Below, in pieces: positions 1 to 64,000 of a DNA stretch of 64,000 nt. Source of the DNA: Boletus sp. NGJ (lineage: Eukaryota > Basidiomycota > Agaricomycetes > Boletales > Boletaceae). Numbering within the stretch: position 1 is the stretch's first letter; each line of letters begins with the position of its first letter. The notes beneath the pieces are model-generated. The model saw only the letters and a list, made by a program, of their open reading frames with translations. It had not been told where the DNA came from and made no database searches. The position numbers and the translations under genes are program-made. Location of the stretch: the NCBI GenBank assembly GCA_019096195.1, contig JAGTXK010000050.1, positions 1 through 64,000 on the forward strand. The letters are read 5' to 3'.

Positions 1-23
1 ACTAAAATTTATTTTACACTCAG

Positions 24-345
24 GGAAGCGTTCCCACATGCTTCGATCACCACTACAATCCCCACCTGCTGCCAAGAAGCAAAAGGATGGTATGTTAATT
101 TCATTATGTCAGATGTTTACTCAAGCATCTTTCTAGCCTCTTCAAAGGCTGTACTGTTGTTCATAAAGACACCCCCATGCCCACAGATTTCGTCTGCCCC
201 TACCAGTGTCTCCATCAGTGAAAATGATGTTCTTCTTCGTGGGCGTCATTTCCCTGATTCCCCTAATGCTCCTCGTGTCATTCATCCATGGGATTCTGAG
301 TTTACACTCATGTCATTCAGAGATGAATACAACACCTTCTTCTAA
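24..345 (+). CDS. 3' end of an unidentified gene (partial)
   Basis: A plausible internal exon runs from the acceptor CACTCAG to a GTATGT donor (24-89) and encodes a basic, Ser/Pro-rich stretch ending KKQKD. It joins in frame, through an intron closed by TTTCTAG, to an exon from 137 that stops at TAA 343-345. The tail encodes about 70 residues and ends in DEYNTFF. No domain is recognised. The gene would start left of the window. Support is limited to splice-site quality and frame, so it could also be a chance reading. Confidence 0.4.
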
Positions 346-1006
346 TGTCTTTCACTAATGACCTTGTCTATAGTACCATGACTGTAGTACATAGTCAACT
401 TGAATGAATTTGTCGTGCTCAATCACTAACATACTCTAGCCATCAGATGGTTTTGGCCTGGGAGAATCAAGTCAGCATTTGAAGCAATATATTCGTGAGG
501 ACTGACAGCGATGAGGTCAAGGTTTGAGCAGAAGTACAGTATGTGCAATGCATTGTATTAAAATTGCGATGGATATTTAAAAAACTCGCGGGATGGTGGC
601 AAGTGCGGTCACTAAAGACAATGCACGGCGGGGCGCGGCATGCAAAAAATGCGGTGGGATTAAATGTGCAGATGTCACGCCATATTACTACGGGGCTTCG
701 ACGTGAAATCCCAAAGGCATCCAGATGAATCGTTGACGACCATCCAGTATGATTCCTATCTGACGGCAAGTCGTGATGTCGATTCCATATGACAATGCAG
801 CTGCACGGTACTTGTGCTTGTTATTCCACACAGACCCGTCCGACCTCAAACAGAAGACTGGCCAGGGGATCATTCGTCGAGCGTAACTGTCTCGCCATTC
901 AGAGCAATGTGCATGGAAGGTCGACTCTAAAGAGTTGACCACATTTGCAGAGGCTTAACCGCATCTCGTACAAGCAACGGGCAAAATGCAAGCTATATCT
1001 GTTTAT
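346..1006. other. Intergenic, no gene seen
   Basis: About 660 bp between the partial left-hand gene and the stop codon of DRG1, which reads leftward. Only short unsupported ORFs occur on both strands. It should hold the 3' untranslated regions of the two converging genes. I see no repeat, RNA gene or protein similarity. Confidence 0.5.
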
Positions 1007-2806
1007 CTACCGCTTTGAGATGTGCACAACTGCATGGAATGGTCAACGTAGGAAATGTCAGCAGAATCACCTTGACTTGCCGTCTTCGTCTTCCAAGATG
1101 TGATCCAGGCCGACTTTCTGCCCTCGCGCGTGCTTCGCGCTGGATCCCCAAACAATAGCGCTAAGGGTAGTTCAGCAAGATGGCGTATGGAAAACGCTGG
1201 CTGAGGCTCACTATTTCATCTGTTTCGCAATCTCCTTGTGAATGGCATTGCAGAAATCCTCGATCGAGCATCTTCCCCGACGCAGGACAACTGGAGCAGA
1301 ATAATCTGGGGACTGCCCTCTCGGCTTTGTGTAAACACGGACAAGCTCCAGAGCGTCCCACATCTTTTCAATCAACTCGTCGACGTTCATCCACTCCTTG
1401 GATGATATTGGCACGCTGTTCGGAATTTTGTAACTGGAGGATAATGTTGAATGTTTCGTCAAACGGGGAAGTCAAATTGCTTACAGAAGATCAAGTTCCT
1501 CTATTGAAATAGCATCTATCTAGTGGGAGATCATGAGGGGTTCAACAAAAATGACTGGCAGCGCTGGCTTACTTTGTTGAGAACCTGCGAATTTGGGTTA
1601 ACATAGAAATTCGATGCATGGTTATGACATGAACCTACATATACTGCAGGTATATAAACTCTGTCGGCTATGTGAGCTGCTATGAACAGGGAGGGGGCGA
1701 GAACTTGCCTGTTGCCTTCGATCACATCTACTAGGTCATCTGAGGTGCAATTTGGTTCCCGTATTGTGACGTCCGCGTTGCTGAGCTTGTACTCGCTGAG
1801 CACGGCTTTGATTTCATCGTGATCAATGTTTATGAGGGGTACAGTATTTGTGATTGCGATTCCACCCTTGTCTTTCTTGCGAACTATGATTGAGGGAGGT
1901 TTTTTGTTGAGTCGGATACCAAATCCTTCTAGTTCGCTTTCGATGATCTTCTTGTCTCCAAGAGGTTTGAGAACGTCTAGCACGATAAAGATAAGATTGC
2001 ATGTGCGAGCAACTAAGAAAGGGAAAATAAGTCTTCAGCGGGTCGTTATACGGTATGTTGTGTCTCATTTCATACCGGCGATCACTAGAGGGCAGGCTGT
2101 CAGCAGAAAGAGTTATACATGCATACAATTTGCTTGCCCTGACGACCTCTACCACGACCGTCGTTCGCACCCTCGATAATACCGGCTAAGCGGTGCTGAG
2201 TGTTAGCTTTCCGAAGAACATGAAGTACTCACGTAAATCTAAAATCTGTATCGGGGCGCCATGCACTTTCAAGGTGCCGGGGACGGTGGTAAGGGTGGTG
2301 AAATCGATCTCCGAAACCTCTGAATGAGTTCCTGTGAGTTTTGACATGAGAGTAGACTTATAAATTGATCAGCACGATCATAGATCTGAAAAGGGCCAAG
2401 GCTACCCTCACCTTCCCAACTGAGGGGAAACCGACGAAGCCAACAGAAGCTACACCCGTCCGAGCCACATCGAAGCCAATACCCCCGCCTCCGCTACCGC
2501 CTCCAGACGGCGATATCAACTCTCGCCTGAGCTTTGCGAGTTTGGCCTTGAGCTGACCGAGATGGTAGCTGGTGGCCTTGTTTTTTTGGGCTAAGAGATT
2601 GAATATGTTTGGAAAACGCAGAGGACAAGTATTGGTGCACAAACATACTTCTGGCCTACGGGCTGGGGTGAATGAAGCTATGGCCGGAAGATGTTGCTTA
2701 AGATTACCATCTCATCCTCGATTTCCTTGCGACGACGGAGATGCGTCAAGAAGAAGGGCACCTACACAGAAGAGTGACATACTTTGATTTTCTGTACGGT
2801 CGTCAT
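1007..2806 (-). CDS. RBG1: Developmentally regulated GTP-binding protein DRG1/Rbg1
   Basis: Obg/DRG-class translation GTPase that in eukaryotes works with a DFRP partner on ribosomes. The start ATG (2806-2804) gives MTTVQKIK, followed through short introns by [26 protein letters not shown], the typical DRG1 N terminus. Then come the G1 loop GFPSVGKS (split by an intron after GK), the G3 DLPGIIEGA, the [10 protein letters not shown] region, the G4 LNKID and the TGS domain ending DVVHISKR (stop 1009-1007). About nine introns are needed. Two exons are tiny (7 nt at 2649-2655, 9 nt at 2076-2084) and three donors read GC rather than GT. Family assignment is very strong; the exact splice model is inferred from frame and conservation. 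Confidence 0.93.
2076..2084 (-). other. Predicted 9-nt microexon of DRG1
   Basis: Minus-strand TGATCGCCG lies between the acceptor CTCTAG and the donor GTATGA. It supplies VIA of the conserved GRQVIAVARTCNL segment. The upstream intron starts with a GC donor (GCAAGC). Skipping it would keep frame but delete three conserved residues. Confidence 0.8.
2649..2655 (-). other. Predicted 7-nt microexon of DRG1
   Basis: Minus-strand GCCAGAA lies between an acceptor CCCGTAG and a donor GTATGT. Including it joins EIEDEM to QKNKAT as EMARTQKNKAT, which is the invariant DRG1 N-terminal sequence. Leaving it out changes the reading frame. Confidence 0.8.
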
Positions 2807-3148
2807 TGTTGCGGCTGATGATCAAGAGGGAACAGCTTGATTATATAATCAAAGGTTATTATTATTACCTTGATACGAGTTCGCCGCATACAAGTTCACA
2901 CCTTCTCTTTTGTCCCTCCCCTCCTCCCCCTCCTCTCTCAAAATTTCCCTACAGCGTGCTAAACGTTCCCCAACGATTAGTCGGTTCTCTCTTTTATTAC
3001 CCACTCCTTCTAGCGCGGCGCTCAGTTCCGTTCTGTATGCGACTGTGTCGCACACCTGGACCCCCACGAACGATCTTTGCTCACCGTATACTCGACAACT
3101 CGCTCGCTGTCGTGATCGCTCTTTGATCGACTATACCATCCCCATACA
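2807..3148. other. Shared upstream region of DRG1 and the KCH gene
   Basis: This 342-bp gap separates two divergent start codons. It carries an AT-rich palindrome near the DRG1 side and a pyrimidine-rich tract (about 2897-2950) near the KCH side, as is common in fungal promoters. No coding potential is supported. Confidence 0.55.
2837..2852. promoter_or_regulatory. 16-bp perfect palindrome with TATA-like core
   Basis: TTGATTATATAATCAA is its own reverse complement. It begins 31 bp upstream of the DRG1 ATG, a distance usual for a TATA element or an initiator-proximal site, and because it is symmetric it could act in both directions. Function is inferred from position only. Confidence 0.4.
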
Positions 3149-5095
3149 ATGTGTACCGGCCCTGCATGGAAACGAGAAATCGTTCCCGACCACAAAGTGC
3201 GGCATTGGCGCAGTTCCTCTCCTAGATTCATGAACTCATGGGTGAATATACTATTCTTGCAGTTTGACTTCATCGACACACGGGAATTCTCAGACAATGG
3301 ATTCTTTATGCGGCTAAAGTGAGTCTACCACACCATACCACAGTACGGTACACCTTCCCAGGATGCCTCTTCACCCCCATGCGTAACACGAATCAATGTC
3401 TAACCTGGCACATATCTAGGTACTTATGGCTTTACATCGTCATTCTCAAATCATTTCTTGTGTATATCTCGGATATATTTTCTGCAACCACAATGTTGAC
3501 CACCTCGACATGGTCAAATCAAATCTTCAACGACTGTCAGAACCAACAGGGTTGTTTCTATATCCCTTTTAATATCGGAAAGTGGTTGTTCGTGGGGTGT
3601 ATCATCTTTGGTTTCCTTCTTGTGAGTGCCCGCATTTGATCCAGCCTCTTGTATTCTTATTTCTTTAGTTGGCATATGAAGCTCGCAAATCAAAAAAGAT
3701 CATAGCTAGTCGTGATATTTCATATGCTTTCACAAATGTGATGGCAAACCACTATTATTCACTCCGTATGTCAAAAGAGTACTGGACACGATTGCTCATT
3801 GAATGTATCTCTGTTGCAGGCTCGTACGACCACTTCTGCTTCTTCGACCACATCAGCAATTCAACCAAGAAGAAGGACGACTTTGCTTTCTTTATCTTCT
3901 TTACGTTCAAGAGTAAGTCATTTGGATCCTTGTCATTGTAAGATCTCTGACCTCCTGGTATAGGTTGGAAGCGGCTACTTCTGTCCGATGGTCCTCGACA
4001 GACAATCAACGCCCTGACGCTGTACAGTATTTACCTCGCGAAGAAAAACAATGGTCCATGGTACAGCGTATCGAAGTATTTCGCTGGAAACAGTCTCTCA
4101 ACGTCCGCCCTGACTGTTTCAACGTTTTTCACCTTTGTCATCTTTGCCGGCTCGCTTTTCTTGCTGATTATCGCCGGCATCTGTTATATTCCTCTCCTTT
4201 GCTACATTCAAGGGAACTTGAAGGTATGCTTTTCCCACCACCTGAACCCGACAGATGTTGTTGACTTCCTTTCAGGAATATGTCTGCCACAAAGTTGACA
4301 AAGTGAGTCTTTAACTATGCTCATTTTGACTGGTAACTGAGTGGTCTTTAGCGCATTGCTGAAGTCATCAAACGCCGCAATAAGGAGCGATTAGCTAAGG
4401 CTGCCGCGCTCGCTAAGAAAGAGGCTATGGGCGATTTTTCTCACCTCAAGAACAAGAAGGGGGAAATGATAGCCAAGCCCTTACCACAACCCACACTTCC
4501 CAACCTCTCTGTTTACGACGACGACGACGACGCTACGTCCGTGATCAAGCGGGGGCAATCTCCAAGTCCATACGCCGCCCAGGATTGTCACTATACTTCA
4601 GATAACAAGAGCGTGGCACCAAGTTATCATACAAATCCCGTAGGGGTTGACTACTCTGATTACCCACCAATGCCAACGTACAGCGGAGGGTATTCTCATC
4701 AGACATCAAGCGCGTATGGTCAATACAACCCTTCCACAGCTACTTTCGATGAGGAGCCGCCTCAACACTACGGGTATGACGATGACTATAGCAGCCAGGT
4801 CAACCTCTCTGCCACTGTAGCTCCTATCTCTTACCAGCATTCGGGAGCGTATGCCCAAACAGGGATGTTAGAGAACTACGTTGCGGATGTCCATGATGTG
4901 TATCAAGGCAGGGCGACCCCTGCAGCGCGGCTACCAACGGACAATGTGGCAGGAGTTGCTCGTGATGTGCAGGACTATCCGAGTCACTATGCCCAGCCAG
5001 CGTATGGCTACGACTACTCATCTTACGGGGATCCATACCGTCAATACCAGAGGCATGGAGAACAGGGTTCAAACGAGTATGGACAAGCTATGTAG
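3149..5095 (+). CDS. KCH1/PRM6-type fungal potassium transporter
   Basis: Member of the fungal KCH family (yeast Kch1 and Kch2/Prm6), plasma-membrane proteins that promote K+ influx and help activate the Cch1-Mid1 calcium channel. Exon 1 (3149-3196) encodes MCTGPAWKREIVPDHK and joins FDFIDTREFSDNGFF. Membrane segments follow: YLWLYIVILKSFLVYISDIF, GKWLFVGCIIFGFLL and, late, a long hydrophobic stretch FVIFAGSLFLLIIAGICYIP. The motif WKRLLLSDGPRQTINALTLYS is a family hallmark. After the last helix comes a basic stretch and a long Tyr/Ser/Pro-rich cytosolic tail with an Asp run (about 4516-4531). About seven short introns are needed. Stop TAG is 5093-5095. Confidence 0.88.
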
Positions 5096-5757
5096 TTCAC
5101 TAGCGTGTAGAGGTGAAATTTTAAGACTTTATTCTTTTTCTCCCGCAGTGTTTTATTTACTTGATTTGACATCCATCTGGGTATTGATGAGAGACCGACT
5201 GGTATTCATGACCCGGTGTGTGGTCCTTCGTTTCTTCGTTTACTTGCATGGGAGGGATTGCCGTCCAACATCTGGTTCTGAGACCAGTGGGAGGCAAGTT
5301 GTCTCATTAAAATGCAGACAGGTTGAACTAACATCAGTATGTCGCCAAAGTTGACGATGCCTTACTAGGGTGCCGGAAGCAGCCGAGACGCAGCTTCATA
5401 ACGCATTCCACAGACCGAAAAGAACATGTACGCGCTGTTGCTCGCCGACTCTCATTATTTGTGTCAAAGTCCGGGGAGTTCCCAGCTAGTCATAAACAGC
5501 GTACAAAGACCTCCGCTGTTGTCCGAGTAGGTCGAATTTCGCGATGCGCGAATGGCATACATAAACGAAGATTTGGTAAATGTCAATATTCTGTTTGACA
5601 GAACCGATCTCACACATTGATATCTGATCTAACAGGAAACTCTTTGAGGCAATACGGGTCACAGATATTCCAGCCGGTCATGTGAAACCGCATGGCAAAA
5701 TAGCGTGTCCGTCCTGATAAGAACTTTGCACTATCAGCCGCCGATCTAGTAATCGTT
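5096..5757. other. Intergenic, nothing recognised
   Basis: About 660 bp between the KCH gene and the next MFS gene on the same strand. It should contain the 3' untranslated region of the first and the promoter of the second. No supported ORF, repeat or RNA gene. Confidence 0.5.
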
Positions 5758-8206
5758 ATGCATTCCCCCATCAAACAGGAGGTCCCTTGCCATGAAGAAG
5801 TAAAGGATGTCACTCCAGAAAATCCGATCAATCCGCTTGAAGATGGAGACGAGGCTCTACGACTCGTGGGTGCACAGGAACGGCAGCACTTCAGTGATGA
5901 ATACAACCGCAGGTTAAAGAGAAGACTGGTAAGCTAGTCGTTACATCATACTGAAACGAGGTTCAAATCAAAGCTATAGGATTTCTTCATACCGACAATT
6001 GCAGCACTTGTCTACTTTACGCAGTTTCTGTAAGCCTCTTGGACTCTACCTCCAGTTTAGCTTCCTAAAACCCTGAATTAGCGACAAAACGTCCCTTAAC
6101 TATGCGAGGTTCGTGCTTGATTGTATCCAACCAATCTTGACAGCTGAGATACTCCGGGCTAGCATTATGGAGTTCCCTATCACCGGGCAGGTAATGTGAA
6201 CGACGCCCCATGATTTAGCTGAGACTCAGTGGCACACAGGAATACAACTTAATCTCCATGGCATTTTACCTTGGAAAGTAGCTGCACACTTACATCGTAC
6301 GTTTGACTTACGCACAAATAACAGGTTTCATCACTTGGGAATTCCCGACTGTCTATATCGCACAGAAACTGCCACTAGCAAAGTATCTCTGTATGTCGCG
6401 GTCTGCTATGTCCGCCAGATACTTATATTTTCCAGGTGCTAATATCTTCATATGGGGAATCGTTCTGATCTGTCATGCGAGTGCCAACTCCTTTGGCGCA
6501 TTCTTTGCCCTCCGATTTGTCCTGGGTAGGTTGTTCATCCATTGCCGATTCGCTTGTCTCATCCTTTTACTAGGGATGTGCGAAAGTTGTGTAGCACCTA
6601 TTTTGATTTTGGTCATATCCATGTTTTACAAAAAGAATGAGCAGGTAAGCTATTATATTTCTGATGGCACAGGTCTGACCAAGTGCAAGGCCACACGCAT
6701 TGCGTACTTCTATATGATGGTTCATCTCCCTTTTTCAGTAACGCAATCTCTGACCAAATGAAACAGCTCGGATTCACGCAAGTTTTTGGCGGGTTTGTCT
6801 CGTATGTAAGTGCTGGAAGGAGAAAACACGTATTCGAATTAAACCCTTGGTGTTTTTATCAACAGGGGATCTCGTTCTACGATGGAACTACGCTCCGAGG
6901 GTACCAGATCATGTACTACTTCCTCGGTGGTCTCGCTATTCTCGTCGGCTTGATTGTCCTTCTTTGGTTCCCCGATTCCCCGATGACCTGGCGTATGTTG
7001 ACCGAGGAACAGCGCATAGCGTGCCTTGAGCGCGTCCGTGACGACCAAGGTGGCATAGCGAATAAGAAATTCAAGAAAGATCAAGTGATGGAAGCATTGC
7101 TGGATGTACGCACGTGGTTGATAGTCCTTGCGACCATGCTAAGTGCGTTCCATCATATCTCCTAGCAATCGTATACTGAGGGAATGCAGCCGACATCCCA
7201 AGTGGCGGACTGACCAACTGTTGGTAGCCCCTTTGCTTCGGATGGCTATGCCGGTTTAACCTACTGATATCCAGTTAGCAACATCATCATCAGGAACTTT
7301 GGTTACACGTGCGTCGACCCTTCGTGCTTGGGTAACTGTGTCGTCACTCTATCGTAACCTAGGTCGAAGCAAACGCTGATACTTGCGACCCCAGCCGGTG
7401 TCGTAGAAGTGTTTTCTGTGTTAATTTGCGGATGGTACTCCGATAGAAAGGTGAGTCATTTTCGCTAGCGACCGTACGCTTGGTTCACGTGGGACAAGGG
7501 GGAGAGGATGCTTCCTGTGATTTGGGCGACGTTGCCCACAATCGTCGGAATGGGTCAGGAATACCACTTTATGTTTTTCTTCCAAGTAAATGATTCACAT
7601 CATCACAGCTCTCCTCATAGGTTTCAATGGGACAAATCAGAAAGGGGTCTTACTTTTTGGTGTGTTTTACAGATAGGATTCAGTTCTCAGCTGATGATTC
7701 ACCAAGGAACGTATCTAATCGGAACTTTTGGAAGTACTTTATCCGTCATCTACGCGTACAATGCCACCAACACGAGTGGGTACACGAAGAAGGTTAGCTC
7801 ATGTACTACTTTTACATCATCATCATCGTTGAACTAGTTGCTAGCTTACGATCAATGCTGTGACGTTGACCTTCTTCTCCGTGGGCAATATCATTGGAAC
7901 GGAGATATTTCAGCCGTCAGATGCACCCGCGTATATTCCAGGAAAGTCAGCAATCATGATCCTGTTAACGATTCAAGTAGGCGTGGCCTACCTGTTGCGT
8001 CACATCAACATCAGGTTGAATAGGAAGAAGCTCAAAGCACTGGCAGACTTAAAGGCGGTCAAAGGCTGGACCGACGAGATGCTTCAGCATGAGGCTGAAC
8101 GGCACGCTTTTGCAGATTTGACTGATAAACAGTGAGTGACTGTTCAAACCTCGATAACAGCGGCTTTAGAAATCAAAGGAATGCGTTCTTCATATATACC
8201 ATATGA
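5758..8206 (+). CDS. Dal5/allantoate-permease family MFS transporter (one apparent frame break)
   Basis: Major facilitator of the fungal anion:cation symporter (Dal5) family; substrate unknown. ATG 5758 opens an acidic N terminus (MHSPIKQEVPCHEEV). The first helix ends with the family signature FLDKTSLNYAS, followed by FYLG, ITWEFPTVYIAQKL, LGMCESCVAPILILVISMFY, IFGG-like VFGGFVSYG, GGLTNFSNIIIRNFGYT and FQPSDAPAYIPGK. The last exon is short and ends NQRNAFFIYTI (TGA 8204-8206). At least ten introns of about 50 nt fit in frame. The exception is the intron 6278-6324: GT-AG splicing there leaves the next exon (GFITWEFP) out of frame by one base. Either the sequence has a 1-nt error or the gene is damaged. 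Confidence 0.85.
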
Positions 8207-8333
8207 AAACGCTATCCGACCTTAAACGACAGTATTGGAAGCAGCGCTGAGAGGACTGGTATGTAGAGATGATAAATACACCGTCCGTGGACCTGTAATG
8301 CACAACGTGCATGTAATAAATAATCAAAGCGTT

Positions 8334-9228
8334 CTAGCGGAAAAGCTTTTCCCAAATGATGATTGCGATGAAGAGGACAAGCAGGACAATGATAGCGGCA
8401 GTCACTACACGCTGCTGATACATCCTGGGTCAAACAGTCAGAATGTTCATCTAACAAGGCGAGCTGACGATACTGAACTTACCGCCTGATCATTTTCCTC
8501 AGCGTCCCCGACGCGCGGTCTATGGCCGTGTCTGCAGTCCGTAACTGGGTGACAATGAGTGGCGCGCCGAGAACTCTGCAAAATGATGACCCACAGTATC
8601 CCTGGCGTTCTCGATTTGCTCTCGCTGAGCACGGAGGTTCACCAGAATCTCAGCACCCTGGTCTTCGGTCTCTAGGGCGACTCGCTGAGATTCTTGCAGT
8701 CGTCTCGTACCATCTTCCAACATTGCAGTACCGGCCAACAACCTCGTTCTGTCGCTCGTTGCACCATAAGGTTCATCCGAGGTTGGTGTGCTAGCTCTCC
8801 CGGGTGATGCGAGCAAGTCTGCCCGGGAATGTTGGGTGTGCAGGTCCTTGGATGTCTTCTTGTACCTGGTCAGATCCGCCTTCGCAGTTCTAAGGCGAGT
8901 CTGATACTGAGGCCTGAGTGACTGGGGTATCCCCTGGATTTCAATCTCCATTTGCGAGATCTGGACACATGTTAGCCGGTGGGGGACATGGGGAGGGCAG
9001 CACATGCCATTTCATCCGCCTCGTCTAATTCCATCTCTACTCGTCTGAGAGCCGTTCTTCTCTGTTCTGTTTGGATACATATGGACGAGTGAGTCCGCAA
9101 AGGTGTGCATTGTCCTCACCTCCACGTTCATCTTTACCATCTCCGTCGAGCTTCGACCGTACACTGTCAAGTATTTGACGAAAGTCTTGGTCGTATGTAT
9201 CAAAAAGTGCGGTCGGTGAGTTGTCCAT
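8334..9228 (-). CDS. VTI1: v-SNARE Vti1
   Basis: Qb-SNARE for Golgi-to-endosome and vacuolar fusion. The start MDNSPTALFDTYDQDFRQIL (9228) begins the Vti1 N-terminal helical domain, which continues with EMELDEADEM and QMEIEIQGIPQSLRPQY. The SNARE motif includes RRLQESQRVALETEDQG and LRAQREQIENARDT, with the zero-layer Gln in AQREQI, then LRTADTAIDRASGTLRKMIRR. A C-terminal anchor VVTAAIIVLLVLFIAIIIW follows, and the protein ends EKLFR (stop 8336-8334). One intron after DEADEM has a GC donor (GCATGT). The gene is divergent from EMC3. Confidence 0.92.
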
Positions 9229-9420
9229 GATGGAGGCGGACGGAAGCCGGGAGCGTTGCTGCGGCCACCATGCGACTGCCCCACCAAAAGAGGCAGCTGC
9301 ACAAGTCTCGCGGTTGCCATTGGTCAAACCAATATCTGCAGCCATGTCCTCAAGTATTCCGTCCGTATTTCTATGGCTGTCCTGACGCGTTATTTTCACG
9401 CTAACAGGATAGATTGGCAG

Positions 9421-10443
9421 GGTCTCTTTATATCTCGACCCTCAGATACGAGATTGGGTCCTGTTCCCAATCACCCTCGTCATGGTGGGCGCACACCACC
9501 TATGGATGCCGTTCACTGACCGCATCTTTTCTGATTCCAAGATTCTTGTTGGCGTGCTGCGACATTATATCGTAGTTCTACTACAGTCGGTGCCCAAGAA
9601 GTTGTCCCGTGCGGCGCTTCGTGAACAGTGTGTCCCCTTTGCCATCTTTTGCTGACGTTGTCCGAAAATGCCGCATACGTCTAGGCGGGCTCTCGCAAGA
9701 TCTCAAATACTCCGCGCGACGTCTGCAAAGTCACCCATACCACCGCTGTACTACAAAACGATATCTCAGAACCTTTCCGAAGCGTTCAGGGCTGGCACAT
9801 ATCTTAAGGACGGTCCACCCAAAGGTGATTCGACTTCGTCTGCACCGAATCCCTTCTCGGACCCAGCTGCCATGGACGGCATGATGGCCGGGATGAAGAC
9901 GCAGATGGTGATGATGGTGCCGCAAATGGTCATCATGGGCTGGATCAACTTTTTCTTTCAAGGGTTTGTCCTAAGTGCGTGATCGCTGGTCTGGTGCTGT
10001 ATGTTACTCAGATTTTCCAGTCAAACTACCCTTTCCCCTGACGCTCGGGTTCAAGTCTATGCTTCAGCGTGGCATTGAGACACCCGATATGGACGTCCGG
10101 TGGGTGTCGTCACTGTCGTGGTATTTCCTCAACTTCTTCGGCCTGAACGGGTTGTACCGTCTTATCCTCGGAGGTGATAACTGTGCGTGTTTCCAGTCGT
10201 CGTTTGAGTATTTGGTGCTGACAGGCGGATCTCCGTTGGGTAGCTGCTGATTCTACTCGTGAGATGACGGCGTCGCCATTTGCGGGTATGGGAACTGCGC
10301 AGGCCGGGCAGCCACAGGATTACGCCAAATTGTTCAAGACGGAACTGGACAATCTAGAGTTTGCGGAAGGGCTGTACAGCTGGGCAGGGGAAGATATGGA
10401 CACCAAGATCCTTGGCAAGTATGGAAAGCTGGCTTCTAAGTAG
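9421..10443 (+). CDS. EMC3: ER membrane protein complex subunit 3 (EMC3), start unresolved
   Basis: EMC3 is a core, YidC/Oxa1-like subunit of the ER insertase. The first clear exon reads [18 protein letters not shown] and joins [20 protein letters not shown]. Next come [11 protein letters not shown], the region KDGPPKG, the methionine-rich [20 protein letters not shown] leading into a helix, [19 protein letters not shown], and [19 protein letters not shown]. It ends [10 protein letters not shown] (TAG 10441-10443). The initiator is not resolved: the frame is closed by a TAG just upstream, so a short first exon must lie between about 9229 and 9420, and no candidate ATG splices cleanly in phase. 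The given start is only the first secure coding base. Confidence 0.88.
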
Positions 10444-10635
10444 AGGTCATTACAGTAGGGTCTAGGAGCAACACGGTACCGTTACAAGACTGGATACAAC
10501 TGGGGAGATCGTAAACAAGGACACCGACAATCTCTTTCGGTGCGAGTGCAGATTAAAGGCAGATAGTACTACAGGGGGCGGCTCCGCGGGCGTTCATGCG
10601 ATAAGGTATGATGCAAGGGGAAATCGCGCGTGATC

Positions 10636-11455
10636 CTATACAAGGCCGTCGTAGAGAGACAAGGCCTGGATCACATGGGTGAGTCACGGAGTAGGACCAT
10701 GTGGGCGGGTGACCTACCTGGACTATAGTTGGGTCCTGCTTGCTGCCCTCTACGAATTCGTCATAAGTCAGCTTTGCATCCTTGTCTCGATCCATATTTC
10801 TGAAGATCTTGTCCACACGCTGGGAAGACAGGTCAGGTGGGAAGGGGAAGGGGAAGGGAGAGGGGAAGTGACCTTTTCGGGCGTGTCTTCATCGGCGGGG
10901 AGCTTAACCATCTGACCGGTCATCTTGTAGATGGAAGCGACGATCTGAAGCATCTCGTCGTAGGTGATGAAGCCGTCCTTATCTATGTCATAGAGTTGGA
11001 ATGCCCCTATGGGCGAGTGAGATGGGGGACGATGGGCATGGAGAGGACATACACTTGAGCTTTTCGTCCAGGCGGCCACGACTTGTGACGCTGAGAGCGC
11101 AGATGAACTCTTTGAAATCAATTGTACCGTTCTTGTTTTCGTCAAAGACGTTGAAGACATAGTCTGCGAACTCGCCAGGGTCACCGAACGGAAAGAACTG
11201 TTTGTATATGCGACGGAATTCGGACCTGTCGAGCTGGCCGGATGGACAGTCCTTGAGGAAGCCCTTGTACCTAGAGGGGGGTCAGAGCGAGCGGGGGGCA
11301 GCGAGCGGGGACGCAGAGACCATTGCTGGAGTTCTCGCTTGTCGACTGGGAGACGGATGAGCGGGGAAGGGAAGGGCGGGGAAAGGCATACAATAGGTGT
11401 TCTTTTGGAGATCTGCGAGCTGGTCTGAGGAGAGTTTTGACTGGGACTTTCCCAT
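10636..11455 (-). CDS. FRQ1: Neuronal calcium sensor 1 / frequenin
   Basis: Myristoylated EF-hand protein that in yeast activates phosphatidylinositol 4-kinase Pik1. It starts [20 protein letters not shown] with the Gly2 myristoylation site. The body has [22 protein letters not shown]2 [15 protein letters not shown]3 [13 protein letters not shown] and EF4 [13 protein letters not shown], and it ends with the family tail ALSLYDGLV (stop 10638-10636). EF4 has Ala where the loop usually has Gly at position 6, which may weaken that site. About five introns, all short. The divergent neighbour starts 147 bp away. Confidence 0.92.
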
Positions 11456-11556
11456 TGTCGATGGTGGTGGGAGGTGGAAGGGAGTCGACTCGGAGGGGGA
11501 GGAGGAGAGGCCCTTTTTTAGTATGGGTATAAGAATTAATACGAACGCGGGTGTTG

Positions 11557-11588
11557 CTCCTCCTCCTCCTCCTCCTCCTCCTCCTCCA
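11557..11588. repeat. (CTC)n microsatellite
   Basis: About ten CTC units between the NCS1 and next-gene start codons, just upstream of the plus-strand ATG at 11602. It probably lies in that gene's promoter or 5' untranslated region and is a candidate length-variable site. Confidence 0.9.
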
Positions 11589-11601
11589 TTCGGTCGTTGA
11601 G

Positions 11602-13062
11602 ATGTGTTACCAGTACAACGCCCCCGCCGACATCGCTGCTGTGCCCTGTCCGATGTGCAAGGTCTTCAAGCCAAGCGCTGCCCGGTATCAGCTCTCTCCT
11701 CTCGCTCTCCTCGTCCTGAATCAATACTCCCACAGATGCCCCCACCTCCGCGACGTCTGCTACAACAGAGCCAACCACCCCCGCATCGACGTCGTCCATC
11801 TCAAGAACGCTGAAGGTCCGTTCCTCCCTCCCCGCCCGCCCCCATCCCGTCCCCACACTCCTTCACAGTAAAGTCCTTCAATGGCTGTGGATACTGCAAG
11901 GTCTACTCCCCTCCTCTCGTCCGATCCCCTCCGTCCTCACCCCCTTCCGCAACAGTGGGCTCGTTCCAACCCGAAACTCACCGTGTACAACAACCACGGC
12001 TGGCCCGGTTGCTGCCGTCCCCCCACCCAAAGCGAGCACCGTCTCATACAGCCCGCCGACTGGCCCACCGTCAGCATCGTGCATAGCATGCCCATGCCTC
12101 CGGAGATAAAGACCGTCCTCGACGCAATCCTCTCCAGGGGCAGCCCCCTCCCCCCCATCATCTCCTCCGCACGTACACAACCCCAGCCCCAGCCCCAACA
12201 CCAATCGTCCCCGTCCACCTTGGATCGTCGCAACAGCATCAACAGTCCACCCAACAGACCCTGCCCATCCTCCTCAAAGTCCCAGCCCGTCCCCATTCCC
12301 TCCCGCGGTCGTTCCGGTGGCAGCCCCGTCCCCCAGAGTTCAGCTCTGGCAGGCACAACCCCCCGCTCCTCCACCACCGCCTCCGATCAACACCCACTCT
12401 CGCGTCGCCAAACATACTCCGAAGGCACCAAGGACAAAGCCCGCACCCCTTCTATGCGCAGACACGTCGACCAAGATGGCTCTCTCTCTCGTCGCAACGG
12501 GACAGCTCGACCCTCTCTCTCCGCCGTCGCCCCTTCCTATTCCCCTCCGAGACCCTCCGGTGACCCACCCACCCAGAATCAATCCCCTTCCGCCCTCCAT
12601 ACGTCCCCCGTAGATTCCTACGTGACATCTTCTCAAGATGCGCCGTTCGGCCGAACACTTTCTTCCAAAAGGTCGACTTTAGAGACCGCCATGACTGCCC
12701 TCGACATCAGTAATTCTTCCGAGAGCAGCAGTGACAGTGGCGGCTCCCGCGGCTCCTTGTCTGATGCCACCGTCATCTCAGACGGCGCATTCACAGATTA
12801 CTTGTCTGATGAATCTGAAGCCGAGCTTCAGAGACAGGCAGAGGCAAAAGCTGCCTTGGTTGCTCAGAACCAGGCAGAAGAACTCGAGTTCAAAGCTGCT
12901 CGCCAACAACTTGCCGGTGTTGGCTTGCGGCCGCCAAAGGCTTGGGATGACACCAACGATGTACCCCGTGCGACCTCGCATGCCCCTGCCTATACCCATC
13001 ACTCCGCCTATCACGCGACGCCGTACGCATCTGCGGCGGTCGCACACTCTGCTCGGGGGTAA
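11602..13062 (+). CDS. Cys-pair N-terminal, Ser/Pro-rich protein of unknown function
   Basis: Exon 1 begins MCYQYNAPADIAAVPCPMCK and contains later Cys and His residues. A second short exon gives KSFNGCGYCK and joins WARSNPKLTVYNNHGWPGCC. The CPMC, CGYC and paired-Cys spacing suggests a small zinc-binding fold. The rest (about 330 residues) is low-complexity Ser/Pro/Thr-rich with a charged helical segment near the C terminus (QRQAEAKAALVAQNQAEE). Stop TAA 13060-13062. I do not recognise the family. The ATG chosen is the first in frame with the Cys-rich exon; a downstream ATG at 11881 would lose that domain. Confidence 0.75.
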
Positions 13063-13305
13063 ACAGTGGTGTCGAGAACGCATTGAATATATTTATACAC
13101 GATCTGGGTTTCTGTATGTATGTATCTATGCCCCTTTGCCGCTTGCCATCGTGCCGCCCGCATCCGTTTTTTCTCTTGTGTATTATTACATTATCCGTCC
13201 GTGATGTAGAGATTCGAGTATGGTCCAATTTGGAGCTCTCTTCCAACACCTAAGCATGGCTCTGTTGCGGTGCGGTAGTCATCACATCCCTCTCGCTTCC
13301 ACTTC

Positions 13306-14819
13306 ATGAACCTCGCTCGACATTCCATCACCCCAACAGACCCAGTTCAGATCTTCGATGCCCAGTTTGATGCGGATTGTCAGATATTCACTGCTTCAAC
13401 ACCGGCTGGTTTCGCCGTTTATCAGGCATGGCCACTCAGGCTACTTCGCAAGAGAGGCATGTGTGTCAGTCTCGGCGTCCTCGTTGACCATTGACGTTTG
13501 TCCACAGAGTTAGCTGGTGGCACATTAGCTGCCGTCGTGCCTTGTCACACGTCATCGCTGCTCTTCCTCCTCGGGGGTGGTCGTAGCCCACTGTATCCGC
13601 CGAACAAAGTGATCCTATGGGATGATGCCGCAGGGGTTGAGGTCGCCGAGCTAGAGTTCAGGGAGCGAGTACGCGGAGTCGCTTGTCGACGGGGCTGGCT
13701 TGCGGTGGCTCTACGACGGAGAGTCGTTGTCTTCGAGGTGAACGATACCGTCGCCAGAAGGGCAGAATATGATACCTGTGACAATTCACGAGGTGGGCCT
13801 CTTTCCTCCGGGATTCTCGCGATACTAGACTTACACGACCCTCAAGGGATCCTTGCAATGGCTACCGCAGCTTATGCCACCTTACTTGCAATTCCAGGTA
13901 GGCAGATGGGACATGTACAACTCGTGCATCTACCACCCTGTATTCCCCCGGCCCCTCTTGGACCCCCGCCTTCCGTCCCTCCATCCAAACCCCCGCCGCC
14001 GCCACTGAAACACCCAGTGTCAATGATTGCGGCCCATGAGTCCACCCTGACAACGCTCTCACTACCTGCATCAGGCCGATTCCTGGCCACCACATCATCA
14101 CGGGGAACGCTTGTCCGCATATGGGACACAACTTCTGGAAAGCTTCTTCGGGAGTTTCGTAGAGGCGCAGACACAGCGGAGATCTATGGGGTCGCCTTCC
14201 GGCCCTGACGAAAAGGAAGTAGGCGTATGGAGCGACAAGGGGACTGTTCATGTATTCTCTCTTGTCTCGTCCGGGGCGTCGTAAGTTGATTGTATCGTCT
14301 GACACCAGACGGCTTACGTTCGCTACGCAGAAACCGACAATCATCCTTGTCGCCACTCACCCCCTTTTTGCCATTACCCAAATACTTTGATTCGGAATGG
14401 TCATACGCACAGTATCGAATACCCACACAAGCTGCTCATATTTCGCTGTCCTCGACATCTTCCGTCCGCTCGTCACACACTGACATTGCTGCTGATGAGA
14501 AATGTGTTGTTGGCTGGATTACGGTTGCCTCTGAAGTCGCCGGGGTAGCCCCCGAGTTTCAACTCGTCGTTCTAACTTACAGTGGGAGGGATGGTATCGG
14601 CTTGCATTGCCTCCCAAGGGATCTCAAGCCTCGCCACCTGTGGCTGGATCCCCTCCGAAATCGCCGGTAGTGTCTCGTCAGCGGACCTCTAGCGTCTCCT
14701 CGGTCACGTCACTTCCGGAAAACGGTAAAGGGAAGGAGCGGGAAAAGGAGAGAAAGGGGAGTCGTGAGTTGGTTCTGCAAGAATATCGAAAGTATGGACG
14801 ATGGGATGGTTGGGGCTAG
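13306..14819 (+). CDS. HSV2: PROPPIN Hsv2 (Atg18-like, WIPI3/4 type), with one apparent frame break
   Basis: Seven-bladed beta-propeller phosphoinositide-binding protein of micro-autophagy and nucleophagy. It starts MNLARHSITPTDPVQIFDAQ. Family blocks are LGGGRSPLYPPNKVILWDD, LEFRERVRGVACRRG, MIAAHESTLTTLSLPASGR, ATTSSRGTLVRIWDT and the lipid-binding FRRG motif in REFRRGADTAEIYGVAF. The first intron has a GC donor (GCATGT). At 14203-14205 the frame FRP runs into TGA, while the next frame continues PDEKEVGVWSDKGTVHVFSL, so one surplus base (probably in CCC) separates two clearly homologous halves. The C-terminal tail is Ser-rich and basic. Stop TAG 14817-14819. First of three co-directional genes. 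Confidence 0.87.
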
Positions 14820-14923
14820 TTACATGTCTGTCGTAGTAGTGGATAATTCATGCGACGATTAGGCGCCAGCTCGGTCAAAGCTGCCTCGTCACGCTCAAAT
14901 AGTCAGATCAGCTCATCACCAAG

Positions 14924-16639
14924 ATGCCAATATCCGTTGGGACTCCTTTGGGCCCAGGATGTTCTACGTGTGGCTACTGTGGAACACCGGGTGGGAGGAG
15001 CTTGGCTGAGACCAGCGTCAAGAAGGCTAGTCTCATCACGTCTCAGTTATCCTGTGGTGTAAGAGTTTTTCGCTTTCCACGACGCAGCTGCTCACTCGCG
15101 AAAAGGTGTACCAGAAGATGATCGATCATGGATGGAGGAGATCTGGTTCGTATTGCTATGCCCCCGACCTCCGTCGCTCATGCTGCCCGCAATACACTAT
15201 CAAGTTTGTGGGATTCGTATTCGCTCCTTCCGAAGTACATCTAAGGACGTTTCAACAGGCTTGATGCTCTCGCCTTCAAACCGTCGCGCAGTCAGCGGAA
15301 GCTCTTGAACAGGTGGGAATGAACGTGGTTGGGAGAGCTTTCTATGGTCTCACTACTGGCTAGGTGGAACCGCTTCGTGCAAGACGGTGGAAATGTTGAT
15401 GCAATTCCTGATCAGTCACAGCGAGCCGCGTTCTGCTTGGCCTCTTCCATCCATAGATCCGAGCGAGCATCCTTCCCTGCTGGCGAGGAGCCACGGCATG
15501 ATTTCAAAGTACGCAATATGTTGTTCACGTATGCTGTCTCGTAAAGTGAGTCTTCCAGGTGACACTCGAGCAATCATCGTACACCGATGAAAAGTATACA
15601 CTTTATGTCGCATACCAGACACAGATTCATCATGACGACGATAATACGCCACGTTCGTTTAGGCGATTCTTGGTGCAGTCACCGTTGATAGTGAGCATCA
15701 GCTGTTGTTGTTCTCCCAGGTGTCCACTTGACGAATAAAGTCAGAACCCATTCCCTATCAGACGCCACCTCCCCGACACCTACCATCACACTTTGGATCA
15801 TATCACCAAATGTATAGATTAGACGGTGAACTGATTGCAGTAGGGGTGCTGGACATTCTACCAGGCTGCGTTTCCAGCGTATATTTCATGTACAATGCAA
15901 AGTGGGAGAAATACTCTTTGGGAAAAGTATGTTTTTGGTGCCGATTATGCATTTAAAGTACTGACAAGTCAACTTGCGTGCTAGCTTAGTGCTCTTCGAG
16001 AAGTAGCTCTCGCGCGGGAAATACACGATGCTGGACTCTCCTCACTCGACGCGCTGTATATGGGTACGTGCAAATCTACTTTCTCTCTTCTCCGACTGAT
16101 ATGACCCTGTCAGGTTTTTACATCCATTCGTGCCCAAAAATGAGTTACAAAGGAGAATACACCCCCTCTTTCCTCGCCGATCCGGTAGGCGTACTGTAAG
16201 GCAAAGGTGGTTTTCTGACGAGCCTGTACCCAGGAAGATTTCACGTGGCATCCTCTGAAGAGTTGCGTAGAGTTGTTGGATAAATATCGATACGCTGTCT
16301 TCTCTCAGCCCGGTCATTCCCTAGCCGGTCCGGACGATCCCGGAGAAGGTGAAAAATCTTGACCGAGTGGAGTATATGCGCTGAACAATTGCAGTCGTCG
16401 AAGTCGACGATGAAGAAGAGTTGGCAAGCGAGGCTAGATCCATTTACTCCGTTCAGAATCGCACTGTTTCCTTGATCCCTGCGACTGTAGGACCGATTGT
16501 TTCGCTTTACTTTTTCCCACTGACCACTGTGGTACAGATGTCGCAAGGATGGAAAGTCAATTATACTCGCCAGGAAATCGTGGGTTGCATACGTGCCCTC
16601 GGTGCAGAACTATCAAAGGAGATTATTTTCAGGATGTAA
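14924..16639 (+). CDS. ATE1: Arginyl-tRNA--protein transferase (ATE1)
   Basis: Transfers Arg from Arg-tRNA to N-terminal Asp/Glu/oxidised Cys, marking proteins for the N-degron proteasome route. [20 protein letters not shown] carries the conserved Cys cluster; [14 protein letters not shown] and [11 protein letters not shown] carry the Cys-Cys pair. Then come [20 protein letters not shown], the catalytic-domain block [65 protein letters not shown] and [12 protein letters not shown]. An acidic segment and a C-terminal helix end at TAA 16637-16639. About ten introns resolve in frame. Its job fits the proteasome genes elsewhere in the window, though distance argues against co-regulation by itself. 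Confidence 0.93.
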
Positions 16640-16785
16640 AGTTGGTCGTCGATTTGTTGGTGGGTTTTAGTGGAGACTGTTACAAGGAAGCGAACCTATG
16701 AACTTCCCACGCCGATTCACTAGACTTTTCTGAATTTACCTCTACTGCTTGCACCCTCGAGTTTTACAACACGTCTCGACTTGTC

Positions 16786-19700
16786 ATGTCTGATTTCGAG
16801 AAACATCTCGACTCCCTGATTAACACTTCTCGAGGTACGGGTTCTGACTTGAATGTACAAGCTTTTGTCGAATGGACTAGGTACACTTTGGAGCTCTTGA
16901 TGATCTATCGATGCTAACAAGACATCAGTCCCAAGGCGTTTGGCCACGATGGTACGCAAGCGTTCCACACCAAGTTGGATGTACAAGTGTTGAATGCTCG
17001 AAACGCGTAGATGGACTGTTCCAAGACCCTGATGACGATCCGGCTGGCGACCTGCGGTTTACCGTTCTGGACGTCTTCGTCCGGAACATCGAGTCACCCA
17101 CTGTTAGAACCGTCTGTCAAATAGTACTCAAGTGTGTCCTCTTCGGGCAGCTTCTCGAGCGGCTGAATCACCAGGTGAACGAACTAGTAAACCTGGCCCT
17201 CATGATGTACCGCAAGCCTTGGTGGACCTACTCTCCAGCTCGCGCACGGATGTCGAGATCTCGAACGAAGTTGCCGAGCTCGTGGGTTTTGATCAGATCG
17301 AATTAGTCAGGGACTTGCTAGGATCGCGCCTTTCGGCTGCAAAAGAAGTGAGCACAATCACCTCTACGCTGTATTAGTACTCGTTCATTCGGTACTCTAC
17401 AGCTCTCTCGTCACTTGGTCTCGAGGAAAGGAAAGGAGGTGAATGACACAACCTCTCAGTCGTCGAGTAAGGAACTCGCATTTTTGTCGTGTCGTATCGG
17501 CCAGTGAACCTTGTCAGTGGGAATCCTGCCGGTTAGTCTTGCGCCAGAGGACGCCCGTCGCCGTGTCCAGGAAACGTTGGACGCAAATTCTGCTCGTCCT
17601 CTATTCACTCAAACAATGGTGAGTTTCGTTCTCCAAGTATTTAGATGCTAACATCTATCAGCAAGAAGCCCCCGAAGTTTTACCCCATATCTATACCTCC
17701 TGGTCTAATATCGGTGGTGGTAGTGTTTTATCACAGTACGGAAGCAAGTATATGTTACCAATCGGGACTACAAGACAAGATTATGAAGTTAGCTCTTGGG
17801 AGCTCATTTCTCCCAGCCCGTCTCATATTTTCTCCAGGACTATCAAGAGGTGGTCATACCTCCCGCCAAAACGGTCCCACCGCGTGAATCTGAACGTCTT
17901 ATACCCGTCTCTGAACTCGATGAGCTCGCTCGGGGATCATTCCCGGTAAGCGAATTCATATATCCAAATCAAAGCCAACTCAAATACAAATCCACCAGGG
18001 ATACACATTTCTGAATAGAATACAGTCTATTGTCTATCCCACTGCCTACGGTTCCAATGAAAACATACTCGTTTGCGGTGAGCGTTTGAGTCCGACTGGT
18101 GGTCCGAGTCTTTAATTGATGCTCTGTAGCTCCGACTGGTGCTGTAAGCGGTCTATTGATCGGACACTTTGCAGAATAACGATTGGTGTGAACAAGGGTA
18201 AAACCGATGTTGGTATGTTAACCATCCTGCGCGTCTTGGATCAGCACAGGTCGATTGTTGCTCCCGGATCACCTCTGCGAGCGTCCATAAATCGTGATAG
18301 CTTCAAGATCATATACGTGTAAGTGCAAGTGATTTCTCCGCCGTAGGTACGCTTATAGCGGGGATGCAGGGCACCAATGAAAGCTTTGGCTTCAGAAATT
18401 GTCCAGAAACTCGGAAAGCGCCTAAAATGGCTGTCAATATCAGTCAGAGAGTTAACTGGTTAGTATCTTATATTCTTTGGACCCTACAAAACAGATTAAT
18501 CTGCTTGTATAGGTGACATGCAGCTCACAAAGGCAGAGATGGCGGAGACTCAGATCATCGTTACCACGCCAGAGAAATGGGACGTGGTCACCCGGAAGCC
18601 AACAGGCGAGGGCGAACTCGCATCTGTACGTATATTCTCTTCGCTTGTCTAAACAAACCGAAATAATTAAATAACCACTGCAGCAACTGAAACTTCTCAT
18701 TGTGGACGAAGTACATCTTCTCAATGAAGAACGAGGTGCCGTGATCGAGACCATTGTCGCTCGAACCCTGCGCCAGGTAAGCAGCAGTTCTACGAGTTCT
18801 ATGACAGACTCTAGAATTTGAGTAGGTAGAATCCAGTCAATCTGTCATTAGGATTGTGGGTCTGAGTGCCACTCTTCCAAATTACATCGATGTTGCTGAT
18901 TTCCTGAGGTCTGTGACATTCAAAAGTAAAATGCGTCGTTGTTTGACTTGGATCTATTTAGTGTCTCTCGGTACACGGGTCTGTTCTATTTCGACTCATC
19001 TTTCCGGCCGATTCCGTTAGAGCAGCACTTCATTGGTATTAGAGGCAAAGCCGGGAGTACGCAGTCAAAAAAGAATCTCGACCGCGTCACGTTTGAGAAG
19101 GTATCAGAACTAGTTCATCAGGGTCATCAAGTCATGGTGTTTGTTCATGCACGCAAAGAAACCGTTAACGCGGCGCGTACTCTCCAGGATGCTGCTCAGG
19201 CAGAGGGTACACTAGATGACTATAGTTGTCAAGACCACCCACGGTGGGACATCTTCCGCAGGAGCATTGGCGAGTCACGCAACAAGGAGATGAAGCAACT
19301 TTTTGACCATGGCTTCGGTATCCACCACGCTGGGATGTTGCGATCTGATCGTAACTTGATGGAAAGGTTGTTCCAGGAGCGAGCAATCAAGGTGCGGGCA
19401 AACGGTAATTATTCCAGCATTCGTTGATCCTATCCAAGGTGTTATGTTGTACTGCCACCTTGGCATGGGGAGTCAACCTTCCTGCACACGCAGGTGTGTA
19501 CTGAGTCAAAGTTATTGGATGACACCCATAAATCCCACAGTTGTCATCAAGGGCACGCAAATATATGATAGCGGGAAAGGTTCATTTGTGGATCTTCCTA
19601 TTCTTGATGTCCTGCAGGTTTTCGGTCGTGCTGGACGTCCCGGGTTGGAAAGCAGTGGTGAAGGATATATCTGCACGACGGAGGACAAACTTAAGCACTA

Positions 19701-22700
19701 CCTTGATGCTGTTGTTTCGCAGGTGAGCAAATTTCTCACTGCAACTGTCAACCGATTGATGAGAAATCATAGAATCCGATCGAGTCACAGTTAGTCGGTG
19801 TTCCCCTTACTTTCAAACCGGGTGCTCAGCTTTGGCAGATTCCAATTACGCATGGTGGATGCATTGAATGCGGAGATCGCCCTTGGGACTGTGTCCAGCG
19901 TCGCAGAAGGAGTGCGTTGGCTTGGATACACATATCTTTTTGACCGAATGCGTAAAAACCCTACGCAATACGGTAAGCGCAACTCTGAGAATCGACTAAT
20001 GTGGCTGACACCGGGGAAGGAATCTCGCGAGAATCGTTGACCGAAGATCCTTGGCTTGTTCACCAGCGGACAAAGTTGATTGTGTCATCAGCACGCATAT
20101 TGGCAGATCTGTCCATGATTGACTTTGAGACGGATGTAAAAACTTTCATTATCAAGGACGTCGGAAGAATAGCCGCAAAGTACTACATTCGCCATCAATC
20201 AATCGAGATCTTCCGGACGTTGTTCAGGGCGAAGATGACCGAGGCGGATATTTTGGGCGTGCTCAGTAAGAGCACAGAGGTATGTCATTTTGTTAGGGAT
20301 ACGCAGATTGTGAAACTGGTGGCATCTCCATTCCAGTTTGATCAGATCCAGATTAGAGAATCCGAGACTAAAGAACTGGAGGAACTCATGACATCCATTC
20401 CTTGTGTGGTTGGAGTAAGTAGACATGCTCGTTAGGTGTTCACAAATTTACTAATGGTAGCGCAGGGAGGCACTGTCACTAGTCAGGGGAAAGTCAATAT
20501 ACTTTTGCAAAGTTTCATTTCCAACCTTCCCATCCAAGACTTCGCACTGGTGTCGGACACCGCATACGTGGCCCAGAATGGCGGTCGTATTGTGCGAGCT
20601 CTACTAGAAATTGCTATCAGCCGAAAATTTGCCAATGCAACAACTACACTTATGGGGATGAGCAAAGCCGTTGAAAAACGCTTGTGGCCTTACGAAGAGC
20701 CACTTAGACAATTCAACTTGAAGGCGGAGATCCTACACGGCCTCGACGAGTCGCGCAAGGAGTACCATCCTGCGGAGCTCGCCACCTTGACGGCCGCCGA
20801 ATTAGGAAACCTTATCCGGCTGAATGAATACCAAGGTCGAGCATTACTCGCCGCAGCCAAACAATTCCCATCTCTTGAACTAGCCTATTCCCTGCGCCCG
20901 CTTGGTCCTGATATATTGAAGGTTATCATCACAGTGACCCGTACCTTCGACTGGAACCCTAAAGTACATGGATCTGTCGAGCCATTTTGGTTATGGGTCG
21001 AAGACCACGAAGGGAGTACAATACTTCAGTTAGCGGAGATCCTTCTTCGGGAATCAACAGAAACTCTAGATGTAGAGTTCGCAATCTCAATAACTGCAGA
21101 TACCCTGCCGCCTTCAATTACTATTCGACTCATCTCCGACAAGTGGTTAGGGGCAGATAACGAACTGCCCGTAAAACTGGACGATATATCCATGCCCTTC
21201 GCTTGCCATTCTCATATACGACGGGTGGACGTCGGCTTCCTCCCTCTTTCTTTAACACGTCTTCCTGTGTTAGGAAAACACTTTTCTCACTTCCACGAAT
21301 TCAATGCCATACAAACACAGGTATTCTGGAGTATCATGAACACAAAGTTGAATATCCTGGTTGCCGCACCCGCAGGTTGTGGAAAGTCTTTTCTGGCACA
21401 CATAGTCATTTGGTACGAGAATTCTCATGTTTCCCAGCTAGTGATGTGAACGACCTGTAGGAAAACACTGCTCGAGTCAACCTCATCTTCCTGGGTCCTT
21501 GTCGTTGTTCCGAATGGAAACGCTGCAACAAAGACATTGTCAGAGCTGCGTTTTATATCGGGTGCTATGGGCGTTGGACTGGAATACTCGACTGGCACCA
21601 ATTTATTCAGCTTCATCCAACGGCAAACTAATAAGGGTAATCACTGCGACGAGTCTTCTCGAAAGCTTTAACCTCACTGGTCTGACCCCAATTCGAAGCC
21701 ATCCTAAAGTCATTCTATATGAGAACCTAGATCAAATGGATGCTTCCTATGAACTTGGTATTACTCTTACGAAACATGCAACGGAACGTTTTCCAAGCCG
21801 CAGTATCGGTCTCACGAGGTCGCTCATTGACCCCGCGGACCTAGCGTCGTGGTTGGATATCGAACCAATGGGACTCCACAGCTTCCTGCCTAGGGATCGT
21901 GAACAATCGCTGACGTGTTCCATTCAACCATACACACTCCCGTACTCGGGCGCGCTCTTTAAGGCACTCGCGAAGCCCGTTTATACAGCTATCCGGGGCA
22001 TCCATAGAGGTGATTACGGGATCGTGTTTGTCCCCACTCGCAGGCACTGCTACTGTGTAGCACAAGACTTGATTACGCAATGCGCGTTGACCTCGTTCTC
22101 CGTGAGAGGGTTCATCCCAGAATCCGTTTCCCCGATCCACGTCGAAGACCGTCTTACAAGGCTTCAAGACGCGACGCTGGTCAACTTTGTGTCAAGAGGC
22201 GTAGGGGTGTTTCATTATGGCATCTCAAAATCAGACCGCAAACTGGTTCTTGAGCTCTTCGCGATGGGAATTATCAGACTCCTGATAGCCCCTCGTGAAG
22301 CTTCCTGGAGTCTTCCGGTGCGCGCGGACGTCGTCGTGACTATGGGCACCCAATATATACAAGGCGATCCTAGCATGTCTGAACGACAGCTGAGGGACTA
22401 CACAATCCTGGAGGTCGTACAGATGCAAAGCCGCGCCGTCAGACAGAACGGGGCTGGACACTTTGTGCTGTTCTGTCCGGCGGGGGCCGTGGAAATGTTT
22501 AACAAGTTCCTCAACGAAGATGGATTGCCATTGGAGTCGCAGTTACTGGAGACGGAGGCTTTGGAAAAGTGGTATCAGGAAAGGAGGAAAGATGGTACGA
22601 TACGGAACGAGCAGGACGGAGTGGATGCGCTCTCCTTCACGTTCCTTGCTCAGCGGATGATGAAGAACCCGACCTACTATGGCCTTCGTCCTGATACCTC

Positions 22701-22749
22701 CCAAGGCGAGGCGTTGTCCCGCATAGTCGACAGGTTTGAGCGCAAATAG
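16786..22749 (+). CDS. SLH1: Ski2-like tandem-cassette helicase of the SLH1/ASCC3 type
   Basis: Large RNA helicase related to yeast Slh1 and human ASCC3, which clears collided ribosomes (RQT complex). The first cassette is complete: APTGAGKTD (split by introns near 18060-18200), [68 protein letters not shown] and [11 protein letters not shown] Sec63 module follows ([54 protein letters not shown]). The second cassette is degenerate: [15 protein letters not shown] where DExH is expected, and QMQSRAVRQ in place of the GRAGR motif. The protein stops at TAG 22747-22749 just where a second Sec63 module should begin. SLH1/ASCC3 fits better than BRR2 because of the NAEIALGTV block. N-terminal exons (16786-17400) are not fully resolved. 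Confidence 0.87.
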
Positions 22750-22954
22750 CCGAAGAGACTGGGTGTAGATTCCACACAGCATGCACGTTTCAATGTTTTC
22801 ATGGACCACCAGAAGTCAGAGACAAGGAAGAAGCAAACCGGCGATTTGGGCCACACACAACACGCATTGCATTTAGAACTATATATAAGAGTAGTCCATA
22901 CTCGCTTCAGAACGGAATCTACTTGGATGGCCGGAGGACCAACAGTCTAGTCGT

Positions 22955-24642
22955 CTAAGAGACGTACTTGGCCAGGGCCTGGAGCCGTTCTCCAGCCTGC
23001 CTGAGCGTGTCCACATCTTTGCAGAAGGCGAAACGGGCGTAATTCTCGCCAATGCTACAGTGCTCCTCGCAGTAGAACTGAAATGGTCAATTAGGCAATC
23101 AATGGCGTGCGACCGGTTGCTTGACTCACCTCGCTAACAGGAATGGAAGAAACGCCGATCTCCATGGCTATGAACCAACAGGCCCTGGCAGAGCCATGAG
23201 CAATATGGATAGAGGCGCAGTATGTTACATACTTGAAGTCCTTTCCCCGGCCCTGTACGGATTCTGGGAAAGGGTAGTTTTCCGGGACCTTCAATCCAGA
23301 AATATCCTGCGATACGATAAAGTCAGAAAAGGTTCTTGACTTTTTTTGACCCTTCTCACCACCAGTACGAAGTACGTGCCCTCTGGCAGGCTATACTTCA
23401 AGCCGGCGCTATCGAATGCAGCAAGTAAAACGTCCCGCCTCTCCTGGTATTCCGCAATCTGTTTTTCAAAGAATCCGCGAGATCGAGCTTGTTCGAGCCC
23501 ACATGCGGCGGCCTCTTGCAGGGGTGAATTGGAACAGAAGACAATGCGTGTGCAGGCGGCGAGAGTGGGTTTGATGATAGACGCTGGGCCGATTAGCCAA
23601 CCAACGCGCCAACCGGTGGCGGCGAAAGCCTCTGGATGAGAAACATGAGCATCAGGAGACATTAATTCTGTCTGCACTCACTGCCAGCTGAGAGGACCGT
23701 GACAGTCCTGTCCCACATACCGGGGAGAGTCGCGATGCGAACATGTTCCTTTCCGTCAAAGAGAAGACAATCGTACTTGGAGTGGCATGATCAATTGATT
23801 GTGAACGGCACTAAATGGGATTCGCGCACCACTTCGTCAGATATTACCAACAAGTTGAACTCTTCTGCGATGGCAGCAATCTTTTCCAATTCTTCCCTAG
23901 AGAAAACCTTGCCGACCGGGTTGTGGGGAGTATTGATTATTATTATTTTGGCTCGAGGGGTGATGGCGCGGCTATGAACTGGTTAGAGAGATGGAAGAGA
24001 GAGTGATTGATTGATTGATATACCGCAATTCATCAAAGTCGATCCACCAGTCGCTGCTATTCGGCCTCTCGCCGGCCAAGTTAGGGTGCAATGGAACATA
24101 AACGGGTTTTCCGCCGTTGAAGGTGACGGAAGGAAGGTATTGATCAAAGAAAGGCTCGAACATGATGACCTCGTCGCCCTGCTCCAAGAACGCGGTGAGT
24201 ACAGAGTATTGACCTGGTAGGGATTGAATACAGTGGGAAGACATTAGGCTGAGGACGGCACCTTCGTTAGCACCACTGGTGACTTGAATCTCGGTCTCGA
24301 CATCAAGGGATCTATTGAAGGAAGACTCGTAGAAATCCTTGATGGCTTGGCGCAAGCGTATGCGTCCTTTTGGATGAGAGTAGTGGTTTGGCAAAGTCAG
24401 CCTGAGCGCCTGATCGGCAGCGTCGACGACCCAGGGGGGAGGAGGGAAGTTCATGTAGCCTTGACCGAGATTGATACAATCAGAAGGGAGATTTGCGGCG
24501 CTGGGAGGAGATGAGGAGAGGGTGAAGGTGAGTATGGTGCGACGCACTTGTAAATCGACCAGACATCTTGTGCCAAGGCACGCCCCTCGATGAGACGGGA
24601 CGAGAATGGGATGAGGTTAGAGCGATCATCGGCTATGGTCAT
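22955..24642 (-). CDS. BNA3: Kynurenine aminotransferase / cysteine-S-conjugate beta-lyase
   Basis: Fold-type I PLP enzyme converting kynurenine to kynurenic acid, like yeast Bna3. ATG 24642 gives MTIADDRSNLIPFSSRL, then INLGQGYMNFPPPPWVVDAA, NHYSHPKGRIRLRQAI, VTSGANEGAVLSLMS, QGDEVIMFEPFFDQYLP. The catalytic Lys lies in SAGKAFAATGWRVGW and is split by an intron (A|AG) around 23630-23690. DEVYDCLLFDG-like sequence precedes it. The end is ENYARFAFCKDVDTLRQAGE (stop 22957-22955). Length and motif order match the family. The gene shares a 133-bp upstream gap with the divergent FYVE gene. Confidence 0.92.
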
Positions 24643-24775
24643 GGTCGGGTTGAGATAATACCACGTGACACTAGTGGCAAGTTCACTGATCGACCCCGCT
24701 TTGTGTCTGTATTTGGTAGTCGATTCTCACAGTACTCCCGCTTCTTTCCAACTCGGTGTTCCACTCGACCAGTCA

Positions 24776-27700
24776 ATGGCCACTAGTAAACATTTCCTCG
24801 GCCCCATCGAAGAGTACGTCCTATGCTTACATCCAGCTCTTCCTTTCTCACAGCAACCACCAGGTCTGGGTTATCAGACTTCCAGCCTTCACACACCCCA
24901 ACTGCAGCTGACAGTGATGAGGAAGAGGTTTTCACGTATCCCGCAGACGACCACAATGGCGGTGACAAACACTATGACGATGACGAAGAAGAAGAAGGGT
25001 TTGCCTACCCCGACAACTCCCTAGATACCTCGGCGCATCAACATTCCCTGACAGTATCCGACGGGTTACCAGAACACGCTCTTGAGCCTCAGTCGCTTCG
25101 GCATTCTGCTCTCGAATCAACTACCGTGGTTCAAAAATTCCCAAGTTTACTTTCATCTCCACCTCAAGCACAGGCTTCGTCCCATCCGTCACCCGCCCAG
25201 CTCGAGGCCCTGTCTGCCGCAGCTTCGCAAGGTGACCTCGTTCTACTCAAGAAGTTGTTTGCTACTGCACTCCAGGGTGGTCGTCTTGAGGCCTTCGCAC
25301 TAGCAAACGATGCTTCTTCACGTACGGGGTTCACCCCACTCCATGCTGCTGCAAGTCGCGGATATTTCGACATCGTCAAGTGGCGTGAGTCCTGGGTCGC
25401 CTTTTAACCTTGCACGACCCTCTAATCATCTATTACCAGTCATCGAAGACTGCGGTGCGATGCCAGACTTGGAAGACCGCGAAGGCGAGGTTAGTATCCC
25501 TTTGTCGCTCACTGTATCCTTCCCTGACCTCTCGTGCAGACCGCTCTACACAGAGCTGCATTAAATGGCCATATGTCAGTCATCCAGTATCTGTTGGCGA
25601 ACAGAGCCGATGTCCATGCACGTGATGCAGACGGATGGACTGCATTGCATAACGCTTGCTCAAAGGTGACCTATCTTTCAAACGACTCCCAGAGTACTCC
25701 TCACCATTGTTCTAGGGATACCTTGACATTGTACGATGGCTCTGTGAAACCGGTGGCGCTGTGAATGAAGTAGCTAGGGTGCGTGGTGTTGACCTTCGCA
25801 ATAAAGGAGGTTGGACTCCTCTCAGTATGTCGTCTCCCGTTTCGTTCCTGTGATTCATGGTAACCCTCCTCACAGTGAATGCGGCCTCAAAAGGGCATCT
25901 TCCGATCGTGATATATTTGTTGTCCAAACAGGCCGCAGATCCGCTGGTACGAAATAACTGGGGCGAAACAGCGTATGACATCGCTGCTTTCGTATTTGAA
26001 GTGTGGATTTGCGAGGTATAACACATTTAACCTTCCTGTTTTGCCGTCTCATGCAGTCCGTCAGGTCTTGCAAAAGGCGGAGGTTGAGCGGTGGCGCGGT
26101 ACTACTGCATCATACAATCTGTTGTGTGTGCACACCACCATCCCTTTGGTCCTGTATGAGAATCAACGTCTCGATACTCGTTTGAAGACGCTTGCAGTTT
26201 CAGGTGGACGCCCCAAATTTTCCGCGTCTGGATTTGGAGGTCGTGGTCGTCCTGCGCCTTGTCAGTTGAAGCTTCCCTCCCCACATGAAGACACGGGGGC
26301 AAAACTGGTGGTCTCGTCGCGCAGTGATGTACAGCTTCCTCTTGCATCCGACCCATATGTGTTGCCGAACGCTTCTCGTCGGGACACTCCCATATTAGAA
26401 GGTGCAGAGCGCAGTCACTTTTGGCTGTAAGTCTATTGGTTTCTGGTTGGGTATTTATAGAAAGTAAACCAGTTCGACAGATCTGATTGGGAGATTGACG
26501 ATACCCATCCCAAAGTGAGCCCTGATGATGGCTGGCAGTATGCGCAGGGTTTTAGTGCTCCTGATGAAGCCTGGTCACCCGAGCCCCCACCACAGCTTGT
26601 ACGCCTTTTGTCCGGAACTGGGGTCGTGACAGCCAGTTTGTCGTCCCCGTCACGGAATCATGGGCGCGGAAGCAGTAGTTCCTCGTCTTCTGTATCATCG
26701 CATACAAACACTTGGGTACGTCGCAGACGCTGGGTTCGTGTCATGCGCCGTAAACCTTTCCCTCCTCTCCCCTTCATGGAACCTGATGGTGCGATGTATG
26801 ATCTTGCCCATGATGGATCTCTGATCCCCCACGTAAGCAATGGCGAAGGCGCAGAGGGAGGTGAAGAGGGGCAAGAACTGGAGGCAATGCGTCCCAACCG
26901 GTTATCTTTGGCGCAGGACTACGTGGCGCGTGCACGCTATCTCGTTGGAAACCGGTCAGAGAGCAACGACGAAGCTCGATCTGCTGTTGAAACGCGTCGC
27001 GTTATCGCTAAACTCGAACGGGCGACAAGCGAACTACGACAGGGAATTTTGAGTAAGTTACGCCTGGTGGTCATTTGATCTTGCTCATCGATCCAACAGG
27101 TGACGACGACAGAGAACGGAAAATACAAGCTGAGGTCTTGCTAAATGCATACAGCAGAGAGCTGGAACGATGTAGACTTTCCGCAGGTGCACAAGGTTTT
27201 CTAAACTCCGGCACGGACGACGAATTTAATAATGATGGTGATGATGGTGACGACGACGACGACGACGATGAAGTTTTCCACTATCCAGGGTACTCTCCTC
27301 TCACGATCCATACACCTTCTGTCAGATCCGGATCAACCGAACACTCCTCCCGTCTTGCGATCGCTCGAGACCTCACTCCCGACTTGTCTCAAGCAACCGA
27401 GTTCCGAGTACCCACTCGCGAAGCCCCTCAGAAGATGGCCGCTCCGATACGGCAGCCTATTCCCCCTTCACCCAATACACAGTGGGAGCGGGACGATGCA
27501 GTGCAGGCTTGCAATGATTGTCAACGTCGCTTTAGTTTTATTCTGAGAAGAGTAAGTCCCGCCCTCAGCTGACATCATCGAGTCCTAAAAGGTTGTCTGT
27601 TTCGTTGGATTTCGCTAGCATGTAAGTACATCCAAAATCATGACAAATAGCTGTTACCCTCAACCCGAATTCACAGCACTGTCGAAGATGCGGACATATC

Positions 27701-28383
27701 TTCTGTGACCGTTGCTCATGTCACAGGGTCCTCCTCAGTCCATCTGAGATCGTACAAGATCCAACATCTCCAGTGATTACTGGAACATCAACATCCTCGT
27801 CTCAGCGTGTTTGCCAGTCCTGTCTTGATCAACGCAATGCGAGTACTTCTGCCGTGGAGCGCATCGTGGTTGATCGGGGGAGATTAATGACTCCTGGTCA
27901 GCTCACGCGACAGAATTCTAGCTCGCAACTAAGCGACCTTGCAGAGTAAGTCGTGAGACTTTCTATAGTTGGTGGTGGTTGGCTCAAATCTTGCAGCTGC
28001 CCTGTTTGTGGAACTAATCTTTCGGCTTTCGAGGGTCCAGGTCAGGAAGCCCACGTCAAGGGTTGTCTGGACGGTGGGGCTAGCTCTGCCCCCCAGGCTG
28101 TCAAGTATCTCGTGTATGAACTCCCAGCTGAAAGTGCTTTGGTTGGTGTTGAATGTGAGTTCTTGGCAGCTGATTTTGGCTTCTCGCTCATGTCACCTAG
28201 GCGTCATCTGTCTGGAAGAATTTACAAAAAGCTCCGAAGTTGCACGACTGAGCTGCTTCTGTAGTTTCCACAACGGTGAGAACTATTTGTGCCCTTCCAA
28301 GAGAATGCAACTCATACTGGCCCCCAGCATGCTTATCATCTTGGTTGCAGCGTGGTCGCAGCTGTCCAGTTCATACACGCTGA
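24776..28383 (+). CDS. Ankyrin-DysF-FYVE-RING multidomain protein
   Basis: ATG 24776 gives MATSKHFLGPIEE, spliced to an acidic region, then ankyrin repeats (TGFTPLHAAASRGYFDIVKW, TALHRAALNGHMSVIQYLL, GWTALHNACSKGYLDIVRWL, GWTPLMNAASKGHLPIVIYL). A dysferlin-like segment follows (DWEIDDTHPKVSPDDGWQYA, then VRRRRWVRVMRRKPF). Next are acidic runs and a FYVE finger, ACNDCQRRFSFILRR plus HHCRRCGHIFCDRC, predicting PI3P binding on endosomes. A small CPVCGTNL zinc motif and a C-terminal RING-type finger (CVICLEEFTKSSEVARLSC, CLSSWLQRGRSCPVH) end at TGA 28381-28383. The FYVE motif needs a 3-nt exon. The domains suggest an endosomal ubiquitin ligase; that role is inference. Confidence 0.85.
27619..27621 (+). 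other. Predicted 3-nt microexon (His codon) in the FYVE motif
   Basis: CAT is preceded by TTCGCTAG (acceptor) and followed by GTAAGT (donor). The flanking exons end at 27551 (..RR) and resume at 27677 (HCRRCG..). Including CAT gives RRHHCRRCG, the invariant FYVE signature; skipping it gives RRHCRRCG, one zinc/lipid-contact His short, with frame unchanged. Confidence 0.65.
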
Positions 28384-28484
28384 TCATACCAACGGAGGTT
28401 TCTCGTCATGCGCACACCCACTGATTACAACCTGTACACAGACATGCAATACAAACTATGGATACATTACTATACATGCTACCG

Positions 28485-29477
28485 TCAATCACCGTCTCGC
28501 GGTTCGTAGAAAGTACTGTAACGTATGCGACTCTCGTCCACTCGTATGACATTCGAGAGGTCTTCCACGTCGGGGGGGATGATGTCTTGACCTTTGACCC
28601 CATCGTCCTGATCGTCTTCAAACCAAGTTGAGGGGTCGTCGTCGTCTGAATTATCCTCGTCCATATCTTCAAGGTCAGAGTCGGTCGGTTTATAGTTCCT
28701 ACAAATCTGCTCAGATGATCTGTCGGGAATGAATGCAAGCGAATACCGACATGAACGCCCATATACGAGCATCTATTTCCTGCCTAGATAGTACTTCCCC
28801 TTTGACCGGCAAGCCGATGCGTCTCTTCCTGTCATCTGAGCGCTGTTGCCTCTCCAAGTCAATGACATGTGCACGCTGTTCCAGTTCCACTGCCTCTTGC
28901 AGGCTGAGAGATCCAACCTGGCGGTTCGCATTGTTGGATGCTAACGGGGCCTGGCATAAGAAAACATGAGTCGCTGAGTCGAGTTGCACAGTGGCGTGGG
29001 GCTTACATATCGGGACAATGCTCGTCGTTTAGCATCGATGACACGAGGCTCAGGTTGTACGTCGACGGACATGATCTCATCGGCGTTGATATTCGCGTTC
29101 TTGAGACCCTTGCGAATTTCTTCGATCCCTTCGAGCTCTAGCAGGCGAGCATCTATAGCCGTTTGCTGAACGGAGAGCCGTTGCACGAGGGACGAAGTGG
29201 AGGCGATCCTGAGGCGCAGAAGCGTGCGTCGTCAGTCCGAGGCAGCCCAGAAGTAGTCAATGGAGTAGGATGGATTGCATACGGATGAATAGACCTACGA
29301 CGAAGAAAGGAGTCTCTCGTTGCGATCATGCTGGTCATGCAATTCCCTCAGGGACATCTCTGGGATGGGTTTTGGCTTTGGCTTTGGTATCGCCCTGAAG
29401 CCCAGTGGTGCTGTTGTTTTCTTAGTGCGAGTTGGAGAGGTCGGTGACTGTGGGCTGCTGGCTCTCGTAGGACCCAT
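28485..29477 (-). CDS. Unknown protein: proline-rich start, coiled coil, acidic C terminus
   Basis: ATG 29477 starts a Ser/Pro/Lys-rich segment (MGPTRASSPQSPTSP, KPKPKPIPEMSLRELHDQHD). Helical stretches follow, SVQQTAIDARLLELEGIEEI and SLSLQEAVELEQRAHVIDLE, the latter running into a basic block (RQQRSDDRKRR). After RQEIDARIWAF comes an acidic tail (DSDLEDMDEDNSDDDDP) and the end RIRYSTFYEPRDGD (stop 28487-28485). Four or so introns are needed. I do not recognise a family. The heptad-like helices suggest a small complex subunit. It is convergent with the FYVE gene, leaving about 100 bp between stops. Confidence 0.7.
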
Positions 29478-29738
29478 ACTTTACTGTGAAGGGGGAAGTT
29501 GGAGCTGAATATTGACTGGCGAATAACACGACCGAGGACGAGCCCTTTATACCGAGCTGAAGTTACCATTTTCGGTCAGGGCGGTCTGAACCATACACCC
29601 AGCCGTTTTGGAACAAGTTTCGGACTCGCTGAAAAAACTACTCGACCGAGAGTATACAACATTCGAGGTCAAAAGTACAGTTTGGCTTTGAAAATACAGC
29701 TTTCCGCTCCCATAGTCGTCGCAGAACAGAGCCAAAGT

Positions 29739-30857
29739 TTACATGAACATATCGCCCTGAGATAAATGCTCGTTTAGCGTTGCGTCGAACTGATGCGTAG
29801 TGGACGCGTACCGCTCCGGGAGGCATGAATTCATCATTGTCAGGCTCTCGCGTGTCAGGCCCTCTCCCACGCGGTCTTGCACCGAATGTGGGTCTAAATG
29901 GGTAATTGGGGTCCGGTCCTATAGGGTCGAAACGGGCCCCAACAGGTGCCCCTAAGGGAGGCAAGTACCCATCGCCACCCCATGGACCACTGAAGTTGTC
30001 TGGTCTGCGTCCCCGGGAGCCAAAGATGGGATGGTCGGGACCAACAAACATGCCGTCTCCTCCGTGAGGCGGAAAGATGGGGGGAGGCATGAATACACTA
30101 GCTCCGAAGGGATCTAGATCCCTTCTCCCAACCTCCAGCGGATTGTACGGGCGTCGATTGGGAGGGAAATGAACGGGAATGTCCTCGGGGAAAGGAGGTG
30201 TGACAGGTCTCGGACGAGGTGGACCAGAAGCCTGTGGAGGATTGGCAGGCGCCGCACTTGCGAAGGCTTCTTCGGTCTCTTCCGCATACCCATCCTTCCT
30301 GAGTCCTGGTACAAGTTTCTGTATAATTTTGAGCTTGAGCTGTGACACAAAATCCGCGATACGATTCGAGGATATGAAGCCGTGCACGAGGGGTGGTGCG
30401 CCAGGTTGGGAGGCATCATAAGGATAGAACGAGGGGGAAGTGAAATCATTGGTAACTATATCCAACGACGCAGACTTGTCGTTCTGAAATAACGTCAAGT
30501 AGGATACAGAGACGGATGACAACAGCGCACTTCGATGGCGATGGCGCTAATCAGAGTCCGCTGGCCAAGTTTTATGACTTTAACAAGAAACTCAAGGCTA
30601 CTCTGCTCGTGTCTATATCTCAAAGCATAGTCTGTCAGTCCACTGGTGTTCCAGTCTTCAGGTAAGACGTTATTTTGGAAGGTCCTTGCCGACGATGAGT
30701 CGTCATTCCCAATCAGGCGGAACCCGAGCGTAGTGAATATCGTATGGACGAGAGCTGCCAGTGCATTGTGAGTAGACGAAAGACGATTGTTAGATGGTGG
30801 TAGAAGAGACACAAGCTGCGTCGTGAGTGCAGCTGGATCCAGAATGTTGCTCGCCAT
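29739..30857 (-). CDS. FUB1: Proteasome inhibitor PI31/Fub1
   Basis: PI31 proteins bind the 20S core and carry an N-terminal FP domain and a proline/glycine-rich tail. ATG 30857 gives MASNILDPAALTTQLVSLLP, then a globular domain with TNDFTSPSFYPYDASQPGAP and VSQLKLKIIQKLVPGLRKDG. The tail has PPRPRPVTPPFPEDIP, NPLEVGRRDLDPFGASVFMP and TREPDNDEFMPPGA. A final exon of five codons plus stop (GDMFM, TAA 29741-29739) is reached by a GTACGC donor and ATCTCAG acceptor. That tail resembles the C-terminal HbYX-type ending of PI31. It lies about 10 kb from three proteasome subunit genes and is divergent from PRP5 (151 bp). Confidence 0.88.
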
Positions 30858-31008
30858 AGGGAAAGGCCGACAAACAATCGAGGTGCCACAGCTTTGTATT
30901 TACGTAATACCTCAGCTTAGTCAAGGACTTGTGATTCTAACAGAACCAAACAAACACCTTTTCAAGTGCCACCACATTGTCTCTCCGCTTTCTGCCCTTT
31001 TCCTATCC

Positions 31009-34000
31009 ATGGCACGCAGGGAGAGGTCATACTCTCCGGACAGCTCAAACAAAAGGGTAAGACCTTCTCACCGTTCACCTCGGTCCCCTTCGCCAACCAG
31101 GCGGAATACCAAAAGACCCAGCAGGAGATACGACGACGAGAGGGACAGAGACCGAGACAGGGAAAGAGATAGGGACAGGGACAGGGACAGAGAAAGAGAA
31201 AGGGACAGGGCAAGGGACAGAGAAAGAGACAGAGACAGAGAACGCTACCGTGATGATCGCTATCGTGACGACCGACGGAGAGACGGGCATCGGGGTGATA
31301 GAAGAGATGACCACCGTGACGACAGGCGGTCCTCTCGCTCACCTGATCGTAGGGATCGTGACCGCCGACCTCTTTCGCCAGTTACAGCAAAGACCACTTC
31401 CGAAGTTGCACTCACACCTCCTCCAGCACCAGAGGACGAAAAATTGAAGGCCAAGCGGGCAAAACTCGAAGCTTGGAAGAAGGAGCGGGAAGCCAAGAAG
31501 GCGCTTGATGAAGCGAAAGCAAAGGCGATGGCCCTTGCTGGCAAGTCTGCACCAGGTTAGTCTTGGTTACACTGATTGTCCACTTTGGTGAGATTTCACA
31601 CCACTTGATCTTGCCCTTTAGCACCTCCGGCTCCAACGCCTGCAAAACCTGGGACGACACTCAACCGTGCAGCGTTGACTGGCCTTGGCCTGAAAGGCCT
31701 TCCGTTGAAACCGGAAGTTCTGAGAGCGTCGAAAGCCGCTGCGGCTGTGATGGACGACTCAGAGGAGACCAAGCGCAAGCTAGAAACTCTCGGTGATATG
31801 CCTGCTGTCGATATGACCATGGCTGATGGAGAGGCCAGTGTCGGTGACCTTGAAGTAGACGACGATGACGAGGAAGCAAATCGAATGGACCAGGCACTCA
31901 AGAACAAGGCTACAGACACTATGGAAGAGGACGAGGAGATAGACCCTCTTGATGCCTTCATGAGTAATGTCAAAGAGGAAGTGAAGAAAGTCAACGAGGA
32001 AGACCTGCTGAAAATGAACGGCAGCGGCGGTTTCTCTCGCATCCGGCTTGACGATCGCATGGTTGAAGAAGGTAGTGAGGAGGTTGTGGAACTGGTTGTA
32101 GAGGACGAACTGGACGCTACCGAATTGAACCCGGAAGATATTCTTGCGCTAGCTGCCAAGAAAGCAAAGAAGAAGGACATCGCGGCCGTCGACCACTCCC
32201 GCGTCAAGTATGAGCCTTTCAGGAAGGAGTTTTACGCCCCCCCCGCCAGACATTGCCACCATGACAGACGAAGAAGCTGATCTCTTGAGACTTGAGTTAG
32301 ATGGTATCAAGATTCGTGGTGTCGACTGCCCTCGGCCTGTCACAAAATGGAGCCACTTTGGTCTCCCTGCAAGCTGGTACGCAATTCTTTTACCTTGCAA
32401 GTATTCCATGACTTATCTTGCATAGCTTGGACGTTATCAAAAGACTCAACTATACTGCACCTACTGCTATCCAAGCGCAAGCTATACCTGCGATCATGTC
32501 AGGGAGAGACGTCATCGGAGTCGCCAAGACAGGTTCTGGTAAAACGATTGCATTCCTTCTCCCTCTCTTCCGACATATCAAAGATCAACGGCCGCTTGAG
32601 CAAATGGAAGGACCTCTGGCCATAGTAATGACTCCCACGCGCGAGCTCGCTGTGCAAATTCACCGGGAGTGCAAACCGTTTTTGAGAGTAATGAACTTGC
32701 GGGTACGCCAGGTGTATCTTTCACATTCTTTCAGATACTGATTATCATTTTTAGGCTGTCTGTGCATACGGGAGGGTTCTCCGATCAAAGATCAAATCGC
32801 TGAGCTTAAGAAAGGGCGCAGAAATAATTGTTTGCACCCCGGGACGCATGATAGACCTTTTGACGGCAAACTCTGGTCGTGTAACGAACCTGAAGCGGGT
32901 CACCTATGTCGTGCTTGACGAAGCGGACAGGATGTTTGACATGGGTTTTGAACCGCAAGTTATGAAGATTGTCAACAACGTTCGACCGGACCGTCAGACC
33001 GTCCTGTTCTCTGCGACGTTTCCAAAACAAATGGATTCTCTTGCCCGAAAGATATTGCAGAAGCCTCTCGAAATTACAGTTGGGGGTCGCTCAGTCGTTG
33101 CTGCAGAAATCGAACAGCTTGTGGAAGTCCGTGTGGAGGAAAGCAAGTTCAACCGACTACTGGAAATCCTTGGACAAATGTACAACGAAGATCCAGAATG
33201 CAGGACGCTCATCTTTGTGGATCGACAAGAAGCAGCTGATAATTTATTGCGTGACCTCATGCGGAAGGGATATCTATGCATGTCTCTACACGGGGGCAAG
33301 GATCAGGTAGACCGCGACTCCACGATTGCGGATTTCAAGTCTGGGGTAGTTCCGATTGTCATCGCCACATCGGTTGCTGCTCGTGGACTGGATGTTAAAC
33401 AGCTGAAACTGGTCATAAATTTCGATGCTCCGAATCACATGGAGGACTATGTGCATCGTGCTGGCAGGACAGGACGTGCTGGAAACAAGGGAACGTGCGT
33501 GACGTTCATCACGCCCGAGCAAGAGAGGTACTCGGTCGACATATATCGGGCGTTGAAAGCCAGCAATGCCGCGACACCACAAGAACTTGAGGAGCTTGCG
33601 AATGGTACGTTTGTAAAGCGTTTGTGTGATGTTGTTGACTGGGGATGTTTGGACAGGCTTTTTGGAGAAGGTCAAGACGGGGAAAGCGCGAGTAGCTGGA
33701 TCTGGATTTGGTGGCAAGGGCTTGGACCGACTAGACAAGGAGCGAGAAGCCAAAGATCGTGCGGAGCGGAAAGCGTACGGCGAGCCGGACGAGGAGAAGG
33801 CAGAGGAAACTCAGAAGGCAGCGACCAATACTACCGGTGGGGACGACATGACTTTTGGCAGTTTCAAGGTAGAGATCAGACGTGGCCCGGCACCAGACTC
33901 GTCCAAGGGTGTTCTAGGCATTGCTGGAGCTGCGGCGGTGGCGCGGCGGCTCGCGCACGCGAAAGAAGAGGAGAAGATACAAGCGCAGATCAGAACGGCA

Positions 34001-34634
34001 CAAGAGGCAGCCAACCGTGCGGGCAGGGATTCGCCAGCTGAGAAGCAAGCGCTGAGTGTGGTTGCCAAGCTCAACGCACAGCTGAAAGCGATGAAACTTG
34101 TTCTTCAATCGCAGATCCAGCACGACGAGAGCGGTGGCAGGAAAGTTAACCCGGACTCGACAGACTTTCACGCGATCATACCCATCAACGACTACCCTCA
34201 AAAAGCAAGATGGCGAGTCACAAACAAGGAGACGATGGTCCAAGTATGTGCTAGTCGCCACAGCCGTGACCCTGACTGATTGGATTGGATTAGCTCATCG
34301 ATATGACGGGGGCGTCGGTCACGAACAAGGGTGAGTAGTGTAAGCGGAGAGATGAGCGCCAGCTAACTTGTTTGAGCAGGTATCTATTATGAGCCCGGGA
34401 AAGAACCACCGCCAGAAGGACCACCGAAGCTCCATCTACTTGTCGAATCGAACGAAGAATATAGAGTACGTTGAGGAATTGAGCCCCTTTCGATGTGCTG
34501 ACGGGGTTTCATGTACACAGGTCGAGCAAGCGGTGCGAGAGATTAAACGTCTGCTGATTGAGGCGTCCGCTGCGGCATTACAAGCGGAGATGCGGAATCC
34601 GAGCGCGGTGACAGGTCGATACAGCGTAGTTTAG
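31009..34634 (+). CDS. PRP5: DEAD-box splicing helicase Prp5 (DDX46), with one apparent frame break
   Basis: Prp5 remodels U2 snRNP for prespliceosome assembly. ATG 31009 opens an RS/RD-rich region, then an acidic region with the U2-binding DPLDAFM motif. The helicase core has [77 protein letters not shown] and [10 protein letters not shown]. The C-terminal domain includes [16 protein letters not shown] and ends at TAG 34632-34634. At 32237-32244 a run of eight C puts EFYAPP into a dead frame; seven C would read straight into [20 protein letters not shown], as the family requires. Since Prp5 is essential in yeast, a consensus sequence error is the likeliest cause. Confidence 0.93.
31139..31246 (+). 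repeat. Low-complexity Arg-Asp/Arg-Glu repeat within PRP5
   Basis: Imperfect hexamer repeat of the form GAPuAPuG/GGGACA that encodes alternating Arg with Asp or Glu. This is typical of the RS/RD domains of spliceosomal helicases. Repeat number is likely to vary among strains. Confidence 0.85.
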
Positions 34635-34775
34635 TAGATACCAAATATGGTATGTGTTGACGTCAGTACTAATGTCAGATCACGGCCGACGGCGCATATG
34701 TTCACGTCCCCCTTCTTACTTAAATCCAACACTTCACTTTCAACAAATGCCCTCGCTTGTTCTCTCCCCACTCGA

Positions 34776-36795
34776 TGGCAGTCGACACCGGGTCCGTCGA
34801 CACCGTCCGCGACAGCGACATGTCCCCCCTTCCACCCGTCCTCGACAGCAAGCCAGACGACACAGATAACTGGGAGCACAGTCAACACAACCCCCGAAAT
34901 TGGTCCCCGTTGAAAAAATGGACCGCCGCCGCCCTCGTCCGTATTCACCTCACCTTCCCCAGTCCTCGCTAACTTGTTTCTCTTAGGTCTCCTTCTACAC
35001 GTTCGTGACCCCCCTCGGCAGTTCCATGATGGCCCCCGGCCTCCCAGACCTTGCTTTAAGATACGACATCACAAGTACGACAGTCGTCGCATTGACCCTC
35101 AGCATCTTCCTTCTCTCCTTTGCTATCGGCCCTCTCTTCCTCGGTCCCCTCTCCGAGATGTATGGTCGCACCTGGGTATGCCCTCATGTCCTCTCCACAC
35201 CACCTTCTCCTCACAGCCATCAGGTATTGCACATCGCCAACTTATTCTTCCTCTGTTTCAACCTCGGCTGTGCGCTGGCACCAAACACCAGCTCTTTTAT
35301 TGGTTTCCGCTTCCTCAGTGTGTCACCAATCCACTCCACACTCCACATTCCAGCTAAAGCCCTATAGGTGGCTTTGCCGGAAGCGCGCCAATTGCCTGTG
35401 GTGGTGGCAGTATAAGTGACCTCTTTTCCGAGAAGGACCGTGCATCTGCCATGGCATTATATACTCTTGGCCCTCTGATCGGTAATCTCACTATTCGACT
35501 ACAACGTTCACGACTCTCACTTGTGTCTAAGGCCCAGTAATCGGTCCTGTCGTCGGTGGGTTTATTGCTCAAACGATTGGCATCCAATACGTTTTTTACG
35601 TGATTGCTGGCTTGTGTGGCGCTGCTGCTATCCTTGCCATTCCCCTTCTAAGGGAGACGTATGCACCGGTCATTCGCAGGCGACTTTATGCATGCGGCGC
35701 AGATCCAGAAAAGGGGGCTACAGTCACCCAAGTGCAAGATAGATGGAGCTATCTCTGGCTGAACTTGACACGTCCGGTGATTCTTCTCACTCGAAGCGTC
35801 ATTTGCTTTGTTCTCAGTTTATATATGGCCCTGTAAGTCCCTGCTTTTTGATGTTGCGAAAGATTGAGTCGAACTTGTTCTAGGATATATGGTTAGTAGT
35901 CACAGCATGAAACTTGTCATCCAAGGAGACTAATGCCAGTGTCGATCAGGCATCTATTACCTGATGTTTACTACGTTCCCCAGTATGTCGTTCTAGTCCG
36001 TATCCCTCCCCTAACATGAATATCGACTCTCTTTCAGACCTGTTTGCCGAGGTGTATCACTTCAGTGTGGGCATTGCCGGCTTGGCATATCTTGGTCTTG
36101 GATTGGGTTTCCTTGCAGCCAGCATATTTGGTGCTAGGATATCGGACCAAATATATCATCGAGTACGCACTCGCTTTCTGCTGAGTTCCTTGACTCACCC
36201 ATCGCTAAGCTGGCCGCGAGAAACGGAGGACGAGGAAAGCCTGAGATGCGCATCCCAGCACTAATATTCGGCTCCTTCTTCGTTCCTATCGGATTATTGT
36301 AAGCAGTGTTTCGCGTGGTTCACGCACGTGTTGACTCGTCTCTAGTTGGTATGGCTGGTCAGCTCAAGCCAGACTTCACTGGATCATGCCAATTATCGGG
36401 ACCACGATCTATGGCTTTGGGCTGATGACTACATTGTGAGTGTTTTCCAATGTCCGGGCATGAATCCAATGTTTTTTAAACCCTCACAGCCTCCCGATCC
36501 AACTGTACCTCGTTGATACATTTACGTATTCTGCTAGCGCACTGGCAGCCGCTTCCGTGGGTTCCTCGGCGTCCTGATTGTGAATGAGGTCCAAATTGAT
36601 CGGCTTTTTCAGGTATTCCGCTCTGTGCTTGGGTTTGCTTTCCCCCTGTTTGGAGAACAAATGTACACCAAGCTGAGTTATGGCGGCGGGAACTCGCTGC
36701 TGGCAGGACTCGCCATTGTTATTGGCATTCCATTTCCGATTTGGATTTACAACTATGGCGAACGCATTCGCGCTCAAAGTCGATGGAGCGACTGA
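34776..36795 (+). CDS. DHA1-family MFS drug/polyamine-type transporter
   Basis: Twelve-helix major facilitator of the fungal DHA1 group (TPO/FLR-like); substrate not predictable. Starts MAVDTGSVDTVRDSDMSPLP, then NPRNWSPLKKW, a hallmark of the group. Further blocks: PLGSSMMAPGLPDLALRYDI, LSFAIGPLFLGPLSEMYGR (loop 2-3 motif), GFAGSAPIACGGGSISDLFS, MALYTLGPLIGPVIGPVVGG (motif C region), PVILLTRSVICFVLSLYMAL, and RSVLGFAFPLFGEQMYTKL. Ends ERIRAQSRWSD with TGA 36793-36795. About ten short introns resolve in frame, including very short exons around 35883-35990. It follows PRP5 on the same strand. Confidence 0.88.
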
Positions 36796-36875
36796 CATGA
36801 TACCCGCAGTGCTTTGACTTGGTGATGACTTAGATTATGACAGAGATGCATATCTACGGAACGAGTCACGTGTAA

Positions 36876-38033
36876 TTATCGAGACAAGCCGATACCCCGC
36901 TGTTTATGAGCTATACTGCTGCTGCTCAGCTGTGTGTGGCCATTCACGCCTACATCGCGCACCCTTTTCTCCACCTCGTTTACCTTGCCCTCCACCTCGC
37001 GCACCGCCCCATCGATCCACTGCAGACTTTCCAGGTGACTGCCAAGAATCTGCGAGATTTGTACCATTGGATCTTCGCTGCCATGAGAGGACTCGTTGGA
37101 CGACGGCGTTTGCGAGAGGGCATTGACCGAATCGATCATCTGAGTGAGAGACCCCGAGAGATCGTCGAGATGTGAATGCAACTCGGTCGCGAGCACGTAA
37201 CTAATGTCAAAGCAAACGCCAAGGCACATCGTCATGAGACACGACCCCGCGTCCTCCAAAAGGAAAGCTGACTGACTTTTTATCACGCTCCGTGTCCGCG
37301 GGGCCCGTGTCGAGCGCACCGATACTGCCTCCTTGACTGCCGAGAACCTCCCCGACAGACCGTTCGTAAGCATCCAGCGTAGACAAGAGGTCTTTTTGTT
37401 GTTGTTCGATATGATCCAGCGCTTGCTCGATATCAGTCTGCCCTCGCTCGACAGCCAAGACATGACCATATATCGCAGCCAGCTGCGCACAGACCGATCA
37501 CGGTCGTCCAATCGAGGTGACAAACCTGTACTTACGTTGTTCCCATTTTCCATCAACGCGCGGTCCCACACTGCGACCTCACCGGCATACTTGTTAAATT
37601 CGCGGACATGCGTGTCCAGGTCAGCTGTCCATTTGTTAACGATCTCCTCGATCGTCTTGCCCTTCAGAACAGAAGGGGGGGGGACGGAGATTGCACTCGT
37701 GACATGGGCGGTGGCTGCTCCGTGGTGAGAGAGGGGTTGTTGGGGTTTGAGAGGGCGTGCAGCTTACCATCCCTGGGTTTATCAGCATCCTTTGCGGGCA
37801 ACGGCGATACGCCCAAAGTTGCTGTGATAGGTGGTGAGTATGCGGCAATGTAAATGCGACCACGACCGACATGACGGAGCCGTCCCAGGAGGCTTGACTC
37901 CAAAGAGATTCGGAGTAGATGCTACAGGGAGATGAGCTTGTCGGAATGCTAGGCAGCGAGTGCGGGACTGACTCGAGGTTGTGTCTTTCCTTTCCGACGA
38001 CGCGTCTGTACTCGCCTTGAGTGCGCTAAACAT
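36876..38033 (-). CDS. NSP1: Nucleoporin NSP1/NUP62 homologue lacking an FG-repeat domain
   Basis: ATG 38033 gives MFSALKASTDASSERKD, spliced to TSTPNLFGVKPPGTAPS and ATLGVSPLPAKDADKPRD. The conserved Nsp1_C coiled coil follows: GKTIEEIVNKWTADLDTHVR, EFNKYAGEVAVWDRALMENG, TDIEQALDHIEQQQKDLLST, LDAYERSVGEVLG, then YVLATELHSHLDDLSGSL and DPMVQISQILGSHLESLQWI. Stop 36878-36876. This segment normally sits in the Nup82-Nsp1-Nup159 and central-channel trimers. Only a single LFG precedes it, whereas family members carry a long FG-repeat region. The upstream 122 bp to NUP82 contain no FG coding. NUP82 lies immediately upstream on the same strand. Confidence 0.83.
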
Positions 38034-38155
38034 GCTCGTCTCGTGCGACGACGCGACTAACACGAAATCACATCACGCGTAGGTCGGGGTTCAAATCGGA
38101 GTTTACTTATTGGGTCAAGCCCCTGAGAGGACTACAAACTAGACCGTGACACAGC

Positions 38156-41100
38156 TCAATGACTCTCTTCCACTCCCTCCTTGTCGTACTGCAAAGGCGG
38201 TTTACCAAGCGATATTTGCATCTGCGACGCCATTTTCACAATATCCTTTTCCAACTCTACGATCTTTGTTTTTCTGTCCGATGGTGATCAGTATACCGTC
38301 ATGCCTTTGAGCAGTGGGCCTACTCAGTGTTAGACCGTTTCCCTAGCTCAAACGCTTGCGAAACACCAAGTGAACGCGAATTGTCAGACACTCGCTTCCT
38401 TCTTTGCTCTTCTTTTGCTATGGTGTCCCTCAAGCTCGGCATGATGCGTTCATATTCTCGTTTTAGCTGAGCAAACGCAGTCAGTGTCGACCCTCGCCAA
38501 ACGCCTGTCGTCACTCACCAACGCGGTTCTCGACTTTAGAGATCCTTCGTCAAACTTGCCCGCACCAGTAACCTCCGCTTTCATCCTTCCCAGCTCCTCG
38601 AACCACTTCGTCTCACATTCGCTCAGTTCAGGTGACGCACCGTTCATCAGCACTTGCAAAAGCTTGTCAGCCCTCCCCATCAACTCCTTATGCTTCCCTT
38701 TTATCATCTCCATCTTCCCTACGACCCCCTCTTCTTTCGCCCCTTGAGTCTCCTTCACTCTCTCCCTCAATCGCTCGATGAGGTGGAGCATTTCCCCGCA
38801 CTTTTCTTGTATTCTCGCAAACTCTGTTTGTTGCAGTTCAATCCTGTCCTCGACGCTTTTGTGCGCTAGCAGCACTGCCCTTATGTGTGTCGTGATCAAT
38901 GTTACTTGCGTCCCAAGGAAACGAAGCGTATCTGGCGTAAGCATGAATTCGCGCGCTGCTCCGGACGAGAGTCGGGGAAGCGAGGTGCGGCGGGTTAAAA
39001 TCGCTGGTGGTGTGAATGGTTCTGTACCGAGCAGTGGGATGTATGCAGGCGGGCCATCCATCGGAGTAAGCAGGTCGCTAGGAACAAAGGACGCAGGTGC
39101 GGTGAGTTCTGTGGATGTAGAGGGCGCCGTGGTGCTTGGCAATGGTGGCTCGAATGAGGAAAGAGAAACTGTATGGGAAAGGGCCGTGCGGAGGGTCAGC
39201 GGGAAGGATGCGATTTGAAAGACAGAAGTGAGTATGAGAATACTGTAAGAGAGGTAAACGTCATTTGGTACACATAGCGCTATCACCGGGTTAGAGCACC
39301 TTGGGATACTATTAGCAGAAACGCGCAGAGACTGTCACTTCACTTACCGTCGTGGAAAGGAGAATGTACTTAGAATAGAGGATACATGTGTCCCTACCGA
39401 TCTTTCAAGCGCATTATTCAAGGTTGCTCCGTCGTCGTCGTCCGCACGCAGGGCCGTCGCTAGACTGCGAAGTAAATCTCCAAACTCGAGTGAGTGAACG
39501 CCAAAAGCGTGATAGATGTAGATGGTGTCGTCATGTATTGGGTCGGAAAGAATGACTGGATGATTTGCTTGCAATAGATCTAGTAGCGAGTTGGCTGACG
39601 ATGATGGTGTGTTAAGCATGGAAAGGAGTCCCAGGTCAATCGTCTCATACACAGCAAACATGGGAAGTTCACTGTCCCTTTCCTGAAATGATATAAAATA
39701 AAATAGGATCCGCCATAGAATCACGGTACAGGGTGGAAACCCACCTGTTTACTCTCCCATCGAGCCTCGACTTTCTCAACATCCAAGTAAACATCTGCCT
39801 TCCCATCTTGATAAGTCACAACAATGATTCCAAGCCTCTCTGTCTCCCCCTCGTAATCCTCTTCCACATCATCCGCAAAGGCCATGTAAGACATGTCCGT
39901 TGCGTCTCCGCCTTCACTGCCTTCCAGTACACGTGGGGAAGGTTGGAGGAGGAACGGCCCCTGTCTCAAAGGCTGGCTTTTGATGGTGTTTGGAGGATGC
40001 ATAGGTACAGAGCGTGACACGGCAGGGAAGACGGTGCCTGGAGGAAGTTGTTTAATAAGGGCAGAAACGTATTTATGTTGATAGTCGTAGAGTGTCGAAA
40101 GATTGGACGTGGCCGCTGATGTGTCTTGCGAAACAAATTCTTGCTTTGCGGCAATAAAACATTCAAGGGCGTGGATGAACGAGGACGGCACTGAACTGAA
40201 TTTGATTGCAATCAGTAATATGTGAATATGACCAAGGAGACAGCGACAATACACTCACGCATTGCGGGGCATGTAGGGACAAATGGCGTAGATGTCCCCT
40301 GAGCGGGTCAAGGCATACACCGTCAAAGGGCCCCAATCAGCCCTCCCTCTTCCGAGAGTGAAAGAGGTGACCTCGCGTTCCGCAGGATCCTGGGCTAGGA
40401 AAGACCTCGATTTCTTCTCCGGGATGAAGGAAAGCACCTGTTGTGGTTCTTCCGAGTCAACCGAAATGTCGTACTCCCTAAGTTTAGCAGTCAGTCAATC
40501 CGAAACAGAGAAACATCGACGATAGCTCGCCTGAGTTTTCCATCCAAGGTCATGACCATGAGCGTTGATCCTGCCTCTCCCCATGGATGCCAGTCAACCT
40601 TGGCAATGGGCACTGAGGATGTCGTCCCATGATAGAATTGCCCCACTTGGACAGCCCTGGATCGACGGTGAACGTTATATATGACACGGAGAGGAAGATG
40701 CCATACTTGCAATCGATAGATGAGGAAACGACCTTTGTATAACCGACACGGGGTAAAACGACTACCGCAACTTGGTAGGCACCTGCGACTGCAAGAAGCT
40801 TACCACTAGGGTTCAGTGCGAGTTGGTGAACTTGGAAGTTGACATTTGGGACGTGGAGAACCTGATATTGATTTTCCATGTCTAGCCCGACCACGTACGT
40901 CCTGCTACGTACCTTGTATGACTTGCCTATCCCGCGACCTAGCTTGGCATCCCAAAGGGACGTCATCCTGAGTTCTGAGCCCGCGGCAACGATGAGATCT
41001 GCATCTTTCAGAGCCATGAGCTGGCGGCGACCCGAGGAGACATAACCATGCTCCGAATGGCTGTCCTGAGCGAATGTGGAGAAGGTGCTAGTCGAGAGTT

Positions 41101-41224
41101 CAAGGGGCTGCTCCGTAACGGACTCCCCTTGCCCCGGTTGGGAATGGGCTAGAAAGTGAAAGATGGGGTGAGCATCGAGCAAGGTGTGCCAGTCATCGTG
41201 TACGATGGCGTCTGCTGCGTCCAT
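38156..41224 (-). CDS. NUP82: Nucleoporin NUP82/NUP88
   Basis: Cytoplasmic-face nucleoporin: N-terminal beta-propeller and C-terminal coiled coil that binds Nsp1 and Nup159. ATG 41224 gives [20 protein letters not shown]. Propeller segments include [60 protein letters not shown] and PQSALPL-adjacent [20 protein letters not shown]. The C-terminal half has [20 protein letters not shown], long helices ([20 protein letters not shown]) and ends [11 protein letters not shown] (stop 38158-38156). About seven introns. An upstream GTG-initiated extension was not used. Next to NSP1 and divergent from PRE10. Confidence 0.85.
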
Positions 41225-41373
41225 TTGAGAGCGAGAACGTGGTCGTGGTCGAGGACGATGAGCATGGCGAGCCAGCTCAGCGTCGCGTCCGGCTTGGCTC
41301 GTCTCGTCTTTCCCACGGACGCGACGCAGGCTTGCGCGTACGAACACTGAATCAGACTTGCTCGCTAACTACA
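41225..41373. promoter_or_regulatory. 149-bp bidirectional promoter region, NUP82/PRE10
   Basis: Lies between the divergent start codons of NUP82 and PRE10. It holds an 11-bp inverted repeat, CGTCGCGTCCG (41281-41291) and CGGACGCGACG (41316-41326). The core CGCGTCCGG also occurs in the RPN12/PRE3 spacer. A shared factor is inference. Confidence 0.5.
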
Positions 41374-42435
41374 ATGACCTCCATCGGTACAGGCTACGAT
41401 CTTTCAGCGAGTACTTACTCGCCAGACGGTCGGATCTTTCAGGTGCGCCATCATCTAAAACTCCCCTTCTTGCTTAAACGTGAGCCATCAAGGTCGAGTA
41501 CGCCAACAAGGCCGTCGAGAACTCGGGGTATGCGACTGTCTGTCCCCTTCACTGATCATACTCACAAATCGTACACTTAGCACCGCGATCGGCCTCCGAG
41601 TCAAGGACGGTATCGTCCTTGCCGTAGAGAAACTCATCCACTCGAAGCTCCTCGTCCCAGGAGCCAATCGACGCATCCAGACGATAGACAGAAATATTGG
41701 CATGGTAAAACCCCTGATTCTTCCCTCCTTTTTCCTGCTCGGACCCATCATATCTAGGCTACCGCAGGGCTCCTTGCGGACGGCCGCAATATCTCGAACA
41801 GGGCACGCGATGAATGTGCAAACATTCGCAATGGCATGAGAGAACAACCAACCGTCAAGGTATGCAGGGGTTCGTTTCATTGCACTCATTCCTCTGATCA
41901 AGAAACCGCGCTTCCCATAGTACATTTCGGGTCGCCTGGCGCACTATGCGCAAATGCATACGCTCTACTCGTCTGTCCGGCCATTTGGTATCAGTACCAT
42001 CCTCGCTGGAGTTGACAAGACTGGTCCATCACTCTATGTTGTCGAGCCTAGCGGCGTCTGCTTGGTGTGTTCTCTCTCCTTGCTGCAGTGCTCGCATATG
42101 CCGATGCGTCGGTCAGGGATATCATGGAGCGGCTATTGGCAAGGGACGACAGTTGGCCAAGACCGAACTGGAGAAGATCAATCTCTCGGAGCTCTCTATG
42201 CGGGAGGCAGTCTTCGAGGCCGCCAGAATGTCTGTCTCCTATTCATCATCCCCGCTCCAGCTGCTGATATTTTTCCAGAATATACCTCGTCCATGATGAC
42301 AACAAAGAGAAAGAATTTGAGCTCGAGATGTCATGGGTAAGCAGTGAGACGAACGGACTACATGTAGCCGTACCAGTCGACCTGCTAGCGGAGGCAGAAC
42401 AAAAAGCAAAGCAGGCACTAGAGAATTTCGAGTAA
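41374..42435 (+). CDS. PRE10: 20S proteasome alpha7 subunit (Pre10/PSMA3)
   Basis: Structural alpha-ring subunit. [20 protein letters not shown] and [20 protein letters not shown] are the proteasome alpha signature and select alpha7. Then [90 protein letters not shown], and [20 protein letters not shown]. It ends AKQALENFE (TAA 42433-42435), so it lacks the acidic C-terminal tail of human PSMA3. About seven short introns resolve in frame. It is convergent with RPN12 and divergent from NUP82. Confidence 0.94.
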
Positions 42436-42561
42436 TTTCTTGTGTCTCAGTACCGGAATACATCCCGAATTCAACTTTGTATTCTGTATACCGTCGTTTC
42501 ACTGCTTGAGGTGAGAAATCGCGGATTTCCGTCACAGAGACCAATTAATTGAACAATGTGT

Positions 42562-43615
42562 CTACACGATTTGCTCGAGTTCGCGTGCGTATCCTAGGTT
42601 CGCAGCAATGAGCTTCTGTTTGGGGATTTCCGTCTGTTCATCATTCTTGCGTGCAAATTCGACAAGACCTGCGGTTAGATCTAATTGCCACCCGCGCTAT
42701 GAACTCAACTTTAGTGCCGACGAGGTATTAGGCTTGGTTGACTACACACCTGCTGTGCAAATCTCAAAAGGTCAGACTGGGAAGTGAAGAAGAGGAGCGT
42801 AGCAGCGTCCTTCAACGGAAGGCTATCGTATGCCGACTCTTCACAACTTGCAATCTCGTTTCTATCACGCCCGTGAGCATGGGCCATGGACTGCAACTGT
42901 CAACAACGCACCTGATAGTTCCCATGAGACTGTCTACGAAGAATTTGTACTCTTCTGCGGGAGCCTCTTCTCTTGCATTCCAGACCTTGGAATAACTCCC
43001 TTCCATGAGCCATCGTTCGAGGTTGACCGGGTGGGCAATGTAGGGATTGGCACTGATTTCGTCGGCAGGAAGAGGGAGAGATTCGAGGGTTGTGTGAAAG
43101 TCTGCAATTTTGTTTTGAGTGAGGAGGCGGATGAGGTTCAGCCCACGAACGGGGAATTCGCGTTTCGAAGGGGGGAGAACGGATCTGTGGAGGCTGTGAG
43201 CGACTGGTAGCGACTTTTTGGGGAGTCCTGACCTAAAGTCGGTATAGAAAGTCTGTAGCTGCGAGAAATATCTGTCAAACGAGGGGACGTCTTTGGCCCG
43301 TATGCTACAGAAGGCACCGATCTCGAGGATGTCGCCTGTATCGAGATGTGAAGACATGGCGCACGAGGACAGGCTGGGACACCTACGGGAAACGACCAAG
43401 TCTTGCAAGTTTGCCTCGGCGGCTGGAATGAGAAGGCCTGTCTGTATCAAACCGACCTTGGAGTCGTTGGGAACAATGTCACCCGGGATGAGGACGAATC
43501 TGCAACTTACCTTGAGCTGGGCAAGCAATGCGCCGCATTTCTTGAGATCGGTCGGGCGTGCGTCGAACGCGCGCTGTAGTTCGCGGTAGAGCGTGCCCAG
43601 CTGTCGAGAAGCCAT
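42562..43615 (-). CDS. RPN12: 26S proteasome lid subunit Rpn12 (PSMD8)
   Basis: CSN8/PSMD8/EIF3K-type lid subunit needed for completing lid assembly. ATG 43615 gives MASRQLGTLYRELQRAFDAR, then DLKKCGALLAQLKV, the block GAFCSIRAKDVPSFDRYFSQ, LQTFYTDF, LNLIRLLTQNKIADFHTTLE, LPADEISANPYIAHPVNLER and WLMEGSYSKVWNAREEAPAE. The C-terminal exons read EIASCEESAYDSLPLKDAA and WQLDLTAGLVEFARKNDEQT, ending GYARELEQIV (stop 42564-42562). Four introns. Start is 147 bp from the divergent PRE3 start. Confidence 0.93.
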
Positions 43616-43761
43616 TGTGCGGACGTTGCTGAGAGTTATCTGGTCGATGTGTGTGCAGAGCGCACGCCGCACACGCGTCCGGGGGGAGACGCGTCATCCC
43701 AACAGCCACTGAACGTTACTACCAATACATCTGCATCTTGTTCTCGACTCTTTGCTCAACA
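43616..43761. promoter_or_regulatory. 146-bp bidirectional promoter region, RPN12/PRE3
   Basis: Separates divergent start codons of two proteasome genes. Contains CGCGTCCGG (43674-43682), shared with the PRE10 promoter, and two ACGCGT cores (43673-43678 and 43689-43694), the second inside the palindrome GACGCGTC. No yeast-type PACE box (GGTGGCAAA) is seen. Confidence 0.5.
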
Positions 43762-44759
43762 ATGGATCGCATCGATATGGACAGACTCAAAACCGGCGAG
43801 GTCAACCTCGGTGTGCGTATCTATTCACTTGCCACACGCTCCTTTGTCTACATGAATTCTCGCAGACATCCATCATGGCCGTCCAATTCGACCGAGGCGT
43901 CATCGTTGGCGCAGATAGTCGCACAACGACTGGAAGCTACATCGTTCGTCGTCGTTCCCCTCGTTCCCCTTCCTCTCCTGATACCTATCCAGGCCAATCG
44001 TGTAACAGACAAGCTTACGCACATTCATGATCGCATATATTGTTGTCGGTCAGGGTCAGCAGCGGACACACAGGCCATAGCTGATTCTGTCCATTACAAC
44101 TGCCAACTGATGACGTGCGTTCGAGCGCTCGCTCTCATTCTTATCGTTGTGACACGCATCCGAGAACAGGCAGGTGCGGGGCGTTCCTCCCACCGTCGCA
44201 ACAGCTGCTGCTGTTTTTGAGAAATTCTGTTACGAAAACAAGGACCAACTGTCTGCCGGGATAATAGTGGCCGGCTGGGACAACGAGGTCGGTCCTAGCG
44301 TCTACAACATCCCCCTCGGAGGTGGACTTTTCCGCCAACCGTGGGCTATTGGCGGTGCGTCGAGAGGCTTTGAAGTCACACTTTTTTTTTTTTTCCAACC
44401 GAGGCGTGTTCGATACTAGGTTCCGGGTCAACGTACGTGTATGGTTACTGCGACGCTACTTATCAAGAGGGATGGGGGAGAGATGAGACTGTCGAATTCG
44501 TCAGGAACAGTATGTCTGCATGTCTGTTCCCCCCTTCCAGGAATGTTCACCTCCCTCTCCCATAGCACTCACGCTTGCGATGTCCCGAGACGGCTCATCA
44601 GGGGGTGTCATTCGCATGTGTGTCATTACTGAGGAAGGCGTCGAACGGTTGTTTGTACCCGGTGATCAGCTCCCCAAGTTCTGGGAAGGCAAGGAGGTGC
44701 TACCGACGCCTTTCAAGAAAGCCTTTGAGAATGCGCCAGTACCAATGGCTGTGGAATAA
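43762..44759 (+). CDS. PRE3: 20S proteasome beta1 subunit (Pre3/PSMB6), caspase-like
   Basis: Catalytic beta subunit cleaving after acidic residues. [17 protein letters not shown] is the propeptide; processing after that Gly exposes the catalytic Thr of [20 protein letters not shown] (an intron falls exactly between Gly and Thr). The active-site Asp is in [12 protein letters not shown] and the Lys in [12 protein letters not shown]. Then [96 protein letters not shown] and [20 protein letters not shown]. Stop TAA 44757-44759. About eight introns, one of them carrying a T tract (about 44386-44394). Confidence 0.94.
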
Positions 44760-44869
44760 TTTGTATACGCAGTATTACAATGTATCATTCACAACTTCGT
44801 CAAGACGCTTGATGCTTGGACGATCAGCAACAGGTCTGCAAGTGAGTCGTTAGATGTATGTGTGAATCC

Positions 44870-46432
44870 TCACAGACGATTATTTTGCTCGATTCTCCAC
44901 TCCTTCCCAACCTCCCAACCCCCGAATTTATCAGCATAAGTGTCACCCTCCCACATCCTCAGTCTCCACAATGCAATCGCGAGCGCGGCCGTATCCGCAC
45001 GCCTCACCGTCTGTTCATTTGATAGGAGAAGAAACGCGTGACTCGCTTTTGCGTCACCCTTTGTGCGTTGAAAGTCTTCCCTACTCGTGGTCCTCATTTC
45101 CGAGGATAGGCGTGCTCCACGAAAATGGCGTTCAACGTCTAGTAGTTCCGTGAGCGAGTTGTGGAGCGCGGCACGGTGTGGTGGAGAGGGGAACATGGTG
45201 ACGCCATTGTACAGGGGAACTCGTGCATTCGGTAAGAAAGTCGAAAAGGGTACCTCCGGAGGATGATCCAGCCCTTGTTCGAACACACCTTCAGGGACAC
45301 TGACATAGTGGAGGCTTGAGAGCGGCGGAAGGGCTTTCTTGTGCACGGGGTCTGGAAGGGCACTGGATTCACCAGATGGGATTTCTGGCTCTTGCGATGG
45401 TCGAGGTCGTAATTTGGTTTTCGGATCGCGGTTGACGGGAGGAACCACGAGAATTGCTACTGCACCGGGGTAGGGTACTATGCCCGTCCCACGGAAGGTC
45501 TTGAATTCGGATCGCGTCAGACGTCGGAGAATCGTGGGGTCCGCGTGCGCATCGAATTCAATTCGGCCTCGGTTCTGTTTGAGAGCATCAATCAGCACCT
45601 CTAGTTCTTGGAGAACGCGGAGACGCAGGAGATAGCTGATGTGTGAACAAAGATGCTTGGAGAAGAATATGTCTGCACTATGGTGGGGGAGTGAGACTGG
45701 CGATGGAGGCACACAGGTGAGCTGGCGAGTGAGAGAGGTATTGAGATAGTCACCTGGTGATCTCATGGTTTCAACGGCGTCCTTCCAACAGGGCACGTAC
45801 ACGGTGACGCGTGCTTTCCTCCGCTTGTATTTCGGATGTTCGAGTCCATCTGGCATGAGGACCTCTGTCATGCGCGCGTTTTGCGTTGTGGGCAGGCGGA
45901 GTACCGCGAGTCTCACGAGAAAGTCTGGATATCAATGTGAGATGAGGAACGTGGGGACATGGGAGCATACACGTACCATTGGGTAGATACCTTTTGGAAA
46001 TCGTGCATTGTCGCAGCGGGGTAGCCAACATTCTGACTGCCGGCAAGTCTAATTGGAGACGAGTGCAAAGTAGGGAAACGAGCGGTCGAACGCACGGTAT
46101 GGACTCGACCACCACTCGCGTTCTTTGGTGGTCATCTCCCTCGGAACATCGTGTTCTCCGTGCACGACCGGTCGAGGACCCAAATGCACTCTCGGAGGGA
46201 GACGTTTATGCCTTGCGAACACCCGTTTGTCCGTCACTGGGTTCTCGTCGAGCAAAATCGAGCGCGTCCGCCCGGCGGGATGAAAAGACGGCAAGGAGAC
46301 GGTAACCGGTCGATATAATGATTTACTTTTACGAGAACCGACATCTTGCGAGCGCGCGACGCGTTTCGAGTTCGAGTGTGTGAGGGGTGTTTCCTGGAGT
46401 GCCTTGAGTAGACGTGGTAGGAGACGAGGCAT
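44870..46432 (-). CDS. Unknown, probably mitochondrial protein
   Basis: ATG 46432 gives MPRLLPRLLKALQETPLTHS, a basic, amphipathic start resembling a mitochondrial presequence, followed by KRVARSQDVGSRKSKSL. Then EMTTKEREWWSSPYR, a short exon with LRMLATPLRQCTISKRYLPN, a run including RLAVLRLPTTQNARMTEVLM, YKRRKARVTVYVPCWKDAVE, LRLRVLQELEVLIDALKQ, RRLTRSEFKTFRGTGIVPYP and GAVAILVVPPVNRDP. It ends EQNNRL (stop 44872-44870). The WWSSPYR...LPxDFLVRLA-like pattern looks conserved in basidiomycetes to me, but I cannot name the family. Convergent with PRE3. Confidence 0.72.
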
Positions 46433-46632
46433 GTTCTGTTTGGCTAACTTGAATCAACCGTGTTAGCGAGCAAACCTTTTCTGCATCTCTCCGCATGCCC
46501 ATCTCTCCGACATGAATGTCTGTAGCGCTCCCGGGCCCGAACCGCTAGCAGTACGGTCACATGTCGTCCTGGATTTATTACAGGGCGCTCTGGCCACGCT
46601 CCTCCTCCAGAACAAAGCGAAAGGATACCGAC

Positions 46633-48250
46633 ATGAGCTCGAGCGAGATCCCCACTATTCCCATCACCCTCGCCGTCATTGGCTGTGGGCAGCGCGGAAC
46701 AGTATGTTTCTACTATCTGGTCCCATCGCCGACCCCTGAAGCCAACTGACCGACACATCCACAGAGCTATGCAGCCTACGCGCTCGATCAACCTTATCAA
46801 TGCAAAGTTGTAGCGGTCGCAGAACCCCGCTATAACACCCGCACCCTCTTTGCCAAGGCGCACGCTATCGACGATACCCTCGTCTTCAACACGTGGCAAG
46901 ATCTCCTCAAGGCATCCACAGAGACACTCGAGACCGTTGGAAAGCGCCTGGCAGATGCTGTCATCGTCGCTGTGCAGGATCATATGCACAAGGATGTTGT
47001 CCTGGCCTTTGCTCGGCAGGGATATCATATCCTGTGCGAGAAACCAATGGCAACGGACTTGCACGATCTCTTTGAGATGGAGAAGGCAGTAAACGAGGCT
47101 GGGATCATATTTGGGATGGGTCACGGTGCGCGCCATCCGCCACGAGTGTCAACCAGGGGCTGACGACTTTGGTGTAGTATTGCGTTACTCACCATACAGT
47201 AGGGCAGTCACGGAAGTAGTTCGCTCCGGCCAGCTAGGCGAGCTCGTGAATGCCGTGCATGTCGAGCCTGTTGGCTATTTCCACTTTGCCCATTCGTATG
47301 TCCGGGGTAACTGGGCGAAGGAAGCGGAGAGCTCATTCTCCCTCATGACCAAGAGCTGCCAGTAAATCTCGATCATCTTCCACTCTGATCCCTCGCTCAT
47401 TTAGTGATGCTGTCCAGTGATATCGACATTCTTTGTCACTGGCTGTCCCCAGCTACTCCTACGAGAGTTTCTTCTTTCGGATCTCTGAATCATTTCAAGA
47501 AAGACAGGAAACCGATAGCTGCCGGGAGTGCATCGCGGTGCCTCGAGTGCCCCATCGAAAATGAGTGTCCATACAGCGCAAAGAAAAGTATGCTACCCAT
47601 CGCACATATCTAGTACTTATTCACTGAATCTGTCCCGCAGTATACCTGGATCCCGTGTCCCAAGGAAATACCCGTTGGCCTGCGAGTACCCTTGTAGATG
47701 GCATACCCGACATTGAGAACATAACAGAGGCATTACACAACGGTCCCTATGGTAAATGCGTCTATGAAGGTGACAATGACGTTTGTGATCATCAGGTATG
47801 TGTCCCAACGTATCCTCGTGGATGCCAGGGGCCATTGATACTGGGTCAAAGGTGGTCAATATCGAGTTCTCCTCTGGAGCTACGACCTCATTTACGATGG
47901 TTGCGTATACGTCCCTCATTTGTCAACGTCAAACACGCCTTCATTTTACGCATGGGGAGATCGTCGGCGATATGAATACGTTCACGGTGACCGATTTCCG
48001 ATCTGGCAAGCAGACAACACATTACCCTCCCAACGAGGGAGGTGGACATGGAGGGGGGGATCTTGGCCTTATTCGAACGTTCATCGATGCGGTGCGGTCA
48101 GGCGATCAAACAATCCTTGGCGTTGATGTCGGAGAGATATTGACGAGTCATCTTACGGTATTCGCTTCGGAGCAAAGTCGGAAGGAAGGCAAAGTCGTAG
48201 ATTGTGCGCAGTATGAGAGGAGGATCCGGACGGAACTGAATCGGTTATAA
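46633..48250 (+). CDS. Gfo/Idh/MocA-family NAD(P)-dependent oxidoreductase
   Basis: Cytosolic sugar-type dehydrogenase; substrate unknown. ATG 46633 gives MSSSEIPTIPITLAVIGCGQ with the Rossmann GCGQRG, split by an intron after RGT. Further blocks are YQCKVVAVAEPRYNTRTLFA, DHMHKDVVLAFARQGYHILC and the family EKP motif in CEKPMATDLHDLFEMEKAV. The C-terminal half has VLRYSPYSRAVTEVVRSGQL, SFSLMTKSC, DIDILCHWL, PCSK-like ECPIENECPYSAKKIYLDP and SGDQTILGVDVGEILTSHLT. Stop TAA 48248-48250. The DIDILCHW (family H-x-x-D-x-x-x-W-like) and Cys-rich SRCLECPIENECPYSA segments match a fungal and bacterial subgroup. About five introns. Confidence 0.88.
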
Positions 48251-48315
48251 GTGGTTTTCTCCATTAGGATCGTGTACGAGTAAGTGGGATTCATTGAACT
48301 TGCTACGGTCAACGC

Positions 48316-48323
48316 AAAAAAAA
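48316..48323 (-). terminator. RNA polymerase III terminator of tRNA-Thr
   Basis: Eight T on the minus strand begin two bases after the discriminator position, the expected Pol III stop. Confidence 0.85.
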
Positions 48324-48325
48324 GA

Positions 48326-48397
48326 TGCCCACTGGCTGGATTGAACAACCGACCTCATCATTACAAGTGACGCGCTCTACCACTGAGCTAAGCGGGC
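48326..48397 (-). tRNA. tRNA-Thr (UGU anticodon)
   Basis: Minus strand folds as a full cloverleaf without intron: acceptor GCCCGCT pairs AGTGGGC with discriminator A, the D arm includes TAGCTCAGTGGTAGAGC, the anticodon stem CGTCA/TGATG encloses loop CTTGTAA (anticodon TGT, codon ACA), and the T arm is GGTTGTTCAATCCAGCC. The internal A and B boxes are intact. Confidence 0.95.
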
Positions 48398-48574
48398 AAG
48401 TGCTCTCCTTTTGGCGCCTTAACCATTTGACACGCTTGGTCAACGGAGATAGACTCAGTGAACGCTCGTGCTAAGCTGCGGGCGCGGCACGATGCACGAC
48501 TACGCGCTGCGTCCACTGCAAATACCGAGCACTACATTAATACCAGAGTCACTGTGAAACGACACACTACATAC

Positions 48575-49561
48575 ATGATGAACGATTCCACTCACGAGAG
48601 CACCCTTCCCTTGCCAGGCGGTCGTACGCTGGCCTACGCCACTTCTGGCAATGTACACAGCACGACCGTTCTCCTCTATCTCCATGGCGCCTTCACGGTC
48701 GGAGAGACGTCCAAGATCCACCGTGCCATCGCGTCAAAGGACATCCACCACATTTGCCCCACGCTCCCTGGATGGGGGAACACTTCACCTCCTCTCCCAT
48801 CAACGCCATACGTTGACTGCCTCTTCAGCGACATGACTGCCCTCCTTGACCGCTTCTATCCCGAAAACGGGAGAGATATCAAGCTCTACGTCTCTGGGGG
48901 GTCTTTTGGCACGGTGCCAGCCCAGATATTGTACGGTGCCCCATACGACAAGTTTCCGTACGGGCGGTGCATCGTCGGCGTGTTGCTCATGGGAGCACTC
49001 ACGCCTTTCCGCTATCACAAAGACTATGCAAAGCATATGACTTGGAGCAATTACTTGATGGTCGGCCCTATCGCCCAGTGGCTCCCGTTTAGACACCTGC
49101 TCGTCCATCTCGTGAAATTCCAGATGACGACAAAGATGTCCACGGTTGACAACGCGGAGAAGTTCTTACGAGGATTCCTCTTTGATAAGATGGACGAGGC
49201 AGAGAAGGAGGAGTATGCCCAATGGAGGGCGAAAGAGGGTATAGCGGAGGGTGAAACGGAGAGGAAGTTTGCTACGAATGCCGTGCGGAGTGTCGCGAAT
49301 TCTTGGGAGGGTTTCAAGCTCATGTCCTTTGTCTTGCACTCGGACTGGGGATTTCGGCCAGACGGATTGGACGAGGAGCATTCTCGTCCATTTGTCATGC
49401 TGGTGACGGGTTCTGGGGATAAACAGGCCCCTGAAGCGTGGACCCAGTACCTAGCTGCAACTTACAAGAAGACCAAGGTCAAGACTCTTCATGGCGGTCA
49501 TTTGGGGATTTTGTACCACCTGGATGATGTTTGGGCAGAGTTTTTGGCCGGGATAGAGTAG
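48575..49561 (+). CDS. Alpha/beta hydrolase (single exon)
   Basis: ATG 48575 gives MMNDSTHESTLPLPGGRTLA, then the oxyanion strand LLYLHGAFTVGE, nucleophile elbow SGGSFGT (GxSxG), FVMLVTGSGDKQAPEAW with the likely acid Asp, and HGGHLGILYHLDD with the catalytic His. Length about 328 residues matches small soluble hydrolases of the epoxide-hydrolase/peptidase type. No signal peptide, so probably cytosolic. The frame extends upstream to a GTG at 48458 but without an ATG. It is intronless, unlike nearly all neighbours, which hints at retroposition or transfer but does not prove it. Stop TAG 49559-49561. Confidence 0.85.
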   Translation: MMNDSTHESTLPLPGGRTLAYATSGNVHSTTVLLYLHGAFTVGETSKIHRAIASKDIHHICPTLPGWGNTSPPLPSTPYVDCLFSDMTALLDRFYPENGRDIKLYVSGGSFGTVPAQILYGAPYDKFPYGRCIVGVLLMGALTPFRYHKDYAKHMTWSNYLMVGPIAQWLPFRHLLVHLVKFQMTTKMSTVDNAEKFLRGFLFDKMDEAEKEEYAQWRAKEGIAEGETERKFATNAVRSVANSWEGFKLMSFVLHSDWGFRPDGLDEEHSRPFVMLVTGSGDKQAPEAWTQYLAATYKKTKVKTLHGGHLGILYHLDDVWAEFLAGIE

Positions 49562-49680
49562 AGCGAACGAATGCAAGACGAGCGGAGTTACAAGGTGTCG
49601 CAGAAACAAATTCAATAATGTATGTATGTATAACAGAACGAGGTATCGCAAATGGGCAAGTAAATGAAAGCACTGTTTGA

Positions 49681-51534
49681 TCAGTCATCGAGTTCCAACT
49701 CTCTTCTGATTATCTCTCTCACTTCCCTGATTCCTCCTGCCTCCCGTTTGACTCTCCGAGGACTTCGGGTAAGCAACTGCTCTGCACTGTCCATGCGTGC
49801 TTTGGACCCGGGGCTCGCAGGCGGGCCAAATAGTTTCGATCCAGGGCTAGGCGGAGGCGCAATTTTGCTTCCCGATGGCTTTGTCGGACTCGAAGAGCCC
49901 TGTTTCGCAGATTCGGTAGTGTCTGAAGTTGATGCGGTAGGAGGCATTTCGAACCATTCTTCGCCGCTAATGTCAAGTGGTCTGAGGAAGAACGGACAAA
50001 GGGTCGTAAGCAATTTCAGTGATTCAGAGGCTTCCGACGTCGACATCGGGACGGGAGAGGATTTTATGACAGAAGCCATGACCTCGCTGGCGGGGAGAGC
50101 CTTGCGCTTACGAGTGGTTGGCGTTGCGGTCGACCCAACAGGGGATGAGAACAACCTGGTGATGTTAATTCGCAGAACCGTGATAACCGTGCTTTGCACT
50201 TACATCCAGGTACTTTCGGCAACACCACCCAGCCGACCGAGCAAGCAACGTCGCCGGATCTCTTCCTGACCCAGTTTCTGGATCTGATCTTTGGTAAGTT
50301 TACCGCCCGCGACTTCGGCACTCTTGGCTTTGACCGGGGTGGACGTCAATGATTTGAGGCGGACGCGATCATATAGCGCTTGACGTCGAGAGGTGCTTGG
50401 AGTGGGTGGTGCAGTGTGGGCATCGGAGCCACGCTGGTGGACAGGTGTTGTGGGCAGTGCGTCGGACAAGTCGGATTGCAGACGTTTACGAGCAGGAGTC
50501 TGTGGTGTGAGGAGTCCCGCGAGAGGATCGATGCGCTTGAGCCGAGAGGACGGAGTGCGAAGGAGTGAGGCGAAAGGTTTAGATGGCGAAGCATCGCTGG
50601 AGTGGGTTTTCGCGATCGGAAAGGGAACCGGGAATTGAAGAGGTGCATCAGTGGTTCTTCCGGTGAGTTTGGAAGGGGACTTGGAGGGAGATAGGGGGCA
50701 GGAGGGAAGCATGTTTGCAAGGACGGCTGCACCCTTTGGAGATGCGGATGCAAGCACCCGGGTGAGGGACGAAGGCTGTGCGGTGTGAATGGCGAGTTGA
50801 GGCAGGTCTGCCAAAGGCACATTTGGGACTGGGGTGGTATCGCGTTGGTTCTGGGAAGCGAAAGGTGAGTCGGGGAAGGACGGAGAATGGAGCAAAAGGC
50901 GTACATGGAGCCAAGACTCAAGCTTTGAACGGAACTCTGCGCGCCGCTTATCCGCAGCGGCGGTCCACCTTGCGACTGCGGCCATGCCACCGGTCATGTC
51001 CTTGTCGATGTCCATCTCGACCTCAATGCCGATACCATATACAGGGACGCGTTTTCCGGCAGTCTTTGAGTAGTGTGAGGCGGGACTGATGATGAAGCCC
51101 ATTGAGCCACGCGTCCAGTCCTTTGGGGGGACAGAGGAGACGAGGAATGGATTTGGATCGTCTTGGGGGGTAGCGGTGGTGGTGGAGAGAGGGTCCCATT
51201 CCCAGAGCCAGCAGAGACGCTTGAGATCATCCTCGCCGAATCTGGTTGACAGGCCAGAGTAGGTGGCGACGGAGATGTGATTGAGGACGTTGCGAATGAT
51301 GCCAGTGTGCTCTGAAGGGGCTACGGCACATGTGGCAAGAGCATGCGAGAGGGCATGTTGGAGGGCAGAGTGGGTGTTGAGGAGTCGGGCGAGATGGGAG
51401 GGCAAGGAGCGTGGGGGGGAGCGGGGAGGGGAAACGTAGGCAAGTCTGCGCCGTTTTGGAGTGGGCTCGTCGTCTGAGCTGGAGCAGACGCGCTTTTTTT
51501 TGGAAGAGACTTGGAGGGCGGTGTAGAGAGACAT
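49681..51534 (-). CDS. CDT1: DNA replication licensing factor Cdt1
   Basis: Loads MCM2-7 with ORC and Cdc6 in G1. ATG 51534 gives [20 protein letters not shown] and a basic KRRR stretch. The central fold contains [53 protein letters not shown] and [15 protein letters not shown] Ser/Thr-Pro-rich linker (many SP/TP sites) follows, then [20 protein letters not shown] and the exon-2 winged helix [32 protein letters not shown]. It ends [11 protein letters not shown] (stop 49683-49681). One intron lies near 50155-50205. SP/TP density suggests CDK control. Assignment rests mainly on domain order and the C-terminal winged helix. Confidence 0.82.
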
Positions 51535-51650
51535 TAATACGACACTGAAAACGAGCGACGACGTGTTTGATCGAAGACGCGCTCACGTGATATATTCCCA
51601 CGGGTCATGATCCTCATTTCAAGTCAAGACTTGCCCCGCGCCTCATTGTC

Positions 51651-53564
51651 ATGCTTGAGCGTCAACATCCACCATGTCAATGGATGGCCATCCTCTGTAA
51701 GTCTCCTTGTAATACCTCTCCCTTTCTACCCCGCTCACCCCTACGCAGTCGCACGTCCCTCTTTCGCCTCTCATGTACGTCTCTTCCCCCTCTCGTCACC
51801 CCTCTCGTGCTTACACCGCAATTTAGCCGAAATTGATGCCATGCTTGTCAAAGAGCGCGAGTACGTCGCCCGTATCGATGAACTCTCAACCAGCTTGGGG
51901 GCTTTCCGTGCCGCCTACACGAGCTCCCAGGACGAGGTCAAACGCAAAACAGACCAAGCCGCCACCTTCCTCGCAGAACTCCATGCCCTCAAGGTCTGTC
52001 CACCTCTCTTCTCCCCCTCTCACCTCACCCCTGTCTCCAGGGCCACGAGAAGCGCGTCATCTGCCTCTTGGATGGCGACGGAACTATATTCTCCCCCGAC
52101 TTGATCACCCAAGGCCAGGAAGGCGGCCTCGAGGCTGCCAGGTTGTTGACCGTGAGAGTACGCCACTACCTCGCCTCTGACCTTGAGCACGAAAAGTTCC
52201 ACCTCTGGGTCTATCTATTTTACAACAAGCGTGGTCTCCTCGAAACCTTTGCCAGAGTCGGCCTCTCCGCCGCCAAACAAAAGTTTGATGACTTTATCAT
52301 TGGCTTTAACCAAGCCGCCGAACGCTTCCTCATCCTTGATGTCGGTGGTAGCAAGGAGGCTGCTGATGCTAAAATTAAAGGTTTCTTGCTTTTCTCCTTC
52401 CAGATCTCATCCCTTTCCTCACCTCACATGCGTTTCATCGCAGTTCATCTCGAAGATAATATTCGCCTTCCCCAGACCAATAAAATTATTTTTGGAGGTA
52501 ACCATCCTTTCCTTCCCCTTCCATCCTCCTCCGCCGAATTATTTGCTAGGATCCCACGACAATGGATACGTTAATGTCCTTCGCTCCGTCATTACTGAAG
52601 GTTTCCGTGACAAACTCATTCTAATGCCTGGTTACTCTGACGTCGCCCTCGACATCAAAGCACTCTGTCTTCCCGAACTTCGCATTCCAGAATTATTTAT
52701 CGCTTCCAAACTCGTCCCCCCCTCTTACACATCTATTGCTTCCGGTCCGCCTCCGGGCCTGTCTATTACCCCCAGGCCCGGGCTAGCAGCACCGAATGCC
52801 CAGATTTCCAATTCAACAATATCATCGATAACACCAGCTTATCCTCCTGCAGATATAGCAAACTCTATTCCCAGACGTAACTCAATTCAAAGTTATAAAT
52901 CAGCCCTCCAAACCGGCCGCAATGATTCCGGTCCATATGAACCCAGCGATAGCAGCGGTTCCACAGATGCAAATGATGCTCATCCGGCGCAACTCCTTCA
53001 GTTTACCCGCAAGTTGTCGTCGCCTGGGAAACAACGGCGCCTCAACCCAAAACTAGTGAGTAGCCTAGTTGTACCTAGTACTCTTGATTGACAGGTCATT
53101 TCGCAACTCCTTATCAGCCCTTGTCGAAGCGTTTGTTCATCTGCACCGGTCGCTCATTGTGAACTCTGACTCGTGGCTATAGATATCCCAGCGCCTTGCA
53201 CCCTATTTTACCTTGCACAGTGCCGACATGGATCAGACTGCAAATACGGCCATGACTATATACTCGAGGAAGAAGATTATCAAGAGTTAAGCGACAACGC
53301 TAGAAAGACACCTTGCAAGATCACTAACGAGGGTCTGCTCTCTCCCATTTCCCCCTTCCCTTTATGTCTCATCGGTCTTCATAGGTGGAATATGTGCATT
53401 TGGCGATGAATGTGTGTATGGACACGTATGTCCTCAAGGAACGACATGTTACTACCTCAAACTGGGAAAATGCAAATTTCAAGCTGGTCGGTCCTTCAAT
53501 TATGTCATGAAACAGTTCTCTTAGACCTTGTATAGCTGGAATGCACCGGGTACCGAACACTTGA
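51651..53564 (+). CDS. Nuclease-like (DUF7923-type) plus CCCH zinc-finger protein, copy A
   Basis: An N-terminal helix (EIDAMLVKEREYVARIDELS) precedes a globular domain starting RVICLLDGDGTIFSPDLITQ, with FHLWVYLFYNKRGLLETFAR, RFLILDVGGSKEAADAKIK and NKIIFGGSHDNGYVNVLRS. After a Ser/Pro-rich linker (to about 53060) come two CCCH fingers, C-x7-C-x5-C-x3-H in CTLFYLAQCRHGSDCKYGH and C-x8-C-x5-C-x3-H in CKITNEGGICAFGDECVYGH, then CPQGTTCYYLKLGKCKF. Acidic residues at strand ends (DGDG, LDVG, GSHDN) look like a PIN/NYN-type nuclease centre; that is inference. Stop TGA 53562-53564. The start is uncertain (51651 or 51684). A paralogue follows in tandem. Confidence 0.78.
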
Positions 53565-53994
53565 ATTCATACTCGCTCGTGTATCAAGGATACGGCGTTG
53601 AGTGGTTAAATATCGTCGAGATCTTTGCCTGCATGCCAAGCTATTTGTACATATATGAACTTCACCAAATTTTTTTGTTTTTTTTTCTCAGGGTTCGAAC
53701 GCGGCGAGGTTTAATGAACACGGCAATGCTGATGGAACTTTCCATTGACGTACTCGACCCGGGCGAACCGAGAATTGTGCACTGGCAGGTTCGCGTGACC
53801 CCGGTCGTCTTACTGAAATCGTCCCATCTTCTCCAGTTCAAGCCCAAGATGCTTTCCTATATCGGCTGGCAAAAACCCCGCGATCTAGCCTGATTAACTA
53901 CTCATAGACGCTGGTCATCGTCCGGGCTTCCATTCTTTAAAAAGGGTTGCCCTGCTTTTGCCCGCTATTTTCTTTCGCCCTGCTTGCCTTTATT
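53565..53994. other. Intergenic between the tandem CCCH genes
   Basis: About 430 bp with T-rich runs near 53670-53692 and an open frame of about 120 codons that shows no family resemblance. Probably the 3' untranslated region of copy A and the promoter of copy B. Confidence 0.5.
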
Positions 53995-55819
53995 ATGGCA
54001 ACTCCCCAGGTCACCGAGGTCAGCCAACAGGCTTGGTAAGTGTAATGGATCCTGAGCATTGTGCTACAGGCCTTGACTCGACGATCTCGTTTTCTCCTCG
54101 CAAGGGATGAGACGATCACACGACTGTTGAGTATGTCTCACACGTCAAACCCCGCTTTGGGCATGCTGACTCGTCTCACAGCTCTCTCCTCGACGACAAT
54201 TAAGCGAAACGTTGATCTGGAGAACCGCCTGGCAGAGCTAGAGGTTGAGCTAGCAGTATGGAAGCAAGCTCACGCTACAGCGCTCGAGGGGGCAGACCGG
54301 GAGGCAAAAACGCTTAAAGGAAGGCTTGCCTCTCTCAACAGTCAGATTGCATCCATGGAGTCCATGATGGTCTGTCTTTCCCGTGACACCTTGATGGGCC
54401 GGTCTCATCGTCGCTCCCGAACAGATCCAGAGCTTGTTAATTCTCTGCGTCGTCGACGGTGATGCTTGTGTATTTACCGAGGCCCTCCTCAAGCAAGGGC
54501 ATGAAGGTGGTCGCCAGGCTGCTCAGCAGCTGACCAAGGCAGTGGCCGATTATTTAACCAGCCAAGACATCCATGTCCTAGGACAGCTGTCCTTTTGGAT
54601 CACCATTTATTATAACAGAATAGGACTTGCCAGCGTTCTCGAGCGCCATCAAATATGTACCTCTGAACAGTTGGAGGCCTTCACAATGGGCTTTAGTCAG
54701 GCGTCCCCAAGATTCTTGTTGGTGGATGTCGGGTATGGCAAAGATGCTACGTATACAAAGATAACAGGTCTGTCGCAAACAATCTGTGTTGCGTGTCCTC
54801 TATTCAATTTTGGATCATAGAATATCTGCAAACCTACATTCGTTTTCCACAGACACAGCGGATCTTCCTCGCTGGTGAGCGCTCCGTCACGACAAATAAT
54901 TGAAAAGTGATTAATGCAGATGCAGGTGGCTCCGATAGTGCCTACGTGTCGACAATTACCACCCTCCAGGGCGATGGCTTGGCGAACAAGTTGACATTCC
55001 TTGAAGCGGCGGGTGCTGGTGCGAACCAATCCCCTCGACTTCGCTTCCCTACGTTATATGTCGACAATTTATTCATGACGCATCAAGCTACACCGCCCCC
55101 GAGCGCCACACATCACCCCCCTCCTTTGAATTTCGCTGGTCTGAGTCCCTCTCACATAACTGGTGGTTTGCCAACCCCACGTTCTCCTTCCAGTGTACTA
55201 ACACCCTCGACTGGCAAGTTGATTGACCCCAACTTGGCAAGTAAATGATGATGGTACTCGAGGTCGTCGTACTAACTTGTATTGATTTATACAACAGCCG
55301 CTCCACAAACGTCGGTCGACGGTCTCTTGCTGGCATGTACTGGACTAACACGCACCTAAGCAGATTCTCCTCCACCTTGTAATGAATTTTACCTGATGTC
55401 CTGCACTAAAGGCGTGGGTATGCTTTGTTGCTGGATGTCGATCTGACGCTAAAGTACACGTACAGGGGACCTGCAAATACTCACATGACTATGTGCTGAC
55501 CCCGGATCAATTGGCGACTTTGGCTTCCAATGCTAAAAAGGCCCCCTGCAACTTTCTTAAAAACGGTATGAAGTCCGATGGACGAATTGTGAGTGTTAAC
55601 TTATATGTGCTATCAGGCCTCCAATGCCCATACGGCGACCGCTGTTGCTGGGGTCACACCTGCCCGAATGGTTCTAAATGTTTCCACCTGAGCAAAGGCA
55701 AATGCTGGTTTAAAGGCGGTACGTGTATCCCATGAAACAAGGTTGTGTGTGACTCAGTGATGTGATTTTGGCTAGAGGGCATGCACGACGTCGCCTCGCC
55801 GCAGCTGTCGAATCTCTGA
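53995..55819 (+). CDS. Nuclease-like (DUF7923-type) plus CCCH zinc-finger protein, copy B
   Basis: ATG 53995 gives MATPQVTEVSQQAWDETITR, then a coiled coil (NRLAELEVELAVWKQAHATA). The globular domain mirrors copy A: LVILCVVDGDACVFTEALLK, LSFWITIYYNRIGLASVLER, RFLLVDVGYGKDATYTKIT, RFPQTQRIFLAGGSDSAYVS. The linker is Pro/Ser-rich. Fingers are CNEFYLMSCTKGVGTCKYSH and CNFLKNGLQCPYGDRCCWGH, followed by CPNGSKCFHLSKGKCWFKG. An intron after DPNL uses a GC donor (GCAAGT). It ends GMHDVASPQLSNL (TGA 55817-55819). Same architecture and order as copy A with well-diverged sequence, so an old tandem duplication. Confidence 0.78.
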
Positions 55820-56130
55820 TACCCATTAGTAGTGTCGCTAAAGCCTTTGTGCATTGCGTGTGTACTTGAATATTCGGATCCCACGTTTGTGCTTTAAAGG
55901 TGTCCACTCTTTTTCAGCTATTGTGCAGCTATGTGTACCGTCATGGTTATACCACTCTTTCGCTCATTTTCTTGATGTAGTACTTGGACTGGATTTCTTG
56001 TTTTTGCAATAGCAATTTAGACGTAAGTGGTGTCGCGCTGGGTTGTGTGCGATTAACAGCCGTGTGAAATCGATGATAACGACTAGCAACGCAGATTCAA
56101 CGCTCTCCACTACCCTTGCTCTCTCCCAGC
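55820..56130. other. Intergenic, nothing recognised
   Basis: About 310 bp between CCCH copy B and the RhoGDI start. The last 60 bp are pyrimidine-rich with ctctcccagc just before the ATG, typical of a fungal transcription start region. Confidence 0.5.
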
Positions 56131-57104
56131 ATGGCTTCAGTCAGTCCTCCTCTTCACTCTCCCGTCATCGACTCACCAAATACCCTCTAGCACGAAGAAC
56201 AGGACGATCTGAAGCCATCTGTCACTCCAGGTGGGTCAACCACGCCAAGCGGGCCGCTACGGATCCAATCTGATCCCGATTTCCAGGCTACAAGCCCACT
56301 GCTGCGAAGACCGCCGATGAGTACGCCAAAATGGATGCCACGGACGAAAGTCTCGCACGCTGGAAAGCCAGTCTTGGCATTGTCCCAGGTGGAGTTGGTG
56401 GAGACACCAGTCTGCCAAAGGTAACGCCTGCTCAGTCACCGGGTGGCACACGGATTCAACGCGTTTCCACCAGGTCACTGTCTTGACCCTTGAACTCGAT
56501 TCGCCCACGCTCCCCCCAACCAAGAAACTTATCTTCCATCTCGCAGACACGGCGAAGCTTGCGGATACCAAGAAAAACCCCATCATCATCAAGGAAGGCG
56601 TCGAGTACAAGTGTGTATCATCTTCCGCGCCGTCGTCATCTATCTCACATTTCATCAGTGTGCGCATCACGTTCAAAGTGAACCACTCGATCATCTCGGT
56701 AAGATACTCTATACTCGGATCTCGCAGTGGACATGCTTACGGAAGCTACTAGGGTGTCCGTTATTTGCAAGTCGTGAAGAGAGCCGGTGTCACTGGTGAG
56801 AACCCACGTGCCTGGTGAATGGGCCGTTCGCTAACTTACAATTAGTGGACAAATTAGAGCAGATGCTTGGTTCTTATGGCCCCCATCCCAAGGGAGAGGC
56901 ATACGCCAAGAACTTTGATCCCGAAGAATCTCCATCAGGTGCTCTCGTTCGTATGGGTGCATTCAACGTCAGGAGTCGTGTCATCGACGATGATGGCGAG
57001 GTCTATGCTGGTACGTCCCCTGATTGTTGCAAGCATTGCCCGAGTTTTGACGTGCTGAATGGATAGACTGGGATTGGTCTTTCAAGCTCGCGAAAGAGTG
57101 GTGA
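56131..57104 (+). CDS. RDI1: Rho GDP-dissociation inhibitor
   Basis: Extracts prenylated Rho GTPases from membranes. Exon 1 is only MAS (56131-56139), spliced to HEEQDDLKPSVTPG and YKPTAAKTADEYAKMDATDE. The immunoglobulin-like domain follows: SLARWKASLGIVPG, VTVLTLELDSPTLPPTKKLI, FHLADTAKLADTKKNPIIIK, VRITFKVNHSIISGVRYLQV, VKRAGVTVDKLEQMLGSYGP, LVRMGAFNVRSRVIDDDGEV and WDWSFKLAKEW (TGA 57102-57104). Motif order and the WSFKLxKEW end are diagnostic. About seven introns. Confidence 0.94.
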
Positions 57105-57332
57105 ACGATTGTCGTCGTTTTTATCCTAGTTCCTGCATCGTTCCCGGGCATCCTTTGCATACTACAACTCCTTATTTTTCATGCATGTACTCCCCTCATT
57201 CCCTGGTTCATTCTGTATGTATAAGAGTTGTGTCTGGTTGTCACCAATTTCTAAGATATTTGTTTTTGACCCTGGGATGGGTTCGTGATTGCCTCGTGGG
57301 AGGCTTGGCTTATGTGTGCACCACATCGCGAC

Positions 57333-58791
57333 ATGTCCGCCTTGCTGCTGACCAGACTCGCCCGAAAATCCTTGCGAACGAGTTCGCTGTCGAGGTCCAC
57401 ACGAAACTTGGTACTTGTTCGCAGTCCAAAATCTCGCCTTGCAACAAAACCAAGCGCTGCCGTCGCACCACGGCCTCTCGTTCGTTATACTTCTAGCGTC
57501 ACCCCTCCGACGACATGGGTCGACCGTTTCCCAGCGAGCATGCGACCATATATTTATCTAACCAGGATTGACAAACCCATCGGGACGCTCTTGCTCTTCT
57601 ATCCGTGCGGTACGTTTTCTTTATTCCGCGCGATCGTTGGTGCCTCTTTTTTTCCCCGCTCATACGCCATACATAACCCCAGGGTGGGCTATCACCATGG
57701 CTTCCTACGCGCACGAGGCGCCACTCACGACCTCGCTCACATACCTCGGTCTATTCGGTCTCGGCGCCTTCGTGATGCGAGGCGCAGGCTGCACCATCAA
57801 CGATATGTGGGACAAGCATCTCGACAAGGCAGTCGGTCAGTTCCCCAATTGACACCTTTATTTTCACTATCATCATCTCACCGTCGTCAATTCACGTTGG
57901 TGACTTTTTTGTGTGTGTTTAGAGAGGACCCGCACGCGACCACTCGCGCGTGGCGATATCACGCGTCGTCAAGCGCTCGTTTTCCTCGCGGGACAATTGA
58001 CGGTCGGTTTGGGCGTCTTGCTGCAGCTAAACACGTACAGGTACGCGAGAGTCCCCCGCCGCACGCTTCCGTCTTTCTCTCTATATATGTGTTCTCTATA
58101 TATTTCTGATGTCATTCTCCCATAGTATCCTCCTCGGCGCTTCGTCCCTCTCCATCGTCGCCATATACCCACTCATGAAACGCATCACGTACTGGCCACA
58201 AGCCGTTCTCGGTACGTCGGACCGGCCAACGCAGTTCCACGCTTTTGTCTTTTCTTGTTTGTTTCCGAGCTCACCCGATTCGTTGACGATCAGGCTTGGC
58301 GTTTAATTGGGGAGCGCTCCTCGGCTGGTCTGCGGTTGCGGGTGCTGTCGACTGGCACGTCTGTTTACCCCTGTACGCGGGAGGGATATGTTGGACGCTG
58401 GTCTACGACAGCATCTACGCTCACCAAGTAAAGCTGCGCTCGTCAACGCTCGGTGGTCGTCTCACGATGTCTTTTTTTACAGGACAAGACCGACGACGTC
58501 AAGGTCGGCATTCGTTCTACAGCGTTGTTGTTTGGTGAACACACGCGAGCCATCCTGAGCGCGCTTTCAGCGTCGACCGTGTCCCTTATCACCTATGCCG
58601 GCGTTTTGAATGCTCAAGGTGCACCGTTCTATTTTGGCGTGTGTCTCGGGGCCGCGCAGCTCGCTCGGGTACTTTGGTCCACGGATTTTGATAGCCGAGC
58701 AAGTTGCTGGCGAGGTTTCGTGAGTTGTGGGTGGTCTGGATTCTGGGTATGGACGGGGGCTTTCGTTGATTATGCGACCGTGGTATGGTAA
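57333..58791 (+). CDS. COQ2: 4-hydroxybenzoate polyprenyltransferase, mitochondrial (Coq2)
   Basis: Attaches the polyprenyl tail to 4-hydroxybenzoate in ubiquinone synthesis at the inner mitochondrial membrane. [20 protein letters not shown] is an Arg/Ser-rich targeting sequence. Mature part: [20 protein letters not shown], the first Asp-rich site [39 protein letters not shown], and the second site [20 protein letters not shown] (D-x3-AxxD-xxxD). Helices and [17 protein letters not shown] end at TAA 58789-58791. An in-frame upstream ATG at 57312 would add seven residues; 57333 is preferred for the presequence. Five introns. Confidence 0.93.
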
Positions 58792-58920
58792 ACAACTCTG
58801 ATTTGACAACACTAAGAAAATGCAATATGCTAATCATACAAAAGATACGAAATACTCGAGATGAGCCGCAAGGGATACAAATTGATGGACCAGAGAAATG
58901 AAATATACCAAAGACCCCAT

Positions 58921-61007
58921 TCAAACCACCGTTTTCCGAGCCCTGAGCCATCCGTTGAATGTGACGATACAGAGTACCCAGCAGAACGCGAAGCACGTGA
59001 TCGCAACTGCAACATTCAGAAACATCATCATGTCTTTTGGAGAAGCCGATCAAAATGCTTGTATCATAAAGGAAAAGAAGGCAAGGCTGACCGTCTCGCC
59101 CTTTCCGCATGGCTGCGAGGGTAACCTCTTCTGTGCTAAACATGAACATCAGACCACCGCATGCCAGGAAGAAGCTTCCTAGGGCTTCAGTCGGCGGCCG
59201 AGAGGGAAGCACAGAATTGGGTGGACCAAGCCAAAGGAAGAAATACGTCAAGCACCTAAGCACCGAAAACCCAAGTAGAAGCCAACCCCATAGTTGGTGA
59301 ATCTGAACCTGTCCACTTTTCAGATATGGTGAACGAGTGATTATACGACCAGCGGAACTCTACCTGAAAGATATAAGATTGCGCATGAGCACTCATGGCA
59401 GCGCCTGTGACACCGATGACAAGGGCTGGGAAGGGATTGAGGCTGGCTCTATAGCTGGGTGGCTCGGCAATGCTGATAGGCCGTGCTCGTCCGAGGGCAG
59501 CTGTCGCGGAAGCTGCCAGCCAACGTCGTACACGCCTAGACTCTATTCCCATCCCCACGAGACCAGCGAACCAAAACATGACCTTGACGACAGTGGACAT
59601 TGGGTACGGCGGACAGCCATGTAATGGTTCTACATACCGCAATGCTGATATGCTGTACCTGCTTCGTTGTGTAAGGATCGCCTGGTTTCGCCCCAAACCT
59701 CTCCATCCAGGTGTTGGTGATTCCATACAAGAAGATAATGGTGGATTCCACGAATTCCGCCGAGATGGCGTTTCCGATTGGCGAAACGTTCCATGCCCAC
59801 CCCAGCTCCGAGTGAGAGCCCAGGAAGCGAGCGAACGTAAACAGCCCATAACACCAAAATATTCCACCCTCTGGCATAGGGAGGGTCAGGGAGACATTAC
59901 CAAAAAAAATTGCGGCTTTTTTTCTTACTGATGAGATGGGCGAGACAGCCGTTGATATAGCTGTCGCGACAGCCACCAGTGTAGACGACAACACCGGACA
60001 AGACCATTCCAAATGCAGCAAATACGAGGGACCTTTCGATGGTGGCATATGCGGCCTGTGCAACGCGGCGGAGCAAATGTTGTTTTGGAAGGGGGATGTG
60101 GGTGAGTACGACATCGCGAAGGGTGTCGTCAGAATGCCTCGCTGATCGGGGAGAGTCGGCGTCAAAAATGACATGCTCTGAGAGGGGAGGATGGCCATGT
60201 GCGTGGGAGGGTTTTATTTCATCGTACTCTTCTGGGTCTTCCGATGCAAGCCCGGAATACTCTGACGGAGACGGAAGCGAATCCTGACGGCCTAGAACCA
60301 CCGAATTCCAGAATTGGCTCAAGGTGAGTTTGGAAGGAGTTGTGCAAAAAGCATAGAGACGAGTGAAAAAAGCGGCAATCTCGGCTGCGGATAAAGTTAG
60401 GCCACAAAGTAGGACTATGTAACCGTGGGTGGAGTGAGTGGAACCTTGGTACCTAATAAAAAAAGGGTGAGGGGGGGGGGGTGCGGTGGTGGGTTACGAC
60501 AAGGAACGCCTACATGTCGGGTGTGCGTTTCCTGTAGAGACTGCTAGTAGCACAGCCGAGGGCTGAGAGGGCGTAGAATGAGACCACGGCCAAGCCATGG
60601 TAGGAATGCTTGGCGGAGCGGAGAGCGATTCCTGTATGTCACGGTGGGATATGAGTGGGGGGAGGGAGAAAAGTGGGACACGTACCAGCGGGGAGTGCGA
60701 CGAAGAAGGCGAGGGACATGAAGAGAGCATGGAGTGTAATGAGAGCAGGGAAACGTGCGACGTCTGGATCGCGATCCTGAATGTCAATAGACCAATAAGA
60801 TGGGGGAGTGGGAAGATGCCACTGGAGGATCTCAGTCTCGTTTATTTCGGACTTGGGCTGAGCAGAATGCACGTGCATGTATGCGTCGTCGCGGACATGA
60901 ATCGTGGTGCTGCGAGTAGGAGATGCACGTGTAGATAGGGGCACGAGGAGGAGGAGATAGAGAAGGGAGAAGGGAAGAAGAGCGACCGCCGCTGCGGAGG
61001 GTCGCAT
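58921..61007 (-). CDS. Ytp1-like multi-pass membrane protein
   Basis: Fungal Ytp1-family protein (DUF2427/Ytp1 domains), function unknown. ATG 61007 gives a signal-like MRPSAAAVALLPFSLLYLLL, then HSAQPKSEINETEILQWHLP, the family block PPSYWSIDIQDRDPDVARFP, and ALITLHALFMSLAFFVALPA. A cytosolic loop (HSDDTLRDVVLTHIPLPKQH) precedes further helices: IERSLVFAAFGMVLSGVVVY, GGIFWCYGLFTFARFLGSH, VMFWFAGLVGMGIE, SAHAQSYIFQVQIHQLWGW, LGFSVLRCLTYFFLWLGPP and EEVTLAAMRKG. The last exon has MMMFLNVAVAITCFAFCWVL and TFNGWLRARKTVV (stop 58923-58921). About six introns. Start is 142 bp from a divergent MFS gene. Confidence 0.87.
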
Positions 61008-61149
61008 GGCTGGGGGTAGAAAAAAAAAAAGGGAAAACAAGGCGAAGAAGGTGATGGTGCGGAAGGATTGCTTATGAGGGATTTTTTCGGTGGTGGTGAT
61101 CATCATGCAGCTATTGCTGACACACCACTCTGACGTCAGCAGTCAGAGT

Positions 61150-63298
61150 ATGTCTCCTCCATCAAAAGTTTCAAAACAAGAGCGGTCACTGCTCTTCAAA
61201 ATAGACTGTTTCATACTGTCCTATTGCTGTCTCATGGTGCGAGTTCGCCATTCTCTCCTTTTCTCGCACATGTTCACACCCATCCCAGTACTTTACAAAC
61301 TGTATGTCTTTTTCCTACACCCACTCTTCCCTCCATCCACCCGCTCTCCAGATCTTGACAGAGCCAACGTAAACAATGCATACGTCTCCGGAATGAAGCA
61401 GGACCTCAACATGCAAGGAAACGACTTCAACGTTGGTCCCATCTCTTCCCCCCATAATCTTACACATCCCGCGCCAGATAATCAATACCATGTTTACTTG
61501 CGGCTATATCATCGGAATGATACCAAGTACTTCCCTTTCATCGCGTCCCTCATTCTCCTTGACATCTCTCACAGACAACTTGATGCTGCAACTCGTCCCC
61601 CCTAGAATCTGGTTTCCACTGATGCAAATACTCTGGGGCGTCCTCACTTTCTGGTATGACCCTTGTCTCCACCTACTCATCCATCCATTCATTAGGATCT
61701 AGCTCCAGCGTGGTACAAAACGTCCAACAGGTCCTCCCCTCTTCCCCCACCCGCCCCCATTCTCACGCTCGCTCAACAGCTCTACGCTATCAGATTCTTA
61801 CAAGGTATATCAGAAGCTTCTACCTTTGTCGGTACACATTATATCCTCGGCTCGTACGTTCCTTTCCTCCCCTCAGAGTACTATAGTTGCCCTATTCAGT
61901 AGCTGGTACAAAACCAGTGAACTGGGAAAACGTTCTGGAATATTCACTAGTTCTGGCTTGGCCGGCACACTGTAAGCATTCCCTCCACATCAAAACCAAG
62001 TCTAATTCGTACAGCTTCTCCGGCGTTCTCCAAGCAGCTGTCTACCAGTAAGCATTTCTATCCGTAACAACGACTGTCCCAACCCTTTTGCAGGCATCTC
62101 GGCGGCATTGACGGACGCAGTGGTTGGAGATGGCTGTGCGAAATATCTCGTCTTCCCAGTGGCGCACCAGTAACCCCCCGATAGTTTCATCATCGACGGT
62201 GTCATCACCCTGCCGATAGCTCTCTATGGTTTTCTCGTATTCCCAGACGTTCCCGCGACGACAAAGGCGTTCTATCTTACCGAAGAGGTCTGTCAGCCTG
62301 GCTAGTGTAAAATCCGGCTTGACCGGACAATTGACCGATCCCCAGGAGCGCCTCTTGTCATACGATCGCTTGGAACATGGTCACGATGTCAGTCGGCGTC
62401 CCCTTTCTTGGAACCTAGCCAAGCGAGTTCTCACCCGCTGGCGTTGGTATGGTTGCAGCCTCTTGGTCAGCTCTCCTGGGCATCGTTCCCATACCTTCTA
62501 ATGACCCTTTCGGGAACAGTTTGCCATCTCCGGCGAGACGGAGAGCTTTGGCTCAAACAACTTGATGGGTCAATGGCTCTCCGCCGTCGGAGGATACTCT
62601 GTTGAACAAGTCGGTCAGTCTGAAGCGACAAATGTCCTACGGTCAGCTCACACCACCCAGATTATTACCCATCGGGCGTGACAGCCTTTGGAATCGTGTC
62701 CACTCTCGTCTGTGCTACCTGGACTGACTATACCCGTACGCGATGGCCAGTCCTCGTCTACATGTCCTTCTGCTGCACGACCGCTGCCATCTGCATTCTA
62801 GTGTGGAGCAGTCCAACGGGCCTCAAATTTTTTGCATACTGTGTGTAAACAAACCATCTTTTCTCAGCACATTTGCTAATCCTGCTGTTGGCAGACATTG
62901 CAGGCGCCGCGTATTCTGGACAAGCGACGACCTTTGCGTCAGTGAGCGTTCACATGTCCCCGACTTTTTTTACTCACACCACGCAGATGGGCCAACCAGA
63001 TATGCGCCGACGACGACCAGGAACGCGCAATTGTCCTCGCATCCATGAAGTAGGGTGTTTTCTCCCTTGTGCTCGTTTGGTTGTTGCTCATCCTGTGCTT
63101 TCGGTTAGCATGTGGAACAATGCAGTAAATGCTTGGTGGCCACTGCTTTTCTATCCGGCGACGGATGCTCCCCGATTCAGAACAGGCATGATAACCATGA
63201 TATGCACGTGCATGGCGACGCTGGGTGTCACTTGGTTGGTGTGGTACCTAGAGCGACGAGAACGTGGGCGTGACAAGGAAACAACGGGGCGCACGTAG
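61150..63298 (+). CDS. Fen2/Liz1-type (pantothenate-like) MFS transporter
   Basis: Anion:cation symporter-family carrier near the pantothenate group; substrate inferred only from resemblance. MSPPSKVSKQERSLLFKIDC, then DRANVNNAYVSGMKQDLNMQ (helix 1 hallmark), NTMFTCGYIIGMIP, LMLQLVPPRIWFPLMQILWG, AIRFLQGISEASTFVGTHYI, SGWRWLFIIDG, ITLPIALYGFLVFPDVPATT, KRVLTRWRWYGCSLL, FAISGETESFGSNNLMGQWL, and VLVYMSFCCTTAAICILVWS. It ends RGRDKETTGRT (TAG 63296-63298). About nine introns resolve in frame. An upstream ATG at 61104 is possible. Confidence 0.87.
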
Positions 63299-63784
63299 CA
63301 GACTGTCGTGAGCTCTTGCTCCACACGACGCACGCGGGTCCTGGAGTACAGTGGGAATTGTCAGTTCCATTATCGATACATGTCACTTGAATTCGGACAG
63401 ATGAACGAATGATGGGCAGAATTAAACCACATCCTTGATACGCACAGCAAATCAGGATGGAAATAGGTCAAAACCGCGTGGAAATTGTCCTTTAGTTTCT
63501 ACAAAAAAAAATAATAATAATAAAAGGAAGGGATAGCAACATCTCGCTCGACAACACGAGGGATTATGGGCGATACACGGGATCAGGACCAGCATGCTGT
63601 ATCAACACCGACAAAAGCAAAAGGTAAGGGGGGTATCTGGATACGAAAACTTGATGAGTTGTCGAGGAGTATCATCCAGACTGCAACAGCATGCTTCTCA
63701 TTCTTGCAAGATCACCAAGACATTTTGCAAATGCGCTCTCCTTGTGTCCAGCATCAAGCGGCCCATATACTTTCCCCTGCAAGA
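63299..63784. other. Intergenic between convergent genes
   Basis: About 490 bp containing an A-rich tract with (AAT)n at roughly 63502-63525. No supported gene; expected to be the two 3' untranslated regions. Confidence 0.5.
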
Positions 63785-64000
63785 TTACTGCTGTGGATAA
63801 AACTGTGGGGGAATAGAAACATGGGTATTGGAGGGATTGTATGGAGGATCAGGTAGGAGCGGGGGCACGGGCTTGCGATCAGAGAACTTGCGCGTAAGAT
63901 TTGCACCGCCCTGTGCGGTAGGCTGCGGGACGGCAGGAGACGGCGTCTGGTATGGAGCTGGGCTGGGAGAAGGACCGGAATACGCAGGTGCAGTGTATTG
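63785..64000 (-). CDS. C-terminal end of a proline-rich protein (partial)
   Basis: Minus-strand frame open from the window edge to TAA (63787-63785): Pro/Ser/Gln-rich (QYTAPAYSGPSPSPAPYQTP), then NLTRKFSDRKPVPPLLPDPP and the end THVSIPPQFYPQQ. The composition suggests an SH3-binding or scaffold tail. No domain is present in the visible part. The gene continues right of the window. Confidence 0.6.
   Translation of the reverse strand, partial: QYTAPAYSGPSPSPAPYQTPSPAVPQPTAQGGANLTRKFSDRKPVPPLLPDPPYNPSNTHVSIPPQFYPQQ

Follow-up and report, generated by a model that had tools for sequence, protein, structure and literature searches.

A putative three-base exon encoding the first histidine of the FYVE signature motif in a Upa1-like gene of Boletus sp. 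NGJ

Introduction

The FYVE-RING protein Upa1 of Ustilago maydis (UMAG_12183) has been described as an adaptor of endosomal mRNA transport (PMC4466420, PMC9249222). It is reported to carry ankyrin repeats, a FYVE domain, a RING and PAM2L motifs, which comprise an acidic stretch, F-x-x-P and a nearby Tyr and bind the RNA-transport protein Rrm4 (PMC4466420, PMC9249222). Joint deletion of FYVE and RING is reported to abolish endosomal movement and function of Upa1, while the RING alone is dispensable, as is the interaction with Pab1 in U. maydis; the same report compares PAM2L sequences across relatives from Coprinopsis, Laccaria, Coniophora and Auricularia (PMC4466420). FYVE and RING also occur together in Pib1 of Saccharomyces cerevisiae and in mammalian Rififylin, from which Upa1 is set apart by its ankyrin repeats and its PAM2 and PAM2L motifs (PMC4466420). 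Mutations in the RRHHCR signature of FYVE domains have been reported to impair PI3P affinity (PMC8491906), and the two histidines of the motif have been linked to pH-dependent binding in certain FYVE domains, but not in that of Phafin2 (PMC3001460, PMC10178739).

Microexons of 1–9 nt are known from plants, where exons of a single nucleotide were described in APC11 and VPS55 (PMC8831610). Exons of very small size frequently escape annotation, as reported both for plants (PMC8831610) and for the Trichoderma gene Xlr2 (PMC11121469). The term microexon denotes an exon no longer than 30 nt whose splicing has been observed in RNA, and it is applied here to a CAT trinucleotide recognized from sequence and motif alone. 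This trinucleotide lies in a Upa1-like gene and would code for the first histidine of the FYVE signature.

Results

The gene model was built in a window of 64,000 nt, the whole stretch of DNA analysed, which belongs to a genome examined over 32.8 Mb in 141 contigs. Translation of the splice model from the ATG at 24776 to the stop codon ending at 28383 (plus strand, as for all window features below) gave 14 exons, 13 GT-AG introns and a protein of 976 aa. The Upa1-like model (24776–28383) combines an acidic N-terminus with ankyrin repeats, a FYVE domain and a C-terminal RING, the Pfam matches being Ank_2 (E 3.2e-46), FYVE (1.1e-17) and zf-RING_2 (6.4e-9). The RING finger, placed by Pfam and by motif positions, is spread over two introns (28151–28371). 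Introns 9 and 10 (27552–27618 and 27622–27676) flank the CAT; the former is with 67 nt the longest of the gene, and the remaining 11 introns measure 46–55 nt each.

The junctions of introns 1, 6 and 7 were set by the reading frame only. Alternative AGs lie 10 nt and 8 nt upstream of the chosen acceptors of introns 24814–24863 and 26016–26064, respectively; the acceptor of the former was picked by reading frame, and use of the upstream AG in the latter stops the model at 370 aa. Between the ankyrin repeats and the FYVE domain, at about 26310–26740, a weak likeness to Pex24p (PF06398; E 0.073) reached 12.5 bits, below the cut-off of 26.8. Elsewhere in the genome, a translation at locus L040 (G000:C122:63155-63307) shares 38% identity with the RING tail over 50 residues. 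When viral contigs were scanned with the C-terminal 210 aa, none of the 13 pattern matches was a relative.

The protein shares with Upa1 the ankyrin repeats, the FYVE domain and the C-terminal RING, as well as acidic F-x-x-P motifs with a Tyr that are placed N-terminally and ahead of the FYVE domain. A motif search located three such PAM2L-like motifs, compared to two in U. maydis Upa1: DEEEVFTYP (24916–24942) and DDDEEEEGFAYP (24976–25011) at the N-terminus and DDDDDDDEVFHYP (27249–27287) ahead of the FYVE domain, each with the acidic stretch, F-x-x-P and the Tyr. Six-frame translation of a 264-kb sample (527,916 residues) contained three matches to the acidic F-x-Y-P pattern, all of them in this protein. 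Differences to Upa1 were also found. The reported core of its PAM2L motifs is EFxxP, whereas V or G directly precedes the Phe in the window motifs, so that the Glu is missing in all three, and the window protein is with 976 aa shorter than Upa1 (at least 1287 aa). At residue 740, a further sequence (EFRVP) matches the core and has no acidic stretch. Three patterns for canonical PAM2 (xxLNxxAxEFxP, the motif for Pab1) gave no match in the window protein. A Pfam search of the genome for MLLE domains yielded one locus; the MLLEs of Rrm4 are reported to score weakly in SMART (PMC4466420). Judged by this architecture, the window protein probably serves as a Upa1-type adaptor for endosomal mRNA transport. 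Pib1 and Rififylin resemble it, by their published description, in the pairing of FYVE with RING (PMC4466420).

Within the FYVE domain, the WxxD motif is translated as WERD (27483–27494) and the upstream exon ends with AGA AGA (27546–27551), coding for the RR of RRHHCR. It is followed by a phase-0 intron of 67 nt (27552–27618; GTAAGT...TTCGCTAG, ending in GCTAG), by CAT (27619–27621) and by a second phase-0 intron of 55 nt (27622–27676; GTAAGT...ATTCACAG), which separates the two His codons. The downstream exon (27677–27945) opens with HCRRCG (CAC TGT CGA AGA) and codes for the rest of the domain, including the RVC motif at residue 835 (27806–27814). The first-pass annotation had described a lone CAT between the RR exon and the HCRRCG exon, whose inclusion completes RRHHCRRCG and whose skipping leaves the frame open with one His fewer, and translation of the splice model bears this out. 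An mRNA carrying CAT would read AGAAGACATCACTGTCG and one without it AGAAGACACTGTCG, the latter giving RRHCRRCG. Of the four modelled outcomes, two preserve the frame, namely inclusion and full skipping, while retention of intron 27552–27618 or of intron 27622–27676 truncates the protein to 796 aa or 819 aa, respectively, instead of 976 aa. A stwintron, in which one of the outer intron's splice motifs is split by an inner intron, was considered and rejected, both introns having complete GTAAGT and YAG ends with CAT left between them. The 125 nt had no other match in the genome at E≤0.001 that would point to a repeat origin of the introns.

With CAT included, all three PI3P motifs of the domain (WxxD, R(R/K)HHCR and RVC) are present as WERD, RRHHCR and RVC, the last within RVCQSC. 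The same fragment scored 71.5 bits against FYVE (PF01363) with CAT and 61.3 bits without it, both above the Pfam cut-off of 27.8; the short form lacks one residue of the signature motif and no longer reads RRHHCR, and its translation retains the eight zinc cysteines. The second and third zinc cysteines are 12 residues apart when CAT is included, as they are in three paralogs and in the four solved proteins measured, and 11 apart when it is skipped; for 1z2q the value of 12 was counted by eye from the CxxC, an extra Cys otherwise giving a spurious 10. In solved FYVE structures the motif is free of gaps in all five displayed of 14 matched (four proteins), as RRHHCR in three and RKHHCR in two, and both histidines are likewise kept in the five other FYVE loci of the genome. 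Since the HH pair is kept in these loci and structures and the cysteine spacing falls from 12 to 11 on skipping, the comparison argues that the His coded by CAT is simply required. Because RRHHCR mutants are reported to be impaired, the skipped form would likely bind PI3P poorly or not at all.

The splice sites around CAT are of unequal quality. Two scoring matrices were applied, both limited in size: one derived from the gene's remaining 11 introns, which is small, and one from a strict set of 26 introns, which is noisy. The donor at 27622 (GTAAGT) is in the top 3.1% (11-intron matrix) or 0.1% (26-intron matrix) of window GTs. The acceptor at 27618 is matched by 22–24% of window AGs with these two small and noisy matrices, and that at 27676 is in the top 4.5% with the 11-intron matrix and equalled by 62% of window AGs with the 26-intron matrix. 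The donors are strong and the acceptor at 27618 is ordinary, which is the sole use made here of the matrices; the “good” acceptor of the first-pass annotation was overstated. A third matrix, self-trained on 264 kb, was dropped after its set had expanded to 1247 introns, whose lengths showed an implausible tail; in that set the acceptor at 27618 ranked at the 47th and the donor at 27622 at the 89th percentile. Among the eight AG...GT mini-exons listed within the 125 nt, one of them of zero length, CAT had the best combined score.

The placement of a His codon between such signals is improbable by chance, although all chance estimates for CAT were worked out after the fact. YAG-CAY-GTRNGT occurred once in 528,000 strand-bases of the genome, at the CAT site itself, so that the resulting chance of about 1e-4 over some 55 usable positions is an upper figure. 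When the 125 nt were shuffled 200,000 times by dinucleotides, this pattern appeared in 22 of the shuffles and any 3-nt YAG-NNN-GTRAGT in 250. The sequence YAGCATGTAAGT has 13 copies in the 32.8-Mb genome versus 10 for the control, which corresponds to about 1e-5 over 55 positions. Donor-branch-acceptor pairs in 264 kb exceeded the reversed control at 40–59 nt (38 vs 13), with no excess at 60–69 nt (10 vs 10) or 110–129 nt (15 vs 19). A single intron of 125 nt would be atypical for this gene and sample, the other introns measuring 46–55 nt, and the 67-nt intron is also a little long, with no excess in its size bin.

The search of the genome with PF01363 gave seven matches at six loci, the window gene being the sixth. 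The HH codons are uninterrupted in four of the six (on contigs C77, C45, C26 and C22). In the C81 paralog (L005 1335-1509, G000:C81), CGC CGC CAT is followed by a 55-nt phase-0 intron (GTTCGT...GATCAG) and then by CAT TGC, the intron thus lying exactly between the His codons; removal of this intron and of a 48-nt intron inside WxxD gives a FYVE domain of 63.3 bits. In this paralog the donor is GTTCGT and the first CxxC is replaced by CxxxxC. At the C45 locus (L002, minus strand) the FYVE frame breaks after RKHHCRICG, where, judged by eye, a GC-AG intron with a GCAAGT donor would join QIFC. When the window FYVE domain was aligned to two paralogs, the score for C81 (141.5) was higher than that for C77 (109.0), with PTSPV preceding the last motif in both. 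Intron 27622–27676 is at the position of the C81 intron and intron 27552–27618 is the extra one.

Discussion

The data presented here point with good confidence to CAT as a genuine phase-0 exon of 3 nt that is normally constitutive, that codes for the first His of the PI3P-binding motif R(R/K)HHCR, and that arose by an intron placed 3 nt upstream of an older one between the His codons, still seen in the C81 paralog. As the C81 intron sits at the position of intron 27622–27676, the microexon is best explained by such an extra intron 3 nt from the older one. The arrangement fits common descent of the intron between the histidines, followed by gain of intron 27552–27618 in the window gene, although two genes are insufficient to settle the direction of intron change; it is also possible that the C81 intron arose by a separate insertion event at a favoured site.

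Regarding the mechanism, we infer that the two short introns are removed in turn by ordinary intron definition. Splice sites 3 nt apart would be too close for simultaneous use, and the introns are therefore unlikely to be spliced at once. CAT constitutes bases -3 to -1 of the second donor, and prior removal of intron 27552–27618 would leave the context of this donor unchanged. In this order of events CAT would be present in nearly all mature mRNA, and a low level of retention would be the main error.

Retention could instead be the usual failure or a means of control, with truncation before the RING lowering the amount of the Upa1-like protein. In favour of such a role, both retained forms stop early, retention around plant microexons is reported to be commoner than skipping, with the flanking introns competing (PMC8831610), and the intron preceding the Xlr2 microexon is described as kept in some T. 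reesei transcripts (PMC11121469). We nevertheless regard it as improbable as the principal behaviour of this site, compared to constitutive inclusion of CAT.

The first-pass annotation had proposed that inclusion of CAT switches PI3P binding on and off. Its structural part, a 3-nt phase-0 exon that completes R(R/K)HHCR and whose loss keeps the frame, is confirmed, and the regulated on/off control of PI3P binding found no support. In a regulated cassette, CAT would be skipped in some states and the RRHCRRCG form would leave the endosomes with its ankyrin, PAM2L-like and RING parts intact. Skipping in frame with all zinc cysteines kept, the reported effect of motif mutations on PI3P affinity (PMC8491906) and the switching of the Xlr2 microexon by carbon source (PMC11121469) are compatible with this; however, skipping requires removal of a 125-nt intron, beyond the usual length range. 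The probability that CAT is skipped in this manner is accordingly rated as slight. It is just as doubtful that regulated inclusion of one His moves a Upa1-type adaptor, along with the RING and the RNA cargo partner, on and off endosomes, possibly with a pH response of the His pair. That no microexon exists and one 125-nt intron (27552–27676) is always removed, leaving a degenerate RRHCRRCG motif, is least likely of all: the outer splice sites are both usable, the frame is open, the inner acceptor at 27618 is unremarkable and the short form passes the Pfam cut-off, but this reading requires YAG and GTAAGT to enclose a His codon by chance (about 1e-4), costs 10 bits of FYVE score and creates an 11-residue spacing absent from the three paralogs and four solved proteins measured.

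Compared with known tiny exons, CAT resembles the 1-nt exons of plant APC11 and VPS55 in being tiny, internal and included, and VPS55 has a GTRAGT donor (PMC8831610). The 3-bp micro-exon of Drosophila homothorax (hth) has the same size as CAT, but its 3 nt are described as opening a longer alternative exon (PMC7392893). In contrast to the APC11, VPS55 and hth microexons, the CAT codon specifies a signature residue of a lipid-binding motif. Xlr2 was the relevant fungal microexon among the matches listed, and a 3-nt exon in a fungal FYVE gene was found in none of those listed from the open-licence literature. The Xlr2 microexon likewise comes from a filamentous fungus and completes a zinc-binding domain, but it measures 20 nt instead of 3 nt (PMC11121469). 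It is reported to be regulated by glucose, whereas no sign of regulation was found for CAT, and no reads joining exons 1 and 3 are reported for it, so that its regulation is not simple skipping (PMC11121469).

If CAT is included as proposed, the window gene would provide a fungal 3-nt exon whose single codon specifies a signature residue of a functional motif, together with a paralog that suggests a route of formation, by an intron placed 3 nt from an older one. Since tiny exons frequently escape annotation, a His may be wrongly absent from the annotated sequences of such proteins. Should CAT be skipped to any degree, the gene would offer a natural experiment in which a single residue tests endosomal mRNA transport.
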